Source of the DNA: Halovivax gelatinilyticus
GTDB lineage: Archaea > Halobacteriota > Halobacteria > Halobacteriales > Natrialbaceae
Direction: 5' to 3'
Assembly: GCF_024300625.1 (NCBI RefSeq)
Contig: NZ_CP101322.1
Span: 1,067,992 to 1,131,991 of the forward strand
Length of the DNA: 64,000 bases
The notes under the pieces were generated by a model. That model made no database searches, was not told the DNA's origin, and saw nothing but the letters and a program-made list of their open reading frames with translations. Every line of letters starts with the position of its first letter. Within the stretch, counting starts at the first letter, position 1. Positions 1 through 64,000 of the stretch are shown here, piece by piece. A program made the translations under genes and the position numbers.

Positions 1-149
1 TCGGTGTCGTAATCGAGGATTCGCGTCCCGCCGAGACCCGGCCCGAGAGACGTGTCGTGAATCGCAATTATTGCCTGAAGCCCCGTTTCGGGGTCCGAAA
101 AGTGTGATACTTGCTCGTGACCGCCGTCCGAGAGCGCGTCGAATACCAT
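1..149 (-). CDS. Glu/Leu/Phe/Val dehydrogenase, N-terminal part (cut by window edge)
   Basis: Reading the minus strand from an ATG at 149 gives about 49 residues that run off the left edge. They include the run AIIAIHDTSLGPGLGGTR, the conserved N-terminal strand and glycine-rich turn of NAD(P)-dependent Glu/Leu/Phe/Val dehydrogenases, which interconvert an amino acid and its 2-oxo acid. Only the start of the substrate-binding domain is visible, so the amino-acid specificity cannot be judged. The region 150-293 upstream looks like its promoter; an A/T-rich stretch at about 172-182 lies at a suitable distance for a TATA element. Confidence 0.8.
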   Translation of the reverse strand, partial: MVFDALSDGGHEQVSHFSDPETGLQAIIAIHDTSLGPGLGGTRILDYDT

Positions 150-293
150 ATCATCCCGTACGGTCTCTAGGTGAAAATTCTACCTTTCTGCGCGAGCGAC
201 GGTCGGCGGGGCGGAACGTTTTCCGTTCGGCGGTCTTGCCACCCGTTCAAGAGAGTGACCTCTATCGGCCCAGTCGAAGATCGGAGAACGACG

Positions 294-971
294 CTACCTA
301 ATGTCCCGACGAACGTTCTCTAGATAGTCGTCCATGGACAGCTCGCCGGCCCGGTGGTCGAGCGCCCACTCGGGATTGACGGTGGCCCCTCGTCTGACGT
401 CCCGACCGTCCGCCTCGAACTCGATGACGATTCGCTCGACGTAGGTGGCGAATCGATCGGCGTCAGTGATCGAGTCGCTCGTCGTCTCGAGGACCGTCTC
501 GAGTTCGTCCATTGCCCCCTCGGTGTCGTCGGCCGTCGAGACGAACGTGATCCGGCAGGCCGGTGCCTCGTATCCGAGCGTCGGCTGTTCGATCCCTCGC
601 GACCCCGCGGCTCGCTCGAAGTCACCGTCGTCGAACCCGGGAACGCCGTCGTCCGGATCGGGCTCGTCGGGATCATCGTCACGCCCATCCGAGTCGTCGT
701 CACCGCCCGAGTCATCACCGTCTTCCATCCCATCGTCGTCGGAGTCGCCTCGCTCATCCGAGTCGTCACTGTCGGAGCCGTCGTCGGACCCGACACCGTC
801 GTCATCGGAGGAATCGTCGGTCGAATCGCTCGATGGAGAATCGGTCGAGAATCCGCCCGCAAGCGACGTGAGCGAGCGGTACGAGCCGGTCGCGCCTGGC
901 CGGTCAAGACAGCTCGCCAACAGGGCGAGCGCTCCCGTACTGGCGAGTTGAAGGATCGACCGCCTGTTCAT
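294..971 (-). CDS. Asp/Ser-rich twin-arginine lipoprotein, function unknown
   Basis: The product has about 225 residues. It begins MNRRSILQLASTGALALLAS followed by Cys21, a twin-arginine signal with a lipobox, so it is probably a lipid-anchored extracellular protein. Residues of about 40-115 are an almost pure Asp/Ser/Gly linker typical of haloarchaeal surface proteins. A more ordinary domain follows, with one Cys and mixed strand and helix character. I chose the ATG at 971 because the TTG two codons upstream would only lengthen the signal. An A/T-rich stretch at 973-1005 is a likely promoter. The family is not recognised; orthologues will be hard to align through the low-complexity part. Confidence 0.75.
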   Translation of the reverse strand: MNRRSILQLASTGALALLASCLDRPGATGSYRSLTSLAGGFSTDSPSSDSTDDSSDDDGVGSDDGSDSDDSDERGDSDDDGMEDGDDSGGDDDSDGRDDDPDEPDPDDGVPGFDDGDFERAAGSRGIEQPTLGYEAPACRITFVSTADDTEGAMDELETVLETTSDSITDADRFATYVERIVIEFEADGRDVRRGATVNPEWALDHRAGELSMDDYLENVRRDIR

Positions 972-977
972 AGACAA

Positions 978-1305
978 ATATTTATTTATGTTACTACAAT
1001 AATCTATTGATTTCCAGTAGAAATACCAGGTTCTGTTTTCGGTGTCGAACGTTCGTGACGTCCAGTTACATCGGCGAAAACTCGCTTGCCCGATTACACG
1101 GAAGGGGCCAGGTGAAATCGGCGATACGCCGTTGACACCGATCGTATTGACAGTACGTCAGTTAATCGGCTAACGGGGTTCGTCCGCGGGCAGCGTCGCC
1201 CCATTTCGGTGCGGGTGCGAGCTGACGAAGCCCAATTCCAATCGTAGTATCTGGCCGGTTCGGGAGGGAGAAACGTTTTCCCAGTAGAAGACGCTACTAG
1301 CTCCT
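978..1305. other. Intergenic region between lipoprotein and vapBC
   Basis: No gene is seen in these 328 bases. The left end is AT-rich (975-1015) and is probably the promoter of the minus-strand lipoprotein. The right end should hold the promoter of the plus-strand antitoxin-toxin pair. The middle has ordinary composition and no strong hairpin or repeat that I could find. Confidence 0.5.
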
Positions 1306-1584
1306 ATGACCACATCAGTCAAAGTTACGGACACCACGAAATCCCGATTGGAAGAGTTACAGGCCGAGATCCGGCTCGAGACCGGTCGAAACGTCACACA
1401 ACAGGAGTTACTCGAACGAATCGTAACCGGGACGCACGCATCGACGGAGACGGTGATCGATTCGTTTCGAGACGAGTTCGAGGGCCTCCCAGAGAAGGAA
1501 ATCGACCGCTGGCTCTCCGATACGATCGATTCAGGGATCGAAACGAACGAGGACGACATCGACGACGTTCTCTACGGGCGATGA
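1306..1584 (+). CDS. vapB: VapB-like antitoxin
   Basis: This is a 92-residue protein starting with a short beta strand (TTSVKVTDTTKSRLEELQ) and two helices, the layout of a ribbon-helix-helix-like DNA-binding antitoxin. The C-terminal half is acidic and likely wraps the toxin. Its last codon and stop overlap the start of the PIN gene by 4 bp (ATGA at 1581-1584), the usual translational coupling of vapBC operons. In such systems the antitoxin neutralises the RNase and, with it, represses its own promoter. Function is inferred from the N-terminal fold and gene order; the exact antitoxin subfamily is not certain. Confidence 0.75.
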   Translation: MTTSVKVTDTTKSRLEELQAEIRLETGRNVTQQELLERIVTGTHASTETVIDSFRDEFEGLPEKEIDRWLSDTIDSGIETNEDDIDDVLYGR

Positions 1585-2012
1585 GTATCTTCATCGATAC
1601 GGGCGTTTTCTTCGCTCAACACGACGCGAGCGCGACTCGTCACGACGAGGCGACCGCCGTCATGCGCCGCATTCTCTCCGGTAAATTTGGACAACCGTAC
1701 ACCAGCGACTACGTGATCGACGAAGCCATCACGCTGACTCGCAAACGGGCCGGAACGTTCGAGGCGGCCTGGGCGTTGGGACAGCGAATTCTCGGGGCGG
1801 GCGACCGGCCTGGTGGTATCGAGACGCTCTGGGTCACTCGTGACACCTTCGATCGGACGCTAGAGACGTTCGAGAAATACGCGGATCAGTCGCTCAGTTT
1901 CACGGACGCGAGCTCGATCGCGCTCGTCGAGCGACACGGAATCGACGCGGTGTGTAGTTTCGACGACGATTTTGACGGACTCGTAGAGCGGATCGATCCG
2001 ACGACGCTGTAA
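1581..2012 (+). CDS. vapC: PIN-domain RNase toxin VapC
   Basis: The 143-residue product is a single PIN domain. It begins MSIFIDTGVFFAQ with the first metal-binding Asp at residue 6. An acidic DE pair follows in YVIDEA near residue 50, then an Asp in LSFTDASSIAL and the terminal Asp cluster SFDDDFD. These four acidic positions form the Mg/Mn site of PIN ribonucleases, so all the catalytic residues seem present. It is translated by a 4-bp overlap from the antitoxin. The gene ends at 2012, directly against the stop of the convergent Fe-S protein gene at 2013, with no spacer and no visible terminator between them. Confidence 0.87.
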   Translation: MSIFIDTGVFFAQHDASATRHDEATAVMRRILSGKFGQPYTSDYVIDEAITLTRKRAGTFEAAWALGQRILGAGDRPGGIETLWVTRDTFDRTLETFEKYADQSLSFTDASSIALVERHGIDAVCSFDDDFDGLVERIDPTTL

Positions 2013-4217
2013 TCAGTCGGCCGCGACCTCGATCTTCGCTTTTTCCGTCTTCCCCAGCGCCTCGATCAGCAGCTCCGCGACGTCGACGATCTCGATGGCG
2101 TCTTCGAAGCCGCCGGTCTTGCGACCGTCCTCGTACATCGTCATGCACATCGGGCAGGCGACGACGAACTTCTCGACGGCCGCGCCGGCTTCGGTGTCCT
2201 CCAGGGCCTCCCGGAGGCGCTCTTCGCTCGGTTTCGGTTCCTCCTCGAAGTCCATCCAGAGGCCGCCCCCGCCGCCGCCACAGCAGAACGAGTCGGCACG
2301 GTTGCGCGGCATCTCGTGGAGGTCGGCGCCGGTCGCCCGGATGAGTTCCCGCGGTGCTTCGTACTCGTCGTTGTACCGGCCCAGGTGACACGGATCGTGG
2401 TAGGTGACGGTGTACTCGAGTTCGTCCCCGCGCAGGTCGAGTTTGCCCTCGGTGACCAGTTCCTCGATCGCCTGCGTCCAGTGGAGGACGTCGATCTCGC
2501 CGTTTTCGTTCCACTCGTCGGTGTACTCGAACGGCATCATCGGATCGTCGGCGAACTCCTCGAAGTCGAGCTCCGGATACTCGTTTTTGAACGTGTTGTA
2601 GGAGTGTGGGTCCGTACAGACGATCTTCTCGAAGGAACAGTCCTCCCAGGTCTCGACGTGGTGGCCGGCGAGTTCGACGTAGAGGAACTCCTCGCCGACG
2701 CGGCGGATGTCGTTGCCGTCGTACTTCTCGTCTTCGAACATGATACCGAAGCTGACGTCGGCTTCCTGCAGGATCGTCGCGAGCGAGCGGGCGACCTGCT
2801 TGTTGCGCTCGTCGTAGCTCGGGTAGTCGCCGACGTACCAGAGGTACTCGACGTCCTCTTCGCGGGCGTCCGCGAGGTCGAACTCGAGTTCGTCGGCCCA
2901 GGCCGCGCGATCGCGAGGACTGTCGCCGAAGGTGTTGCCGTCTTGCATGACGTTCTGGAAGACGTCTTGCATCGACGAGCGGACGTCGCCCTGGTCGGTC
3001 ATCTGGCGGTTGAGTCGCGTGAAGCTCTTCAAGTGCTCGATTTCGACGGGACAGGCGTCCATGCAGGCCATACAGGCCATACACGACTCCATCGTCTCGG
3101 TGTCGATGACGCCCCCGCCGTCGGCGATGATCGGCTTCTCCTCGCCGCCGACGTCTAGGTCCTCCCGGTACGCTTTGAGGTCGAGAATAACGTTTCGCGG
3201 ATCGAGCGGTCGGTCGGAGGCCTTCGCCGGGCAGGCGGCCGAACACCGGCCGCACTTGGTACAGGCGTCCTGGTCGAGCATCTCCTTCCAGGTGAAGTCG
3301 TCGATGGATTCGGCGTTGGTCGCGTCGAGGTCGGACGGGACGTTCGGGAGGCGAGCGCCGGCCATCTCGTCCCGGGTTACGACGTTCGCGAACGACGAGA
3401 TCATGTGAAACGGCTTCGCGTACGGAATCCACGCGATGAAGAAGAACGCGAGCAGCGAGTGGCTCCACCAGGCGAGCCAGTGGAGGTTCTCGGCGTTGAG
3501 GCCGCCGCCGTTCAATCCGGCTTCTTCGGCCCCGAGGATCGGAAGCGCCATCGCGTCGAAGACCAGCGCGAGCGCGTAGCCGACGAAGCTCACGCGCTCG
3601 AATTCGGGCGTTCCCATGGAGTAGATGCGAAGCCCCTCCAGGAGGAAGCCACCCACGCCGAGGAAGAAGAGCGTCCAGATGAAGACGTCGTCCTCGCTGG
3701 AAGTGTGGCGATCCAGGAGCCGCCGATTTGCGACCCAGTAGCGACGGTAGATCGCCATCCCGATCCCGACGACGAACAACAGCCCCATCGCGTCGACGAT
3801 GAACTGATAGGAGAGATAGAAGTCGCCGATCCAGAAGGAGTCGCCGACGACCGGCACCCAGGCGTAGCCGTCGACGAAGATGATGAGCGTCGCGATGAAC
3901 AGCGTCAGAAAGCCCCACATGATGAACGCGTGCATCAGCCCGCCGTAGAGGTCCCGGTTGAACTGCTTCTCGTTCGAGAAGACGATCTTCGTCCCGCGAA
4001 CGATTCGCCGACCGAGTTCGTCGATCCGCGGGAACTGATCGTCGTCGCCGCGAGCGTATCGAGTGAAGCGACGATAGACGCCGAATCCGAAGACCAGGAG
4101 CGTGATCGTCGTCAGGAGGTAGAATATCGCGTACTCCGTCGAGGTGATCCCCCAGTACGTTTCCCGGGTCGCCTCGCTCGTATCGAGCGTCATCGCCACG
4201 TCGAGGGGCCCAAACAT
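2013..4217 (-). CDS. Membrane-bound heterodisulfide reductase-related Fe-S protein
   Basis: This is a 734-residue protein. The first ~290 residues hold about five or six membrane segments like the nitrate reductase gamma or heterodisulfide reductase cytochrome-type subunit. Next come two 4Fe-4S motifs, DACTKCGRCSAACP and CMACMACMDACP. Then come cysteine-rich CCG-type domains, including PCHLGRY and FCCGGGGGG, with a final ACPMCM. The fusion of membrane anchor, ferredoxin and CCG domains is common in haloarchaea and probably passes electrons between flavoproteins or thiols and the membrane quinone pool. Partners such as Etf are not in the window, so the donor is unknown. The ATG at 4217 is the natural start, just before the first membrane segment. 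Confidence 0.88.
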   Translation of the reverse strand: MFGPLDVAMTLDTSEATRETYWGITSTEYAIFYLLTTITLLVFGFGVYRRFTRYARGDDDQFPRIDELGRRIVRGTKIVFSNEKQFNRDLYGGLMHAFIMWGFLTLFIATLIIFVDGYAWVPVVGDSFWIGDFYLSYQFIVDAMGLLFVVGIGMAIYRRYWVANRRLLDRHTSSEDDVFIWTLFFLGVGGFLLEGLRIYSMGTPEFERVSFVGYALALVFDAMALPILGAEEAGLNGGGLNAENLHWLAWWSHSLLAFFFIAWIPYAKPFHMISSFANVVTRDEMAGARLPNVPSDLDATNAESIDDFTWKEMLDQDACTKCGRCSAACPAKASDRPLDPRNVILDLKAYREDLDVGGEEKPIIADGGGVIDTETMESCMACMACMDACPVEIEHLKSFTRLNRQMTDQGDVRSSMQDVFQNVMQDGNTFGDSPRDRAAWADELEFDLADAREEDVEYLWYVGDYPSYDERNKQVARSLATILQEADVSFGIMFEDEKYDGNDIRRVGEEFLYVELAGHHVETWEDCSFEKIVCTDPHSYNTFKNEYPELDFEEFADDPMMPFEYTDEWNENGEIDVLHWTQAIEELVTEGKLDLRGDELEYTVTYHDPCHLGRYNDEYEAPRELIRATGADLHEMPRNRADSFCCGGGGGGLWMDFEEEPKPSEERLREALEDTEAGAAVEKFVVACPMCMTMYEDGRKTGGFEDAIEIVDVAELLIEALGKTEKAKIEVAAD

Positions 4218-4485
4218 GTGCTAACACCCGAAGAGTACCACCTTAACTCTTGTCACACTCGACCGCGAGCAGGCTCACGTCGTCCAAGAATTCAAACTGT
4301 GTTTACAGTTTCGACACCGATACGTGACGGCGTGTTCCCCGAGTGCGAACCTGGATTCGTGGTGGTTCATCACCCGGTTACGGCTCCGGATATGTGTGAG
4401 TCAATATCCCGGCGATCACCCCGGATTCGTGACGATAGATGCTCCGCTACGGACCCCGTGCACATCCGGGCGCCGACTCGTGGCG
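4218..4485. other. Intergenic region, no gene seen
   Basis: These 268 bases separate the Fe-S protein start from the end of the HalOD1 gene. The part next to 4217 is the promoter region of the Fe-S protein. I see no convincing frame, RNA or repeat. Confidence 0.4.
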
Positions 4486-4767
4486 CTATTCGACGGCCGT
4501 TCCCCGATTTATCTCGACCCCGTCGTGAGACGGCGCGATTTCCGAGACGGATATCGTTCCATCCGCGGCAACGGTCACGTCGTATCCGCAATACGCGAAG
4601 GTGACCGATCCCCCCGCGGTTCGATCGCTCGTCGGCGTCGGTGCGAAGAGCGCCTCGAGTGCTTCCGGATCGATTACGTCGTGAAGTGGCGGTCGAAGCA
4701 TCGTCGGATCGACCCCTTCACGTTCGGCAACTTCGGTGACAATTCGTACCCCAAACTCCCCCGTCAT
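4486..4767 (-). CDS. HalOD1 output-domain protein
   Basis: The 93-residue protein fits the haloarchaeal HalOD1 domain: an N-terminal helix ([15 protein letters not shown]), the segment [18 protein letters not shown], and a beta-rich end with [18 protein letters not shown]. HalOD1 is found alone or as the output domain of haloarchaeal signalling proteins. Its molecular activity is not established as far as I know. The gene is monocistronic, and the A/T-rich run upstream (4790-4820) probably holds its promoter. Start at the only nearby ATG, 4767. Confidence 0.8.
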
Positions 4768-4953
4768 ACACTGTACGGAACCACACCCACCATAAAAATC
4801 CCCACGATGTGTACAAAATAAAGGCCGGTTACCGACTCCATTGGTTATTAACGAAACTGGCGCTTGAACAAGATCATCACGAAAGATGAGGCGGGTAATG
4901 AGTCAATATCCAGTACCGTTTCCCCGGCCGATGAAAACGGACGAATTGTGGGA

Positions 4954-6768
4954 TCAGGACGCTTCTTCGGCCAGTTGAACCGTCGTTCCAGCGAGAGTTG
5001 CGTACAGTTTCACGGTGTTATTCTCAGATTGTGTTCGAAACTCGAACGATTCAATCCGTTCATCCTCACCCGCGTCGGGTACTGGGACGGCCCCGATCGT
5101 CGATCCGTTCGCGTCGAGTCGAATCTCGAACGATTCGTCGGTCGGGACGATCGAGATGGTGTGATCGTCGATCGTCGCGTCCGCGGTCGCCGGCTCGGAG
5201 GTGAACGAACGGGTCGTCTCGCCGTCGTGAGTCAGGTCGACGGCGTAGGCGGTCTCGTTTCCGAGTACGTCCCACCCCGTCCGTTCGACGTCGACCGACT
5301 CGTACCAGCCGAGCCCGCCGACGACGACCGTGGCGGTACGGTCGTGTTCGAGTCTCTCGGCACGCTCTGCGACCGTGAACAGCTCGCGATCGTCACTGAC
5401 GACGAGCACGCCGTCGTGGGTCGTCTCCGTCTCGCTCTCTGGGAACGCGAGCAGCGTTCGATCGATCGTCGCATTTTCCTCGTAGGTGACCGTGAAGTCG
5501 CCGACGTCGACGCCGCCGGAGCCGGGAACGTCGTCGCCGACGAGCGTGAGGCCGTAGGGAACGCCAACGAGCGCGACGACGACGGTGAACGCAACGAGGC
5601 CGGTGAACGCGGCCCGGCGACGACCGATCGGCCCGCTCGCAACGCGCTCGGGCAGCAACGGCGGAAGCGCCGGCAGAACGAGCAACCCGTAGCCGACGAG
5701 GAGGACGGCCACGACGAATCCGGCTCCATCGACGAAGATAGCGGTAGCGAGAAACAGCAACGTCACCAGGGTGAGGACGCCGAACCACGCGGCCGCGAGC
5801 GCCCGTCTAGACGGCGCCCAGGGAAGTACCGAGAGCGGGCGCGGGATCGGCCGCTCGCTGCCCGCGACGGCGATCGTGACGAGGATCGAGAGCGCGATCA
5901 GGAAGATGACGCCCGCCCCGCGGTAGAGCGTGTAGACGTCGTCGCCCCCGGACCAGACGAGGAGCCAGACGGACTGGACCAGTCCGACCAGCGCGACCGC
6001 CGCAAACACCGCAGACGGCCGGGGGAGGCGATCCCGTCGACGGAGCAACGCGATCGCCAGGACGATGCCGACGAGAAAGCCGAGCAGGTGCGCGTGAAAG
6101 CCGACGCCCGCCCAGCCCGGTGGCTCCGGCGCGCCCGTCTCGATCCCCTCCCGGACGATCGGGTTGGAAACCGCGTCGACGAGCACGGAGAGCGCGGAGG
6201 TGGCGACGACCGCCCCGATCGCGAGTCGCGGCGTCACGACGACGGTGAACCCGATGAGGGCGTAGACGGCCCCGGAGAAGCCGAGCCCGGGACCGAGCGA
6301 GAAGAACGCGGTGAGAAAGGCGACCGCGAAGAGGACGAGCGGGACGGCGACGAGGGCGCGAACCCACGGATTCGAGCGGAGAGACGATCGGTCGCGATCA
6401 CCGTCGGGGTAGTGGCCCCAGGCGTACTCGGCGAGCGCCCCGAAGACGATCGTCGCCGTGGCGTTCGAAGCGAGGTGAGCCGTCGAACCGTGGGCGATGC
6501 CGGCGGTCGCCATGCCCGTCGGGTAGAAGTACGACCACGAGACGAAGGCTACGGTGAGCGGATCGTCCGGATTCCAGAGCCCTCGCTGGACGAACAGGAA
6601 GAACGCGACGAGGATCGCGACCGTCAGCGCCGTCCCCCACGGAACGCCGTAGAGAAGGCGCCGTTCTAATCGGGTGCGCCACCGTTTCGTGTCCGCGATC
6701 GAGACGACGAACGCGAGCCCGACGACGAACGCGACGGCGAGGGCGAGACGCGTGAGAGAGAATACCAT
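4954..6768 (-). CDS. Rhomboid family intramembrane serine protease
   Basis: The product has about 604 residues. It has many hydrophobic segments and the rhomboid signatures: HLASN early in the core, GFSGAVYAL carrying the catalytic Ser, and FHAHLLGFLVG carrying the catalytic His. It should therefore cleave transmembrane segments of other proteins within the bilayer. After the core come more membrane helices and a beta-rich C-terminal region of about 170 residues that faces one side of the membrane and may be a sensor or substrate-binding part. I placed the start at the ATG at 6768 (MVFSLTRLALAVAFVVG), because the upstream extension to 6927 is basic, unstructured and overlaps the divergent phosphodiesterase. 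Confidence 0.87.
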   Translation of the reverse strand: MVFSLTRLALAVAFVVGLAFVVSIADTKRWRTRLERRLLYGVPWGTALTVAILVAFFLFVQRGLWNPDDPLTVAFVSWSYFYPTGMATAGIAHGSTAHLASNATATIVFGALAEYAWGHYPDGDRDRSSLRSNPWVRALVAVPLVLFAVAFLTAFFSLGPGLGFSGAVYALIGFTVVVTPRLAIGAVVATSALSVLVDAVSNPIVREGIETGAPEPPGWAGVGFHAHLLGFLVGIVLAIALLRRRDRLPRPSAVFAAVALVGLVQSVWLLVWSGGDDVYTLYRGAGVIFLIALSILVTIAVAGSERPIPRPLSVLPWAPSRRALAAAWFGVLTLVTLLFLATAIFVDGAGFVVAVLLVGYGLLVLPALPPLLPERVASGPIGRRRAAFTGLVAFTVVVALVGVPYGLTLVGDDVPGSGGVDVGDFTVTYEENATIDRTLLAFPESETETTHDGVLVVSDDRELFTVAERAERLEHDRTATVVVGGLGWYESVDVERTGWDVLGNETAYAVDLTHDGETTRSFTSEPATADATIDDHTISIVPTDESFEIRLDANGSTIGAVPVPDAGEDERIESFEFRTQSENNTVKLYATLAGTTVQLAEEAS

Positions 6769-6901
6769 TTTCGAAGCGTTGGGAGACGAGCGGCCTAATT
6801 GTTCTGGAACGAAGTCCCCCGCGGGAATCGCGGTCCCGTCTCGGTCGGCCCGGGTCGTCGAATCTGAACACCTACGGTCTCGCGCGTTCTTTCGGTCGAC
6901 C

Positions 6902-7618
6902 ATGGAGTGGCTCCGCGAGCGGCCCATCGCTCATCGCGGACTGCACGCGCCGGGGCGGCCCGAAAATTCGCTCGCCGCGTTCGACGCCGCCGTTGCGAAG
7001 CGCTACCCCGTCGAACTCGACGTGCGGCTGACCGAAGACGGCGTTCCCGTGGTCTTTCACGATCGAACGCTCTCCCGGTTGACCGACCGGACGGAGCCGG
7101 TCGACGCGGTTTCCTGGGAGACGATCCGATCCCTTCGGCTGGACGGAACCGACGAACGCATCCCCAGACTCGAAGCCGCGCTCGAGTCGATCGACGGCCG
7201 CGTCCCGGTCCTGGTGGAGTGTAAGCACGCCGGTACGCCCGGGCCGGTCGAATCGGCCGTGATCGACCGACTCGATCGCTACGACGGACCGTTCGCCGTC
7301 CAGTCGTTCGACCCGCGCTCGCTGGCGGCGATCAGACGTCGTCGACCCGACTGGCCTCGCGTCCAACTCGCCTGCGCGTTCGAAGGGCGTCCCGCCCTCC
7401 CGTGGTATCAGAAAGCCGCCGCGAAGCGGCTGCTCGGCACCTGGTACAGCCGGCCCGACGTCGTCGCGTACGAACACAACGCCCTCCCGTACTGGCCGGT
7501 GTCGCTCCACCGACGGGTCGGAATTCCCGTACTCGCCTGGACGATACGCGACGAACGCGACCGCCGTCGGGTCGATCCGTACGTCGACAACGTCATCTTC
7601 GAGGAAATTCGCCCCTAA
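6902..7618 (+). CDS. Glycerophosphodiester phosphodiesterase
   Basis: This is a 238-residue TIM-barrel enzyme. The start reads MEWLRERPIAHRG, with the catalytic HR at residues 11-12. PVELDVRLTEDG supplies metal-binding acidic residues and VFHDRTLSRL the second catalytic His. It ends with the PVLAWTIRDERDRRRV strand near the barrel end, as in GlpQ/UgpQ. It hydrolyses glycerophosphodiesters to glycerol phosphate and an alcohol in lipid turnover. There is no secretion signal, so it is probably cytoplasmic. The ATG at 6902 was chosen because the family begins a few residues before the HRG motif. It is divergent from the rhomboid, with about 130 bp between starts. Confidence 0.9.
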   Translation: MEWLRERPIAHRGLHAPGRPENSLAAFDAAVAKRYPVELDVRLTEDGVPVVFHDRTLSRLTDRTEPVDAVSWETIRSLRLDGTDERIPRLEAALESIDGRVPVLVECKHAGTPGPVESAVIDRLDRYDGPFAVQSFDPRSLAAIRRRRPDWPRVQLACAFEGRPALPWYQKAAAKRLLGTWYSRPDVVAYEHNALPYWPVSLHRRVGIPVLAWTIRDERDRRRVDPYVDNVIFEEIRP

Positions 7619-7756
7619 AGCGGTCAGCGCGGCCGGTCGTGTCGTTTTTTGGTACGCATGTGATCGACGAACGAGATGCGCCCGACCGTCTGCCGAGCGT
7701 CAATTTGGCTCGAAGAATCCGGCAAATTCAACTATTCGATTCGAGTACAATTCGCC

Positions 7757-8203
7757 ATGGTCCTCACCACGCGCCGCCGAACGCTCGCCCTCGGCGCCCT
7801 CGCCGGCGGGTCGCTCCTCGGTACCGGCGCGTACGGCTGGTCGCGGTACGCGAGTCGAAACCACCTCGACATGGACATTCGGGCGGTCAACCGCTCCGAC
7901 GAGCCCGCGTCGGTCTCGGTCCTGGTGTACGAAGACGGGGCGGTGTTCTACGAACGGGACGACGAAATCGGGCCGGCCGGCGGGGAACGCCCGCCGGACG
8001 AGCGGTACCTCGGCGGCCCGTGGATCAAACGGCGCGGGGCGTACTCGCTCGAGATTTCGGCCGTCGGCGAGACGGTCGACCTCCCGAACGAGGCGATCAT
8101 CGACCGCCTGACGGAGACGGGCTGGGGGCCGGAATCCGTCGAGACCGATATCGTCATCGCGGACGATCGGACGCTCGACGTCGTCGTCGAATCGGCCGAC
8201 TAG
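7757..8203 (+). CDS. Exported or anchored hypothetical protein with twin-arginine-like signal
   Basis: The 148-residue protein begins MVLTTRRRTLALGALAGGSL, an Arg-rich n-region plus a hydrophobic stretch resembling a twin-arginine signal or uncleaved anchor. The rest is an acidic beta-rich domain (MDIRAVNRSDEPASVSVLVY), which suggests an immunoglobulin-like fold of the kind many haloarchaeal secreted proteins carry. The ATG at 7757 is preferred since upstream residues do not look like protein. No lipobox is evident. Function unknown. Confidence 0.7.
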   Translation: MVLTTRRRTLALGALAGGSLLGTGAYGWSRYASRNHLDMDIRAVNRSDEPASVSVLVYEDGAVFYERDDEIGPAGGERPPDERYLGGPWIKRRGAYSLEISAVGETVDLPNEAIIDRLTETGWGPESVETDIVIADDRTLDVVVESAD

Positions 8204-8279
8204 GGCGACGATCCGCACGAGAGCCGACCAATGGAATCGAGGACGACAGTTACAAGTCGTCGGTCTCGCAGGTTCGAAC

Positions 8280-8795
8280 ATGGAATTGCGACGACTCCCC
8301 GCCGACGAGGACGCCGTTCGGCGCTTTCTCGAAGATCTCTGGATGCCGTACAACCGCGAACTCGAGACGATCGTCGAGGGGTTCGCTCTCAGCGACGACG
8401 CGGACATCGGTTCCGAGGAACTCGACTTTCAGCTCGGCCGGCTCGAATCCGACGAATTTCGAACCTGGATCGCCGTCGAGGGGTCGGACCGCGGTGACGC
8501 GATCGCCGAGACGGACGGCGAGTTCGTCGGCTTCGTCGCGACGGAGGTCGACGCGTGCCCGTCCACGTTCGACCGACCGGATCGCCTCCTCATCTGCGAC
8601 ATCTACGTCCGCGAGGAGGCTCGCGGAACCGGCCTGGCCAACGAGTTGGTCGATCGCGCGAAGCGTCGGGCGCGGGAGTGTGGCTGTTCCGAACTGAAAC
8701 TCGAGGTCGACGTCGGGAACGACCGCGCGCTCGCGTTCTACGACGCGCTCGGCTTCGAGCCGATATCGCACACGATGGTCGCCGACGTGGAGTGA
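8280..8795 (+). CDS. GNAT family N-acetyltransferase
   Basis: This is a 171-residue GNAT domain. Strand beta4 (LLICDIYVREEARGTGLANE) carries the acetyl-CoA pyrophosphate-binding loop R-G-T-G-L-A, and a C-terminal ALAFYDALGFEPISHTM has the usual Tyr and the GFE turn. It should transfer an acetyl group from acetyl-CoA to an amine; the substrate cannot be told from sequence. It is monocistronic, starting at an ATG about 75 bp after the upstream secreted protein. Confidence 0.85.
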   Translation: MELRRLPADEDAVRRFLEDLWMPYNRELETIVEGFALSDDADIGSEELDFQLGRLESDEFRTWIAVEGSDRGDAIAETDGEFVGFVATEVDACPSTFDRPDRLLICDIYVREEARGTGLANELVDRAKRRARECGCSELKLEVDVGNDRALAFYDALGFEPISHTMVADVE

Positions 8796-8818
8796 GCCGG
8801 ACACCGGGAGGGTCTTTT

Positions 8819-9040
8819 CTACGCTCGCCGTCGTCGACGGGTCGATCGCTCGCGCGGGTCGTCGGTGAGTTCGAGGAGCCCGATCCCGGCGAGACAATCG
8901 AGACAGATTCGCGTCGAGACGTCCCGGTAGCGGTCGGTCTTGTCGGAGTGTGAGGCCGCGATGGTCGCCCAGTGGGCGAGGTCGAGGGCGTCGCCACAGC
9001 GATAGCAGGTGGGCCGATCGGGCGGGCCGGGGTCGGTCAT
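8819..9040 (-). CDS. Small two-CxxC zinc-ribbon-like protein
   Basis: The 73-residue protein has a CYRCGD motif near residue 13 and ICLDCLAG near residue 45, spaced as a small zinc ribbon, and a basic C-terminal tail (RERSTRRRRRA). The four cysteines likely bind Zn, and the tail could contact nucleic acid. The ATG at 9040 was chosen because the longer frame upstream is non-conserved in character. It is convergent with the GNAT gene and 23 bp from it. Family not recognised by name. Confidence 0.65.
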   Translation of the reverse strand: MTDPGPPDRPTCYRCGDALDLAHWATIAASHSDKTDRYRDVSTRICLDCLAGIGLLELTDDPRERSTRRRRRA

Positions 9041-9128
9041 CAGGCGGCCTCCTGGTGGGGTGGACTGCCGGGGGTAGATTCTAGCCGAATTTCCGGGTAG
9101 AGCGTTTGCTGACGGTACCGCAGGCGTG

Positions 9129-9146
9129 CGAGACCTTTTTGTCTCG
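9129..9146. other. Hairpin with T-rich loop before a small ORF
   Basis: The palindrome CGAGAC-CTTTTT-GTCTCG has 6-bp arms and a T-rich loop. It sits 18 bp before the ATG at 9164. It could be a promoter-proximal operator for the small ORF or simply a structural element; nothing downstream fixes its role. Confidence 0.35.
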
Positions 9147-9163
9147 GGCGTTTGTACGCAATC

Positions 9164-9295
9164 ATGGTTGACAAATCCGGTCATGGATTTGGAAACCACG
9201 TCTCGGGTGCTAGGACACCCGGGACATTTCTGCGCAGGAGATCGCTCGTGCGCATGTCCCCGCGTCAGTACGGAGCGTGGCTTCCGTTCGACTAA
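9164..9295 (+). CDS. Possible small basic protein of 43 residues
   Basis: This ATG-initiated frame encodes 43 residues including GFGNHVSGARTPGTFLRRRS and ends QYGAWLPFD. The Gly/Arg-rich middle and aromatic end look like a compact basic micro-protein rather than random translation. Codon third positions are not strongly G/C-biased, which argues against a highly expressed core gene. It stands alone between the minus-strand zinc-ribbon gene and the AT-rich island. I infer a gene mainly from composition and an isolated open frame. Confidence 0.35.
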   Translation: MVDKSGHGFGNHVSGARTPGTFLRRRSLVRMSPRQYGAWLPFD

Positions 9296-9960
9296 TTGTC
9301 GTTGGACATTATATATTTAATGGTGTCGAGTGGCTGGTGTATTTTTCTTGGGTAGAGGGTGGATGATTCGGTGGAATCACGCTGTGTGAACGGGTGAGTG
9401 AGTGTTCTACTCGACGGTAAGTGTTGACGGACCACAGAAAACCGATGTAACGGGGGGACCCGTGACACCGGTAGTAGGGTGCTTTTTGGCAGGGTGATGT
9501 GTCAATTGGCTAGTGACGATGATCGAAGTGGTATACCTGCCAATTCACCCATAGCAGGCCCCCTACTTATCGATTTCGGGCGATTTCGGAAATAATCGAA
9601 GCGGGTTAGAGATGGTGTGTAATGAATTAGCATGTCATACCCCCAGAATTCGTTCTTTATCGGTCAGAATTAATTCACCCGAGAATTCGGCTGCTCAATC
9701 CATCCCGTCCGTTGGATACGCATCATCTCCGTCCGGTCTGATTCGTGCACACGGTTCCCGATATCCTAGTTTTTCGACTTACCGAAACCGACCCATAACC
9801 ATACTCGGGGGTATTCTGAAAGTCTATCCGCGAAGTGGCGGACCCGATGGCCTCAATCGGCGCGCAACATGCACACGGAGATTCTCCGTTCGTGTGCATA
9901 TTCGTGAAACGGTATTCGTCGAGGCGCGACCCCGAGGGGACGCGGTGATCATTGATTTTC
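9296..9960. other. AT-richer intergenic region without recognised gene
   Basis: About 665 bases have lower GC than the flanks. A plus-strand frame runs 9612-10037 but reads as low-quality sequence and covers the end of the membrane protein gene, so I do not call it. The first copy of a 79-bp direct repeat lies at 9863-9941. This may be the decayed edge of the accessory island that continues to tRNA-Pro. Confidence 0.45.
9863..9941. repeat. Direct repeat copy 1 (79 bp)
   Basis: This copy matches 10540-10618. Both contain GCAACATGCA, then a variable segment, then the identical 26 bases at 9898-9923 (core GTGAAACGGTATTCGTCGAG), then a diverged C/G-rich tail. In this copy the variable segment can fold as a hairpin (GCACACGGAGA against TCTCCGTTCGTGTGC). 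Together the copies bracket the minus-strand membrane protein gene. Confidence 0.7.
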
Positions 9961-10377
9961 TTAGGACTCTTCATGAAACTCTTGTGTACAGTGTTGAAAC
10001 ATGCCCCAGCAAAAACCAAGTATTGTTAGAAAAGTGACTATTGAAAACAGCATTACAGTCAATAGATCCCCATTATCCATCCGAGTATATAATGAAAATA
10101 GACCGATTGGGTACGATACGATGTAAATTAAAACGGAAGTGATGAAAAATAGATCCCACTCTAATACGCCTCCACCAGTTTCAACAAAAACCCTTGACTC
10201 ATCTGAATAATATTCGTGGACTAAAGTTATTGCTGGAAAAAACATCGATAGAATCCCTAACAGTAGAAATTTTAGATCGGCAGAAAGGTGGAAAACGTAC
10301 ATGAGCATCACCGGAACGACCAAGAACAGTATTTCTGTTTTACTTTCCAATACTTTGGAGATGTCAGACACATTCAT
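9961..10377 (-). CDS. Small multi-span membrane protein, orphan
   Basis: The 138-residue protein has about four hydrophobic segments, for example ILFLVVPVMLMYVFHLSA and LLTVMLFSIVTFLTILGF, and short charged loops. No soluble domain or known motif is seen. Codon usage is A/T-rich compared with core genes here, so recent transfer is likely. It is bracketed by two copies of a 79-bp direct repeat. It could be a toxin, an immunity factor or a channel; nothing in the sequence decides. Confidence 0.6.
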   Translation of the reverse strand: MNVSDISKVLESKTEILFLVVPVMLMYVFHLSADLKFLLLGILSMFFPAITLVHEYYSDESRVFVETGGGVLEWDLFFITSVLIYIVSYPIGLFSLYTRMDNGDLLTVMLFSIVTFLTILGFCWGMFQHCTQEFHEES

Positions 10378-10539
10378 CTGCCAACTAATAATTACCGACT
10401 TCTAATAATACCCCAGAATTATCGCGCGATCTCCGGGCTCGTAGGGTCGCGGAGCGATCCGGTCCCCCTCAGTTTCCGCTGCGCGGTGCTGAGGCGAGGC
10501 GGTTACTTTGGGACCTTAGCCTTAGCCAATCGAGCGGCG

Positions 10540-10618
10540 GGCAACATGCAAATTCCGATCCCGCGTTCGTGTAAATATTCGTGAAACGGTATTCGTCGAG
10601 CCGCGATCTCAGGGGGAT
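10540..10618. repeat. Direct repeat copy 2 (79 bp)
   Basis: This is the second copy of the element at 9863-9941. The 26 identical bases are at 10575-10600. It ends about 40 bp before the start of the plus-strand membrane protein, so it may hold that gene's promoter, while copy 1 lies at the 3' side of the minus-strand gene. Confidence 0.7.
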
Positions 10619-10657
10619 CACCAATAGAGTATTCTGTCAACACTACCAGTTAGATCT

Positions 10658-11488
10658 ATGAACGAAATTGATCCTGGGGAGGTCTTTGAATGGGGCCCCT
10701 CGAAAGGGGTCGAATTCGAAATTATATTTGCAGGTGTAATGGCATCTACGCTAATTGCGGTATCAGGAGTATCTCCAATTCTTGACACGCTCTCCGCAAT
10801 CGGAGCTCTGTCCATGTTATTATTAACTATGCTTCGGAGAATGGCACTTGAGAACGATTTTGCTGTACAAGAACCGATACTGTCGTCTACTCTATTTTTA
10901 ATATTCTTCATATCCGCCTTCGGATTGGTATACCTATCCATATTTTTGATTGATTTACTATCCATCTTTGTTGGCCTGAATTATTGGATAGCTCTACCGT
11001 TGTTCCTTTTCACAATCCCATATATTACAGTTGGCCTATACGAATTCCTTTACCGGGATTTTATGCTGTGGACGGCGATCCAGACATATAATAAGGCTGG
11101 AGAGCTTTCATTAGGGAATTATATGGTGAAAAGTGCACTATTTTTATCTCTTGTTGACAAGGACGGACTCCCAGATGAATTTGAGGACGTTAGAGAACAG
11201 GAAGACCGCTCAACAATTGGCATTGCAGAGAAGATTGCGGTTTTGGCAGCATTATTGGCATTAGTGATAATACTGTTACTGGCGGTTGGAACTGTGGCAA
11301 TGTTGTTTTTAGACCAAGTGCTTCTGCAACTAATTGTAGTCGCATTGGCAGGGTTACCATTACTGGGTGTTTTGGAGTTCTGGTTTTCTAGACATGGTAA
11401 TGCAAGATTTGGACAGTTAACAAGTGTAAAGGTGAGATATGGCTATTTCGTTGTTGTTGCATCAACAGCCTATCTAGGCTCTCTCTAA
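10658..11488 (+). CDS. Polytopic membrane protein, orphan
   Basis: This is a 276-residue protein with six to eight membrane segments (for instance LFLIFFISAFGLVYLSIFLI and IAVLAALLALVIILLLAVG) separated by one acidic cytoplasmic-looking loop near residues 165-190 (KDGLPDEFEDVREQEDRSTI). No catalytic motif is apparent. The gene is A/T-rich with unusual codon choice (ATA, TTA, AGA common), unlike the flanking core genes. An A/T-rich stretch about 27 bp before the ATG could be its TATA element. It converges on the 85-residue gene with only 3 bp between stops. Confidence 0.75.
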   Translation: MNEIDPGEVFEWGPSKGVEFEIIFAGVMASTLIAVSGVSPILDTLSAIGALSMLLLTMLRRMALENDFAVQEPILSSTLFLIFFISAFGLVYLSIFLIDLLSIFVGLNYWIALPLFLFTIPYITVGLYEFLYRDFMLWTAIQTYNKAGELSLGNYMVKSALFLSLVDKDGLPDEFEDVREQEDRSTIGIAEKIAVLAALLALVIILLLAVGTVAMLFLDQVLLQLIVVALAGLPLLGVLEFWFSRHGNARFGQLTSVKVRYGYFVVVASTAYLGSL

Positions 11489-11491
11489 ATT

Positions 11492-11749
11492 CTAAAAATA
11501 GTTGCAACCCAAGTCTAGTTGGAGTATAGCCTCTTGCGCTGTGAGACCGTGCTGTTCCGCAATCTTGCTTGCAATACTCAATGCCCGAGTTTCTGTGTCA
11601 GACCCTTTGTGTTCAAGGGCAACACCGGCTAACGCATAGACGATTAGAAAATAATCTTGTGGATGTGGCATACCCACTCCTGAACTCGTCACCTCGTATA
11701 AACCCTCGTAGCAATCGAGATTAGCTTTCCACCAACCGCTGTTTCGCAT
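11492..11749 (-). CDS. Hypothetical protein of 85 residues
   Basis: The product is soluble in character, with a Trp/Tyr-rich N-terminus (MRNSGWWKANLDCYEGLYEV) and an amphipathic helical C-terminal half (ETRALSIASKIAEQHGLTAQ). It has no recognisable domain. It converges with the membrane gene, 3 bp between stops. The helical end could be a protein-protein or DNA-binding segment. I regard it as a probable accessory gene of the island. Confidence 0.55.
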   Translation of the reverse strand: MRNSGWWKANLDCYEGLYEVTSSGVGMPHPQDYFLIVYALAGVALEHKGSDTETRALSIASKIAEQHGLTAQEAILQLDLGCNYF

Positions 11750-11784
11750 GCTTCATGTGGACCATGCGTTTCGGGTGGAGATCT

Positions 11785-11870
11785 GCGGCGGCGGGGCGGG
11801 GGCGGTGTAATTTTTTGGCTCTGTCCCCTTGGGGACACCCCCCAAGGGGGCGTTCGCGCGAAGCGCGAAA
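11785..11870. other. G-rich tract followed by three consecutive hairpins
   Basis: A G-run (11785-11807, with G-tracts of 2-5) is followed by T6. Next come a perfect 14-bp palindrome GTCCCCTTGGGGAC (11823-11836), a CCCCC-AA-GGGGG stem (11839-11850) and the stem TTCGCGC-GAA-GCGCGAA (11853-11869). No gene covers this segment. It lies just upstream of the 85-residue gene and downstream of the truncated gene at 12018-12395. Confidence 0.6.
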
Positions 11871-12017
11871 CGACCCCGATGCGGTCGCGGCGCGATCGGC
11901 GCGGTCGAGCCCATGCCCACCGCCCGAACACAAACGGAGTTGTGACTATCCGTAACGGGTGAAAGTCTACTTTCTGAAAATAAGTCTCAAACCAGCGTAG
12001 CCACTACGAGGGTCGTT

Positions 12018-12395
12018 TCAGCGATCGGCGACGGCGCCCACGTAGCCCGTTTCAGTATCGCCGCTTGACGTCTGCCAGGTCATCAACGTTCGTCGCAGCG
12101 GGAGCGGATCGTTCCCTGACCGCGTCCACTTGTACAGTGCTTCGCTCGCGATCTCCTGGGCAGTCTCGAAGCTATCGGATTTCAGCATCGAGAGAATCCC
12201 GTCGATCCGCATCCGCTCGGGTTCACCGTGTTCGTCGAACTCGATTTCAGCGCCGTTCTTCGCGAGCCACTTCTGAAACGGCGAGCAGTCGGCGATGTGA
12301 TCGGCCATCCCCATAATCGACTGCATCCGGTCGGCGTAGCTGTCGATCGCGAGCGTGCTCGCGTGTTTGCTCGCAGCATCAATATGGGACCGCAC
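12018..12395 (-). pseudogene. Truncated gene of an integrated element (5' end lost at a tRNA-like site)
   Basis: The frame encodes about 125 residues with a convincing protein-like composition (GMADHIADCSPFQKWLAKNG, SFETAQEIASEALYKWTRSG). Its only possible start is a GTG inside a degenerate copy of the tRNA-Pro 3' end at 12386-12410, and the frame stays open upstream for 11 codons to a TGA without an ATG. That is what recombination at an attachment site would leave: the 3' part of a gene whose 5' part is elsewhere. The protein family is not recognised. It may still be expressed as a shortened protein. Confidence 0.5.
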
Positions 12396-12410
12396 GGATT
12401 GTGAACCACG
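12386..12410 (-). repeat. Degenerate copy of tRNA-Pro 3' end (attachment-site remnant)
   Basis: These bases align with 12516-12539, the T-arm and acceptor 3' strand of tRNA-Pro, in the same orientation, with a one-base insertion and a few mismatches. A 14-base inverted match to the same tRNA part (12456-12469) lies in between. Duplicated tRNA 3' ends are the classical mark of integrase-mediated insertion. Confidence 0.6.
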
Positions 12411-12515
12411 CCGAGACGGTCTCCCTCACTCCGTTCGGGCGCTGCGACTCGTCTAATTCAAATCCGCGCTAATCAGATGGCTGCTGCTCGCGAATGTGCT
12501 CGCGGCGAGATAAGT

Positions 12516-12587
12516 GGGACCGCGCGGATTTGAACCGCGGTCACGGGCACCCAAGGCCCGAAGTATACCAGACTAACCCACGGTCCC
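12516..12587 (-). tRNA. tRNA-Pro (anticodon UGG)
   Basis: The minus strand begins GGGACCG and ends CGGTCCC, which form a 7-bp acceptor stem. The anticodon stem CGGGC/GCCCG holds a loop CTTGGGT with TGG at positions 34-36. The T-arm is GCGGTTCAAATCCGC. No intron and no encoded CCA. It decodes proline codons. The 3' side faces the AT-rich island and has degenerate copies of its own end nearby, so it appears to have served as an integration target. Confidence 0.95.
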
Positions 12588-12652
12588 GTACACATCGTTC
12601 CGGGGCGAGGGCGTAAAGGGTTTCGTTTGTCTGGCGGGCGTGCAACAGTGTA

Positions 12653-13339
12653 TCACCCGCCGAGCAAGCGCTCCATCTCCTCTTCGGTGGCCTCGGAGAC
12701 GCCGTGTTGCTCCCAGGGATACTCGGGCGACTCGGGCGCCTCGATGTCGGCTAGGAGTTCGGCCACCTCGTCGTCGGTCGCCTCCGGCAGGGCGTCGCTC
12801 GCGCTCTCGTCGACGACCGTGTGATCGAAGATCTCGCCGAAGGCCGCGACGACGCGGTCGGGGTGCTGTGCGGGATCGAGGTGAAAGTGTGCGAGCGCGC
12901 CGACGCTCTCCAGTCTCCGGTTCAGGTAGTAACTGAATTCGAAGATCGTCTCCGGGTCGGTCTGGCGCAACAGCGCGTCGAGCGAGTGAAAACAGACGCC
13001 GATGCGCTGGTCGTACCACTGCTTGCAAAAGTTGCTGATGGAGACGCCGATCGCGGCGACGTCGGTCGGATCGGAGACGACGTCGACGGCGACCGGTCCC
13101 GTAAAGTCGGGTTCGCCGGCCGCTTCGGCGGCCCGGATCACGTCGCCGACCGTCAACAGGCCGTGCGTCTCCGGACCGCGAACCGGCTCGACGTCGTCGC
13201 CGGCGAACGACACCTGCAACAGCGCCGTCCGATCGTCGTGTGTACACATGGTCGAACAGCCGTCCGTCCGCGTCCTCGAATCGTGGAGAAAGAGGACGTT
13301 CGCCGGCGGCTCGACCGCGTCTGGGGAAAGTGCGTCCAT
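12653..13339 (-). CDS. Haloarchaeal DUF7504-like protein
   Basis: This is a 228-residue protein with a degenerate RecA/KaiC-like layout: a strand ANVLFLHDS near the start, then GPVAVDVVSDPTDVAAIGVS and a strand-helix RIGVCFHSLDALLRQTDPET. It ends in a highly acidic tail. Walker motifs are missing, so ATP binding is doubtful. The arrangement resembles the family found in many copies in haloarchaea and often placed near signalling or HTH genes; its activity is not known to me. Assignment rests on memory of the family's pattern, not on a search. Confidence 0.65.
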   Translation of the reverse strand: MDALSPDAVEPPANVLFLHDSRTRTDGCSTMCTHDDRTALLQVSFAGDDVEPVRGPETHGLLTVGDVIRAAEAAGEPDFTGPVAVDVVSDPTDVAAIGVSISNFCKQWYDQRIGVCFHSLDALLRQTDPETIFEFSYYLNRRLESVGALAHFHLDPAQHPDRVVAAFGEIFDHTVVDESASDALPEATDDEVAELLADIEAPESPEYPWEQHGVSEATEEEMERLLGG

Positions 13340-13494
13340 AGGGGGTCCTGGCCTCTCGTTCGTAACGGTAATTCAATCCGTCCGTCCTTTACCTTTCCGG
13401 CCGCTAACAGGTCATGGGCGCTGGTTGTTCGAGATGGTTAGACCCGTGACCGACGAATTCCCCCGTTCGAACGGACGATTCGACCGAGGACGCC

Positions 13495-15561
13495 TCAGAG
13501 GTCCCGATCGCGCAACTCGATGTCGGCGATCAGGTCGTAGGGGTGTGCGTTTTTGCGGATGCCGTCGAGCAACGCGAACGCCTGTCCCGGATCGAGAAAG
13601 TGTTCGGTGACCACGCGACCGAGCGGCGTCGGCTCGAAGCCGTCGATGAAGTCGTACTCTATGAGCTTGCCGACCGCGTGTTTCGTCGGCACCTCGCCGA
13701 GCATGCGGTCGTTCAGCCGCTTCGCACCCCGCCCGGCGACGGTCACGTTCGCCAGCGTCTCCTCGACGGCCGCCGCCTCGTCGTAGTGGGTCATCACGGA
13801 CTCCATCTCGCCTTTCAACAGCGTGAACGCGATTTCGTCTTCGGTTCCCTCCATCGAGTTGTGGTAGGCGCAGTCGGGTTCGACGAGGACGTACACTTTC
13901 CCCTCGTCGTGGTAATCGGGTCGGCCCGCCCGACCGAGCATCTGGTGGAACTCCTGGACCGAGAGCCACTCGATGCCCATCGCCAGCGAGTCGAAGACGA
14001 CCTGCGAGGCGGGGAAATCCACCCCGGCCGCGAGCGCCGCCGTCGTGACGACCGCCGCCAGTTCCTGGTCGCCGAACTTCCGCTCGACCGTCTTGCGTCG
14101 CCTGTAGTCGAGTCCCGCGTGGTAGGGCGCGGCGTCGTACTCCAGTTTTCGCGAAATCTCGTGACAGCGCCGGCGCGAGTTGGTGAAGATGATCGTCTGG
14201 CCGCGGTAGCCCTTCGACGATTTCGTGTCGAACTCGCGCTTGACGAGCTTGTTCGCCACCCGCACCTTCTCCCGGCCGTCGGCGAACGTGACGTGGCGCT
14301 CGATCGGCACCGGTCGCTCTTCGAACTCGATCAACGTCGATTCGAGCGTCCGGGCGAGCTGTTCGGGATTGCCGACGGTCGCAGACAGGTAGATCCACTG
14401 GGCCCCGTCGTACCCGTCGCGCTCGCGGGCCCTGGTCTCGGTCGCGTACTTCAACCGCGAGATGAGCCCGTCGAGGCGGTGGCCGCGCTCGTCTTCTTTC
14501 AGGGTGTGGACCTCGTCGATGACGACCGTCCCGATATCTCCCAGGTCCTTGCCCGTTCGCAGGGCGTGGTCGATCCCCTCGTAGGTGCCGACGATCACGT
14601 CCGCGTTCGGGTCGAACCGGTTGCCCGAGTCGGCGATCCGACTCGCGCCGACCCGGATCGAGACGTCGACCAGGTGGCCGTACTCGTCTTCGAAATCCTC
14701 GTGTTTCTGGTTCGCGAGCGCCACCAGCGGGACGAGAAAGAGCATCGTCCCCTTCCCCTTCAGGACGCGATCGATGCCGGTCAGTTCGCCGACGAGCGTC
14801 TTCCCCGTCGCCGTCGCGCTCACCACCAGCTGATCGCGTCCGTCGAACAGTCCGTTGTCGACCGAGAGGCTCTGGACCGGAAGCAGGGTGTCGAACCGGT
14901 CTTCGAGCAGGGCCTGCAGATCCGGGTGGAGGTCGAGCGTGTCGACCCCGACGGGATCGACCTCGTCGGTCGTCGCGCTGATCGTATCGAACTTCGTCAA
15001 CTCGGGGTCGAGCCGGCCCTTGAGCAGGTTGACGATCCGCTGGAGGTCTTGCACCTCGAGCATCAGCTCTTCGAGGCGCTCCTTCGCGGCACCCGTAACC
15101 CCGCCCGAATACGAGAGCTGTCGTTCGAGTTCCTGGCGGGCACAATCCGTACAGATCCAGTCGCGGTCGTCCTTGATCGCCGTCTCCGTCGTCACCGGCG
15201 AGTAGCGCCCCGCCGACGCGCAGTAGCGACACGTTCGGACGGCTTTGGCCTTCTCTTCGAGCTGGTACCCGGAAAGCATCTCCAGGAGTTTCGCTCGCCC
15301 CGACGCCGACGTCTGCTCGGAGATCCGAATCCGTTCCGCCCGCCGGGCCAGTTCGACGAACTCGTCGGGCTGGCGGGGCTCCTCGCTCGAACCCCGCTTC
15401 AACCGGAACTTCGTCGGCCGGGGACCGGCTTCGGTCTCCGAGAGGCCGAGTTTCGCCCGGAACAGCCGCTCGCCGTCGCGCGTGACGACGACCAGGTAGT
15501 CGTCGCCGACCTCGTGACAGAAGAGCGTCTCGACCCGCTGGAGCTGCTTCGACACGGCCAT
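13495..15561 (-). CDS. Ski2-like superfamily 2 DEAD/DEAH helicase
   Basis: The product is 688 residues. After an N-terminal region with a CxxC pair (CRYCAS and CTDCAR, a zinc ribbon near residues 110-140) comes the helicase core: Walker A SATATGKTLVGE, motif II VIDEVHTLKEDERGH, motif III YLSATVGNP, motif IV/V region TIIFTNSRRRCHEI and ATTAALAAGVDFPASQ, and motif VI QEFHQMLGRAGRPDY. The order and the DEVH box place it with archaeal Ski2-like helicases, which unwind branched DNA or RNA using ATP. It is related to, but shorter than, Hel308. The ATG at 15561 immediately precedes the conserved N-terminus. Confidence 0.9.
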   Translation of the reverse strand: MAVSKQLQRVETLFCHEVGDDYLVVVTRDGERLFRAKLGLSETEAGPRPTKFRLKRGSSEEPRQPDEFVELARRAERIRISEQTSASGRAKLLEMLSGYQLEEKAKAVRTCRYCASAGRYSPVTTETAIKDDRDWICTDCARQELERQLSYSGGVTGAAKERLEELMLEVQDLQRIVNLLKGRLDPELTKFDTISATTDEVDPVGVDTLDLHPDLQALLEDRFDTLLPVQSLSVDNGLFDGRDQLVVSATATGKTLVGELTGIDRVLKGKGTMLFLVPLVALANQKHEDFEDEYGHLVDVSIRVGASRIADSGNRFDPNADVIVGTYEGIDHALRTGKDLGDIGTVVIDEVHTLKEDERGHRLDGLISRLKYATETRARERDGYDGAQWIYLSATVGNPEQLARTLESTLIEFEERPVPIERHVTFADGREKVRVANKLVKREFDTKSSKGYRGQTIIFTNSRRRCHEISRKLEYDAAPYHAGLDYRRRKTVERKFGDQELAAVVTTAALAAGVDFPASQVVFDSLAMGIEWLSVQEFHQMLGRAGRPDYHDEGKVYVLVEPDCAYHNSMEGTEDEIAFTLLKGEMESVMTHYDEAAAVEETLANVTVAGRGAKRLNDRMLGEVPTKHAVGKLIEYDFIDGFEPTPLGRVVTEHFLDPGQAFALLDGIRKNAHPYDLIADIELRDRDL

Positions 15562-15636
15562 CGTTACGGGACCGGATTTTAAGAGTGGTTCGTCTCGTGT
15601 CGGTCGCAGACGACGCTACGAGAGCGGGCCTGCCCG

Positions 15637-16341
15637 CTAGATCTCCTCGACGAGCAGCGTAACCTCGTTGACCGCGTTCGCGTCGACGTCGATCTCCGTT
15701 TCACCCTCGAACTCCGAGCCGAAGCCGGAGGACCAGTACGTGCCGATCGTGTACGTCCCCGGTTCGATGTCTTCGACGCTGAAGAGACCGCTGACACCGC
15801 TCACCCCCGACGCGTCCTCGACGGCCACTTCGGCGACGACCGCCCCGTCTTCATCCTCGAACGTCACCGGATCGAACCCCGTGTAGCTCAGATTGTATCC
15901 GACGTCGGTCGTGATCGTTCCCTCGACACCGGCCCATCCGTCCTCGTCGTCCACTTCGTCCTGCAGATCCTCGATGGCCTCCTGGGCATCTTCGAGTTCC
16001 GCCTGCGTCTGTTCGAGTGCGTCGACGAGCGCGTCGATCGTGTCCGTCGCGTCGTCCAGTTCCGTTTCCAACGCGTCGACCGTATCGTTGGTCGCAGCGA
16101 GTTCGGTCTCCAGCGTATCCACCGTCGCGTTCGTCTCGGCGAGTTGGGTTTCGAGGGCAGACACACGCCCTGGAAGACCGCCCGGTGGGTCGTCACCGTC
16201 CGCAGCGGCCGTTCCTAAGATACCGAGCCCACCGAGTCCGACCAGCCCGAGCGTCGTCCGTCTGGCGAGCGTCGAGTGGGTGTCGCGCTTCGTCGTCGAA
16301 TCGGTACTCCGTCGATCGTCCGTCTCTTCGTTCGAATTCAT
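15637..16341 (-). CDS. Secreted coiled-coil protein with C-terminal beta domain
   Basis: From the ATG at 16341 the product is 234 residues. A twin-arginine-like signal (LARRTTLGLVGLGGLGILGT) ends near residue 50. Then comes a coiled coil made of heptads repeating as LETELAATNDTVDALETELD (about residues 65-130). A beta-rich C-terminal domain follows (GVEGTITTDVGYNLSYTGFD) whose VEDIEPGTYTIGTYW matches the pattern of carboxypeptidase-regulatory-like folds. It is probably an extracellular oligomeric surface protein. The 5' flank is AT-rich (16440-16490). Confidence 0.7.
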   Translation of the reverse strand: MNSNEETDDRRSTDSTTKRDTHSTLARRTTLGLVGLGGLGILGTAAADGDDPPGGLPGRVSALETQLAETNATVDTLETELAATNDTVDALETELDDATDTIDALVDALEQTQAELEDAQEAIEDLQDEVDDEDGWAGVEGTITTDVGYNLSYTGFDPVTFEDEDGAVVAEVAVEDASGVSGVSGLFSVEDIEPGTYTIGTYWSSGFGSEFEGETEIDVDANAVNEVTLLVEEI

Positions 16342-16572
16342 AGGTTTCGTCACCAGCGGACGCGAGTGCAGCTCCAATTTTTAGTGATGGTGATCGGCGC
16401 TTTCCTCCCGCGGTCGGACGGCCAACGGGTCGTGATTAAAATATTATGTATTATATCGAATTATTTTGGCGAGAATGAAGTTCGTGGGCCGTGATACGAG
16501 ACCGAGTCACCGCCGACCGGGAAACGGGTTGAACGGTCGGTAGGAGGGCGCGAGGACGTCCCGAGGTCCGTT

Positions 16573-18660
16573 CTACGGCTCGTCGAGTTCGACCGTCGGC
16601 TCGACGTCGAACGTCTCGTAGACGAACGTCCAGCGGTCGAGCTGTTGCTCGACGACGAGCGACGTCGGCGTTCCCATACCGTGGCCCGTCTCCGCGTCGC
16701 TTCGGAAACAGATGGGCGCGTCGCCGGTCGTCTCGTGCTGGACCAGCGCGGCCATCTTCCGGGCGTGTCCCGGGTGGACGCGCGTGTCGCCCGCGGCGGT
16801 GTGAAACAGCGTCGCCGGGTAGTCGGTTTCCTCGACGTTGTGATACGGCGAGTACGCCCGAAGCCACTCGAACTCTTCGGGGTCCTCCGGCGAGCCGTAC
16901 TCGGGCGTCCACGTCTCGCCCAGCAGGAACCGGTGGAATCGCAGCATGTCTAGCAGGGGAACGCCGCAGACGATGGCTCCGAACAGGTCGGGTCGGCGCG
17001 TCAGCGCGGCCCCGACGAGCAAGCCGCCGTTCGAGCCGCCCATTCCCGCGAGTGTCTCCGTGTTCGTGTAGCCAGCCTCGATCAGCGCCTCACCCGCGGC
17101 CTCGAAGTCGTCGAACGTGTGGTGTTTGTGCTCCCGGTGGCCGTCTTCGTGCCACTCCTCGCCGAATTCGAGACCCCCGCGCAGGCAGGCCACCGCGAAC
17201 ACGCCGCCGTCGGCCAGGAACTGAGAGCGGAACGGACCGAAGCTCGGGAGCAACGGGATCCGAAAGCCGCCGTAGCCGTAGAGAACGGTCGGCGCGACGC
17301 CGTCGGGGTCGAGGTCCGATCGGTGGACGACGTAGACCGGCACCGTGGCGCCGTCGGTCGAGTCCACCCACAGCCGATCGACGGTGAGGTCGAGTCCCTC
17401 GCGCGGGTCGAGCGACGGCGGGAACTCGGGAGACTGGACGACCGCCCAGTCGTCGGGGCCGGCGTCGCTTCCCGCGTCGGCGTGGACGATACTCGACGGT
17501 CGGTCGAACCCCTGCAGACCGAAGACTACCTCGTCCGTATCGCCGTCGCCGGCCAGTCCGCCCCGCGGAACGCCGACGAACTCGGGCAGCGAGAGTTCGT
17601 GGCGTCGCTCGCCCTCGACATCGTGGAGCGAGACGACCGATCGAGCGTCGCGGATCCGGTGGATCGCCAGGCCGTCGCCGGCCGGCACCACCTGCGTCAG
17701 CACGTCGTCGCTCTCGGAAACGACGGTCTCGAACGCGTCGAGACCCGGCTCGCCGTCTCCGACCCGTGCCAGAATGTCCTCGACGTCGGCGCCGAGCAGT
17801 CGGAACCGCGGCGCCTCGTGATTCGTGTTCAGGTAGACGCGTCCCGCGTGGACGAGCGGTGCGAGCGAGGCGTCCACGTCGGTGACCAGCGGGACGAGCT
17901 CGTCGCCGTCCAGGACGTACAGCTCCGTATCCGACGCCAGTTCGCCGAGTGCGACGAGCACGAGCCCGCTCTCGCGGTCGACGTGGACGTTCGGCCAGCG
18001 CCGCTCGGGGATGTCGTCGGTGACGAACCGGTCGTCGCCGCCGAGTTCGCGGTAGCGAAGTTCCTTCTCGAGCAACGCCCCGTCGTCGGCGCTACCGGTC
18101 GACTGGTAGTAGAAGCCGTCGTCGTCCCAGGCGACCGAGAACTCGCCACAGCGGCCGACGTCGTCGATCCGATCGACGATCTCGCCGGAGTCGACGTCCA
18201 GCACGCACACGTCGTACTCCTCCGTGCCGCCTTCCATCAGGCCGTAGACGACGCGGTCGCCGTCCGGGTCGGGGACGAACCAGCCGAGCGAGACCGTCTC
18301 GCCGAGATCGTTCGGGTCGACGAGGGTCCGCGGGTCGCCCTCGCGCGTCACTCGAACGGTCAATCGCGGCTGATCGGCCCCCGCGGCTTCGATCAGTTGA
18401 AAGTACCGTCCGTCCCGCACGACCGGGACGTGGAAGGTTTCGTGGGCGGCGAGTGCCTCGAACGCCGGCCGAAGGGCCTCGCGGCGGTCCGTCTCGACGA
18501 ACTCGTTCGTGTAGCGATTTTGCGTGTCCTCCCACGCGCTGACCGCCTCGTCGTCGGCTTCGAGCCAGCGGTACGGATCGACGATCGTCTCGCCGTGTAA
18601 CTCCTCGCTGACCGGGTCGCGTTCGGTCTCCGGGTGACCGGAACCCGTCTGTTTACTCAT
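16573..18660 (-). CDS. Prolyl oligopeptidase family serine peptidase (S9A)
   Basis: This is a 695-residue enzyme. The first ~420 residues look like a seven-bladed propeller that filters small peptides. The C-terminal alpha/beta hydrolase carries GMGGSNGGLLVG with the nucleophile Ser, AAGDTRVHPGHARKM with Asp, and the catalytic His in ETGHGMGTPTS. It cleaves short peptides after proline. No signal peptide, so cytoplasmic. The N-terminus (ETERDPVSEELHGETIVDPY, then RWLE) matches the family's usual opening, supporting the ATG at 18660. It is not in an obvious operon. Confidence 0.92.
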   Translation of the reverse strand: MSKQTGSGHPETERDPVSEELHGETIVDPYRWLEADDEAVSAWEDTQNRYTNEFVETDRREALRPAFEALAAHETFHVPVVRDGRYFQLIEAAGADQPRLTVRVTREGDPRTLVDPNDLGETVSLGWFVPDPDGDRVVYGLMEGGTEEYDVCVLDVDSGEIVDRIDDVGRCGEFSVAWDDDGFYYQSTGSADDGALLEKELRYRELGGDDRFVTDDIPERRWPNVHVDRESGLVLVALGELASDTELYVLDGDELVPLVTDVDASLAPLVHAGRVYLNTNHEAPRFRLLGADVEDILARVGDGEPGLDAFETVVSESDDVLTQVVPAGDGLAIHRIRDARSVVSLHDVEGERRHELSLPEFVGVPRGGLAGDGDTDEVVFGLQGFDRPSSIVHADAGSDAGPDDWAVVQSPEFPPSLDPREGLDLTVDRLWVDSTDGATVPVYVVHRSDLDPDGVAPTVLYGYGGFRIPLLPSFGPFRSQFLADGGVFAVACLRGGLEFGEEWHEDGHREHKHHTFDDFEAAGEALIEAGYTNTETLAGMGGSNGGLLVGAALTRRPDLFGAIVCGVPLLDMLRFHRFLLGETWTPEYGSPEDPEEFEWLRAYSPYHNVEETDYPATLFHTAAGDTRVHPGHARKMAALVQHETTGDAPICFRSDAETGHGMGTPTSLVVEQQLDRWTFVYETFDVEPTVELDEP

Positions 18661-18792
18661 ACCACGGTGTCGAGAAGGGACGGGTAAGAAATCTCGGATA
18701 GCGGCGGGTTTCTTCTACCGGTCAAACTGAAACGGCCGTTGTAGGTAGGCGAGCCTTTAGTGGGGTGACCGGAAAACGAACGGTACAGACGA

Positions 18793-19473
18793 ATGAATCG
18801 ACGCGCTCTCATCGCGACGCTGGCGACGATCGGAACGGTCGGCTGTCTCGATACGCTCGACGGCGATGACGACGGATCGGAGGACGACGAACCGACAGGC
18901 TCCCCGGCCACCGGATCGAGCACCCGCTACGAGACCTGCGAGCGGGAGGTCGTCTCCTACGGCGAGTTTCCCGACGACGTCCAGGCCGAGATCGACGAGG
19001 CGATCGACGGCGGCTACGAAGCGGAGGAAATTCACCTCGCGAGCGCGATCGACGTCGACGAAACGTACGTCAGCCACGACCGGGCGTACTACCTGGCGAC
19101 GATCGAGGCCGACGGTGAGCGGTATCGACTCGACCTCGAAGCCGACGACGAACCGGAACTCAGCCCGCGGCGGTTCACGCTCGAAAACGAAACCGGCTCC
19201 GCCGTGACCGGAACCGTCACCGTCCGGACGTCGGACGGCGAGACGCTCGTCGAAACGGACGTCGACGTCGAGCCCGATAGCGACTCGACCGCCGCCTCGA
19301 TCACGCGGATCGGGGTGCACGCGATGGAGGTCGACCTCGACGGTCGCGACCCCGTCGAGGAGTCGGTCGGCGTCTCGGTGTCGAGTTTCGACGGCCACGT
19401 CGAGGTGTTCGACGAAGAGATAATCGTCAGCCAGGCGGTCGCCGATCTCGCGCCGTGTCCCTGGGACGAGTAG
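18793..19473 (+). CDS. Lipoprotein with acidic linker, function unknown
   Basis: The 226-residue product starts MNRRALIATLATIGTVGC, a twin-arginine-like signal with lipobox Cys18, followed by an Asp/Glu/Gly/Ser linker and a soluble acidic domain. The domain is beta-rich in its second half (VTGTVTVRTSDGETLVETDV) and ends with PCPWDE. It is probably anchored outside the membrane. It is divergent from the prolyl oligopeptidase gene. No family recognised. Confidence 0.75.
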   Translation: MNRRALIATLATIGTVGCLDTLDGDDDGSEDDEPTGSPATGSSTRYETCEREVVSYGEFPDDVQAEIDEAIDGGYEAEEIHLASAIDVDETYVSHDRAYYLATIEADGERYRLDLEADDEPELSPRRFTLENETGSAVTGTVTVRTSDGETLVETDVDVEPDSDSTAASITRIGVHAMEVDLDGRDPVEESVGVSVSSFDGHVEVFDEEIIVSQAVADLAPCPWDE

Positions 19474-19478
19474 GACCC

Positions 19479-19844
19479 TTACTCCGCCAGCTCGATCTCG
19501 TCGTCGCCGTTGGGAACCGCGCAGATGAACGCGCCCGCCTCGTCGCCCTCGTTTCGGTACCAGTGGACCGTCCCGGCCGGAATCAGAAGCGAGTCGCCGG
19601 CAGAGACGGTGACCTCCTCGTCGTCGATACCGACGACGTACTCGCCGTCGAGGACGTACTGCTCGTGTTCGACCGCGTTGGTGTGTCTCGGCACCTCCGC
19701 GCCGGGTTCGAGCGTAAAGCGTCGAATCGCGAAATTCGGCGCGCCGTGCTCCTCGGCGATCAGGACGCCCTTCGAGAGGCCGTCGGCGGCGTCGACCGAC
19801 TCGTACTCGATCTCGTCTCCGCGTCGAATAAGCGGATCGCTCAT
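19479..19844 (-). CDS. Cupin-domain protein
   Basis: The 121-residue protein is a single cupin barrel. Motif 1 is EVPRHTNAVEHEQYVLDG with metal ligands His, His and Glu, and motif 2 is SLLIPAGTVHWYRN with the last His. A metal-binding role is therefore likely, either as a sensor or as a small enzyme such as a dioxygenase or isomerase; the substrate is unknown. ATG at 19844. It converges with the lipoprotein gene. Confidence 0.82.
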   Translation of the reverse strand: MSDPLIRRGDEIEYESVDAADGLSKGVLIAEEHGAPNFAIRRFTLEPGAEVPRHTNAVEHEQYVLDGEYVVGIDDEEVTVSAGDSLLIPAGTVHWYRNEGDEAGAFICAVPNGDDEIELAE

Positions 19845-19984
19845 GCAGGTACCGTCTGCGGCGAGCCTCAAAAGATCGATCGATTCGGAGACGCCGCGTT
19901 GTACTCGGTTCGTTCGTATCTCACGGCCGTCGCTACGAAATGTTGAATACTGCAGTCAAGAGTCGATACCTCAGCGAATTCGCC

Positions 19985-20179
19985 TTACAGGCGCTCGACG
20001 TTCGTCGCGCGCGGGCCCTTCGGGGCCTGCTCGATGTCGAACTCGAGTTCCTGTCCTTCCTCAAGGTCCGGGCCGCCGATGTCTTCCATGTGGAAGAACA
20101 CGTCGTCGTCCGCGTCCTCAGTCTCGATGAATCCGTAGCCGCCAGTGTCGTTGAAGAAATCAACGGTTCCTTTCGCCAT
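19985..20179 (-). CDS. cspA: Cold-shock domain protein CspA
   Basis: This is a 64-residue OB-fold protein: GTVDFFNDTGGYGFIETED carries RNP1-like KGFGFI-equivalent GYGFI, and DDVFFHMEDI carries RNP2. It binds single-stranded RNA or DNA and acts as an RNA chaperone. The length is exact for the family. GGTTATCTG about 27-33 bp upstream of the ATG (minus strand, about 20207-20215) suits a TATA box for an almost leaderless mRNA. Confidence 0.95.
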   Translation of the reverse strand: MAKGTVDFFNDTGGYGFIETEDADDDVFFHMEDIGGPDLEEGQELEFDIEQAPKGPRATNVERL

Positions 20180-20352
20180 TGCTCTTGAACCGACGACCGG
20201 ATCACAGATAACCCTTCCGACTTACCACGACGACGGAATTCTCCACAGACAGCGCTTCTACCAGCTATATCGCCGATTTCCTTTCTATGAAACAAACTGT
20301 TATCGGCGGTCGCACTCACCGTCGATCGTTCGGACGAGATCGGTAACGCCAC

Positions 20353-20562
20353 TCACGCCGGCACCAGCCGATAGATCCCCATCGCGAGGAAGTAGGTGGC
20401 CACGAACAGCCCGTAGCCGACGACGAAGCCGACGAGTTCGCGGGTACCGAGCCCGTCGGGGCTCACGTACGCGAAGATCGCGAGTCCGACGACGAAGATC
20501 GCGAGCGTGAACAGCCCGACGGCGTAGTAGAAGAGCCGATCGGATTCGAAAACGGCGTGCAT
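20353..20562 (-). CDS. Two-helix membrane protein of 69 residues
   Basis: Two hydrophobic segments (YYAVGLFTLAIFVVGLAIFA and LVGFVVGYGLFVATYFLAMG) joined by a short polar turn make up nearly the whole protein. It lies just downstream of the carbonic anhydrase gene on the same strand, about 50 bp away, so the two may be cotranscribed. Function unknown. Confidence 0.65.
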   Translation of the reverse strand: MHAVFESDRLFYYAVGLFTLAIFVVGLAIFAYVSPDGLGTRELVGFVVGYGLFVATYFLAMGIYRLVPA

Positions 20563-20613
20563 CGATCACTGGGGGTACGGTCCGCGCTCGGGTAACGGTA
20601 CCGATGGCGGCGA

Positions 20614-21330
20614 TCAGAACGCGAGCAGGCTCTCGACCGCGTCGTGGTAGGCCGGGTCGAGCCCGTCACGAATGTCTTCCGGGTCGGTCGCTCCGTTCCG
20701 GTTGACGAGGTAGGTACGTCCGGGGTCGTTGCCGTAGGCACCGTGGAAATCGTAGACGAAACCGTAGATCGAGACGTCCTCGGGCACCTCGGGTGCCTCG
20801 AGCAGGAAGTCGACCTGCGCGTCGACGTTGTACTCGACGAGCTGGTTTCTGACCGTCGTCTCGTCCGCGTCGCGCGGCGTCCCGTCGGGATCGGCGTCGA
20901 CGCGCTCGTCGGCCAGGCCCTCCTCGATGACGGGGACGAGCAATTCGACCCACTTCGTGACGCCGATCGGTCGCGGCGCTTCGGCGCCGCAGGCGACGTC
21001 GTACGCCGCCGAGACGGCCCCGCAGCCCGTGTGACCGACGACGGCGATCGTTCGCGTCCCGCAGTGGTGGATCGGGTAGAGTACGCTCCCGTCGACGATC
21101 CGCTCGCCGACGTCTGCGTCCCAGACCTGGTTGCCGATGTTACTCGGCGTGAACACCGCTCCCGGTCGATCGACGTTCCACATGCCCTCCTGTGAGACCC
21201 GGGAGTCAGAACAGCACATCGAGACGACGCTCGGTTGCTGTCCGGTTCGTATCGTCTCGAAATAATCGTCCGACAGCGACTCGACGTGCGCCGCGTTCCC
21301 CTCCAGTAGGCTCTCGAGGTCGCCTTCCAT
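20614..21330 (-). CDS. Beta-class carbonic anhydrase
   Basis: The 238-residue enzyme shows the zinc ligands of the beta class: CCSDSRV with Cys40, Asp42 and Arg44 (the Asp-Arg pair) and VVGHTGCGA with His100 and Cys103. It interconverts CO2 and bicarbonate. The ATG at 21330 gives a normal N-terminus; the nine residues further upstream are unlikely. It is divergent from serS with about 100 bp between them. The following small membrane gene may be in the same transcript. Confidence 0.92.
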   Translation of the reverse strand: MEGDLESLLEGNAAHVESLSDDYFETIRTGQQPSVVSMCCSDSRVSQEGMWNVDRPGAVFTPSNIGNQVWDADVGERIVDGSVLYPIHHCGTRTIAVVGHTGCGAVSAAYDVACGAEAPRPIGVTKWVELLVPVIEEGLADERVDADPDGTPRDADETTVRNQLVEYNVDAQVDFLLEAPEVPEDVSIYGFVYDFHGAYGNDPGRTYLVNRNGATDPEDIRDGLDPAYHDAVESLLAF

Positions 21331-21430
21331 ACGCGGTAGATTGAGCGGATAACTCAATAACGATTCGACTCACGGCGGCTCGGTTTCCGATACGATTTTG
21401 CCCGGGCGTACGGAACCTGCCCCCAAGACC

Positions 21431-22807
21431 ATGCTCGATCGGACCTACGTGCGCGAGAATCCAGACGAGGTGCGAACCGCACTCGACCACAAAGGCGTCG
21501 ACTTCGATCTCGACCGGCTACTCGCCGTCGACGAAGAGTGGCGCGAACTCAAAGCCCGCGGCGACGATCTTCGTCACGAGCGCAACCAGGTGAGCCGAAA
21601 GATCGGCGAGCTCAAACGCGAGGGCAACGACACCGAGGCGGACGCGGCGATCGAGCGCTCGAACGAGTTGAAGACCGAACTCGAGTCGGTCGAATCGCGC
21701 GCCGACGTCCTGGAGGCGGAGTTAGAAGAGGGGCTGCTCAACCTGCCACAGATCCCCGCCGACGAGGTGCCCGTCGGCGCCGACGAGACCGAGAACGTCG
21801 AGCGCCGCCGCGAGGGGTTCGACGACCTGCGCGAGCTACCAAACGAGGTCGTCCCGCACTACGACCTGGGCGAAGACCTCGAACTGATCGACTTCGAGCG
21901 CGGGGCGAAAGTCGCCGGCGGCGGCTTCCAGTTCCTCAAGGGAGACGGGGCACGACTCGAGCACGCGCTCATCCAGTTCTTCCTCGACGTCCACCGCGAG
22001 AGCGGCTACGTCGACGTCTTCCCCCCGATCGCCGTCAACTCGGCCTCGATGCGAGGAACCGGCCAGTTCCCGAAGTTCACCGAGGACGCCTACCGGCTGG
22101 GTGCGAGCAACCAGGAGTCCTACGACGATGACGACCTCTGGCTGCTCCCGACCGCGGAGGTGCCGGTGACCAACATGCACCGCGACGAGATCTTCGTCGA
22201 CGAGGACCTCCCGCTGAAGTACGTCGCCTACTCGCCGAACTTCCGGCGCGAAGCTGGTGAACACGGCACGGAAACCCGCGGCTACGTCCGCGTCCACCAG
22301 TTCAACAAGGTCGAACTCGTCAATTTCGTCCGCCCAGAAGAGAGCGCAGAGCGCTTCGAGGGGCTGGTCGACGAGGCCGAAGAGGTGCTGCGTCGGCTCG
22401 GACTGCCCTACCGCATCCTCGAGATGTGTACGGGCGATCTCGGATTCACCCAGTCGAAGAAGTACGACATCGAGGTCTGGGCGCCCGCCGACGACATGGA
22501 CGACGGCCCCGACGAAGGCGGGCGCTGGCTCGAGGTATCGTCGGTCTCGAACTTCGAGGACTTCCAGGCCCGCCGGGCGGGCATCCAGTTCCGCCCCGAG
22601 CGCCACGAGTCGGCCGAGTACCTCCACACCCTGAACGGCTCGGGCGTCGCGCTGCCGCGCGTGATGGTCGCCATCATGGAGTACTACCAGAACGACGACG
22701 GCACGATCACCGTTCCCGACGCGCTCAGGCCCTACATGGGCGGCCAGGACGTGATCGAAGGGCACGAATCGGTCGGTGAGAGTGCGCTAGGCGAGAGCGA
22801 CGACTGA
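21431..22807 (+). CDS. serS: Seryl-tRNA synthetase
   Basis: This is a 458-residue class II synthetase. Residues ~30-110 form the antiparallel coiled-coil arm that holds the long variable arm of tRNA-Ser (RKIGELKREGNDTEADAAIE). The catalytic core follows with motif 2 (FRREAGEHGTETRGYVRVHQ) and motif 3 (NGSGVALPRVMVAIMEYYQN). It charges tRNA-Ser with serine, and is of the common bacterial-like type rather than the methanogen type. Start at ATG 21431. Its substrate, tRNA-Ser(GGA), is encoded further right at 39.4 kb. Confidence 0.96.
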   Translation: MLDRTYVRENPDEVRTALDHKGVDFDLDRLLAVDEEWRELKARGDDLRHERNQVSRKIGELKREGNDTEADAAIERSNELKTELESVESRADVLEAELEEGLLNLPQIPADEVPVGADETENVERRREGFDDLRELPNEVVPHYDLGEDLELIDFERGAKVAGGGFQFLKGDGARLEHALIQFFLDVHRESGYVDVFPPIAVNSASMRGTGQFPKFTEDAYRLGASNQESYDDDDLWLLPTAEVPVTNMHRDEIFVDEDLPLKYVAYSPNFRREAGEHGTETRGYVRVHQFNKVELVNFVRPEESAERFEGLVDEAEEVLRRLGLPYRILEMCTGDLGFTQSKKYDIEVWAPADDMDDGPDEGGRWLEVSSVSNFEDFQARRAGIQFRPERHESAEYLHTLNGSGVALPRVMVAIMEYYQNDDGTITVPDALRPYMGGQDVIEGHESVGESALGESDD

Positions 22808-22833
22808 GCGCAGCGAAGGCGTCGCTCTCGGAA

Positions 22834-23036
22834 TGGCGAACGGGGACCGGAGTGACCCGTGAGCGGCGAGGATTGAGCGAGTGCGAGGTCGAACGTAGTG
22901 AGACCTCGAATACGTGAACGGGGAGGTACGACCCGTGAGCGAAGTGAGCGAAATCCTCGAAATGGTGAACGGGGAGCGGAGTGACCCGTGAACGGCGAAG
23001 CCGGGAGCGAACGAAGTGAGTGAGAACCGCGAGAAG
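22834..23036. repeat. Three-copy intergenic repeat array
   Basis: Three diverged copies share a core of the form GAACGGGG(A)GCGGAGTGACCC-GTGAGCGG (at 22838-22864, 22916-22941 and 22967-22994), each followed by GAGCGA-AGTGAGCG-like palindromic sequence and, in the first two, CCTCGAA. A related copy in the opposite orientation is at 39081-39105. It sits between the serS stop and the toxin gene and contains no gene. Confidence 0.7.
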
Positions 23037-23040
23037 GTGA

Positions 23041-23517
23041 TCAAGACGGATAGACGGTTACGTCCGGGAAATACGTCTCGTAGAACCCCGAATCGAAGCT
23101 GACCAGCGCGTCGGCATCGACAGCGGCGTGGCCACCGATGACGAAGTCCGCAGCGATGTGCTGGCGCGGTGTGAGCTGGCGGCGACACGAGTGACAGTCT
23201 ACCGTCTGTGTGGACCCGCAGGATGGACACTGAAGGCCATCAGGTCGACGATCGATGTATTTCCGGAACCTCTCGCCCGCCCTGAACGTCGCCGCTCGCG
23301 ACGGTTCGGCCACTCGAATACTGAGGTCTTCGAGAAACTGATCGAGGTCCGTCGCGGTATCGAAGTGACCGTCTGCGGCGAGTTCGGCGTACACGATCGG
23401 CGTCGTGACGACGCGACCCTCTCGATAGACGCGACGAAGTTCCGCTTCGCTCGCATCGGCGTGTTCGTCGTCGTACAACAGCGCGAGAAGCGCGTTCGTA
23501 TCGACCGCCGTAATCAC
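23041..23517 (-). CDS. PIN-domain protein with an internal zinc ribbon
   Basis: The 158-residue protein begins MITAVDTNALLALLYDDE with the first PIN Asp, has an acidic residue in PIVYAELAADG, and ends with AADFVIGGHA and VSFDSGFY carrying the last acidic positions. Between these parts lies CPSCGSTQTVDCHSC, two CxxC knuckles 7 residues apart, that is a zinc ribbon inserted in the PIN fold. It should be a metal-dependent RNase toxin. The GTG start at 23517 overlaps the antitoxin stop. The ribbon may bind RNA or lock the fold. Confidence 0.8.
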   Translation of the reverse strand: MITAVDTNALLALLYDDEHADASEAELRRVYREGRVVTTPIVYAELAADGHFDTATDLDQFLEDLSIRVAEPSRAATFRAGERFRKYIDRRPDGLQCPSCGSTQTVDCHSCRRQLTPRQHIAADFVIGGHAAVDADALVSFDSGFYETYFPDVTVYPS

Positions 23518-23795
23518 GAGGGACCCTCCGACCTGTCGCGTTTCTCGTCGCCAACGTCGCGGGGATATTCGCCGCGAAGGCGTCGCATCCGATCCGGCAT
23601 GGTTTCGTCGCTCTCCGCGCTGCCCCGGTATGTTTCGAAGGGGTCCGCACCGTCGGCGGTGGTCGGCTCTTTCTTCGTTATCTTGTACCCGGAGTCGACT
23701 GCCTCGAAGGTTATCTCGTCACCGGATTCGATCCCGAGTTCGTCCCGGATGTCCTTCGGGATGGTGACTTGACCTTTGGTGGTAACCCGGGGCAT
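23514..23795 (-). CDS. AbrB-type antitoxin
   Basis: The 93-residue protein starts MPRVTTKGQVTIPKDIRDEL, the swapped-hairpin AbrB/MazE DNA-binding domain. An acidic, helical C-terminus (ESDETMPDRMRRLRGEYPRD) is expected to bind the PIN toxin. It overlaps the PIN gene by 4 bp, so the pair is one operon and should repress itself. The ATG at 23795 gives the standard N-terminus; the long upstream extension to 24074 is not protein-like. Confidence 0.87.
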   Translation of the reverse strand: MPRVTTKGQVTIPKDIRDELGIESGDEITFEAVDSGYKITKKEPTTADGADPFETYRGSAESDETMPDRMRRLRGEYPRDVGDEKRDRSEGPS

Positions 23796-24000
23796 ATCGG
23801 CACTAGGGAGTAATGGATAATGAGTATTACGACGATATTCATACCCGGTGTGCGGAGGTGGCGACACCCGATTCGTGAACGACGTGCGTGATCCGTGATA
23901 CGACTCGGACTCGACCGTGTCAACCAGCTGGGTTCCGACACGCTCTTGACCCGATCGGGCAGATCGTATTTTGGCTCTCGACGTGGTCCGACGACCACAG

Positions 24001-25143
24001 ATGGTCACCACGATCTCTCCCGATCGACTCAAAGAATTACTCGACGGCGACGAGGATTTCACGCTCATCGACACCCGTCCGGAAGAGAGCTACGAGGCCT
24101 GGCACGTTCGCGGGGCGGTCAATTATCCGTTCGACCCCGAGGAGGATCTCGACGGACGCGTCGACGAGATCGACGAACTCGTCGGCGACGACGACCGCGT
24201 GATTACGATCTGTGGCAAGGGGCTCTCCTCGGGCAACCTCGCGACCCAGCTGGCCGACGAGCTGGACGACCGGGAGGTCAACGCCGTCGACGGCGGGATG
24301 AAGGCCTGGAGCGGCGTCTACGACCACGTCGAGATCGACGTCGGGGAATCCGCCCGCGCGGTCCAGCTCCAGCGCCGGGCGAAGGGCTGTCTCTCCTACG
24401 TCGTCGGCTGTGCGCAGACGGGTGAGGGCGTCGCCGTCGACCCCACCGAGGACGGAGACGAGGTGAAGGCGGCCGCGACGGCGGCCGATCTGACGATTTC
24501 GGCCGTGATCGACACCCACGTCCACGCCGATCACGTCTCGGGCGGGCGGCGACTCGCGGACGAACTCGACGTCCCGTACTACCTGGGCGAGGGGGCCGCC
24601 GAGCGCGACGTCGAGATCCCGTTCGACGCGCTCGGCCGGAACGAGGCCCTCGAGGTGGGCGAGCTCTCGCTGAAAGCGCTCTACACGCCGGGCCACACCA
24701 GCGAGATGCTCTCGATTCTCGTCGGCGACGCGGCCGTGTTGACGGCGGACGCGCTGCACGCGGACTCGGTCGGCCGGACCGAACTGGAGTTTTCCGAGGG
24801 CGAGGGCGACCAGGGCGCCCGTATGCTCTACGAGTCACTCCACCGGACGCTACTGGCCGAACCCGACGGGCTCGCCGTACTTCCGGGCCACGTCACCGTA
24901 ACCGAAGACGGCGAGTTCGTCACCGGTTCACCCGGCGAACCGATCGCGACCACTGTCCGGGAAGCTCGAACCGAGATGGACGTCCTCCAGCTCGACGAGG
25001 AAGAATTCGTTTCCCGACTCGCCGATCCCGGCGAGGAGCCCGCGAACTACGAGGAAATCATCGAGATCAACCGCGGCGTCCGCGACCTCGACCCAGAGGA
25101 GCGGACGGAACTCGAACTCGGGCCGAACAACTGCTCTGCCTGA
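24001..25143 (+). CDS. Rhodanese-MBL fusion (persulfide dioxygenase-like)
   Basis: This is a 380-residue two-domain protein. Residues ~1-100 are a rhodanese domain with TLIDTRPEESYEAWHVRGA and the active-site loop CGKGLSSGN (Cys nucleophile). Residues ~120-370 are a metallo-beta-lactamase fold with the iron-binding HVHADHVSGGRR motif, CTPGHTSEM-type His (LYTPGHTSEM), the bridging Asp in LTADALHADSVGRTEL, and the last His in VLPGHVT. The combination is that of ETHE1-like persulfide dioxygenases, here with rhodanese at the N-terminus. It probably oxidises sulfane sulfur, perhaps using glutamylcysteine, the usual haloarchaeal thiol. The substrate is inferred. Confidence 0.87.
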   Translation: MVTTISPDRLKELLDGDEDFTLIDTRPEESYEAWHVRGAVNYPFDPEEDLDGRVDEIDELVGDDDRVITICGKGLSSGNLATQLADELDDREVNAVDGGMKAWSGVYDHVEIDVGESARAVQLQRRAKGCLSYVVGCAQTGEGVAVDPTEDGDEVKAAATAADLTISAVIDTHVHADHVSGGRRLADELDVPYYLGEGAAERDVEIPFDALGRNEALEVGELSLKALYTPGHTSEMLSILVGDAAVLTADALHADSVGRTELEFSEGEGDQGARMLYESLHRTLLAEPDGLAVLPGHVTVTEDGEFVTGSPGEPIATTVREARTEMDVLQLDEEEFVSRLADPGEEPANYEEIIEINRGVRDLDPEERTELELGPNNCSA

Positions 25144-25181
25144 CCGGCTCGGGCCAATTCTCACCGAAACGGCCCCGGGTT

Positions 25182-27326
25182 TCACGGAAGCTGGAGGAAC
25201 TGTCGGTCGTCCGGGCGTTCTTCCGTAGCCGGGTAGACGACGGCGAAGTTGCCGTCGGTCATCGTCGAGATTCGACTCGGCAGCGTCCGGAGTTCGGGGT
25301 GCCAGCCGACGTCGTCGCGCCGCGCGCTCACGCAGATCGCCATCGCGCCGGCGTCGAGTTTGGCGCCGAGTTCGGACTCGAGTTCCGCCCAGTCGTCGAC
25401 GGCCGAGACGCGCACGGACGCCTCCGGGTCGACGCTCGCCGCGCGCCGTTCGAGTGCGGCGGGATCGCCCTCGACCGCGAGCGCGTCGACGGCCGCGCCG
25501 ATCGCCGTCGCCAGCTGGGTGATGGTGTGGATCACCTCGTCCAGGCCGTCGTTGTGCTCGATGTCCGGCGGGAGAACGAGCACGATCCGCTCGGTCGTGG
25601 ACAGCGGGTCGCGGATTCGGCCGACGACCGTCAGCTGCGTCGTTCGCGAAAGGAGCTGGTCGATCGTGTGGCCGAAGACCCGCTGGGTTCTCGCTCGCGC
25701 GCCGTCCCACCCGATCACGATCGTCGAGATCCGTGTTTCGATCGCCGCGGAGACGATCCCGGAGGCGACGTTGTGGTTGAGTCGGCGGTGCCCGACGACC
25801 GGGACGTCGGCGCCGGCCGCGTACGACCGCAATCGCGACTGTTCGACCTCGAGGGAAGCGATCTCGGCCAGCGTTCGATCCGTCCGGTCCGGCCTGACGA
25901 CCGAGACGGTGTGAATCGGCTGTCCGGACCGTTCGTCGCGGATCGAGAGCGCCAGGTCGAGTAAGTTCGCCGCATATCTGGACTCACGCGAGACCGGGAC
26001 GAGGATACGCTGGGGCATCCGGGTCGGATCGTACGCCCGACGTTCGATCGAGCGCGCGATCCGCGAGCCAGCCCGCTCGACCACCGCCGGACTGACGACG
26101 CTCACGACGAGGATCATCAGGACGACCGCGTTGATCAGCGCCCGATCGAAGCCGGGAACGCCAGCGTCGAAGCCGATCTGGACGATCGCGAGCGCCGCCG
26201 CGGCCTGGCCGACCGACAGGCCGAACATGGCGCCGACGCTCGCTGGCGAGTAGCCGTAGAGTCGCCCCGTCAGCCAGGCGGCGGCGTACTTCGTCGCTAC
26301 GACCATCGCGATCAGCGCCGTCGCAAGCGAGAGCGTCTCGACACCGTCTGCGATCACGCGAACGTCGACGAGCATCCCGACCGAGAGCAAGAAGAAGGGG
26401 ATGAACAGCGCGTTTCCGACGAACTCGATGCGGTTCATCAACGTCCCAGTCTTCGGAATCAACCGGTTTAACGCCAGCCCGGCGAGGAAGGCACCCACGA
26501 TGTGTTCGACGCCGGCCAGTTCGGCGAGCAGGGCCGAGGCGAACAGGATCGCCATGACGAAGAGAAACTCGTAGTAGCGCTCCTCGTCGTGGATGCGAAA
26601 GAACCAGCGACCTAACCGGGGGACGATGAACCAGACGGCGGCGAAGAAGATCGTCAATCCGATCGCGAGTTCCGCCCAAAAGGTCGTCGTGAGCTCGCCG
26701 TCGACGGAGGCGACGACGACGGCCAGCACGAGCAGCGCGAGGGTGTCGGTCAGGATCGTCCCGCCGACGGTCGCCGTCATCGACTCCTCGCCGACGATAC
26801 CGAGCCGGTTGACGATCGGATAGGCGAGCAGCGTGTGCGAGGCGAAGATCGCGGCGAACAGCGACGCGGCGGCGACGGAGAAATCGAAGACCACGATTCC
26901 GACGACCGTCCCGACGGCCTGCGGGACGAGAAACGAGAGCAGTCCGAAGACGATCGATCGATCTCGACGGGCGACGAACTGCGCGAAGTTGATCTCGAGG
27001 CCGGCGACGAACAGCAGGTAGATGAGCCCCACCTCGCCCAGGAGCTGGATCGTCTCGCCCCGTTCGAGCAATCCGAGACCGTTCGGCCCGATCGCCGCCC
27101 CGACCAGAATGATGCCGACGATCCCCGGCAGTCGGTTTCGCTCTAACACCATCGGGGCGACCAGGAAGACGATCATCGCGAGCCCGAAGACGATCACCGG
27201 ATCGTCGAACGGGAGCGAGAGCGACGGGCGAGAGACGAGCGGATACGCGTTCGTGAGCGCCACGACGTCGGGTATCGTGGCGTCGACTGTGACGACTCGT
27301 TCGGTCGCTACGGCGTCGACGGACAT
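25182..27326 (-). CDS. CPA2-family cation:proton antiporter with cytoplasmic USP-like domain
   Basis: The product has 714 residues. About 12 membrane helices (residues ~45-410) match the CPA2/KefB-like antiporter fold, with LLFVAGLEINFAQF and the LFGLSVGQAA-like MFGLSVGQAAAALAI region. The C-terminal ~290 residues hold two universal-stress-protein-like folds (PQRILVPVSRESRYAANLLD and RIVLVLPPDIEHNDG). It should exchange Na+ or K+ for protons. The USP-like tail probably binds nucleotide and regulates. It is monocistronic, with 37 bp to the convergent MBL gene. Confidence 0.87.
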   Translation of the reverse strand: MSVDAVATERVVTVDATIPDVVALTNAYPLVSRPSLSLPFDDPVIVFGLAMIVFLVAPMVLERNRLPGIVGIILVGAAIGPNGLGLLERGETIQLLGEVGLIYLLFVAGLEINFAQFVARRDRSIVFGLLSFLVPQAVGTVVGIVVFDFSVAAASLFAAIFASHTLLAYPIVNRLGIVGEESMTATVGGTILTDTLALLVLAVVVASVDGELTTTFWAELAIGLTIFFAAVWFIVPRLGRWFFRIHDEERYYEFLFVMAILFASALLAELAGVEHIVGAFLAGLALNRLIPKTGTLMNRIEFVGNALFIPFFLLSVGMLVDVRVIADGVETLSLATALIAMVVATKYAAAWLTGRLYGYSPASVGAMFGLSVGQAAAALAIVQIGFDAGVPGFDRALINAVVLMILVVSVVSPAVVERAGSRIARSIERRAYDPTRMPQRILVPVSRESRYAANLLDLALSIRDERSGQPIHTVSVVRPDRTDRTLAEIASLEVEQSRLRSYAAGADVPVVGHRRLNHNVASGIVSAAIETRISTIVIGWDGARARTQRVFGHTIDQLLSRTTQLTVVGRIRDPLSTTERIVLVLPPDIEHNDGLDEVIHTITQLATAIGAAVDALAVEGDPAALERRAASVDPEASVRVSAVDDWAELESELGAKLDAGAMAICVSARRDDVGWHPELRTLPSRISTMTDGNFAVVYPATEERPDDRQFLQLP

Positions 27327-27475
27327 CGAATTCGGCGTATCACCGAGTCAGACGGGATCCCGGTTCGTTATCCCAGCCATACGACCGGGTAGGGACGGCC
27401 GTCACGGGGTCTCGGCGGAGAAGCCGTCGGTCTCGCTATCGACCCGAACGGATCTGACCACAGAGCGACAGCGAC

Positions 27476-27832
27476 TCAGCGCGTGTACGTCTCGAGCCGG
27501 ACGATCCGTCCAGCGTCGATTTCGAACACGTCGGCGAATTCGAACAACGCCTCGCCGGTCGCGTCGACGAGTCGGCCGCGAGCGGTCACGCGATCGCCGG
27601 TCCCGAAGAGCTCGGCGAGATCGTGGCTGGTGTCGGCCACCGGCCGATCGTCGCGCATGAAGCCGACGAACGCGTCTCGACCCTCGAACGTTCGGTCGGG
27701 CCGGCGCTGGACGAACGACGGTGCCAGAAGGGTCTCGAATACGTCGTACTCGTGTGCGTCGAGGGCGGCGTAGTACCGGCGGACGAGCGTGAGCGCTTCG
27801 TCGCCCAGGCTCGTAGTCGGCTCATCGGTCAC
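27476..27832 (-). CDS. SnoaL-like/NTF2-fold protein
   Basis: The 118-residue protein is a single alpha+beta barrel of the NTF2-like superfamily: ALTLVRRYYAALDAHEYDVF, LAPSFVQRRPDRTFEGRDAF and DVFEIDAGRIVRLETYT are the typical helix-strand signature. Members include ketosteroid isomerases, epoxide hydrolases and simple binding proteins, so the activity is open. I place the start at the GTG at 27832, since the TTG upstream (27859) is weak. It follows the ABC exporter gene on the same strand by 44 bp and might be antisense-free in the same promoter region. Confidence 0.72.
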   Translation of the reverse strand: MTDEPTTSLGDEALTLVRRYYAALDAHEYDVFETLLAPSFVQRRPDRTFEGRDAFVGFMRDDRPVADTSHDLAELFGTGDRVTARGRLVDATGEALFEFADVFEIDAGRIVRLETYTR

Positions 27833-27876
27833 GTGGGCGTGTTTCTCGGGGACGGACAAAAACCTCCGCTCCGAGC

Positions 27877-29838
<1,962 letters not shown>

Positions 29839-29924
29839 TGGCAGACGGGTTCAGTTTCGAAACGTAAACCCCCCTCGGTTTCGGCCGACGGTGCCGGAAC
29901 CCGTCGCAGATACTGATTCTACAA

Positions 29925-29965
<41 letters not shown>

Positions 29966-29996
29966 TTCCGTGGGTGCGTTTCGCGGTGGCCGCGAG

Positions 29997-30018
29997 CCTG
30001 CCCGCTGTGCGGGCAGGC
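29997..30018. terminator. GC-rich hairpin between ABC exporter and thermosome genes
   Basis: The stem CCTGCCCG and CGGGCAGG closes a short CTGTG loop. It is followed by ordinary sequence without a T-run on either strand, so termination is only a guess. It may insulate the thermosome transcript from the downstream GA tract. Confidence 0.35.
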
Positions 30019-30147
30019 GAGCACGGGGAAGGGCTGGGATACCCCTGATACAATACCGCGAGCGAGGCCGTCGGCCGAGTGAGCGGGCCGACGACTGATG
30101 TGGAACGAGCGAAGCGAGTGGAACGGAAGGAGGAGTGCTTTTGTACT

Positions 30148-30190
30148 AAATTTTGCCGAGGGCGCCTATGGCGCCCGCAGAGCAAAATTT
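30148..30190 (-). terminator. Strong hairpin after the thermosome gene
   Basis: An outer inverted repeat AAATTTTGC/GCAAAATTT encloses an inner stem GGGCGCC-TAT-GGCGCCC. Read on the minus strand, it lies 4 bp after the thermosome stop and is the best candidate transcription terminator of that gene. Confidence 0.65.
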
Positions 30191-30194
30191 AGGT

Positions 30195-31859
30195 TCACAT
30201 CATGCCGCCCATGCCGCCGCCCATACCGCCCATGCCGCCGCCGGGTGCGCCGCCTTCCTCGTCGTCGCCCTTGTCGGTCGAGAGGTCGCCGGCGGAGATG
30301 ATATCGTCGATCTTGAGCACGAGGTTGGCCGCCTCCGAAGCGGAGGTGACGGCCTGCTCTTTGGCGTGGGCGGGTTCGACGATGCCCGCGTCGAAGGTGT
30401 TCTCGACGTCGCCGGTCCAGGCGTTCAGGCCGGCGGTGACGTCGTCTTCGTCGTGGGCCGCACGCAGGTCGACGAGCGTGTCGATGCTATCGAGCCCGGC
30501 GTTCTCGGCGAGGACGCGCGGGACGAGCTCGAGCGAGTCGGCGAAGGACTCGACGGCGAGTTGCTCGCGACCGGAGACGCTGTCGGCGTAGTCACGCAGG
30601 CGCGAAGCGAGTTCGACCTCGATCGCGCCGCCGCCGGCCAGCACGCGGCCGTCGGTGACGGTCTGTGCGACGACGTCGAGCGCGTCGCTGACGCCGCGTT
30701 CGAGTTCGTCGACGACGTGGTCGGTCGAGCCCCGAAGCAGGAGGGTGACGCCGTGGGCGTCGTCGCCCTCGACGTAGAACAGGTCGTCGGCCTCGTCGCG
30801 GGTTACGTCGCCGTAGCCGAGGTCGTCTTCGGTCGCGCTCTCTAGGTCGGAGACGATCGACGCGTCGACGACCTCCTGGAGGAACTCCAGGTCGGACTTC
30901 TTCGTCCGGCGGACGGCGAGGATGCCCTCCTTCGCGAGGTAGTGCTGGGCGAGGTCGTCGATGCCCTTCTGGCAGAAGACGACGTCGGCGCCGACGTCGA
31001 CGATGTGGTCGACCTTCTCGCGAAGCTGCTGTTCTTCGCGGTCTAAGAACTTCTGGAGCTGATCGGGGTCGGAGACCGAGACCTCGGTGCTGACGTCGGC
31101 TTCGTCGACCTCGATCGGGTCGTTGATGAGGAGGATGTCGGCGTCGGTCGCCTCGCGGGGCATGTCGTCGTGCGTCGGCTCTTTGTTGACGATGCCGCCG
31201 ACGAGGAGGTCGGACTCACCGACCGCGCGGCCGGCCTGCGTCTCGATGTTCAGGAACTCGAGGTCGACGACGTTCTCGCCCTCGTCGTTCTCGACCGTGA
31301 CGTTGCGGACGGCCTCGACGATCAGCGAGGAGAGGTGCTCCTTATTGAGCTCGGCGCCCTTGCCGGTCATCGACGTCTCGGCGACCGAGCGAAGCAGGTC
31401 CTCGTCTTCGGTGTCGACGTCGGTCGCGATATCGTCGATCTCCTCGCGAGCCTGCTCGGCGGCCATGTGGAAGCCCTTGATGATGGCCGTCGGGTGAATG
31501 TCCTGCTCGATCAGGTCCTCGGCGTTTTTCAGCAGTTCACCCGCGATCGCGACGGCGGTCGTGGTGCCGTCGCCGGCTTCGTCCTCCTGGGTCTCAGCGA
31601 CCTCGATGATCATCTCGGCCGTCGGGTTGTCGATGTCCATCTCCTGGAGGATGGTGACGCCGTCGTTCGTGATGGTGACATCGCCCATCGAGTCGACGAG
31701 CATCTTGTCCATTCCCTTCGGGCCGAGCGTCGATTTGACCGACTCGGCGACGGCGCGCGCGGCGCTGATGTTGTACTCCTGCGCGTCGCGATCCTTGACG
31801 CGCTGGGAGTCTTCGCTCATGACGATCATCGGCTGTCCCTGCTGCATTCGCTGACTCAT
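30195..31859 (-). CDS. Thermosome subunit (group II chaperonin)
   Basis: The product has 554 residues. It opens [20 protein letters not shown], as haloarchaeal thermosome subunits do. It has the nucleotide motif [15 protein letters not shown], the switch region [12 protein letters not shown], and a Gly/Met-rich tail [15 protein letters not shown]. It assembles into the double-ring chaperonin that folds cytosolic proteins with ATP. Haloarchaea have several paralogues and which one this is cannot be told. The start was taken at ATG 31859; the ATG at 31865 is also possible. A TATA-like TTTATGTA is centred at about 31891. Confidence 0.95.
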
Positions 31860-31884
31860 AGTCAAACGATTCGTTGTTTGTCCT

Positions 31885-31898
31885 TCTACATAAATCTA
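31885..31898 (-). promoter_or_regulatory. TATA box of the thermosome gene
   Basis: The minus strand reads GATTTATGTAGA. Its centre is about 26 bp from the predicted transcript start near 31865, which would give an almost leaderless mRNA, normal for haloarchaea. Confidence 0.55.
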
Positions 31899-32088
31899 CC
31901 GTTCCCGAGAGTCCCCGACCGCTCGGGCGAGCCACGCCGAACGTGCGTCGAACCGCCCGACGGTAGGCCTGCTGAACGTATTCGTGCGACAGTATACCAA
32001 ACTACTGTGCGGGGAAAACCGACGCCAAACGAGACTGTTTAAGTATACGTTCGGTGGCGGTCGGGCCGGTCCTTCGCGTCGCCCTATT

Positions 32089-32844
32089 CTACGCGTCGAC
32101 CGGTTCGACCAGCGACGGGTCGTCGTTTTTGGGCGCGTTCACGGCCGTCGAGACCGGATACGCCCGAAGCGAGTCGGAGTCGTGCGGCGTGAGCACCGAC
32201 TTAGGATCGGGCTCTGCGAGCCACTCGCGTTCGGAGTCGGGTTCGAGGATCGCCGCCATCCGGTGGTGAAGCGGTTCGACCACGTCGTTCGGCTCGGTCG
32301 TCACGATGGTGAATGTGACGCGCGCGTCGTTCTCATCGCCAGCATCGTCGCCTCGATCATCGGCTCCGCCACTGGCGAACGCGTCGAGACCCGACTGGAC
32401 CGTCTCCGGACGCCAGGTCGCCCAGAGGCCGGCCATCGCGAAGGGGCGGTCGTCCTCGAACGCGATTCGGTACGGTCGCTTGCCGTCGTCGGTCCGGGTC
32501 CACTCGTAAAACCCGTCCGCGAGGACGAGACAGCGCCCGGCTTCGGCAATCTCCGATTCGACGTCGCGACCGGACGACGACCGCTCGTACGATGGTCGAA
32601 AGCTCGGCTTCTCGTCGACCGTCTCCGCCCGAGCGTTGATCAGGCCGTCCCGGTCGTCGTCGGCCCAGGCGGGGAGCAGGCCCCACTCGAGCGGCTGGAT
32701 GGTCTCCGGTTCGGCGTCGGTGACGACGGGAAGCCGCTGGCCCGGCGCGGCGTTGTACGTCGGCGACGTCGGTGCGTCGAACCGGGCGTCGAATCGCTCC
32801 TCCAGATCGGCCGGCGGCGTGAACAGCGAGTATCGACCGCACAT
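32089..32844 (-). CDS. SRAP-domain protein (YedK/HMCES family)
   Basis: The 251-residue protein begins MCGRYSLF, exposing Cys2 after Met removal. It contains YNAAPGQRLPVV (Asn), LADGFYEWTR with the active-site Glu, and VEPLHHRMAAIL with the conserved His. SRAP proteins crosslink covalently to abasic sites in single-stranded DNA through Cys2 and protect them. All key residues are present. Length and order are canonical. Monocistronic, reading towards no close partner. Confidence 0.93.
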   Translation of the reverse strand: MCGRYSLFTPPADLEERFDARFDAPTSPTYNAAPGQRLPVVTDAEPETIQPLEWGLLPAWADDDRDGLINARAETVDEKPSFRPSYERSSSGRDVESEIAEAGRCLVLADGFYEWTRTDDGKRPYRIAFEDDRPFAMAGLWATWRPETVQSGLDAFASGGADDRGDDAGDENDARVTFTIVTTEPNDVVEPLHHRMAAILEPDSEREWLAEPDPKSVLTPHDSDSLRAYPVSTAVNAPKNDDPSLVEPVDA

Positions 32845-32962
32845 GAGTCGGCGTACGCGCCGCGGGGAGAAAACCGTTCGCGACGGCGAATCGCTGGTAT
32901 CGGCTGCGCATCGATGGCGTCGTCAGCACGTTTATAGGACCGGTGCTCCGACCTAGCACTAG

Positions 32963-33241
32963 ATGGACGACCCGGTCGAAGAGTCGTCGGCTGACGGACT
33001 GGCCGAAGACGCGCAGTCGACGAAGCGTCGGGAGCGCTCGAAGAAATTCGTCCTCCAGCTTCGAACGCTGTCGCTGATCCTCGTCGTCGTGGGATTCGTC
33101 GGTGCGATCGCCGAGGGGTCGGCGCCGATCACACCGGAAACCGCCTTCAGCTACGTCTTCGCCGCCGGTATCGCCGGCGCGCTCGTCTCGGTTTATCTCG
33201 GGATCTTCCTCCACGATGGCGCCGACGAGTTCGACCGGTAA
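32963..33241 (+). CDS. Small membrane protein, DUF7315-like
   Basis: The 92-residue protein has a charged N-terminus (DEDAQ/KRRERSKKF-like) and two hydrophobic segments (LRTLSLILVVVGFVGAIAEG and FAAGIAGALVSVYLGIFLHD) ending DGADEFDR. The pattern resembles a small haloarchaeal family that I recall as DUF7315; the function is not known. It starts 21 bp after an A/T-containing stretch. It is divergent from the SRAP gene. Confidence 0.7.
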   Translation: MDDPVEESSADGLAEDAQSTKRRERSKKFVLQLRTLSLILVVVGFVGAIAEGSAPITPETAFSYVFAAGIAGALVSVYLGIFLHDGADEFDR

Positions 33242-33313
33242 TGGATCGCCTACGGCGACTCACTTTGCGGTATGGGCGTCGTACTCTTGGTAGGCGTCGT
33301 AAACGATCTGGGC

Positions 33314-33454
33314 ATGAACGCGCCACAGCCGACCGAAAACTCGACGGACATGTACGAATTCGTCGTCAGAGACGACGGCCGCCTGGAACTTCGCCACCTC
33401 GATCACGCAGACGAGTGGATCGCATCCGACGAACCCGTCGAAGTCCTCCGGTAA
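33314..33454 (+). CDS. Small haloarchaeal protein, DUF7331-like
   Basis: The 46-residue product reads MYEFVVRDDGRLELRHLDHA then EWIASDEPVEV, a pattern of a small haloarchaeal beta-strand protein (a short strand pair followed by 'WI-S-D' end). I recall a DUF7331 family of this form but cannot verify it. I chose ATG 33314; an upstream ATG at 33272 would add a hydrophobic 14-residue leader. Function unknown. Confidence 0.6.
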   Translation: MNAPQPTENSTDMYEFVVRDDGRLELRHLDHADEWIASDEPVEVLR

Positions 33455-33496
33455 GCGCCTCAGCCGGTTAAATGAAAATGTGACAAGTAAATTGTC

Positions 33497-33680
33497 TCAT
33501 TTACACGGTTGAGTTCGTGGGTTAGAGCGGTCGAGCGCGAGTTCGATGTTTCGTACGCCACAGTCGAGTGCGAGTTCACGGAACTGTTTGAACCAGTTTC
33601 GAGCGCGCGATCTCGCATATTATCGCCGGAGCACAAAAACCATGGATTCGACATTCGAGCGGAAACGGTGCGTTGTATTA
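33497..33680 (-). pseudogene. 3' remnant of an ISH1-like transposase
   Basis: The minus strand encodes RSNVESMVFVLRR-stop-YARSRARNWFKQFRELALDC and then GVRNIELALDRSN before a TGA at 33497-33499. This aligns with the C-terminus of the intact transposase at 34126-34986 (SNAESVFFGLRRRY, WFGQFRELV, VRNIERALEGSD). One in-frame stop is inside the alignment and the 5' part is missing, so it is a dead fragment in opposite orientation to the intact copy. Confidence 0.75.
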
Positions 33681-33952
33681 GTCGGTATGTAATCGCCTTT
33701 CCGTCCGGGAATGTATTGGTCCAAGAGCTACGTAATTTATATGGCGTTGTAGGATTTACTTATGTTATGGGAAGCCTCTCGAATGTTCGTCTTTTCGCGA
33801 TGGCATTGGTTTCGTCACTTCTAAGCATCCCCATATATGGCATAATATATGATGTATATAACCCGAATGATGGAGGGTTGTTTACACTGATAATCGCTAT
33901 TGTGATTTTTTCAGTATTGATGTTCGTAGAGGGTTATACGTCAAAAAAATAA
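33509..33952 (+). pseudogene. Chimeric frame: antisense IS remnant fused to a membrane-protein end
   Basis: A 147-residue frame is open, but about its first 57 residues are antisense to the ISH1-like remnant and so are not a natural protein. From about residue 58 the sequence is that of a small membrane protein (VRLFAMALVSSLLSIPIYG, FTLIIAIVIFSVLMFVEGYT) in A/T-rich codons. I read it as the 3' part of an interrupted membrane-protein gene. An in-frame ATG at 33767 could still give a 62-residue product. Confidence 0.4.
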
Positions 33953-34029
33953 TTGGTTTTAGTGGAATGTATATTTGGAAGGTGAATATACTCTAGAAAT
34001 CGGTAGTAAATAGTGATCCAGAAGTAGGC

Positions 34030-35008
34030 GGCCTTGTTTAGACGCTCACCATCAACTCGATGGGGTCGTCACTAGTAAATTCTAGTGTCCTAGCAAAAGC
34101 CGCTACTTGTCGGATATACTAGGAAGTGAAGCGGGTCGGTTTCGGTGTGCTGACGAAGACCGCCCGCTTCGCGAAGACAGTCGTGTCGTTCGCTCAAAAA
34201 GCCGTCGCTGGCCCGCCGGAACCGGCATACCGGCCTGGTGAAGACGGGTATGCCGACTGGGTAATTCTCGCGATTCAAGGCCTCAAAGAGTACTTCAACC
34301 ACGATTACAGGAAGCTGATGGATGTTCTTCGAGAGATGCCCAGAGTCACGAAATTGCTCGACTTGACGCCTGAAACGCTACCACACTTCTCGACAGTGTG
34401 CGCGCGAAAGCAGGAGATACCGATGAAGCGGTGGCGAGCGATACTCGATTCGTCGGTCGATCTATACGAACTCGGAGACGTTCAGGCGATCGACGCAACT
34501 GGTGTGGATCGCGTCCAAGCCAGCCAGCACTACGCGAAACGGACGGACTACACGTTCGAAGCGGTGAAAACCACGCTGTTGGTCGATTGTGAGACGAGTG
34601 CGATCCTATATACACACTGTTCAATGAAACAACCGCACGATACGCAGGTTGGCTGGAAAGTGCTAGTGCGTAATCTCGACGTGTTAGGCACTGTCGCGGC
34701 GGATAAGGGCTACGACTGGGAGGAACTTCGCACGAGATGGCGGGCGGAAAGTATCACACCGCTGATTCCACAGCGAGATCCTGGAATGCGAGGATGGGCG
34801 AGGAACTTGCTTATCCATGATCGGGCGTATCACCAACGCTCGAACGCTGAATCAGTGTTTTTCGGTCTCCGGCGTAGGTACGGAGACACGCTCTGGTCAA
34901 GAACCTGGTTCGGTCAATTCCGTGAACTTGTCATGAAATCTGCGGTCCGGAATATCGAACGCGCGTTAGAGGGTTCAGACCGGTGAAACCAGGCGTCTAA
35001 ACAGGGCC
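34030..35008 (+). mobile_element. ISH1-group insertion sequence (IS5 family), apparently intact
   Basis: The element is 979 bp. Its ends are inverted repeats GGCCTTGTTTAGACGC (34030-34045) and GCGTCTAAACAGGGCC (34993-35008), matching at 15 of 16 positions. The flanks are the direct repeat AAGTAGGC (34022-34029 and 35009-35016), an 8-bp target duplication as made by the ISH1 group. Perfect duplication and an uninterrupted transposase point to a recent insertion. Confidence 0.88.
34126..34986 (+). CDS. IS5-family (ISH1 group) transposase
   Basis: The 286-residue product has the DDE-type catalytic core: first Asp in DVQAIDATGVDRV, second Asp in TVAADKGYDWEELR, and the Glu in RSNAESVFFGLRRRYGD. 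It also has the Y-[QR]-R-x-N-x-E-like segment YHQRSNAE. It cuts and joins DNA at the 16-bp inverted repeats described for the enclosing element. It starts at GTG 34126, 96 bp inside the left end. No frameshift or missing residue was found, so it should be functional. Confidence 0.92.
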   Translation: MKRVGFGVLTKTARFAKTVVSFAQKAVAGPPEPAYRPGEDGYADWVILAIQGLKEYFNHDYRKLMDVLREMPRVTKLLDLTPETLPHFSTVCARKQEIPMKRWRAILDSSVDLYELGDVQAIDATGVDRVQASQHYAKRTDYTFEAVKTTLLVDCETSAILYTHCSMKQPHDTQVGWKVLVRNLDVLGTVAADKGYDWEELRTRWRAESITPLIPQRDPGMRGWARNLLIHDRAYHQRSNAESVFFGLRRRYGDTLWSRTWFGQFRELVMKSAVRNIERALEGSDR

Positions 35009-35111
35009 AAGTAGGCGAAATTCGAAAGACCATCAACAGGTTATGTTTAGTTTGTCTGGCACTGTCTAGATGAGAGTTTGAGGAATAAGCAGGTGGTGGC
35101 GAGAAGTGACC

Positions 35112-35847
35112 ATGCAACTCGCCAACCTGCCCAGAGAGAACTTAGACGTGGACTGTGATGAGGATTGGGGAACGAGCGCACCCCGACACCCGTCAGGGTG
35201 TTCGGGGTGCGACTGCATTCGATGGGACTGTCGGTTCGAGAGGTCGCCCCAGTGCTCGATTTGCTCGGTATTGACCGTTCTCACGGTGCAATTTGGAACT
35301 GGACGCAGAATCTTTCGGAGGACCAGAGCGACCCGACGCCGGTGCAGTCGTCGCGGGTCGCGGGCGACGAGGAACAGATCGAGGTTCACGGCGAGAAAAA
35401 ATGCTGTACGCCGCGATTGACACGAAATCGAACCTTCTGCTGGAAATCGATGTCTTCGGCCGTCCCTAGAACGTTACGCGTTCTGGTGTGCGAACGAGAC
35501 GCTGTTCGTCTCGTCAACGCCGCGGAACTGATCCAGCGGCGGCGTTTCTCCATCGGCTGACCGAGAATCACGATATTGACGAGACAGAGTTTCTCGTCGA
35601 TGATGGCGGCTATCTGACTGCCCTCGCGCGCCACGAATTGAGCGGGCAGCTCGACTACAGAGAGCGAAACCACGTCGAAAAGTAGTTTCAGACCGCCTCA
35701 ATGCGAATCGACCGCTTTCACTCGTTCTGGCGGGGCAGTCCGGCCAGCGCAAGACGCTGGCTCAGACGCTTCAGACACCAATACAACCACGATCAACCGA
35801 ATCAAGCGCTCAATGGCCGAACGCCGGCTTAGGAGGTGCTGAAATAG
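35112..35847 (+). pseudogene. Decayed IS6-family transposase
   Basis: Pieces of an IS6-like transposase appear in several frames: MQLANLPRENLDVD, then VRLHSMGLSVREVAPVLDLL and SHGAIWNWTQNLSEDQSDP, then LYAAIDTKSNLLLEIDVFG in another frame, then FLVDDGGYLTALARHELSG, then FHSFWRGSPASARRWLRRF and PNQALNGRTPA-stop-EVLK. At least two frameshifts and several in-frame stops interrupt it. The DDE Asp residues remain visible. It cannot encode an active enzyme. Confidence 0.82.
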
Positions 35848-35856
35848 ACAGTGCCG

Positions 35857-35993
35857 AATCGACGTTTTTCACACGCTGGTGCAAATACGGCGAGATAGTC
35901 CGTGCTCGCATCTGATTAGGCCAGTTCCGCGAACTCGTTCTGAAGTGTGCGGTCAGCAACGTCGAAATCGCGCTCGACGGTTCAAACACATGA
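35857..35993 (+). pseudogene. 3' remnant of an ISH1-like transposase (second copy)
   Basis: The plus strand encodes ESTFFTRWCKYGEIVRARI, a stop, then GQFRELVLKCAVSNVEIALD followed by GSNT-stop. This matches the C-terminal part of the intact ISH1-group transposase. The 5' part is absent. Together with the fragment at 33497-33680 and the intact copy, it gives three generations of the same element within 2.5 kb. Confidence 0.75.
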
Positions 35994-36053
35994 TTTTAGG
36001 CGTCAAAACAAGACCCTAAATAGTCGATCAATTGTTAGGAATCGTCGCCTACT

Positions 36054-36776
36054 TTAACATACAAGTGGATGATCAACATTTTCTATATCCAATCCGTCGC
36101 CATCACATTCTGTGACTCTACCAATACCGTCCGAAGCTCCGCTGATGGTAGTCTCTGGGTACTCAGTGAACGTATTCCACGGACTACTAGCATACGTCAT
36201 TTTTCTCTCTCTGGTAGAATCAACTGTATGACCCCAAAAACCATCCCTTTCTTCAAGCACCGATTTGCTATTCCCATCGTCACCCCAGAACCACCCGCGG
36301 TTTTCAGTCCATCCATTAGTCTCCACAGCCACAACTTCATCTCCTTCGACATCCCACATTATTTGATGATACAGCTCAAACACTTTCACACCTCCAAAAC
36401 CTCCCAGTCCGTACAAGTCAAATTGGAACGTGGCTGTATAATCATAAGGGAATGATTGTGCACTGGCCGAATTTGGGAAGATAACATCGGTCATGTCCGC
36501 AGATGTTAGTCTATTTGCATCGTGGTAAGCCATTCTTTGGCCGTGGTTTAATTCATCCCAAATATCATCCCTCCCTTCTTCATTCAGCTCGTTGAACTTT
36601 TTAAAGAACTCAATGAGTTCATTTTCCTGCCCTGGATTGAAATTTGTATCAATTTCGTTGTGAGTTGCCTCAGCACCGGCCATGATGGAGGTCCCCAAGA
36701 ACGATAGTCCAGCAACTCCACCACCAATTGTTTTTAGTACTGTTCTTCTCTGATTTCGATTGGTGTCTTTCACCAT
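36054..36776 (-). CDS. Tat-secreted orphan protein
   Basis: The 240-residue protein has a textbook twin-arginine signal (NQRRTVLKTIGGGVAGLSFL) with cleavage expected near residue 35. A helical acidic segment with ELIEFFKKFNELNEEGRDDI follows. Then comes a beta-rich C-terminal domain, full of aromatic and Gly residues (LYGLGGFGGVKVFELYHQ, GWTENRGWFWGDDGN), with three Cys near the end. It is A/T-rich in codon use and lies between insertion sequences. It could be a secreted antagonist such as a halocin, but that is a guess from composition and context. Confidence 0.7.
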   Translation of the reverse strand: MVKDTNRNQRRTVLKTIGGGVAGLSFLGTSIMAGAEATHNEIDTNFNPGQENELIEFFKKFNELNEEGRDDIWDELNHGQRMAYHDANRLTSADMTDVIFPNSASAQSFPYDYTATFQFDLYGLGGFGGVKVFELYHQIMWDVEGDEVVAVETNGWTENRGWFWGDDGNSKSVLEERDGFWGHTVDSTRERKMTYASSPWNTFTEYPETTISGASDGIGRVTECDGDGLDIENVDHPLVC

Positions 36777-37185
36777 ATGTTATGGTTGGACCAATATAAT
36801 ATATATGCATCGATTTAGTTTTTGTTAATTATTGTTAGACAAATAGTTGGTTTTTAGTGTGGAAGCTGTCGACGAGTCTTAATCACCGGTATTATAGATC
36901 CACCTAACAAGATCATTCAAATTATGACGTCAATAGCTCTCCTCGTTCGATAACCATGTGTCCATCTGATTACCATGGATCGATTGCTAAGGAACTGCGT
37001 CCTGGATCTCGGTGACCACGTGGAGGTAATACGGCGATCAATTTCATTGGGAAGACACGGTCGTCCGGAGCGAACTATAATCGGTTAAACCCCAGCTCAG
37101 TACGTTGCCTGGGGGAGAACGTCGATCTGATGGATCTCGCGACGAATTTCCGTGACCAAAACCAATTGAGACGAAAACGCAACCG
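36777..37185. other. Intergenic region, no gene seen
   Basis: Of these 409 bases the first ~60 are AT-rich (TATAATATATAT-like), the likely promoter of the Tat-secreted gene. The remainder shows no open frame with protein-like composition and no repeat I recognise; it may be a decayed insertion sequence. Confidence 0.45.
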
Positions 37186-37764
37186 ATGCTATCAGTCACA
37201 AATCTAAAAAAGAGGACTCACGCTAAATCGCACGTAGTGCAATTCGAAACTGAAGCGTATATCGATGAATACGTCATCGATGGGAAAAACAGCGGAACCT
37301 TCGCCGGAGATAACACCGGTATCACGTACACGCCGGATGTTTCGGGTGCGGGATCCCCGGTGTCCGTCTCGACGGACGAAATCGCGAGCATTACGTTCAA
37401 ACGGGACGCGACGCTCCAGCAAAACAGGTTTCTCGGCTGGTTCTTCGCCGTCTTCACCGTCGTCCTCGTGTCGTCCACCTACGTTCTCTACTTCGCTGGG
37501 CAACCCACGAATCCGGACTTCGACCACACCGCGTTGTTCATGGGAGTCCTCATCGTCGGCTCGCTCGCCACCACGTACGACTACTTCAACGGCGAAGACT
37601 ACGACGTCATTGTCGCCCACATTCGAACCGACGACGGCGACTCCCACGTCTTTACCGGACGGATAAAAAATACGGAATTCGTCGACGCGTGCGGGAACCT
37701 CCTCGAGACGGACATCGAAACGAGAAATCTGAACGAGAAACTCGACGCGGTACTCGACGACTGA
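37186..37764 (+). CDS. Membrane protein with N-terminal soluble domain
   Basis: The 192-residue protein has a charged first ~75 residues (YIDEYVIDGKNSGTFAGDNT), then two hydrophobic segments (FLGWFFAVFTVVLVSSTYVL and TALFMGVLIVGSLATTYDYF), and a C-terminal soluble domain (DYDVIVAHIRTDDGDSHVFT). The soluble halves look like a single beta domain split by the hairpin anchor. It starts at ATG 37186, with little room for a promoter beyond the upstream gap. No family identified. Confidence 0.65.
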   Translation: MLSVTNLKKRTHAKSHVVQFETEAYIDEYVIDGKNSGTFAGDNTGITYTPDVSGAGSPVSVSTDEIASITFKRDATLQQNRFLGWFFAVFTVVLVSSTYVLYFAGQPTNPDFDHTALFMGVLIVGSLATTYDYFNGEDYDVIVAHIRTDDGDSHVFTGRIKNTEFVDACGNLLETDIETRNLNEKLDAVLDD

Positions 37765-37825
37765 CACCTGCAACGCTCCCTACCGTCCACTCGAGAAAGC
37801 CCGCAGCTTCGCACTCGCCGTTCGC

Positions 37826-38287
37826 TCACACCTGGCCGGCACCGTCGGCGTGGGCCTCGATGTTGTCCCAGACGTCGGTCATCACCTCGCCGGTCATCTC
37901 GACGAGCGCCTCGACTTCGGGCTGACACTCACACGGCGCACAGCCGAGATCGCGAATCGCCTTCGTCGTCGAGGCGTGGTAGACGCAGACGTCGTCGCCG
38001 TCCTCGTAGACGACCGTCGTACACGGGAGCAACCCGGCGAGTTTCGGATCGATCTCGAGGGCCTCCTTCGCGATTTCGGCGTGACAGACCACGATGAGCG
38101 CCGTCTTCCTGATCTCTGTGTCTAACACGCCCGCAACGTACTCGTCGAGGCGCGTGAGCGCGACCGTCTCGAACCCCTGGTACTCGTGTTCTAACTGCAC
38201 GTGGACGACCGCGTCCTCGAACGGCAGATCGAGCGTGGTGAAAAGCGCCTCCTCGACGGTGGGAGCCGGCGTCTGCTCCGTACTCAT
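37826..38287 (-). CDS. DUF302 domain protein
   Basis: The 153-residue protein is a DUF302 fold: TTLDLPFEDAVVHVQLEHEY then a helix, and the strand TALIVVCHAEIAKEALEIDP followed by LLPCTTVVYEDGDDVCVYHA. The C-terminal tail adds CAPCECQPE, three cysteines that may bind metal. DUF302 proteins are small cytoplasmic proteins of unknown activity, some linked to redox or metal response. Start at ATG 38287. Confidence 0.87.
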   Translation of the reverse strand: MSTEQTPAPTVEEALFTTLDLPFEDAVVHVQLEHEYQGFETVALTRLDEYVAGVLDTEIRKTALIVVCHAEIAKEALEIDPKLAGLLPCTTVVYEDGDDVCVYHASTTKAIRDLGCAPCECQPEVEALVEMTGEVMTDVWDNIEAHADGAGQV

Positions 38288-38383
38288 ACCGACAGCATCT
38301 CCCGCACGTTATATCAATACACCCGCTTTCGGCAACGGCGGACGAGTGGTCAAAATGTCAGCAGGGTTGAATTGGCTCGCGAG

Positions 38384-38908
38384 CTACTCGCCCATCTCAG
38401 ACTCGAAGAATGACGCCTGATCTGCACAATCGACGACCGGAAACGCTCGCAGCATCTCGACGGCGTGATCCTCGTCGAACCCGCCGGCGACGAACGCGTA
38501 CTCCTCGGCAGTGACGTAAGCCAGGACCGCTGCGTGATGTGAATCAGCGCGGTCGAAAACGGTGGACAGATCTTCTTCAGATTGCGGCGGTTCGCCAAAT
38601 CGCGACGCAACCGTAGTTACGTCCGTCGAGCCGCCTTCCCTGAACGTTCGAGAGGTCGATTCAAGACCCCCCATGGACATATCGCCGTGCCCCGCCTCCG
38701 AGAGTCCACTGACGTCACTTTCGTCGGGAAGCATCGCTTCGAGGTCGTCCGTATCCGGGGTCGAACACACGCCGAAGCCACCACCGTTGCTACCGTCGCC
38801 GTCGTCGTCACTCGATAGACAGCCAGCAAGTGCGGCCGTTCCTGTTGCCGCAAGCGCCAGGACGCGTCGTCGCGATACGGTACGATCAGTCTTCGATCGG
38901 GTATTCAT
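38384..38908 (-). CDS. Twin-arginine lipoprotein, function unknown
   Basis: The 174-residue product begins MNTRSKTDRTVSRRRVLALA with a twin-arginine motif and a lipobox ALAGC (Cys near residue 30), then an Asp/Ser/Gly linker and a soluble domain with FREGGSTDVTTVASRF and DEDHAVEMLRAFPVVDCADQ. It is expected outside the membrane. It is one of several unrelated lipoproteins in this window. Family not recognised. Confidence 0.72.
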   Translation of the reverse strand: MNTRSKTDRTVSRRRVLALAATGTAALAGCLSSDDDGDGSNGGGFGVCSTPDTDDLEAMLPDESDVSGLSEAGHGDMSMGGLESTSRTFREGGSTDVTTVASRFGEPPQSEEDLSTVFDRADSHHAAVLAYVTAEEYAFVAGGFDEDHAVEMLRAFPVVDCADQASFFESEMGE

Positions 38909-39358
38909 CGGTACCGGACTTGTCCGACAGTCAGTAATAACGCCCCGCTAACCAGATGGGAAGTTGGTAACTTACCAGAGAGTAAGTTGCAGCAGTAACG
39001 TGGTTGTTCAAACAGTCACGTCTCGACCGCGGAGTCACCGCATCGTGGCATCGCTCGAAGTCGATACCGACAGGACGCCGCTCACGGGTCGTTCCTCCCC
39101 GTTCGACATTTCGAGGATTTCGCTACGCTCGATCCTCGTCGCTCACGGCTTCGCCGTTCGCTAATTCGCGATTCTCACTTCGTTCGAACCTCGCTACGCC
39201 AGGACTGGGATTTGAACCCACCTCCAGACGGTCCTGCTCGTTCGCTTCGCTCACTGCGCGGGCTGCGACTGGCGTACGTTCAAATCCCGCTTTGGCGCTT
39301 CCTGGCACCAAGTTTCTCGCGACGCTATGCGTCGCTCGAAGTTGATACCGACAGGAAG
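38909..39358. other. Gene-free region with repeats and tRNA-Ser fragments
   Basis: In order it holds a 25-bp sequence TCGCTCGAAGTCGATACCGA-CAGGA (39051-39075), a reverse copy of the 22.8-kb repeat core (39081-39105), and a copy of the tRNA-Ser 3' end (39197-39220). Then comes an inverted fragment of the same tRNA (39278-39288), an inverted repeat pair (39293-39304 with 39352-39363), and a second copy of the 25-bp sequence at 39332-39356. No coding gene is apparent. Confidence 0.65.
39197..39220 (-). repeat. Partial copy of tRNA-Ser 3' end
   Basis: These 24 bases (CGCCAGGACTGGGATTTGAA plus CCCA) are identical to 39359-39382, the T-arm and acceptor 3' strand of tRNA-Ser(GGA), in the same orientation. 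This is the expected trace of site-specific integration at the tRNA gene; no integrase gene remains next to it. Confidence 0.7.
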
Positions 39359-39363
39359 CGCCA
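39293..39363. other. Inverted repeat enclosing a hairpin, next to tRNA-Ser
   Basis: TGGCGCTTCCTG (39293-39304) is the reverse complement of CAGGAAGCGCCA (39352-39363). Between them is a smaller stem GCGACGC-TAT-GCGTCGC. The right arm overlaps the 3' end of tRNA-Ser, so the structure could terminate or process the tRNA transcript. Confidence 0.55.
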
Positions 39364-39440
39364 GGACTGGGATTTGAACCCAGAATCCCGAAAGGGAACA
39401 CGCTTTCCAGGCGTGCGCCTTACCGTTCGGCCATCCTGGC
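39359..39440 (-). tRNA. tRNA-Ser (anticodon GGA)
   Basis: The minus strand gives a 7-bp acceptor stem GCCAGGA/TCCTGGC with discriminator G. It has a D-arm GCC-GAACGGTAA-GGC and anticodon stem CACGC/GCGTG with loop CTGGAAA (GGA at 34-36). The long variable arm TTCCCTTTCGGGATT is typical of class II tRNAs, and the T-arm is CTGGGTTCAAATCCCAG. No intron, no encoded CCA. Confidence 0.95.
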
Positions 39441-39488
39441 TCGGATGAAGGTTGCCGACTGGGTCGAATAAGTCTTGCGAGGTCGGTC

Positions 39489-39701
39489 TCACCGGCCGCG
39501 GGTTTCGGCCCACGCGACGACGCGATGTTCGTACCGATAGGTCACCACGGCCGTCGCACCGGCTACGATGACCGAACCGACGAGCGACTGCGCGAGCGTC
39601 AGGTCGACCGCGTCGAGGGCGATCGACCCCTGGGCGAGGATGGCGAAGACGAGTCCGCCGACGATCCCCCAGAGGGTTGCGGATTTGACGCGTGCGTTCA
39701 C
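39489..39701 (-). CDS. Small two-helix membrane protein
   Basis: The 70-residue protein has two hydrophobic segments (ATLWGIVGGLVFAILAQGSI and AQSLVGSVIVAGATAVVTYR) and a polar C-terminal tail. The start is a GTG at 39701, 12 bp downstream of the ridA stop, so the two are probably cotranscribed. Function unknown. Confidence 0.7.
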   Translation of the reverse strand: MNARVKSATLWGIVGGLVFAILAQGSIALDAVDLTLAQSLVGSVIVAGATAVVTYRYEHRVVAWAETRGR

Positions 39702-39712
39702 GGTGTGGTCGG

Positions 39713-40093
39713 TTACTCGAGGTTCGCGATGGCCTCGATCTCGACGCCGGCGCCCTTGGGAAGGTTCGCCACCTCCACGGCGCTTCTGGCGGGTGGCTCG
39801 TCGTCGAAGTAGGTCGCGTACGTCTCGTTCATCTCCTCGAAGTCGTCGATATCGGCGAGAAACACCGTCGTCTTGAGGACGTCCGCGGGCGTCGCGCCCT
39901 TCTCCTTCAAGATCGCGACGACGTTGTCGAGCGCCTGCTCGGTCTGGACGGAGATGGGCTCGTCGTCGAGCAGCTCGCCGTCGGGCGTCAGCGGAATCTG
40001 GCCGGCGGTAAAGAGAATCGAGCCGTTCGTCGTCGCCTGACTGTACGCGCCGACCGCGGCCGGAGCGTCGTCCGTGCTGATGATTCGCTTCAT
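39713..40093 (-). CDS. ridA: RidA family reactive-intermediate deaminase
   Basis: The 126-residue protein matches RidA/YjgF: MKRIISTDDAPAAVGAYSQA, FTAGQIPLTP, EQALDNVVAILKEKG and PARSAVEVANLPKGAGVEIE, with the Arg that binds the carboxylate in PPARSAVEV. Trimeric RidA hydrolyses reactive 2-aminoacrylate and related enamines or imines formed by PLP enzymes. Length is typical. It is followed closely by the small membrane protein gene. Confidence 0.93.
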   Translation of the reverse strand: MKRIISTDDAPAAVGAYSQATTNGSILFTAGQIPLTPDGELLDDEPISVQTEQALDNVVAILKEKGATPADVLKTTVFLADIDDFEEMNETYATYFDDEPPARSAVEVANLPKGAGVEIEAIANLE

Positions 40094-40164
40094 ACCTAGC
40101 GGTCCGGGAGGCGGGCTAATAAAGGGCGGCGAAATCGGTCAGTTCCGCCGATCGCGGACACCGA

Positions 40165-40623
40165 TCACTCCTCGACGTCGAGGTCGAACTGCTCGTTCTC
40201 GACGACGGCGTTCAAGACGACGCTCGTGTTCGACTCCTTGATGTCGGGGTCGGTCAGCAGCGTCTTGATCTGCTCGTTCATGCCGTCGGTGTCTCGAAAC
40301 TTGCCGATCGCCGTGACGTCGTAGTCGCCGGTGACCTCGTAGACGGAGATCATCTGGCGGTGCTCGCGAAGCCGGTCGGTGATCTCCGGAAGGGCGTCAC
40401 CTTCGACCTTGAGCTGGATGACGGCCGTGACGTCGTAGCCGAGCGCGTCGTAGTCGACGCGCGGGGTGTAGCCGTCGATCACGCCGGCCTCCTCCAGGTC
40501 GGATAAGTGATTCGAGACGGTCGTCACCGACACGTCGAGTTCCTCGGCGAGGCTTCGCAGGCTCGCGCGACCATCTCCCAACAGGGCATTCACCAACTTC
40601 GAGTCGAGATTTTCGTACGTCAT
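40165..40623 (-). CDS. lrp: Lrp/AsnC family regulator next to glnA
   Basis: The 152-residue protein has an N-terminal winged helix ([37 protein letters not shown]) and a C-terminal RAM domain ([38 protein letters not shown]). It is divergent from the glutamine synthetase gene with ~125 bp between the starts. In haloarchaea a Lrp gene in this place is a known neighbour of glnA and is thought to regulate it, probably by sensing an amino acid. Start at ATG 40623; the TTG just upstream is not needed. Confidence 0.92.
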
Positions 40624-40748
40624 CAAGCTGACCCACTTCCCCCACCCATTAGAACTTTACGAATGAACAATTTCTGGCGAGAGACGGGCTAATTGCGCGG
40701 AACAGTAGGGTTTTAGTGGTGGAGATGGTTGAGTCAGACGAGCTTCGG

Positions 40749-42104
40749 ATGACAACCGGCAATCTTACAAGTACGGAAGAATCGGTTCTCGAAACGATCG
40801 AACACGAAGATATCGACTTTCTTCGATTGCAGTTTACTGATATTCTCGGCGTGGTAAAAAACGTCTCGGTTCCCGCTCGCCAGACCGAGAAAGCGTTCCG
40901 CGAGGGCATCTACTTCGACGGCTCGTCGATCGAAGGATTCGTTCGGATCCAGGAGTCGGACATGCGCCTGATTCCCGATCCCGAGACGTTCGCCATCCTG
41001 CCGTGGCGCACGAACGACCACGGCGCGGCGGCGCGCATGATCTGCGACGTCGTCGACACCTCGACGGGCGAACCGTTCGCCGGCGATCCGCGAACGGTGC
41101 TCAAACGCACGCTCGACCGTGCTGCCGAGCTAGGATACACCGTCAACGTCGCGCCCGAACCCGAGTTCTTCCTCTTCGAGGAAGACGAAGACGGTCGCGC
41201 GACGACGAAGACGAACGACGCCGGCGGCTACTTCGACGTCGCGCCGAAGGACCTCGCGAGCGACGTCCGCCGGGACATCATCTACGGCCTCGAATCGATG
41301 GGCTTCGAGATCGAAGCGAGCCATCACGAGGTCGCCGAAGGGCAACACGAGATCAACTTCGAGTACGACGACGCCATCGCCACCGCGGACAACGTTGCCA
41401 CGTTCCGGACGGTGGTCCGCGCCATCGCCGCCCAGCACGACCTGCACGCGACGTTCATGCCGAAACCGATCGCCGAGATCAACGGCTCGGGCATGCACAC
41501 GCACGTTTCCTTTTTCACCGAGGACGGCGAGAACGCCTTCCACGACGGTGACGACGAGTTCAACCTGAGCGAGACGGCCCACGCGTTTCTCGCCGGCGTC
41601 TTAGAACACGCCCCCGCGATCACCGCCGTCGCCAACCCGACGGTCAATAGCTACAAGCGCCTCGTCCCGGGCTACGAGGCGCCCGTCTACGTCGCCTGGT
41701 CCGACCGCAACCGCTCTGCGCTGATCCGCAAACCCGCCGCGCGCGTCCCGGCCGCCTCGCGCATCGAGCTGCGCTCGCCCGATCCGTCGTGTAACCCCTA
41801 CCTGGCCCTCGCGGCCATCATCGAGGCCGGTCTCGACGGTATCGAGCGCGATCTCGAGGCGCCGGACCCGGTCAGAGAGAACATCTACGAGTTCGACGAG
41901 CGAAAGCGCGACGAGTACGGCATCGACACGCTGCCGACGAACCTGGGCGAGGCGGTCGACGCGCTCGAAGCCGACGAGGTCGTCAACGACGCGCTCGGCG
42001 AGCACGTCTGCGAGAAGTTCATCGAGGCAAAGCGCCAGGAGTTCGACGACTACCTCGTCTCCGTCTCCGAGTGGGAACTCGATCGCTACCTCGAGACGTT
42101 CTGA
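40749..42104 (+). CDS. glnA: Glutamine synthetase, type I
   Basis: This is a 451-residue enzyme. It carries the N-terminal [13 protein letters not shown], the glutamate/metal site [31 protein letters not shown], the active site [12 protein letters not shown] and [18 protein letters not shown], and the ATP-binding [17 protein letters not shown]. It condenses glutamate, ammonia and ATP to glutamine. I chose the ATG at 40749 ([18 protein letters not shown]). An upstream ATG at 40716 would add 11 residues. Confidence 0.95.
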
Positions 42105-42173
42105 GCGGTCGGTCCGGTTTCGCCGCGTTCGACGGACTGGTTACGTTGCGGCGGTCGGCTCACCGCGAACCGA

Positions 42174-43088
42174 TCAGTTACTCACACCGAGCGACGACTC
42201 TTCCGTCTCGATCGTGACCGCGACCAGCCGAGGCAGTCCGACGATCACCACGCCAGCGAAGAGGCCGAGACCGAACCAGACGACGACCCAGTCGGTGACC
42301 AGCAGGACGGCCGCCCCCGCCGAGAGGAGACCGATGCCGAGCAGACCGTGACCGACCCGATCGATCGAGAGCGCCCACCCGGAGTAAGGTGGCGTCGCGT
42401 AGGTCCAGGCGATCGCCGATCCGACGGCCCCGCCGAACAGCGCGGCGGCGTCGACGCGACCCCCGACGACGAACGAGACCAGCGAGACGGCGGCGACGGC
42501 GACGAAGACCGCGGTCGTCTCTGCGTGTCGATCGTATTCGGTTCGGACGGTTCGACGAAGTGCGATGACGGCGGCGACGAACGCGGCGGCGATGGCGGCC
42601 CCGACGAACACGTCGATCGGGTAGTGCAGACCGACCGCGACGCGGGAAAAACCGATGGCAGCGATCATCGCGGATGCCCCGACGAGACGCTGGCGCCGGG
42701 TACCGACGTCGAGTTCGAACGCGAACGCGAGCCAGATGGCGGTTCCGGCCATCGCGTGGCCGCTCGGAAAACTCGTCGAGGAGACCTCGACCAGCGGTGC
42801 GTAGGCGTGGCGAATGCCGACCGGGAGCGTCTCTGGGGCGATCGCGGGACCGACGCCAGGTCGGCCGATCTCGAAGTAGCCCTTCGTTCCGACCATGATC
42901 GCGTACGCACCCATCACCGTCCCGAGCCAGGGCGCGAATCGATCGCGCGGACCGAAGTAAAAGGCGATGACGATCGCCGGCGCGACGAACCAGACGCTCC
43001 CGACGTACGAAAAGAGCGCCCAGAGGAACGCCGCCCACTCGGGGAACGTATCCCGAACCGTTCGGACGGTCGTCGAGTCGAACCACAT
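42174..43088 (-). CDS. PAP2-superfamily membrane phosphatase
   Basis: The 304-residue protein has about eight hydrophobic segments. The PAP2 signature is split as KGYFEIGRP (motif 1, Lys and Arg), SFPSGHAMAG (motif 2, Ser-Gly-His) and SRVAVGLHYPIDVFVG (motif 3, Arg and His). It removes phosphate from lipid phosphates such as phosphatidate or undecaprenyl-type pyrophosphate. All catalytic residues are present. It is separated from glnA by about 70 bp and reads in the opposite direction. Confidence 0.9.
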   Translation of the reverse strand: MWFDSTTVRTVRDTFPEWAAFLWALFSYVGSVWFVAPAIVIAFYFGPRDRFAPWLGTVMGAYAIMVGTKGYFEIGRPGVGPAIAPETLPVGIRHAYAPLVEVSSTSFPSGHAMAGTAIWLAFAFELDVGTRRQRLVGASAMIAAIGFSRVAVGLHYPIDVFVGAAIAAAFVAAVIALRRTVRTEYDRHAETTAVFVAVAAVSLVSFVVGGRVDAAALFGGAVGSAIAWTYATPPYSGWALSIDRVGHGLLGIGLLSAGAAVLLVTDWVVVWFGLGLFAGVVIVGLPRLVAVTIETEESSLGVSN

Positions 43089-43192
43089 CGACTCCGTCTT
43101 TCGATTCGGCGACCGTATTTCTGTCGGTCGAAAAGACTGTCGCGGTCGGTGAATGGCGTCGGCCGGAGAATCCAGAAGCGCTACTCACCGAC

Positions 43193-44560
43193 TCACGATC
43201 GCCACTCGCCGACGCGGTCCCGGAGCCGGCCGGGAAGCCCCAGGACCGAAAACACCGTTCCGAACAGAACCATCAGCAGGTAGACGCCGAGCGTCGAGGT
43301 CCAGATGACGAACATGGCAAAGACGGCCCAGCCGCTAGAGAGGAAGTAGTAGGCGGCGATCGTCATCGCGGTGCCGTACAGTAATACGAGATAGGGGCCC
43401 CAGCCGTGGGCCTTGCCGCGACGGACGCGCCGGCGGACGTACCGTCGTAGATCGCCCTCGAGGTCTTCTTTGCGAACCGTTCTGGACTCGACACCCGCCT
43501 CTACGGCCGCCAGCTCGTCGCGAAGTCGCTCGATCTCCTCGCGCAGGGCGGCCGGATCGTCCGCCCGGTCGCGGGTACGATCGCTCGCGCGTCGTCCGTC
43601 GCTCGGTTCCCCGGCGGACGTCGCCCGTTCGGTCGCGTCGCTCGCCCGCTCCCCGGGGTCGTCCGTCGTCGATCCCGTCGGCGGCTCCGACGTGGGCGAC
43701 TCGCCGTCGCGATCCGTGGCGTCGTCGGTCATCGCTCGTCGGCCGAACTGTCGAGAGCCGGGACTTTGTAGCTGCCGGTCCGTTCCGCGATCGGCGAGAA
43801 CGGCGTTGACCACCGCGCCGAAGACGACGACGATCGCGCCGAGGTAGAGCCAGATGAGTACGAGCAATACGCCCCCGAGCGCGCCGTAGACGGCCGAGGC
43901 TGAGGCGAGCGCGGCGTAGATAGCGAACGTCCGACTGAGCGCGAGCCAGCCGACGGCCGCGATCATCGTCCCCGGGAGCGCCTCGCGAACCGACACCGAC
44001 CGGCCGGGGAAGATGACGTACAGCGGGAGAAACGCCGCGACCAGCGCCGGAAAGACGAATAACGGACCGACGAGACCGGTTCCCGGCACCGGCGCCAGGG
44101 CGATCGCGAGTTCGAGCCCGGCGACGAGACCCAGTCCGACCGTGACCGCACCGGCGACCACGGCCGCGTCCCAGAACGTATCGAGCACGCTTCGCTCGCC
44201 ACCGGTGCCGTAGATCAGCGAGAACGCCCGGTCGAGCCCTCTGAGAACCCGACTCGATCCCCAGATGATACCGATCGCCCCGACGACCGTCGCGGACCGG
44301 CGTCCGGTGTCGTCGACGAGCGCGTCGGCGAGCAGCTGCTGGGCGGCCGGCGTCAGAAATTCGGCAGCCGCACCCGAGAACCGGTGTGCCAGCGCTTCGC
44401 CCCCCAGGCTCGACGCTACTCCCACGGCCAGCAGCGCGATGGGTACCAGCGAGAGAAACGCGTAAAACGCGACGCCGGCCGACAGAAGCGTCAGCTGCCT
44501 GGTCCGAGCGATGAAGATGGCGTCTCGGAGAGCGAGACGTATCGAGTCGACGTCGATCAC
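43193..44560 (-). CDS. YihY/BrkB-family membrane protein with extra C-terminal domain
   Basis: Residues ~1-260 are the six-helix YihY/BrkB fold (LLSAGVAFYAFLSLVPIALL, VLLVLIWLYLGAIVVVFGAV). A hydrophilic linker (~residues 265-380) has a coiled coil EEIERLRDELAAVEAGVES and a very basic stretch LRRYVRRRVRRGKAHG. Two more membrane segments end the protein (YLVLLYGTAMTIAAYYFLSS, GVYLLMVLFGTVFSVLGLP). The appended part is probably from a second haloarchaeal family. Starts are uncertain: GTG at 44560 is preferred, GTG at 44596 also exists. Confidence 0.82.
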   Translation of the reverse strand: MIDVDSIRLALRDAIFIARTRQLTLLSAGVAFYAFLSLVPIALLAVGVASSLGGEALAHRFSGAAAEFLTPAAQQLLADALVDDTGRRSATVVGAIGIIWGSSRVLRGLDRAFSLIYGTGGERSVLDTFWDAAVVAGAVTVGLGLVAGLELAIALAPVPGTGLVGPLFVFPALVAAFLPLYVIFPGRSVSVREALPGTMIAAVGWLALSRTFAIYAALASASAVYGALGGVLLVLIWLYLGAIVVVFGAVVNAVLADRGTDRQLQSPGSRQFGRRAMTDDATDRDGESPTSEPPTGSTTDDPGERASDATERATSAGEPSDGRRASDRTRDRADDPAALREEIERLRDELAAVEAGVESRTVRKEDLEGDLRRYVRRRVRRGKAHGWGPYLVLLYGTAMTIAAYYFLSSGWAVFAMFVIWTSTLGVYLLMVLFGTVFSVLGLPGRLRDRVGEWRS

Positions 44561-44651
44561 GAACCGTGCTACCACGCCCGGCAGGAAATAGCGCACACGG
44601 TTTCGCGCTCGGTGAGGCTGGCCGTCACGGAATCGGGACGACCGACGGGAG

Positions 44652-44990
44652 TTACCCGCCGTCGGTTCGGTCCGCTCGTTCCGGCGATCCGCCCCGGTAG
44701 ACTGCCCAGAGTAGCAGGGCCGCGATCAGGAAGTCGAAGCCGTGTTCGATCAAGTGGTGGACGGTCATCGGGACGACGCCGAAGACGGTCCCCAGCCCGA
44801 CGACCGACCGCGTGACGAGCAAGCCGAGTACGATCGAGAGGAGCGCGTATCGGGCCGTCCGACGGCGGCGGTAGGCGACCACGGCCGCGAGGAAGAGGAC
44901 GGTGGTCCCGACGGCGGCGAGCGCGATTACGACGAGAAGCAGCGGCGTCAGCTCCGGGTCGTGCCACGACGCCGGCATCGCGCGAATCAT
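44652..44990 (-). CDS. Membrane protein, DUF7471-like
   Basis: The 112-residue protein has three hydrophobic segments (LLLVVIALAAVGTTVLFLAA, YALLSIVLGLLVTRSVVGLG, FLIAALLLWAVYRGG) with a conserved-looking VPMTVHHLIEHGFDF between the last two. I recall a haloarchaeal family (DUF7471) of this form, found beside winged-helix regulators, as here. Function unknown. Start at ATG 44990 (or the ATG at 44978). Confidence 0.65.
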   Translation of the reverse strand: MIRAMPASWHDPELTPLLLVVIALAAVGTTVLFLAAVVAYRRRRTARYALLSIVLGLLVTRSVVGLGTVFGVVPMTVHHLIEHGFDFLIAALLLWAVYRGGSPERADRTDGG

Positions 44991-45142
44991 TTACACGTAA
45001 GTGCTCTCAGACCGTCGTCCTATGTGTGTCGATTCGGTCTACCGTGCTCCCGACGGTTTCGACCGTTCCCTCGCGGCGGGAACCGTCGCAACCGTGGAAC
45101 ATCCCCCGCTAGTACGGAAGGGTAAGCCGACGCTGATCAATC

Positions 45143-45664
45143 GTGACAGAAACCAGAACATCGATACGCGAACACGTCCACGCCAACGCCGGCGTCCACT
45201 TCAACGAGCTGGTCAGAGCGGAGGCGTTCGCGCCCGGACAGGTGCAGTACCACCTGCGCCGACTCATCGACGAGGGCGCGGTCGTCCGCGAGGAGTTCTA
45301 CGGCCAGACTCACTACTACCCGCCGTCGACGACGGACTGGGAGCGCGCCGCGCTGGCGCTGTTTCGTCGGGAGAGCTCACGAGCCATCGTCTCGACCCTG
45401 CTCGAACGAGAGGCGACGACGCCCGCCACCCTCGCACGAGACCTCGACCTCGCCAGAAGCACGGTCGAGTACCACCTCGACCGCCTCGTCGAGCGCGAGG
45501 TGGTCGAAAAGCGCTACGATCACCGAAACCGGGTGTCGCTCACCCTGACGAATCCCACCCGGACGAGGCGGCTCCTCCAGGCGGTCGAACCCTCGACGCC
45601 GGACCGGCTCGTCGATCGCTTTACGCGCTTCGTCGACGACGTTTTCGAAGACGCCACCGAATAG
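45143..45664 (+). CDS. Double winged-helix transcriptional regulator
   Basis: The 173-residue protein has two winged-helix units: RTSIREHVHANAGVHFNELV then QVQYHLRRLIDEGAVVRE, and VSTLLEREATTPATLARDLD then STVEYHLDRLVEREVVEKR. The arrangement is typical of haloarchaeal regulators that control a neighbouring membrane protein gene. It starts at a GTG at 45143 with no room for a long leader, and is divergent from the 112-residue membrane protein gene, which is its likely target. Confidence 0.82.
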   Translation: MTETRTSIREHVHANAGVHFNELVRAEAFAPGQVQYHLRRLIDEGAVVREEFYGQTHYYPPSTTDWERAALALFRRESSRAIVSTLLEREATTPATLARDLDLARSTVEYHLDRLVEREVVEKRYDHRNRVSLTLTNPTRTRRLLQAVEPSTPDRLVDRFTRFVDDVFEDATE

Positions 45665-45746
45665 GGGTAGCCGGGCGACCATCGGTCGACGCCCTGTCCG
45701 GAGCGTCAGGAACTCTGGCCGGGGCCTTAGGCGCCCTGGTCGGGAG

Positions 45747-46193
45747 TTAGGCGCTCTCGTCGGATTCTATCGCGAGCCGCAACTCGTCACCGTCGCGTAG
45801 TTCGTACGCGGTCGGGTCGATCGGCTCACCGTCGACGGCGAACTCGATCGCCGTCCCGTCGTCGCCCGCGTCGTAGGTTTCGCCGTCGAATCGGACGATC
45901 GGATCGCCGCCGTCGACGTCGAGTTCGAAGTGAGGCAGCAAGTCGATCGCCTCGCCCGCCGTCACCCGTTCTTCGCCCTCCATAAACCAGCCGTCGTGTC
46001 CCTCGTGGAGGTGGAAGTCGATCGAGTAGTCGTCCGCGTGCTCGGCCTGGAAGCGATCCTCGGTCAGGTCGACCGGCTCGCCGTCGATGACGATCTCGAG
46101 GTCGCCGCGCTCGTCGATCGCGTCCTCGAAGAGACAGCCGGCGAGCGCGATCGAACTCGCGACGGCCGCGATCGCGGTTCGTCTGGTGGGCAT
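45747..46193 (-). CDS. Lipoprotein with acidic beta domain
   Basis: The 148-residue product begins MPTRRTAIAAVASSIALAGC, a twin-arginine-like signal and lipobox with Cys20. The soluble domain is strongly acidic, with FHLHEGHDGWFMEGEERVTA and VRFDGETYDAGDDGTAIEFA, and looks beta-rich. The His cluster could bind metal. ATG 46193 is the natural start. Its promoter region is occupied by five 21-22-bp tandem repeats shared with the divergent membrane protein gene. Confidence 0.75.
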   Translation of the reverse strand: MPTRRTAIAAVASSIALAGCLFEDAIDERGDLEIVIDGEPVDLTEDRFQAEHADDYSIDFHLHEGHDGWFMEGEERVTAGEAIDLLPHFELDVDGGDPIVRFDGETYDAGDDGTAIEFAVDGEPIDPTAYELRDGDELRLAIESDESA

Positions 46194-46256
46194 ACGCGGA
46201 GGCAGCCGTGGAAGCCCAATAACTGCCACGATCGGACTCGAGAGGGCTGTTTCGCG

Positions 46257-46362
46257 TTCGAGAGTCGAACCACACTCGTTCGAGAATCGAACCAAACCCT
46301 TCGAGAAGTGTACCACCCCCTCCGAAAATCGGACCACTCCCTTCGAGAAGTGAACCAGAATA
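46257..46362. repeat. Five tandem 21-22-bp repeats between divergent genes
   Basis: The units start at 46257, 46279, 46300, 46321 and 46342. Their consensus is TTCGAGAA-TGAACCA-CCC with the TCGA and ACCA parts best kept. The step of 21-22 bp is two helical turns, so proteins bound to each copy would line up on one face of the DNA. It fills the space between the lipoprotein start (46193, minus) and the membrane protein start (46397, plus) and probably forms a shared operator. Confidence 0.7.
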
Positions 46363-46396
46363 GCCTTTTGAGTGCGCTCGAAACTGCCGACACGTA

Positions 46397-46879
46397 ATGG
46401 CTACGGGAGAAACCCCCTCCGCACTCGACCCGACGGTTCTCCGACCCGTCGCCGCCGGAGTGGCACTCGTCGTCGCCATCGCACACCTCTTTCACCCGAC
46501 GCTCGGATTCCCCCGCCTGGTCGAACACCTCCGACTCGGGACGCTGTACGATCCCCGGCCGATGCTCTTTACGCTCTCTGCGGTCGCGATCGTCGCCGGC
46601 GTCTTGCTCGCGTACAACGGCGTGCGAAGGCAACCGCTCTACGTCGGCGGCATCGTCCTGATAGTCGCCTACCTCGCCGGCTACGGCGCCTGGCACACCG
46701 TCCTCGAACACGGCGGGTTCTGGCCCCACATCGAGGCCCACGGCCACCACGACATGGGCCACGCGGCGGTGGTCGTCGATCACCTGCTCGACGACGCCTG
46801 GGCGCTCGTCAGCAAGGTCGTCGAAGCCGCGTTGCTCGTCCTGCTCGTCGCGTTACTGGCGATCGACGACGAAGCCTGA
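46397..46879 (+). CDS. Membrane protein with His-rich loop
   Basis: The 160-residue protein has four hydrophobic segments (LRPVAAGVALVVAIAHLFHP, MLFTLSAVAIVAGVLLAYNG, LYVGGIVLIVAYLAGYGAWH, AALLVLLVALLAID) and a His-rich loop EHGGFWPHIEAHGHHDMGHA. The His cluster suggests a metal or proton role. It is divergent from the acidic lipoprotein gene and shares the repeat operator with it, so the two may act together, for example in metal homeostasis. That link is inference. Confidence 0.75.
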   Translation: MATGETPSALDPTVLRPVAAGVALVVAIAHLFHPTLGFPRLVEHLRLGTLYDPRPMLFTLSAVAIVAGVLLAYNGVRRQPLYVGGIVLIVAYLAGYGAWHTVLEHGGFWPHIEAHGHHDMGHAAVVVDHLLDDAWALVSKVVEAALLVLLVALLAIDDEA

Positions 46880-46915
46880 TCGTCGACCGTCGCAGAGTGA
46901 CGACCGTCGCCGGCT

Positions 46916-48073
46916 TCACCGCAAACTGTCCGCCGTTGCGTCGAAAATCTCGCCGACGTCGGCGTCCGTCTTGAACGCCGTTCCGCTGTAGTGCGCCGGT
47001 GACGCGTCGTATCCCGCGTCGCAAAGGTCGTCGAGGAAGTCGGCCATCGCGTTCGCCGGCAGCGTCCACTCCTTGCAGAGACGGTGCTGGTCGTAGTGGG
47101 TCGGCTCGTCGAGTTCGGCTTCGAGCGTCGCACAGAGTTCACGGGCCGCCTCGGCGGTGCCGGCGGTTTCGGGAACGCGCTCGCGGACGCTCGCGACGAA
47201 GTCCCGGTCGCGGTACGGACCGAGCCAGAGCGGGCCGGCGGTGAGCAGTCGGTCGCCACCGCAGTTGGGACAGTCGTCGATCGGGGTCGCGATCAGGCCG
47301 GGGTCGGCCCCCGCGCCGCCGTCGTCGGCCTCGCGGTAGAGGCAGTCCTCGCAGTGGTGGACGAACCCGAGGTGTGAGAGTGCGGCGTCGGCGGCGGTCG
47401 CCCGGTGATCGAGTTCGAGGTAGGTGCGAACGTAGTGGCTGCTGGCGTGGGTGAAGATGGGCGTGACGCCGACGTCGAACCGCGCGGCCGAGCGGGCGAG
47501 CGCCGAGAGCAGGATTCGGACGCCCATCTCCGGATGATAGTCTGTGTTGCGGGGAACGGCCGAGTACGAACGCACGCCGCTCTGGAAGTGAGCGCCACAC
47601 AGCGGCGCCGTGTCGGTCGCGGTGACGCAGACGAGGTTTCGCGCGTTGGCGAAGGCCGCGTCGGCGAACGGCATCGGCGTCCCGTACGGATCCAGGTCCA
47701 CCACGTCGAGCGCGACGTCCATGTCCCGCCCACAGCCGTACATGAACGCGTTGACGTCCTCGTGAGCGACGGTGACGCCGACGTCGTTGCGCTCTGCGTT
47801 CTCGCGAGCGAGCGCGACGGCTCGCTCGTCCCGATCGCAGCCGAACGCCGTCCAGCCGTCGGCGGCCGCACGAATCGCGCGGATTCCGCTCGCGGTCATC
47901 GCGTCGAGGTAGGTGGCGGCGCGCGACTCGCGTTCGTCGCGAAACGCCCGGAGCACGGCGATCGTCAGGTCGCGGTTGAGTTCCTGTCGCGGGTTGTAGA
48001 ACACGGCCTCCTCGACGCCCGCCGTCGACTCGCCCGGGACCTCCAGCTCGACGCCGCCCTCCGAGACGCGCAT
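46916..48073 (-). CDS. trm1: tRNA (guanine26-N2)-dimethyltransferase Trm1
   Basis: The 385-residue enzyme has the Trm1 pattern: [20 protein letters not shown], the SAM-binding [14 protein letters not shown] and [17 protein letters not shown] (the DPYG-type motif IV), and a zinc-binding part with CEDCLYRE and [10 protein letters not shown]. It methylates G26 of tRNAs. ATG 48073 is preferred, as the long frame upstream is antisense to other genes. It is convergent with the membrane protein gene, 36 bp away. Confidence 0.93.
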
Positions 48074-48153
48074 GGCTCGGAGTCGGTCCGGCGAGACGAA
48101 AAGTGCGGTGATGTCGGTCGGCCACCCGCCGTCGTCGACGTGTCGGTCGCGAA

Positions 48154-49428
48154 TCAGCCACCGACCCGCCGGTGCACCCAGATCGTACACAGAAACGTGA
48201 CGAAGCCGGCGGCGGCCGCGATGGCGAAGGCGACGCGATAGCCCGTCGACGTGTACACCCGCGCGCCGCCGACGAACTCGCCGGTCCAGTAGGCGTCGAG
48301 CGCCCACCCCATCAGCGTCGGGAAGGTACCCGCGCCGAGAAACGCCGCGCCGTTGACCGTCCCGGTCGAGATGCCGCTGGCTCGATCGGGGTGGCGCTCC
48401 TTGACGACCGGGTACGAGAGGACGAACGCGCCGAGGAGGCCGCCGGTGACGAAGAAGACGACCGCGACGAGCCACAGCGGCGGCGTCCCCGCGACCGCGA
48501 TGGCGGCCAGACAGGTCGTGTACACCGCGCCGCCGTACACCATCAGCTCGGTCCGACGGCCGAGCAGGTCGGAGAGGCGACCGAACGCGGGCGGGCCGAC
48601 GATCAACCCGGCCGCGCCAAGCAGCGCGAACACCGACGCGTACGTCGTCGAGACGTCGTACGTCTGGGCGACGTAGGGGACGCCCCAGAGCCCGAACAGC
48701 GTGAGGTTGATCCCCGTCGCACAAAAGAGCAACGCGCTGACGACCCAGGTGACGCGATCTGCGAGCACGGTCGACAGCGCGTCGCGGAGCTGGCCGGCCG
48801 ACAGCGTCGGTTGGGTGGGAACGTCGGCGATCGGCGAGAGTCCCGCCGCCTCCGGATCGTCGCGAACGAACGCGTAGACGGCGACGGAGGCGACGACGCC
48901 GACGAGGCCCAGCCAGCCGATCGTCGTCCGCCAGTCGGTCGCGTCGACCGCGATCGAGAGCGGCGTCGTCGCCATCACGCCGCCGATCCCCGCGACGGCG
49001 AACGTGAGCCCGCTCATGGTCGCGAACTCGTCCGCACGGTACCAGTTCGCGCTGAACCGGAGGATGCAGACGAAGATGACGCTCCCGCCGAGGCCGACTA
49101 GCCCCCGCGCGAACAGCGCCGCGAGGTAGGAATCGGCGACCGAAAACCAGATCGCTCCCAGACTCATGAGTACGCCGCCGGCGGTCGCCGTTCGCCGCGG
49201 GCCCACCCGATCGGCCAGAATTCCGGTCGGGATCTGCATGAGCGCGTACACCCAGAAGAAGGTCGCGTGGAGGGTTCCGAGCTGTCCGCCGGTCGTCTCG
49301 AAGGCACCCATCAAATCCTCGGCCAACACCGCCGAGGAGAGGCGGTGGACGTTGACGAGGACGAAGACGACGCTCAGCAGCCCCCACAGCACCCACCGGC
49401 GGGATCGCGGATCGGACCGAAGATCCAT
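48154..49428 (-). CDS. Major facilitator superfamily transporter
   Basis: The 424-residue protein has 12 membrane segments and MFS signatures, for example [20 protein letters not shown] (motif A), [13 protein letters not shown] and [20 protein letters not shown] (second-half motif A). The motif pattern resembles the anion/organic-acid or glycerol-phosphate-like branch, but the substrate cannot be inferred. Start at ATG 49428. Trm1 lies downstream on the same strand, 80 bp away. Confidence 0.87.
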
Positions 49429-49524
49429 CTGCGCGTGTCTCTCTCCCGGAACGATAAATCCGTGGTGTCCGCTCCGGCGCGACGACCCCAAACCGATTTT
49501 ACAGGTCGGCCCAGAGTGACAGTC

Positions 49525-49881
49525 GTGGCGACGCCCGATCCGGTCGAACGCTGGCAAGCGGACCTCGAAGAGCTGGGCGAACTCACCCCGGACCTCGTCG
49601 ATCGGATCACGCGGATCCACGGCGACCGGGGCGCTCGCGCCATCGAGGCCGTCGGCGAGCGCCGGGTGAAGGTCTACCGCGACTTCACGGTCGTCGTCGG
49701 CCACCGAGACGAGTACGTCATCGAGGGCGGGGCGTGTACCTGCAAGGACGCGACATACAACTTAGACCCGGACGATCCCACCGAGGAGTGCTGGCACGTC
49801 CTGTCGGTCGCCATCGCGCGGCGCATCGGCCACCTCGACTACCACGACATGTGGTACTCGGACGTCCGCGAATTTCTGTAG
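49525..49881 (+). CDS. SWIM zinc-finger protein
   Basis: The 118-residue protein contains the SWIM motif CTCKDATYNLDPDDPTEECW followed by HV, that is C-x-C-xn-C-x-H. SWIM domains bind DNA or proteins. A helical N-terminus (RWQADLEELGELTPDLVDRI) precedes it. The start is a GTG at 49525, needed because no in-frame ATG lies near. Small single-SWIM proteins are common in haloarchaea and their roles are not known to me. Confidence 0.87.
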   Translation: MATPDPVERWQADLEELGELTPDLVDRITRIHGDRGARAIEAVGERRVKVYRDFTVVVGHRDEYVIEGGACTCKDATYNLDPDDPTEECWHVLSVAIARRIGHLDYHDMWYSDVREFL

Positions 49882-49975
49882 CGGACGGTCCCTCCCGTTC
49901 GTCTTTCACTGTATGTTGAGGCCGTCTCCACCACCGTAGAGAGGCTTCGATTCGCTCGCACGACGGCGGTCGTCG

Positions 49976-50018
49976 CGGTTGATCGGTGGCCGATGCTGAC
50001 GGTTGATCGGTGGCCGAT
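49976..50018. repeat. Tandem pair of a 19-bp sequence, period 24 bp
   Basis: CGGTTGATCGGTGGCCGAT occurs at 49976-49994 and again at 50000-50018. It lies in the 195-bp gap between two convergent genes. It may be decay of a longer repeat; no function is evident. Confidence 0.5.
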
Positions 50019-50076
50019 TGGCAGGTAATCGATGACTGATAGAGGTGGGCGACCGTGAGCGCTGAGAGAATTCGTT

Positions 50077-50775
50077 TCAGTCCGATTCCTCGATCGAAAT
50101 CACGGTCGTCGCCGCGTCGCCGGCCAGCGCGCCCTCCAGCGACCGCCGGACGTCGGCCGGGTCGACGGACGACGTGGCGCGGGCGACGCCGCCGACGGAG
50201 CCGGGATCGAGCGGGACGTCGAGGGCGTCGTAGACGTCGGCCAGGACCGCGGCGAGTTCGTCGATCCGATCGACGAGCAGGATGCCGGCGACGAGCGCGC
50301 CGTCGCCCGTCACCCGCTGGGCAATTCCAGACACCTTGGGGCCGTCGGGCAGTCGGAGCGAGTGGGTGCCCGGACAGAAGGCGTTCGCGGGTTCGCCCTC
50401 GGCGACGGCGACGCCGGACGATTCGAGGGCGGCGGTGACGTCGGCCGTGATTGCGTCGTACCGGTCCTGGATGCCCGTTCGGAGGTCCTCGACCGGTTCG
50501 GCGCGGACGAACGCCAGCGTCGTCTCGCCGTCGTAGGCGACGGCCCGGCCCCCGACGCGGCGGCTGACGGGGCGAAAGCCGTGACTTCGAGCGGCCTCCC
50601 GCGCGAGGTCGTATCCGTCCCGGTTTTCGTCGCGGCGGCCGAACGCCACCTGCCGGTGCGGTCGCCAGACGCGAACCGCACGCTCTCCCGCGGCGGCGTG
50701 TTCGAGGAGGCGACGGCTCGCGTCTCGGTCGGCGTCGATCGTCGCTGCGCGCCCGCGGTAAACGGTGACGGTCAC
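50077..50775 (-). CDS. Lipoate-protein ligase/biotin ligase-like protein
   Basis: From the GTG at 50775 the product is 232 residues. It shows the ligase core RPVSRRVGGRAVAYDGETTL, the loop in KVSGIAQRVTGDGALVAGIL and a strand DYD-like layout of the lipoate/biotin ligase (LplA/BPL) superfamily. Members attach lipoate or octanoate to carrier domains. The Lys of KVSG is present, so catalysis is plausible. It could be lipoate or another short-chain acyl transfer. It faces the M23-like gene across a 55-bp gap. Confidence 0.82.
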   Translation of the reverse strand: MTVTVYRGRAATIDADRDASRRLLEHAAAGERAVRVWRPHRQVAFGRRDENRDGYDLAREAARSHGFRPVSRRVGGRAVAYDGETTLAFVRAEPVEDLRTGIQDRYDAITADVTAALESSGVAVAEGEPANAFCPGTHSLRLPDGPKVSGIAQRVTGDGALVAGILLVDRIDELAAVLADVYDALDVPLDPGSVGGVARATSSVDPADVRRSLEGALAGDAATTVISIEESD

Positions 50776-50830
50776 GACCGACGGTTCGAACCCGAACAAG
50801 GTAAACGCTCTCGACTCGCAGGGTGGACCG

Positions 50831-51760
50831 ATGCGAACCGAGGCCGCGGACAGACGCGACCGGGAGCAGGCCGTCGTCCTCGACGAGCGCGTCCTCGGTC
50901 AGTACCGGCGGTTCTCGCTGTACAACTCGCCGTATCTCGCCCACGACGAGGGCTGTGCAGTGGATCTCTACCCCACCGGGAGCGACCCGCACGAGGGGCT
51001 CGACGCTCGCGCGCCATCGCCCGTCGGGGGCGTGGTACGCGAGACGCGGACCGTCCGCGCGCCGCCGAAACCCTACGCGCCCGAACACGACTATCTGGTC
51101 CTCGTCGACGTCGACGAACCCGCGTCGGCGGCGGGGCTCGTTGCCCGGATCCTCCACGTCGATCCCGGCGTCGAGCCGGGCGATCGGGTGGCCATCGGCG
51201 ACGACCTCGGCCGGCTCGTCCGCGCGGGCTTTTTCGCCCCCTGGGTCGGCACCCACCTCCACGTCGGCTTTCGCCGGCCCGAGCAGAACCACCGTCGCGC
51301 GTCGGGATCGCTCCCGATCGACGTCGCGGTCGACGTCCGTCCGCTCACGTGGGATGGCGAGGGGACCGTCGTCGCCGCGGGCGAGACGTACGCGATACTC
51401 GACGCACCCGTCAACCCGAATCCGGGCGAGTGGGCCGCCATCGCGTCCGATAGCGGCGGTATTCTCGACGGCGGATTGCCCCACTACGAGACGGGCGGCG
51501 TCCTCGGCGTAGAGACCGCGACTCCCGACGGCTCCCGAGAACGGACGATCCGCCTCGCCGGCGACCCGATCGGCACCGCGACCGGCCGGACGATCGACTG
51601 GGCCGGTGCGACCGTCCTGGCGAACGGCGAGCCGGTCACCGGCCTCTCGCTGTTCTGCGGGCGCGACGCCGGCTTCGGCGCGAAGGTGATCTGTCCGGAC
51701 CGACGGTTCGAGGTCGGCGAGCCGGTCGCAATCTCGATCGAGCGGGACGGAGCGGAGTGA
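50831..51760 (+). CDS. M23-fold-like protein of unknown activity
   Basis: The 309-residue protein carries a segment of the lysostaphin-like M23 fold: DLYPTGSDPHEGLDARAPSP (an H-x3-D-like metal site) followed by VGTHLHVGFRRPEQN, the H-x-H strand. These correspond to the zinc ligands of M23 peptidases. Haloarchaea lack peptidoglycan, so the classic substrate is absent. The rest shows more beta domain (VNPNPGEWAAIASDSGGILD). No signal peptide is seen, so it would act in the cytoplasm or be a non-enzymatic relative. Confidence 0.7.
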   Translation: MRTEAADRRDREQAVVLDERVLGQYRRFSLYNSPYLAHDEGCAVDLYPTGSDPHEGLDARAPSPVGGVVRETRTVRAPPKPYAPEHDYLVLVDVDEPASAAGLVARILHVDPGVEPGDRVAIGDDLGRLVRAGFFAPWVGTHLHVGFRRPEQNHRRASGSLPIDVAVDVRPLTWDGEGTVVAAGETYAILDAPVNPNPGEWAAIASDSGGILDGGLPHYETGGVLGVETATPDGSRERTIRLAGDPIGTATGRTIDWAGATVLANGEPVTGLSLFCGRDAGFGAKVICPDRRFEVGEPVAISIERDGAE

Positions 51761-51889
51761 ACCCGTGGGACGCTATCGGAGTGAACTCGTGGGACGCCAT
51801 GAGTGACCCGCGCGTATGGCGCCTGGCCGGCGTGTCGACGACGCGAGATACGAACGATTATAGCAAGCGAATTGAAATGTTCGGGTGAA

Positions 51890-52747
51890 ATGGACCGACG
51901 TCGGATCGCGATCGTCGGCGCTGGCTGCCTGCTCGTCGTCGGTGCCGTCACCGGCCTCTTGCTCGCCTACCCGTTCTCGACGGTGACCCACGACCCCTAC
52001 GAGAGTGAATTCGACACGAGCGCCCTGCCGTCGGACGACGATTCGTTCGCGATCGACGAGACGATCCGCATCTACGAGGATGGCGACTTCGCGCTCGAAC
52101 TCGAGACTGGTTTCGCCGTCGACGGCGAGCACGTCTCGCTCGAGACCGAGTGGGACGTAGCCGACGAAACGACGCGCACAGTGCGGTACACCGACCTCGA
52201 CGGCGAGTGGGACGCGACCCGTTCGTGGACCGATAGCGCGGACACCTACGAGGGGTGGCTCGAACACGCCGGCGAGAACGAGACGATCGAACCCGTGGAC
52301 GACGGCTACGTCAGTCTCGACACCAGCACCGACCCGTCGTCGATCGAAGACCAGTTCGAGTCGACCTGGTTCGTCGGAACGGATCCGCTGCTCTCGCAAC
52401 TCTCGTTCGAGCGCGTCGACGAGACCGCGATCGGTGATCGGTCAGTCGACGTCTTCGAACCCGAGACTGGCTGGTACGAGCGCGTCGTCTCCGGTACCAC
52501 CGTCGACGAGTACCGCGTGACCGACGCCGAGGGGGCGGTGTACGCGGACGCCGAGACGGGCGCGCTCGTCTCGGTCGAGGTCACGTTTTCCGTCGTCGAC
52601 GCCTCGAACTACGCGGCGTACGTCTACGAGCGGCTCGACGGCGGTGATAGCTACACGGCCGAACTCAGCTACGCGGTGACCGACGAGGCGACCGTCGAGC
52701 GACCGGCGTGGGCGGACGAGCCGGCGGCTGACGGGGAGAAGGGTTAA
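51890..52747 (+). CDS. Anchored acidic extracellular protein
   Basis: The 285-residue protein begins MDRRRIAIVGAGCLLVVGAV, an Arg-rich N-terminus and one hydrophobic segment. The rest is acidic and beta-rich with repeated DGEW-, DTYEGWLEHAGENE- and TEWDV-like strands. It is probably tethered outside the membrane. ATG 51890 chosen as the upstream frame lacks a sensible signal. Family unknown. Confidence 0.72.
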   Translation: MDRRRIAIVGAGCLLVVGAVTGLLLAYPFSTVTHDPYESEFDTSALPSDDDSFAIDETIRIYEDGDFALELETGFAVDGEHVSLETEWDVADETTRTVRYTDLDGEWDATRSWTDSADTYEGWLEHAGENETIEPVDDGYVSLDTSTDPSSIEDQFESTWFVGTDPLLSQLSFERVDETAIGDRSVDVFEPETGWYERVVSGTTVDEYRVTDAEGAVYADAETGALVSVEVTFSVVDASNYAAYVYERLDGGDSYTAELSYAVTDEATVERPAWADEPAADGEKG

Positions 52748-52840
52748 AGAGCCCGTTTCACAGTCAGCCGGTAAACCCCGTTCAACGGGCCGAACCGAAA
52801 AAGCGCAGGGTCCAAGAGTCGCGCCGCCGCAGAGACCCGT

Positions 52841-53308
52841 ATGAGCGACGAGTACGACGCGATGGGCGAGATGCTCCAGGCGCACATCGACGAGAACCAC
52901 GAGTTTCTCTCCTGGCTCGGCCTGACCGTCACGAACGTCGACGACGGGACGATGACCATGTCGGTCCCCTACGACGAGAAGCTGACGAACACGCGCCCGA
53001 ACGGCGGTCGCGAGGATCGCAGAGCCGACATTCACGGCGGCATCGCCGCGACGATGGTCGACACCGTCGGGGGGCTCGTCCTGCGGACGAAACTCGACGA
53101 CCCCGTCCAGACCGGCATCGCCACGATCAACCTGAACGTCAACTACCTGCGACCGGCGACGGGCGACTTAGACGCCACGGCCACGGTCATCCGTACCGGG
53201 TCGACCGTCGGCGTCAGCGAGATCAGCGTCGAGAGTACGACCCCGGACGGGGAGACGCGCGAGGTCGCCACCGGGCAGGGTTCCTACCGGATCTTCCGGT
53301 CGGAGTGA
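52841..53308 (+). CDS. PaaI-like hotdog thioesterase
   Basis: The 155-residue protein has the hotdog pattern: a helix MGEMLQAHIDENHEFLSWLG, then strands in MTMSVPYDEKLTNTRPN, the active-site loop ADIHGGIAATMVDTVGGLVL with HGG, and INLNVNYLRPATGDLDATAT. PaaI enzymes cleave acyl-CoA thioesters, often phenylacetyl-CoA or other aryl-CoAs. No operon partner fixes the substrate. Confidence 0.87.
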   Translation: MSDEYDAMGEMLQAHIDENHEFLSWLGLTVTNVDDGTMTMSVPYDEKLTNTRPNGGREDRRADIHGGIAATMVDTVGGLVLRTKLDDPVQTGIATINLNVNYLRPATGDLDATATVIRTGSTVGVSEISVESTTPDGETREVATGQGSYRIFRSE

Positions 53309-53337
53309 GCCGCGGTTCGAATTCGGCGGCCGACTTC

Positions 53338-54291
53338 TCACACTGGGCGACCCAGTTCGAGCGAGAGACAGAACACGGAGCCGCCGGCCTTCTCGAACTC
53401 GCTCGTCTCGATCGGAACGGGCTCGTAGCCCGCCTCCAGGAGTTTCGCCTCGGTCTCCGGGTTACCGGCCGGGAGGAGGACGTGGTGACCGTCGACGCTG
53501 TGGGCGTTTCCGGCCATTCCCTCGCGAGATTCGACGACCGGAATCTCGAGCAGCGTCTCGAAGACGTCGCCGAGCCGGTCGAGTCCCGCGTCGGTGAACG
53601 CCTCGGGCTGGATCAGCGCCGTTCGCTCGTCGAGCGGCGTCAGACAGACGTCGAGGTGGTAGTAGCGATCGTCCGCGAGTTCGAGCGCGCAGACGGGGGC
53701 GTCGAGCCGGCTGGCGAGGTCGTCGTAGGCCGCTCGTTCGGTTCGGACGCCGTAGCCACCCCAGAGCAGCCGGCGGCCGGGGTGCCAGAACGCGTCGCCG
53801 GTGCCCTCGAACGCGGCCGGCGGGGCGCGATGGACGTCGTATCCCTCCTCGGCGGCCCACCCGGCAAGGTACGCCGGCTCGCCTCGGCGTTCGTCCGTCG
53901 CCATCGACGCGAGGACGATTCCGGTTCCGTCGGCGGTCGGCAGGCCGTGATTCGCACCGAAGACGAGGTCGGGCCGGTCTGCGGGCACAACGGCGTCGTC
54001 GTGTGCGAGATCGTCTGTCGACCCCGATTCGATCGCGTTCCACACCTCGTCGGGATCCAGGACGACGACGTCCGCGTAGCGAGCGTAGACGTCGCGCAGG
54101 GCCTCCCACTGCTCGCGGACGCGTTCGTGGTCGACCTCGCCGCCCATGTACGGGTTGATCTCGTAGGTGACGTCGAAGTGCGTCGGCTCGACGAGGAGAA
54201 TTCGGTCGTGGGTCGGACGCGTCGAACAGTCTTCGAGCGTGAACGCGAGCGCGTCCGACTCGTCGACGACGGATGGTGAGACGCCGGTCAT
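53338..54291 (-). CDS. Amidinotransferase/dimethylargininase-fold hydrolase
   Basis: The 317-residue protein has the five-bladed propeller of the guanidino-group-modifying superfamily: VFGANHGLPT, FEGTGDAFWHPGRRLLWGGY with the acidic residue, YYHLDVCLTPLDE with the active His, and GGSVFCLSLELG carrying the nucleophile Cys. It resembles dimethylarginine dimethylaminohydrolase or arginine deiminase-like enzymes, so it probably hydrolyses an arginine-type guanidinium. The exact substrate is not determined. ATG 54291. Confidence 0.85.
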   Translation of the reverse strand: MTGVSPSVVDESDALAFTLEDCSTRPTHDRILLVEPTHFDVTYEINPYMGGEVDHERVREQWEALRDVYARYADVVVLDPDEVWNAIESGSTDDLAHDDAVVPADRPDLVFGANHGLPTADGTGIVLASMATDERRGEPAYLAGWAAEEGYDVHRAPPAAFEGTGDAFWHPGRRLLWGGYGVRTERAAYDDLASRLDAPVCALELADDRYYHLDVCLTPLDERTALIQPEAFTDAGLDRLGDVFETLLEIPVVESREGMAGNAHSVDGHHVLLPAGNPETEAKLLEAGYEPVPIETSEFEKAGGSVFCLSLELGRPV

Positions 54292-54362
54292 CGACGGGAG
54301 TTCGACCGGTCGGAACGTATACGTTTTGATGGCTCCGTTCCGGAATAATATCGGGCAGCCGT

Positions 54363-54935
54363 TCAGGCGAACGAGAGCTCGTCGCTGCCCCCCACTTCGC
54401 CGAAGAGCCAGTCGGCGTGTTCGAGCGCGTACTCGTGGTGTTCGTCCTCGATGGCGCCGATGCAGTCTTCGACGAGGATCGGACGGAAATCGCGAAGCCC
54501 GGCGCTGCCGGCGCTGTGGAGGACGCAGACGTTCGCGAGCGTGCCACAGAAGAGCAGGGTGTCGATCGTCCGGGCCGAGAGCCAGCCCTCGAGTTCGGTC
54601 CGCTGGAAGGCGTCGTAGGTGTGCTTTTCGACGACGTGATCCGCCTCGTCGGCCGGCAGTGCCTCGATGATCTCCGCGCCCCAGGAGCCCTCGACGACGT
54701 GCTCGCCCCACTGGTCGAACTCGTCGTAGTAGTGGGCGTCGTCGAACTGCTCGGGCGGGTGGACGTCCCTGGTGTAGACGACGCGGACGCCCGCCTCGTG
54801 TGCCCGATCGACCAGCGAGGCGATCGGGTCGATCGGCTCCTCGCTTCCCGGCGCGTACAGCGCCCCGTCCGGGTGACAGAAGTCGTTTTGCATGTCGACG
54901 ACCACCACCGCCGTTCGCGCGGGATCGAGTTGCAT
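54363..54935 (-). CDS. pncA: Nicotinamidase/isochorismatase-family hydrolase
   Basis: The 190-residue protein shows the pattern TAVVVVDMQNDFCHPDGAL (catalytic Asp, metal site), VYTRDVHPPEQF (metal His), VVEKHTYDAFQRTELEG (catalytic Lys) and LLFCGTLANVCVLHSA (nucleophile Cys and cis peptide). It hydrolyses nicotinamide to nicotinate. The neighbouring nicotinate phosphoribosyltransferase 2 kb away supports this role in NAD salvage. ATG 54935 gives the standard N-terminus. Confidence 0.9.
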   Translation of the reverse strand: MQLDPARTAVVVVDMQNDFCHPDGALYAPGSEEPIDPIASLVDRAHEAGVRVVYTRDVHPPEQFDDAHYYDEFDQWGEHVVEGSWGAEIIEALPADEADHVVEKHTYDAFQRTELEGWLSARTIDTLLFCGTLANVCVLHSAGSAGLRDFRPILVEDCIGAIEDEHHEYALEHADWLFGEVGGSDELSFA

Positions 54936-55036
54936 GGTCGCCGGTAGGGCGGAGAGAACGTTAAGGGTCACGTCGAACGCCGATCGCCACGACCGAGGAT
55001 ATTTTACCTCGTCCGCCCAAGCCACGGGCACCTATA

Positions 55037-56707
55037 ATGAATGCTAGAGGTGCGCTCGTACTCGCCGCGCTCGTCGCGATCTCGCTCGTCGCCGTTCCAC
55101 TCGCCGGCGCGGGCGGCGGGTCGAGCGTCGACACTGGGGTAGGGGCTCCCGACAGCGAGACGGCAGCGACGCCCGCGGACGCGTCGGTCGGATCGATCTG
55201 GTATCAGGCCGACGAACGCGACGAGAATCCGACCACCGAATCGACGGTCGGCTACGCGGAGGGCTACTGGTACGACGACGCGCTGCCGGTCGACGACCGC
55301 GACGGCGCCCACGTCAGCGAGGACGAACTCCAGGCGGTGGTCTACCGATCGATGGCCCGCACCGAGGAGATCCGCGGGCTGACGTTCCAGGAGGTCCCGG
55401 ACGTCGACGTCGTCACGCGCGAGGAGTTCCAGGAAGAGACCGACGAGCTCTTCGCAGACCTCACCGAGCGCGACGAACTGGTCGAGAACGTCCGGTACGA
55501 GGCGTTCTTGATGGTCGATCGCGAGACCGACGCGGTCGAGGCCTTCGAAGCGCTCTACGGCGGGGCCGTCGGCGGCTACTACGATCCCGCCGAGGATCAG
55601 ATCGTCCTCGTCTCCGACGATCTCGAAGACGTCGAGGTCGACGAGGTGACCCTCGGTCACGAGTTACTCCACGCGCTCCAGGACCAGCACTTCGGACTCG
55701 AAGGCTACGACCGCGAGACGATCGATTCAGACGGCGCGGTCAACGGCCTCATCGAGGGCGACGCCGTCTTCGTCGACGAGCAGTACGAAGCTCGCTGTGG
55801 CGACGAGTGGGACTGCCTCGAGCCCGAAGCGACGATGCCCGACACGCCGGAGATCGTCTGGGGACAGTATCTCACGCTGATCATGCCCTACGACGAGGGG
55901 CCGAACTTCGTCGAGTTCCACTACGAGCAGGGTGGCTGGGACGCGATCGACGCACTGTACGACGAGCCACCGGCGAGCACGTCCGAGGTCATCCGACCCG
56001 GCGAAGAGCGAGCACCGGTCGACGTGGAACCGGCCGATCGGTCGACCGACGCCTGGTCGGTGTTCGAACCGGACGAGGGCCCGACCGTCCAGCGCGTCGG
56101 CGAGGTGGGCCTCGTCTCCATGTTCATGCACGACTCGGTCGAGCGCGGCGGCAACTCGGTTCTCTCGATTCAGGACTGGGCGCAGGCGACCGCCGACGGC
56201 GGCGAAACCTACGTCTACGACCAGTCGATCACCGACGGCTGGGCGGGCGACGGACTCGTCGTCTACACCACCGACGCGGAGACGGTCGACGAGAGCGCCT
56301 ACGTCTGGGAGACCGAGTGGACGTCGACGGAGCAAGCGAACGAGTTCCTCGACGCCTACCTCTCGCTGCTGGCGCTCCACGGCGGTGAACCGGTCGAGGG
56401 CGTCGAGAACACCCTGACGCTCGACGGGGGCTACCCCGGCGCCTATCACGTCGACCACGACGACGAGACGGTGACGATCGTCCGAGCGCCGACGGCGGCC
56501 GACCTGCCCGACGTCGACGCCGAGGCGGGCGCCGAGGGTGAGGACACGATCGATCACGCCGTGTTCGGAACCGACGATGCGGAGAACGACACCGACGAAC
56601 GCGACGATTCGACGGACGACGACGGAGATGACTCCCTGACCGGATTCGGACCGCTCGTCGCCATCGCCGCGCTCGCCCTCGCGATCGGGATCGCGCGCCG
56701 ACGGTAG
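55037..56707 (+). CDS. Secreted HExxH metalloprotease-like protein (Hvo_1808-type surface protein)
   Basis: The 556-residue protein has an N-terminal signal (ALVLAALVAISLVAVPLAGA), and the metal motif HELLHALQDQHF (HExxH) near residue 215, followed by NGLIEGDAVFVDEQYEAR, the expected Glu ligand. The Asp/Glu-rich C-terminus DSTDDDGDDS is followed by GFGPLVAIAALALAIGIA-RRR, a PGF-CTERM-like sorting signal. It is probably processed by an archaeosortase and lipid-anchored. I recall this family as Hvo_1808-type; substrate unknown. Confidence 0.85.
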   Translation: MNARGALVLAALVAISLVAVPLAGAGGGSSVDTGVGAPDSETAATPADASVGSIWYQADERDENPTTESTVGYAEGYWYDDALPVDDRDGAHVSEDELQAVVYRSMARTEEIRGLTFQEVPDVDVVTREEFQEETDELFADLTERDELVENVRYEAFLMVDRETDAVEAFEALYGGAVGGYYDPAEDQIVLVSDDLEDVEVDEVTLGHELLHALQDQHFGLEGYDRETIDSDGAVNGLIEGDAVFVDEQYEARCGDEWDCLEPEATMPDTPEIVWGQYLTLIMPYDEGPNFVEFHYEQGGWDAIDALYDEPPASTSEVIRPGEERAPVDVEPADRSTDAWSVFEPDEGPTVQRVGEVGLVSMFMHDSVERGGNSVLSIQDWAQATADGGETYVYDQSITDGWAGDGLVVYTTDAETVDESAYVWETEWTSTEQANEFLDAYLSLLALHGGEPVEGVENTLTLDGGYPGAYHVDHDDETVTIVRAPTAADLPDVDAEAGAEGEDTIDHAVFGTDDAENDTDERDDSTDDDGDDSLTGFGPLVAIAALALAIGIARRR

Positions 56708-56816
56708 GATTCGCTGACCGTCGAGAGGTCGCACGACAGCAGAAGGGATCCGACGTCGATCGCCGACGGATCGCCGCGACGAATACGCTTTTTTCCCCGG
56801 GCGAGAACCCTCAGAC

Positions 56817-57977
56817 ATGACGACGCCCTTCGGTACCGTTCCGTCCGAGGCGATCGCGGACGGACGCGCCACCGACGCCTACTTTCAGCGCACCCGCGAG
56901 ACGCTCGAACACGCGGGGAAGAACCCCCACGTGGTCGCCGAGGTGACCGCCGATCAGTTTCCCACCGGCTCGTTCGAGGTGTTCACCGGCGTCGCCGAGG
57001 CCGCCCGACTCTTCGACGGCCGACCGGTCGACGTCGACGCGTTTTGCGACGGTCGCCTGTTCGACGGCGGCCCCGTGATGCGGATCGAGGGGTCGTACCT
57101 GGCGTTCGCCGAACTCGAGACCTCGTTGCTCGGACTGCTCTCACAGCCGAGCGCGTTCGCGACGGCCGCCCTCGAGTGTCGCACGGCGGCACCCGACTCG
57201 ACCGTCCTCTCGTTCGGTGCCAGACACGTCCATCCGGCGCTCGGGTCGGTCGTCGAGCGCGCCGCGCTGGTCGCCGGCCTGGACGGCTTCTCGCACGTGG
57301 CCGCCGGCGAGCTGCTCGGTCGCGAGGCGAGCGGGACGATGCCCCACGCGCTCATGTTCTGCTTCGGCGAGGGGAACCAGGCCGACGCCTTTCGCGCCTT
57401 CGACGAGGCCGTCGCCGACGACGTCCCCCGAATCGCGCTGACCGACACGTTCTGGGACGAGGTCGCCGAGACGCTGCTGGCCGCCGAGACGCTCGGGGAC
57501 CGACTCGCCGGCGTTCGACTCGATACGACGGGGTCGCGTCGGGGCGACTTTCGACACATCGTCCGCGAGGTGCGCTGGGAACTCGACGCCCACGGCTACG
57601 ACCACGTCGAGGTCTTTCTCTCCGGCGGGCTGGGCCCCTCGGAACTCTCCGCGTTGGCCGACGTCGCCGACGGCTTCGGCGTCGGGAGCGCGATCACGAG
57701 CGCCGATCCGGTCGACTTCAGCCTCGACATCGTCGCCATCGACGGCGAGCCGGTCTCGAAGCGCGGCAAGCTCTCCGGCGTCAAGGACGTCTATCGGACG
57801 CCCGACGGCGGCCACCACGTGACGCTCGCCGACGGCGACGGACCGACAGAAGGTGAGTCCCTGCTGGAACCGCTCGTTCGCGACGGTGAGATCGTCCGCG
57901 ACTTCGAGCTGGAGGCGGCGACCGAACGGTGTCTCGCAGAGGCCGAGGCGGTCGGGTTCGGCTCGGCTGGCGGGTAG
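56817..57977 (+). CDS. pncB: Nicotinate phosphoribosyltransferase
   Basis: The 386-residue enzyme has the PRTase layout of the nicotinate/quinolinate family: EVTADQFPTGSFEVFTGVAE, the Arg site SFGARHVHPALGSVVERAAL, VRLDTTGSRRGDFRHIVREV (phosphate site) and FLSGGLGPSELSALADVADG. It makes nicotinate mononucleotide from nicotinate and PRPP, the next step after nicotinamidase encoded 1.9 kb upstream. ATG 56817 is the natural start. Confidence 0.9.
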   Translation: MTTPFGTVPSEAIADGRATDAYFQRTRETLEHAGKNPHVVAEVTADQFPTGSFEVFTGVAEAARLFDGRPVDVDAFCDGRLFDGGPVMRIEGSYLAFAELETSLLGLLSQPSAFATAALECRTAAPDSTVLSFGARHVHPALGSVVERAALVAGLDGFSHVAAGELLGREASGTMPHALMFCFGEGNQADAFRAFDEAVADDVPRIALTDTFWDEVAETLLAAETLGDRLAGVRLDTTGSRRGDFRHIVREVRWELDAHGYDHVEVFLSGGLGPSELSALADVADGFGVGSAITSADPVDFSLDIVAIDGEPVSKRGKLSGVKDVYRTPDGGHHVTLADGDGPTEGESLLEPLVRDGEIVRDFELEAATERCLAEAEAVGFGSAGG

Positions 57978-58076
57978 CTGGGTACGCACTGGTAGGTGAC
58001 GGGCCACCCGATGGCGGGTCACGATAGACGTCGCGTCAGGTCCGAAAAACGGTGGGAGACGAGTGAAAACGGCGTT

Positions 58077-58679
58077 TCAGAGTTCCTCGATGCTCCCGTC
58101 GGAGGGCCGCTCGCGGAAGACGTGTCCTTCGAAGAGCGTCACCCCGACGTCGTCGTCCTGCCAGGCGGTCGGCGGGAGGCCGGCTTTGCGACAGGTTCGA
58201 TCGAGATACTCGCGCTCGGTCCAGCCGTGTTCGACGGGGACCGTCGGGTAGAGCCAGCCGCCGTCGCCGCGACCGTCCACTGCGACGCCGTGTTTGCCGA
58301 GTTCGAGGTCCGCGAGCGGATCGTCGGTGAGTAGAATGTTCCGGACGGCACAGACGGAGACGGTCAGGTTGTCGAGTTCAGACGGCGTGACCTCCGAGCC
58401 ACAGGAGTCTGCGCTCGCCGCCTGGATCGCCGCGTCGACGATGACGTGGCCGAGCTGGTCGTCCGAGCGGTAACCGCCGGCACAGCCGCGGAGGCTGCCG
58501 CGGCCCCGAGTGGACTCGAGGCGGACGAACGCGCCCGTTCGCTCGTAGAAGGCTTCACGCATGCTTCCCGGATGTTCTCGTTGGCCGTGCCGTACGAACG
58601 CTTCGACGGCCTCGCGCGCGAGTTCGACGGCGCGAGCACCGTCTTCGTAGGAGAGATCGACCCCCTGTCCCTGGGACAT
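58077..58679 (-). CDS. AMMECR1-domain protein (TIGR00296 type)
   Basis: The 200-residue protein has the AMMECR1 core: GAFVRLESTRGRGSLRGCAG with LRGCxG motif, SADSCGSEVTPSELDNLTVS and WLYPTVPVEHGWTEREYLDR. This conserved domain is found in archaea and eukaryotes; its enzyme activity is not established as far as I know. The ATG at 58679 starts a normal N-terminus. It reads away from the RNase P RNA gene, with about 100 bp between them. Confidence 0.88.
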   Translation of the reverse strand: MSQGQGVDLSYEDGARAVELAREAVEAFVRHGQREHPGSMREAFYERTGAFVRLESTRGRGSLRGCAGGYRSDDQLGHVIVDAAIQAASADSCGSEVTPSELDNLTVSVCAVRNILLTDDPLADLELGKHGVAVDGRGDGGWLYPTVPVEHGWTEREYLDRTCRKAGLPPTAWQDDDVGVTLFEGHVFRERPSDGSIEEL

Positions 58680-58751
58680 ACAAGAGTAAATGGGGATTAA
58701 CACCCAAAAGCGCTTCCCTTCGAGAAACCGGCAAGGGTTGCCGACCGCGAT

Positions 58752-58760
58752 CCCTAAATG
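58752..58760 (+). promoter_or_regulatory. TATA box of the RNase P RNA gene
   Basis: CCCTAAATG is centred at about 58757. The first base of the predicted P1 strand (58784) is 27 bp downstream, the standard archaeal spacing, which supports that start. Confidence 0.6.
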
Positions 58761-58783
58761 GATCGAGTGCGTACGTCAAAATC

Positions 58784-59427
58784 GGGTGAGAGAGCCCGGC
58801 TGCCGCGTCGTGCGCCCCGGCAACGGGGCGCTCGGAGACTCCACAATGGAGAACGGGTGTCGGCCGCCCTGGAAGCCACGGTCGACACCTGCACCGTGAC
58901 CGCGCCCAAAGCCGGGCCTGGTCACGCCAACAGCGCACTACCGCGGTGCGTCGACGACGGCTTCGGCCGTCGGATACCGAGAGGTGACGCCCCAGGGCGT
59001 CTCTCGGACCAACGTGGTTTCGTCCCTTCGGGACGGGCCACGCCCGCGAGGAAAGTCCCCCCACCCGCCGGACGGGTGACCGGACGCAAGTCCGGGACGG
59101 GAGACCGTCGGCTCTGGAACAGAAACGACACGTCTCGGCCCGACCGATGAGGCGCGCGAACCCGACCGCGAGGAAGGGGAGTTGACCCGCCGAGGGAATA
59201 TGCGAGGCGGCGTACGCCGCCGACCGAACCGTCTCAGTCGTTCGACGCGACGGATCGTGTCCGTCACGATCGAGACGGAGACGGCCGAGGATCGATGGAA
59301 CGGCGAATCCTCACCGGTGCAAGTCCGCGTCGCTGGTAGTCCGGCGATGCCGCGGTGCAGACCGCGGGCGATGCGGACGCTCAGCCAAATGCCGGGGAGA
59401 ACAGAAGGGGGCTTACTCCTCTCACCC
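58784..59427 (+). ncRNA. rnpB: RNase P RNA, with an enlarged P2-P3 region
   Basis: The core motifs are clear: CR-I GAGGAAAGTCCCCCCACC (59050 region), CR-II-like GGAACAGAAACGACACG, CR-IV-like CCTCACCGGTGCAAGTCC and CR-V AACAGAAGGGGGCTTACT (59399-59416). P1 is GGGTGAGAG (58784-58792) with CTCTCACCC (59419-59427), 9 bp, and P2 is CCCGGC (58795-58800) with GCCGGG (59391-59396). CR-I begins about 250 nt after P2 instead of the usual few tens. The gap folds into several hairpins, e.g. GCGCCCCGGCAACGGGGCGC and CGTGG...CCACG (P3-like). It is the RNA of RNase P, which trims tRNA 5' ends. Confidence 0.92.
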
Positions 59428-59933
59428 ACACTCACGACGTAGAGCGGCCGCGCTGTCGCGAGACGTGCTCGTACGAAGCCGACGTAGGGATCGAAGACGA
59501 CGCACCGACAGCCACGACGATATCCGGTCCATCGTCAGCCTGAGTTGACGGTGAATGTGTTGGCACCACCACACTCATGAGTTTCGGACATTCTTGCTGG
59601 TATAAACTCTACAGTAATTGTCAATGGGTCGTTTCTGTGCGGACATCTGATAGTAATTGGCCATTGTCGGTAGTATCTGGCCAGAATCCACGAGTTAGAT
59701 CAATTTATTATTTAATTTTGGTAGTTAAATATCCCGGCAGTGGTTGAATTGAACTTTGTGGCCCGTTATATCGGCCGGTAACAGCATTCGCCAGCGTCGC
59801 GATGATATATTTCTGCGATTAAATATCGGAAGTAAGAATTTCCAATGGTGGTTGAGTTCACGAATAGTTAACAGTGTGTCCCAGTTCGGAGTTAAGGTGT
59901 GTGTCACGACAGGCGCTGACACACACGAGAGAC
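59428..59933. other. AT-rich leader region of the large subtilase gene
   Basis: About 500 bases without a gene. From 59570 onwards it is markedly AT-rich (TATTATTTAATTTT around 59705) and has several short repeated phrases (TTAAATATC twice, TGGTTGA twice, TAGTAATTG twice). This is probably the regulated promoter and leader of the secreted protease. Confidence 0.55.
59897..59926. promoter_or_regulatory. Perfect 10-bp inverted repeat before the subtilase start
   Basis: GTGTGTGTCA (59897-59906) and TGACACACAC (59917-59926) surround a 10-nt loop, 7 bp before the ATG at 59934. It is either an operator or a 5' leader hairpin that could hide the start codon. Confidence 0.6.
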
Positions 59934-62900
59934 ATGAGCGACACACAACGTTCGACCCGAATCCGGGTCATGGCACTCGTGTTCGCGCTTCTCATGATCG
60001 GCTCGATGCCTGCGATGGCGGTCGCAGGCAGCGGCCTCGGAGGAGCGCCGACACAGAGCGACGCCGGCGTTACGGACGTCGGCGTCACACAGAGCGTAGA
60101 CGATCGAACGAACGCACCCGCAGAAATCGACGACGACCTTAGAGACGCCGACGGCGAGGTCGATGTCGTCGTCCGCTTCGACGAGACGGACGTCGCCGGC
60201 GCGGCGACGACCGACGACGCGATCGGACAGCTCCAGACCCACGCACAGGCGACGCAGGTTTCCTTCCTCGAGTGGGTCAAAGAGACCGAGAGCGTCACGT
60301 TCCAGAACGACTTCTGGATCGCCAACGCCATTCTCGTGACGGTGGACACCGAGCGGGCCGAACAGGACGGGATCGATCCGTTCGACGAGATGGCGGCCCA
60401 ACCCGACGTCGAGCGGCTCCACGCGAACTTCGAGCTCTCGACGATGGACGGGACGACGGCCGACGCGAACGAGTCGGAAACCACCGTCGAGACGCCCGAG
60501 TCCACCGCTTACGATACCACGTACGGACTCGAGATGATCAACGCGACCGAGGTGTGGGACAACCACGGCACCCAGGGCGACGGCGCGGCCGTCGCGATCC
60601 TCGACACCGGGCTCGACGACGATCACCCGGACATGGAGATCGACGAGGGCAACTGGGCCGAATTCGACGGCTCCGGCGAACCGGTCGACAGCGATCCGAA
60701 CGACGGCCACGGCCACGGAACGCACGTGAGCGGCACCGTCCTCGGACCGGCAGAGCCGGCCGACGAAGACGTTCCCGCCTACGGCGTCGCACCGAACGCG
60801 GAGCTGTACAACGCAAAGGTGCTAGACGACATGGGCGGCGGAACCTTCGCCCAGATCATCGCCGGGATGGAGTGGGCCGTCGACGACACCGACGCCGACG
60901 TCGTCTCCATGAGCCTCGGCGCGCCGGGCTACGAGTCGGACATGATCGAACCGTCCGAGAACGCCCGCGACGCCGGCGTCCTCCTCGTCTCGTCGATCGG
61001 AAACGACGGCGAGGGAACCAGCGGCTCACCGGGTAACGTCTACCCGAACGTCGCGAGCGGCGCCGTCGACGAGAACACGGACGTCGCGTCGTTCTCCGGC
61101 GGCGAGGAGGTCACGACCGACACCGCCTACCCCGATGCACCCGACTACTGGCCGGACGAGTACGTCGTTCCGGACGTCGCCGCGCCCGGCGTCGACGTGC
61201 TGAGCGCCCACCCCGCGGGCGGAACCATGTGCGCGGGTGGACCCGAGTACTGCGAGGTGAGCGGCACCTCCATGTCCGCGCCGCACAAGGCCGGCGCCTT
61301 CGCGCTGATGATCGCCGCCTCCGGCGGCGCTGCCGACCGCGAGGCGCTGATCGACGCGATGGAGGAGACGGCGTGGAAGCCCGACGACTGGGACGAACCC
61401 GACGAGAAGGACGTCCGATACGGTTACGGCATCATCGACGTCGCCGCCGCGACCGACCTCGTTGCCCTCGACAGCGGGATCAACGGAACGGTGACCGACG
61501 CCGACGGCGATCCGATCGAGGGGGCGACCGTGACGATAGACGAGACCGACACGAGCGTCACCACCGACGCCGACGGGCAGTACACCCTGCTCGCCCAGCC
61601 GGACGAATACACGGTGACCGCCGACGCGTTCGGCTACGCGGAGGCGAGCGAGTCGGTCGAGGTTCCGGACGACGAGACGTTCGTCGAACAGGACTTCGAA
61701 CTCGCCGACGGCGTCGGCGCCGCGCTGATCGCCGGACAGCCCGACGGTCTCGAGGGCGGCGACTCCTTCGACGTCACGTTCGACGTGGCGAACCTCGAGA
61801 CGTACACCGTCGATCGCGCGGGCGACTACGACGGCGACCTCACCCTCGCGTTCGACGGCGAGTCGATCGACGAAGGCGAGGAAGTCGACGTCGGTGACGT
61901 CACCGGCGAGGTCACGCTCAGCGTGACGACCGAGGTCGACACCGCAGGAGACCTCGAACTCGAGCACACCTTCGCGGGCTCGGGAGACACTGAAACGATC
62001 ACCACCGGCCCCACCGCGGTCTTCGAGGAGTTCGTCCCGGTCGCCGTCGTCGACGACGGCACCTGGGGCGACGACGTCGTCGACCGACTCGAAGCACAGC
62101 TAGACGCGAGCTACGACCTCTCGCTGCTCAGCGGCTCCGAGGCGGTCGACGCCGCGGAGAACGACGAGTACGAGGCCTACGTGGTGCAAGATATCGACGA
62201 GACGCACGTCGCCGACTTCGCGACCCAGACCGACAGCCCGAGCACGGGCGTCGTCTGGCTCGACAACTGGGGCAGTTCGAGCAACGCGATTCCGGCCAAA
62301 TCGAACGTCTTAGAGAATCCGGAGTCGACGTCCCAGAGCTTCACCAGTCCGAACCCCGACGTCGAGATCCTCGCCGATCACCCCATCTTCGAGGGTATCG
62401 GTGACGTGGGCGACACGGTGTCGATTCACAGCGCTACCTTCGCCGACCACTCGTGGTTCGACGGCTACGACGGCGAGATCGTCGGCTACATCCAGGCCGG
62501 CGGCGTCGACGACGGCGACGGCATCGGCGTCGACGAGGAGAAGCGAACCGCGCTCCTCTCGTCGTTCGGTTCGAGCAGCTTCGTCGATTCGGGTGACTTC
62601 TCGACCGAGGCCGACGTGGCGCTCGCGAACGCGCTGGCCTGGTCAGCCATCCAGCCGGCGGCCGACCTCGTCGCCGAACAGCCGGTTCACGCCGAACCCG
62701 GCGAGCGCTTCGGCGCGACGTTCAACATGGACGACGTCGAGTCCGTCCAGGTCAGCCTCGCCGACGAGAGCACGGTGGATCAGGACGACCTCGACCTCTA
62801 CCTCGACGACGAGGCCAACGACTGGGACGAGTGGCGAACGTACGAGCCGCCGACCAGCGAGGACGCGTACGCGGTCGAAGTGGATCCGTCGGCTGACGCC

Positions 62901-64000
62901 GTCGGGTCCGTCGTCCTCGAGACGACCGTCGTCTCCGCCGACGGCGACGAGGTGACGATCACGACCGGACCGACCGCCGTCTTCGAGGCGCCGCTCACGG
63001 TGCCCGAGGACGTCGAGACGATCCAGGAAGCGATCGACCTCGCCCCCGACGGCACGGAGATCGTCGTCCAGGCGGGGACCTACGAGGAGAGCGTCTCCAT
63101 CGCGGACACCGAGGGGCTCACGATCACCGGTGAAGACGGCGCGACCGTCGTCTCCGACGACACCGCCGTCACCATCGCCGCGAACGAAACCACCCTCGCC
63201 GGCCTCGGCGCCGAAGGCGTCGCCGTCGAGGACACGCGAAACGTCACCGTGAGCGACGTCGACGCGACGAACGCCGACACCGGCGTCTCCGTCACCGACA
63301 GCACGAACGTCGACGTGACGGGCGTCGAGACGGCAGACGTCGACACCGGCATCAACGTCGCGGACGCCGAATCCGTCGACGTCTCCGCCAACGCGGTCAG
63401 CGCGACCGGTGACGGCATCGCCGTCTCGGACGCGGCCGACGTGGCGATCGCGGACAACACCGTCTCCGACGCCGCGACGGCCGTCGCCGTCTCCGGCGGG
63501 ACGGTCGACGCGAGCGCGAACGACCTCGCCGAGACCGGAACCGGAATCGCCGTCGCGGACGGCGCGACCGCCACGGTCACGGACAACGAGGTAACGGACA
63601 GCGGAGTCGGACTCGCGATCGACGGCGCGTGGACCACGGTCGACGCCACGATGAACGCCATCGCGGCCGACACCGGCGTCCACGCGAGCGACATCTCGAG
63701 CGACGCCATCACCGTCGAGTTCAACGACCTGGAAGCGTCGGAGACGGCGCTCGCCCAGGAGGGTGGAAACGCTCTCGACGCGCGACTGAACTGGTTCGGC
63801 GACCGCGGACCGGAGAGCGGCGTCAGCGGTGACGTCGTCTACCAGCCGTTCCTGACCGACGAACCCGACGAGGTCGATCGGAACGAGACGATCGAGATCG
63901 CGATCGACTTCGACCTCGAGGCCGGCGAGATGTACACGATCGGCGTGCCGGGAACGACCCAGCAGTCGATCAACGACGCATTCGGCGACCTCGACGGCTC
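59934..64000 (+). CDS. Large secreted subtilase with regulatory-like, GATase-like and NosD domains (cut by window edge)
   Basis: The 1355 visible residues start MSDTQRSTRIRVMALVFALL (signal peptide). After a propeptide (about 60-195) comes the S8 domain with Asp224 (AILDTGLDDDHPD), His264 (HGHGTHVSGT) and Ser446 (GTSMSAPH). A CarboxypepD-regulatory-like fold follows at ~514-592 (INGTVTDADGDPIEGATV). Then an Ig-like unit ending TTGPTAVFE, an unassigned region ~700-910 with VPVAVVDDGTWGDDVVDRLE that may be GATase-like, a second TTGPTAVFE unit, and from ~1025 a NosD-type right-handed beta-helix (ETIQEAIDLAPDGTEIVVQA, PbH1 repeats). It is a surface protease of a kind known in haloarchaea. The end, probably with a PGF-CTERM sorting signal, lies beyond 64000. 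Confidence 0.88.
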   Translation, partial: MSDTQRSTRIRVMALVFALLMIGSMPAMAVAGSGLGGAPTQSDAGVTDVGVTQSVDDRTNAPAEIDDDLRDADGEVDVVVRFDETDVAGAATTDDAIGQLQTHAQATQVSFLEWVKETESVTFQNDFWIANAILVTVDTERAEQDGIDPFDEMAAQPDVERLHANFELSTMDGTTADANESETTVETPESTAYDTTYGLEMINATEVWDNHGTQGDGAAVAILDTGLDDDHPDMEIDEGNWAEFDGSGEPVDSDPNDGHGHGTHVSGTVLGPAEPADEDVPAYGVAPNAELYNAKVLDDMGGGTFAQIIAGMEWAVDDTDADVVSMSLGAPGYESDMIEPSENARDAGVLLVSSIGNDGEGTSGSPGNVYPNVASGAVDENTDVASFSGGEEVTTDTAYPDAPDYWPDEYVVPDVAAPGVDVLSAHPAGGTMCAGGPEYCEVSGTSMSAPHKAGAFALMIAASGGAADREALIDAMEETAWKPDDWDEPDEKDVRYGYGIIDVAAATDLVALDSGINGTVTDADGDPIEGATVTIDETDTSVTTDADGQYTLLAQPDEYTVTADAFGYAEASESVEVPDDETFVEQDFELADGVGAALIAGQPDGLEGGDSFDVTFDVANLETYTVDRAGDYDGDLTLAFDGESIDEGEEVDVGDVTGEVTLSVTTEVDTAGDLELEHTFAGSGDTETITTGPTAVFEEFVPVAVVDDGTWGDDVVDRLEAQLDASYDLSLLSGSEAVDAAENDEYEAYVVQDIDETHVADFATQTDSPSTGVVWLDNWGSSSNAIPAKSNVLENPESTSQSFTSPNPDVEILADHPIFEGIGDVGDTVSIHSATFADHSWFDGYDGEIVGYIQAGGVDDGDGIGVDEEKRTALLSSFGSSSFVDSGDFSTEADVALANALAWSAIQPAADLVAEQPVHAEPGERFGATFNMDDVESVQVSLADESTVDQDDLDLYLDDEANDWDEWRTYEPPTSEDAYAVEVDPSADAVGSVVLETTVVSADGDEVTITTGPTAVFEAPLTVPEDVETIQEAIDLAPDGTEIVVQAGTYEESVSIADTEGLTITGEDGATVVSDDTAVTIAANETTLAGLGAEGVAVEDTRNVTVSDVDATNADTGVSVTDSTNVDVTGVETADVDTGINVADAESVDVSANAVSATGDGIAVSDAADVAIADNTVSDAATAVAVSGGTVDASANDLAETGTGIAVADGATATVTDNEVTDSGVGLAIDGAWTTVDATMNAIAADTGVHASDISSDAITVEFNDLEASETALAQEGGNALDARLNWFGDRGPESGVSGDVVYQPFLTDEPDEVDRNETIEIAIDFDLEAGEMYTIGVPGTTQQSINDAFGDLDG

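Follow-up and report, generated by a model that had tools for sequence, protein, structure and literature searches.

An enlarged multi-hairpin P3 domain in the RNase P RNA of Halovivax and a variable hairpin array at the same site in Natrialbaceae

The RNA of archaeal RNase P is usually portrayed as shrinking while proteins took over. RNase P RNAs in genomic sequence range from 250 to 550 nt (PMC7191817). Growth of the archaeal RNA at P3, named ES3.1, and growth at P12 in Halobacteria have already been described (PMC12974513). In Methanocaldococcus jannaschii, the short P3 stem of each monomer carries Rpp30 of its partner, and dimerisation is important for activity (PMC6565675). The gene analysed here is the rnpB of Halovivax gelatinilyticus, found in a window of 64,000 nt (contig NZ_CP101322.1, positions 1,067,992 to 1,131,991). 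Its RNA spans 644 nt, and that of one relative reaches 824 nt. The median rnpB in our survey is 461 nt, and the Halovivax RNAs are about 1.4–1.8 times the size of those of typical relatives. In the open literature we found neither a tandem hairpin array nor a multi-hairpin P3 described for haloarchaea; older comparative work was outside this search and priority is not established. The best explanation of the whole, to which we assign a probability of about 0.75, is that this is the sole archaeal RNase P RNA gene of the genome and that its P3 has expanded in a lineage-specific way.

The identity of the gene was examined with the archaeal covariance model RNaseP_arch (RF00373), as had been recommended with the original prediction. 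The model recognised rnpB with 110.6 bits against a gathering threshold of 84, and this was the sole match in the genome (3.70-Mb contig). Besides the score, the RNA has a P1 and P2 that pair end to end and adjoin CR-V, and a P3 between P2 and CR-I. Among the archaeal protein subunits (Rpp30, Pop5, Rpp21, Rpp29 and L7Ae), the search covered Rpp30, which exceeded its cut-off in each of the five Halovivax genomes, so that an archaeal protein subunit accompanies the RNA. The protein-only RNase P, HARP, was below the cut-off in the same five genomes. Since Rpp30 is present and HARP is under the cut-off, RNase P catalysis in Halovivax probably depends on this RNA alone. A relaxation of constraint through a protein-only enzyme was also considered and was rejected on the HARP result.

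P1 (9 bp) and P2 (6 bp) pair across the RNA without mismatch, as predicted, with a span one nucleotide shorter than the 645 nt first given. CR-I starts 264 nt from the P1 start, close to the distance of about 250 nt that had been pointed out as unusual. The ends were compared in 203 distinct haloarchaeal rnpB with locatable P1, CR-I and CR-V, gathered from search loci and from regions extracted from genomes. Pair 3 of P1 covaries in this set (GC 114, CG 72, UG 8, UA 7), and pair 2 is GC in 179 and AU in 21. Pair 4 (58787/59424) is an A.A mismatch in 177 of the 203 and a U-A pair in the five Halovivax only. The TATA box proposed in front of the 5' strand was recovered as well, with a TATA-like sequence starting 27–31 bp upstream of P1 in 195 of the 203. 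The closing helix of P3 is fully paired (4/4) in 191, its third pair being C-G in 138 and U-A in 65. The covariation of P1, the promoter and the P3 closing helix together place the extra sequence within P3, and from them we infer a mature 5' end at 58784. The Rfam match begins at 59030 because the model has a short 5' arm, and the P1 of its alignment contains several non-standard pairs. Therefore, this start is a model artefact and offers no competing P1; annotation based on Rfam sets the 5' end of the gene 246 nt too far downstream. Compared with dinucleotide shuffles, the fold of the whole RNA has a z score of –7.2 and that of 58794–59052 has –5.2. The structure of the 5' domain is above chance level. 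The features are collected in Table 1.

Table 1. Positions of the rnpB features and of the neighbouring gene within the window
Feature	Position	Strand	Remarks
Divergent neighbour gene, presumably AMMECR1-like	58077..58703	-	Conserved; synteny anchor
TATA-like box CTAAAT	58754..58759	+	-30 to -25 relative to P1 start; equivalent position in 195/203 haloarchaeal rnpB
P1 5' strand GGGTGAGAG, putative RNA 5' end	58784..58792	+	Perfect pairing with 59419-59427
P2 5' strand CCCGGC	58795..58800	+	Pairs with 59391-59396; GCCCGRC in 5/5 Halovivax
P3 closing helix 5' strand CGCG	58804..58807	+	Pairs with 59045-59048
Hairpin P3a	58808..58835	+	Fold; common to Natrialbaceae with expanded P3; family-wide match over first 43-50 nt
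Hairpin b, Halovivax-specific	58839..58851	+	Found in four species; one compensatory pair
Hairpin c, Halovivax-specific	58854..58891	+	Strongest covariation: 13 pairs, 5 two-sided changes, four species
Hairpin d	58895..58926	+	Outer stem CGUGACC/GGUCACG and flanking linkers sequence-conserved, four species
Hairpin e	58933..58951	+	Hairpin at this site in 4/4 species; A-U replaced by G-C, C-G replaced by A-U
Hairpin f, 7 bp, UUCG loop	58955..58972	+	Position kept in four species; sequence unalignable
Hairpin g	58977..59007	+	At this site G030 has a canonical 29-nt unit
Hairpin h, 30 nt	59013..59042	+	Adjoins CR-I; last Natrialbaceae array unit; family-wide match to last 44 nt
Rfam RNaseP_arch match	59030..59427	+	110.6 bits; 5' end displaced downstream by 246 nt
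P3 closing helix 3' strand CGCG	59045..59048	+	Pairs with 58804-58807
CR-I / P4 5' strand GAGGAAAGTCC	59048..59058	+	Sequence and Rfam alignment
P2 3' strand GCCGGG	59391..59396	+	Pairs with 58795-58800
CR-V region ACAGAAGGGGGCTTA	59401..59415	+	Sequence and Rfam alignment
P1 3' strand CTCTCACCC, putative RNA 3' end	59419..59427	+	Pairs with 58784-58792

In the window RNA the closing helix encloses 237 nt in place of a short loop; P3 is present and enlarged. The enlarged domain of about 245 nt is a multiloop with eight hairpins (P3a and b–h), in agreement with the stable stems that had been noticed in the extra sequence. The extra sequence had been described as an insertion between P2 and CR-I. 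It does lie there, within P3, but its treatment as a single anomaly was too narrow, for relatives carry zero to five hairpins at this place, and Halovivax represents the extreme of this variation. Among the readings first offered, that of a lineage-specific P3 domain fits best, with the hairpins inside a covarying closing helix and common to four of five Halovivax species.

The five species are G000 (the window species), G029, G030, G031 and G032. The distance from P1 to CR-I is 264, 277, 278 and 306 nt in the four with the enlarged P3. These are the four longest values of all sampled, and the fifth species, G031, has 181 nt. The total length of the four RNAs is 644–824 nt, with G030 at 824 nt. 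When the first half of the domain was folded separately for each species, hairpins P3a, b, c and d were alike in all four. With RNAalifold and a pair count over the four species, 97% of cells were paired as compared with 32–43% after sliding, a control that favours the structure because it was derived from those same four sequences. Seven pairs show two-sided changes, mostly in hairpin c, and 6 of 500 shuffles scored as high. Two more compensatory positions were seen by eye in hairpin e; f and g keep their site and differ in sequence. Covariation is thin for hairpins e–g because the Halovivax-specific hairpins occur in four sequences only. R1, a covariance model built on the first half, gave 136–154 bits in the four species and 40 bits in G031; elsewhere in the 125 genomes it gave at most 37 bits, with some matches at rnpB. 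The best match of the insert to a known RNA family was 15.9 bits, below threshold. The loop of hairpin c (GAAGC) and the linkers flanking hairpin d (CUGCACC and CGCCAACAGC) are conserved in sequence while the stems vary. We argue that the conservation around hairpin d exceeds what neutrality needs and points against dispensability of that part.

At the same site, Natrialbaceae carry zero to five tandem hairpins of about 29 nt with a spacing of about 36 nt. P1 to CR-I measures 83–232 nt in most other Natrialbaceae and 29–99 nt in the other haloarchaeal families sampled, a non-random set in which 25 low-scoring genomes were deliberately included, so that the length ranking is valid for the genomes sampled. 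The Natrialbaceae values cluster at about 44, 90, 125, 161, 198 and 232 nt, and the folded hairpin count rises in step. A typical unit of 29 nt has 6 bp, usually a C.C mismatch, about 6 bp more and often a UNCG-type loop. In the last unit, taken by position without a pairing filter (92 distinct sequences), the outer stem is 84% and the inner stem 88% paired, and the maxima in 500 re-dealt controls were 71% and 74%. A separate unit set had been filtered on outer-stem pairing, and its 100% outer pairing is by construction. The exact degenerate pattern of the unit has 65 copies in 43 of the 125 genomes, all at rnpB, and its reversed control had zero matches in the 125. The window P3 fits this array, which is recognised by P3a and at least one unit of about 29 nt before CR-I, through hairpin h. 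Comparison with related haloarchaeal loci, suggested as a further check, found P1, the promoter and the closing helix kept and the number of P3 hairpins variable. In two records, both named Natrinema hispanicum (L081 and L128), the same three hairpin types occur in rotated order, A-B-C in one and B-C-A in the other, a hint that such arrays recombine internally. Three genomes of another family, f7 (L242, L243 and L262), have P3a and one array-like hairpin, with 88–91 nt from P1 to CR-I; because of them, the array may predate Natrialbaceae.

The remainder of the window RNA is enlarged too, separately from P3. CR-I to CR-V takes 368 nt in the window, 506 nt in G030 and 530 nt in G062, as compared with 267 nt in the most compact relatives. 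In the cores of L034, L035 and L036, this part contains hairpins whose internal loops repeat a sequence of the type GGUUCGGAG...CGAGAACC. Several Halovivax RNAs have one or two such hairpins in their specificity domain, and the recurrence is possibly a duplicated protein-binding motif.

G031 is the sister of G000 in the rnpB-core tree (99/94) and, moderately, in the neighbour-gene tree (85/73). Because G031 is nested in this way, a reduction is the best reading of its shorter P3. The expansion most likely arose before the genus split, with part of it lost in G031. This shortening, together with the variation from zero to five hairpins in relatives, indicates that much of the P3 domain may be dispensable, and the shorter P3 of G031 is our argument that this holds for the middle of the domain. 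Boundaries, structure, conservation, variation of the array and reduction in one species were all documented by comparing sequences. The following course of events would account for them. The array in Natrialbaceae would have grown via local tandem duplication and recombination. In the Halovivax ancestor it would have diverged and grown further, with later partial loss in G031; hairpins g and h would correspond to array units, and b–f are counted as Halovivax hairpins. Transcription would start from the P1-proximal promoter, and the expansion segment is probably retained in the mature RNA. The hairpins would project outward from the P3 apex, with P1, P2, the closing helix and P4 keeping their normal geometry and Rpp30 presumably still docking at the closing helix. 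Preservation of the closing helix would explain why the expansion is tolerated, as a permissive and near-neutral segment. This account of an expansion segment, including array growth, retention and the permissive mode, is considered likely as a whole.

A shorter RNA of about 400–430 nt, starting at 58990–59030 with the upstream hairpins as a leader or an unrelated element, would agree with the coordinates of the Rfam match. It is highly improbable, as the P1 of that match mispairs and the upstream P1, closing helix and promoter are conserved even where P1 to CR-I is only 29–40 nt. Hardly more can be said for a mobile repeat inserted in rnpB. One hairpin type is indeed repeated and its unit sequence recurs across genera, but exact-pattern matches are confined to rnpB in the 125 genomes (diverged copies would escape an exact pattern) and with R1 the genome of the window yields no additional copy. 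A search of a plasmid collection gave no match. Some other RNAs are fragmented by the removal of such inserts, and the inserted hairpins could be transcribed and then removed by the BHB splicing endonuclease or another RNase; the structure is large, self-contained and at a permissive site. Matches to the strict BHB geometry are, however, at shuffle level, with one in G000, outside the insert, and none in G029, G031 and G032. G030 (rnpB locus L033) has four, as compared with 0–2 in shuffles, and they are common to no other species; one of these four BHB-like geometries has both strands in the 5' domain. Relatives with one or two hairpins would require the same excision. The suggestion that the insert is processed out found no support, in that the window RNA has no prominent BHB and the species of the genus have none in common, and we regard removal as improbable.

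The strongest competitor is a functional module, namely an extra haloarchaeal protein site or a cis substitute for the trans contact between P3 and Rpp30 in the dimer. Rpp30 of the other monomer contacts P3 in M. jannaschii (PMC6565675), and expansions of P3 and P12 elsewhere bring protein sites (PMC12974513). The conserved loop of hairpin c and linkers of hairpin d amid variable stems point in the same direction. On the other hand, G031 is without most of the middle, the copy number in relatives runs from zero to five, and the partner is putative. This reading is thus unlikely, and it is similarly doubtful that the Halovivax P3 is a selected module altering the holoenzyme architecture and built from an array that varies among close relatives. 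If it were true, the architecture would have been changed through an added protein site or a replaced P3–Rpp30 dimer contact. The trend is opposite to the usual picture of the archaeal RNA: growth to 644–824 nt, with zero to five array copies across Natrialbaceae and, in Halovivax, a derived P3 of many hairpins. The natural series of P3 sizes can be used to study the acceptance of new modules by an essential ribozyme and any effect of P3 size on dimerisation.

Compared with the RF00373 family, CR-I, CR-V, P1, P2, the P4 region, the score above threshold and the single copy are all alike. The difference is in P3, a short hairpin in the family and an eight-hairpin domain in the window RNA. The P12.1/P12.2 growth in Halobacteria (PMC12974513) is also a lineage-specific haloarchaeal enlargement, but at another site. 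ES3.1 of archaeal and eukaryal RNase P RNA (PMC12974513) likewise grows at the P3 end. By its description, the ES3.1 growth comprises an internal loop and a single helix, whereas the Halovivax domain is a multiloop with many tandem hairpins. Expansion segments of rRNA, too, grow as hairpins from a closing helix that stays conserved, and they vary among close relatives. They belong to another RNA, and in the rnpB array the repeat unit and the steps in copy number are recognisable.
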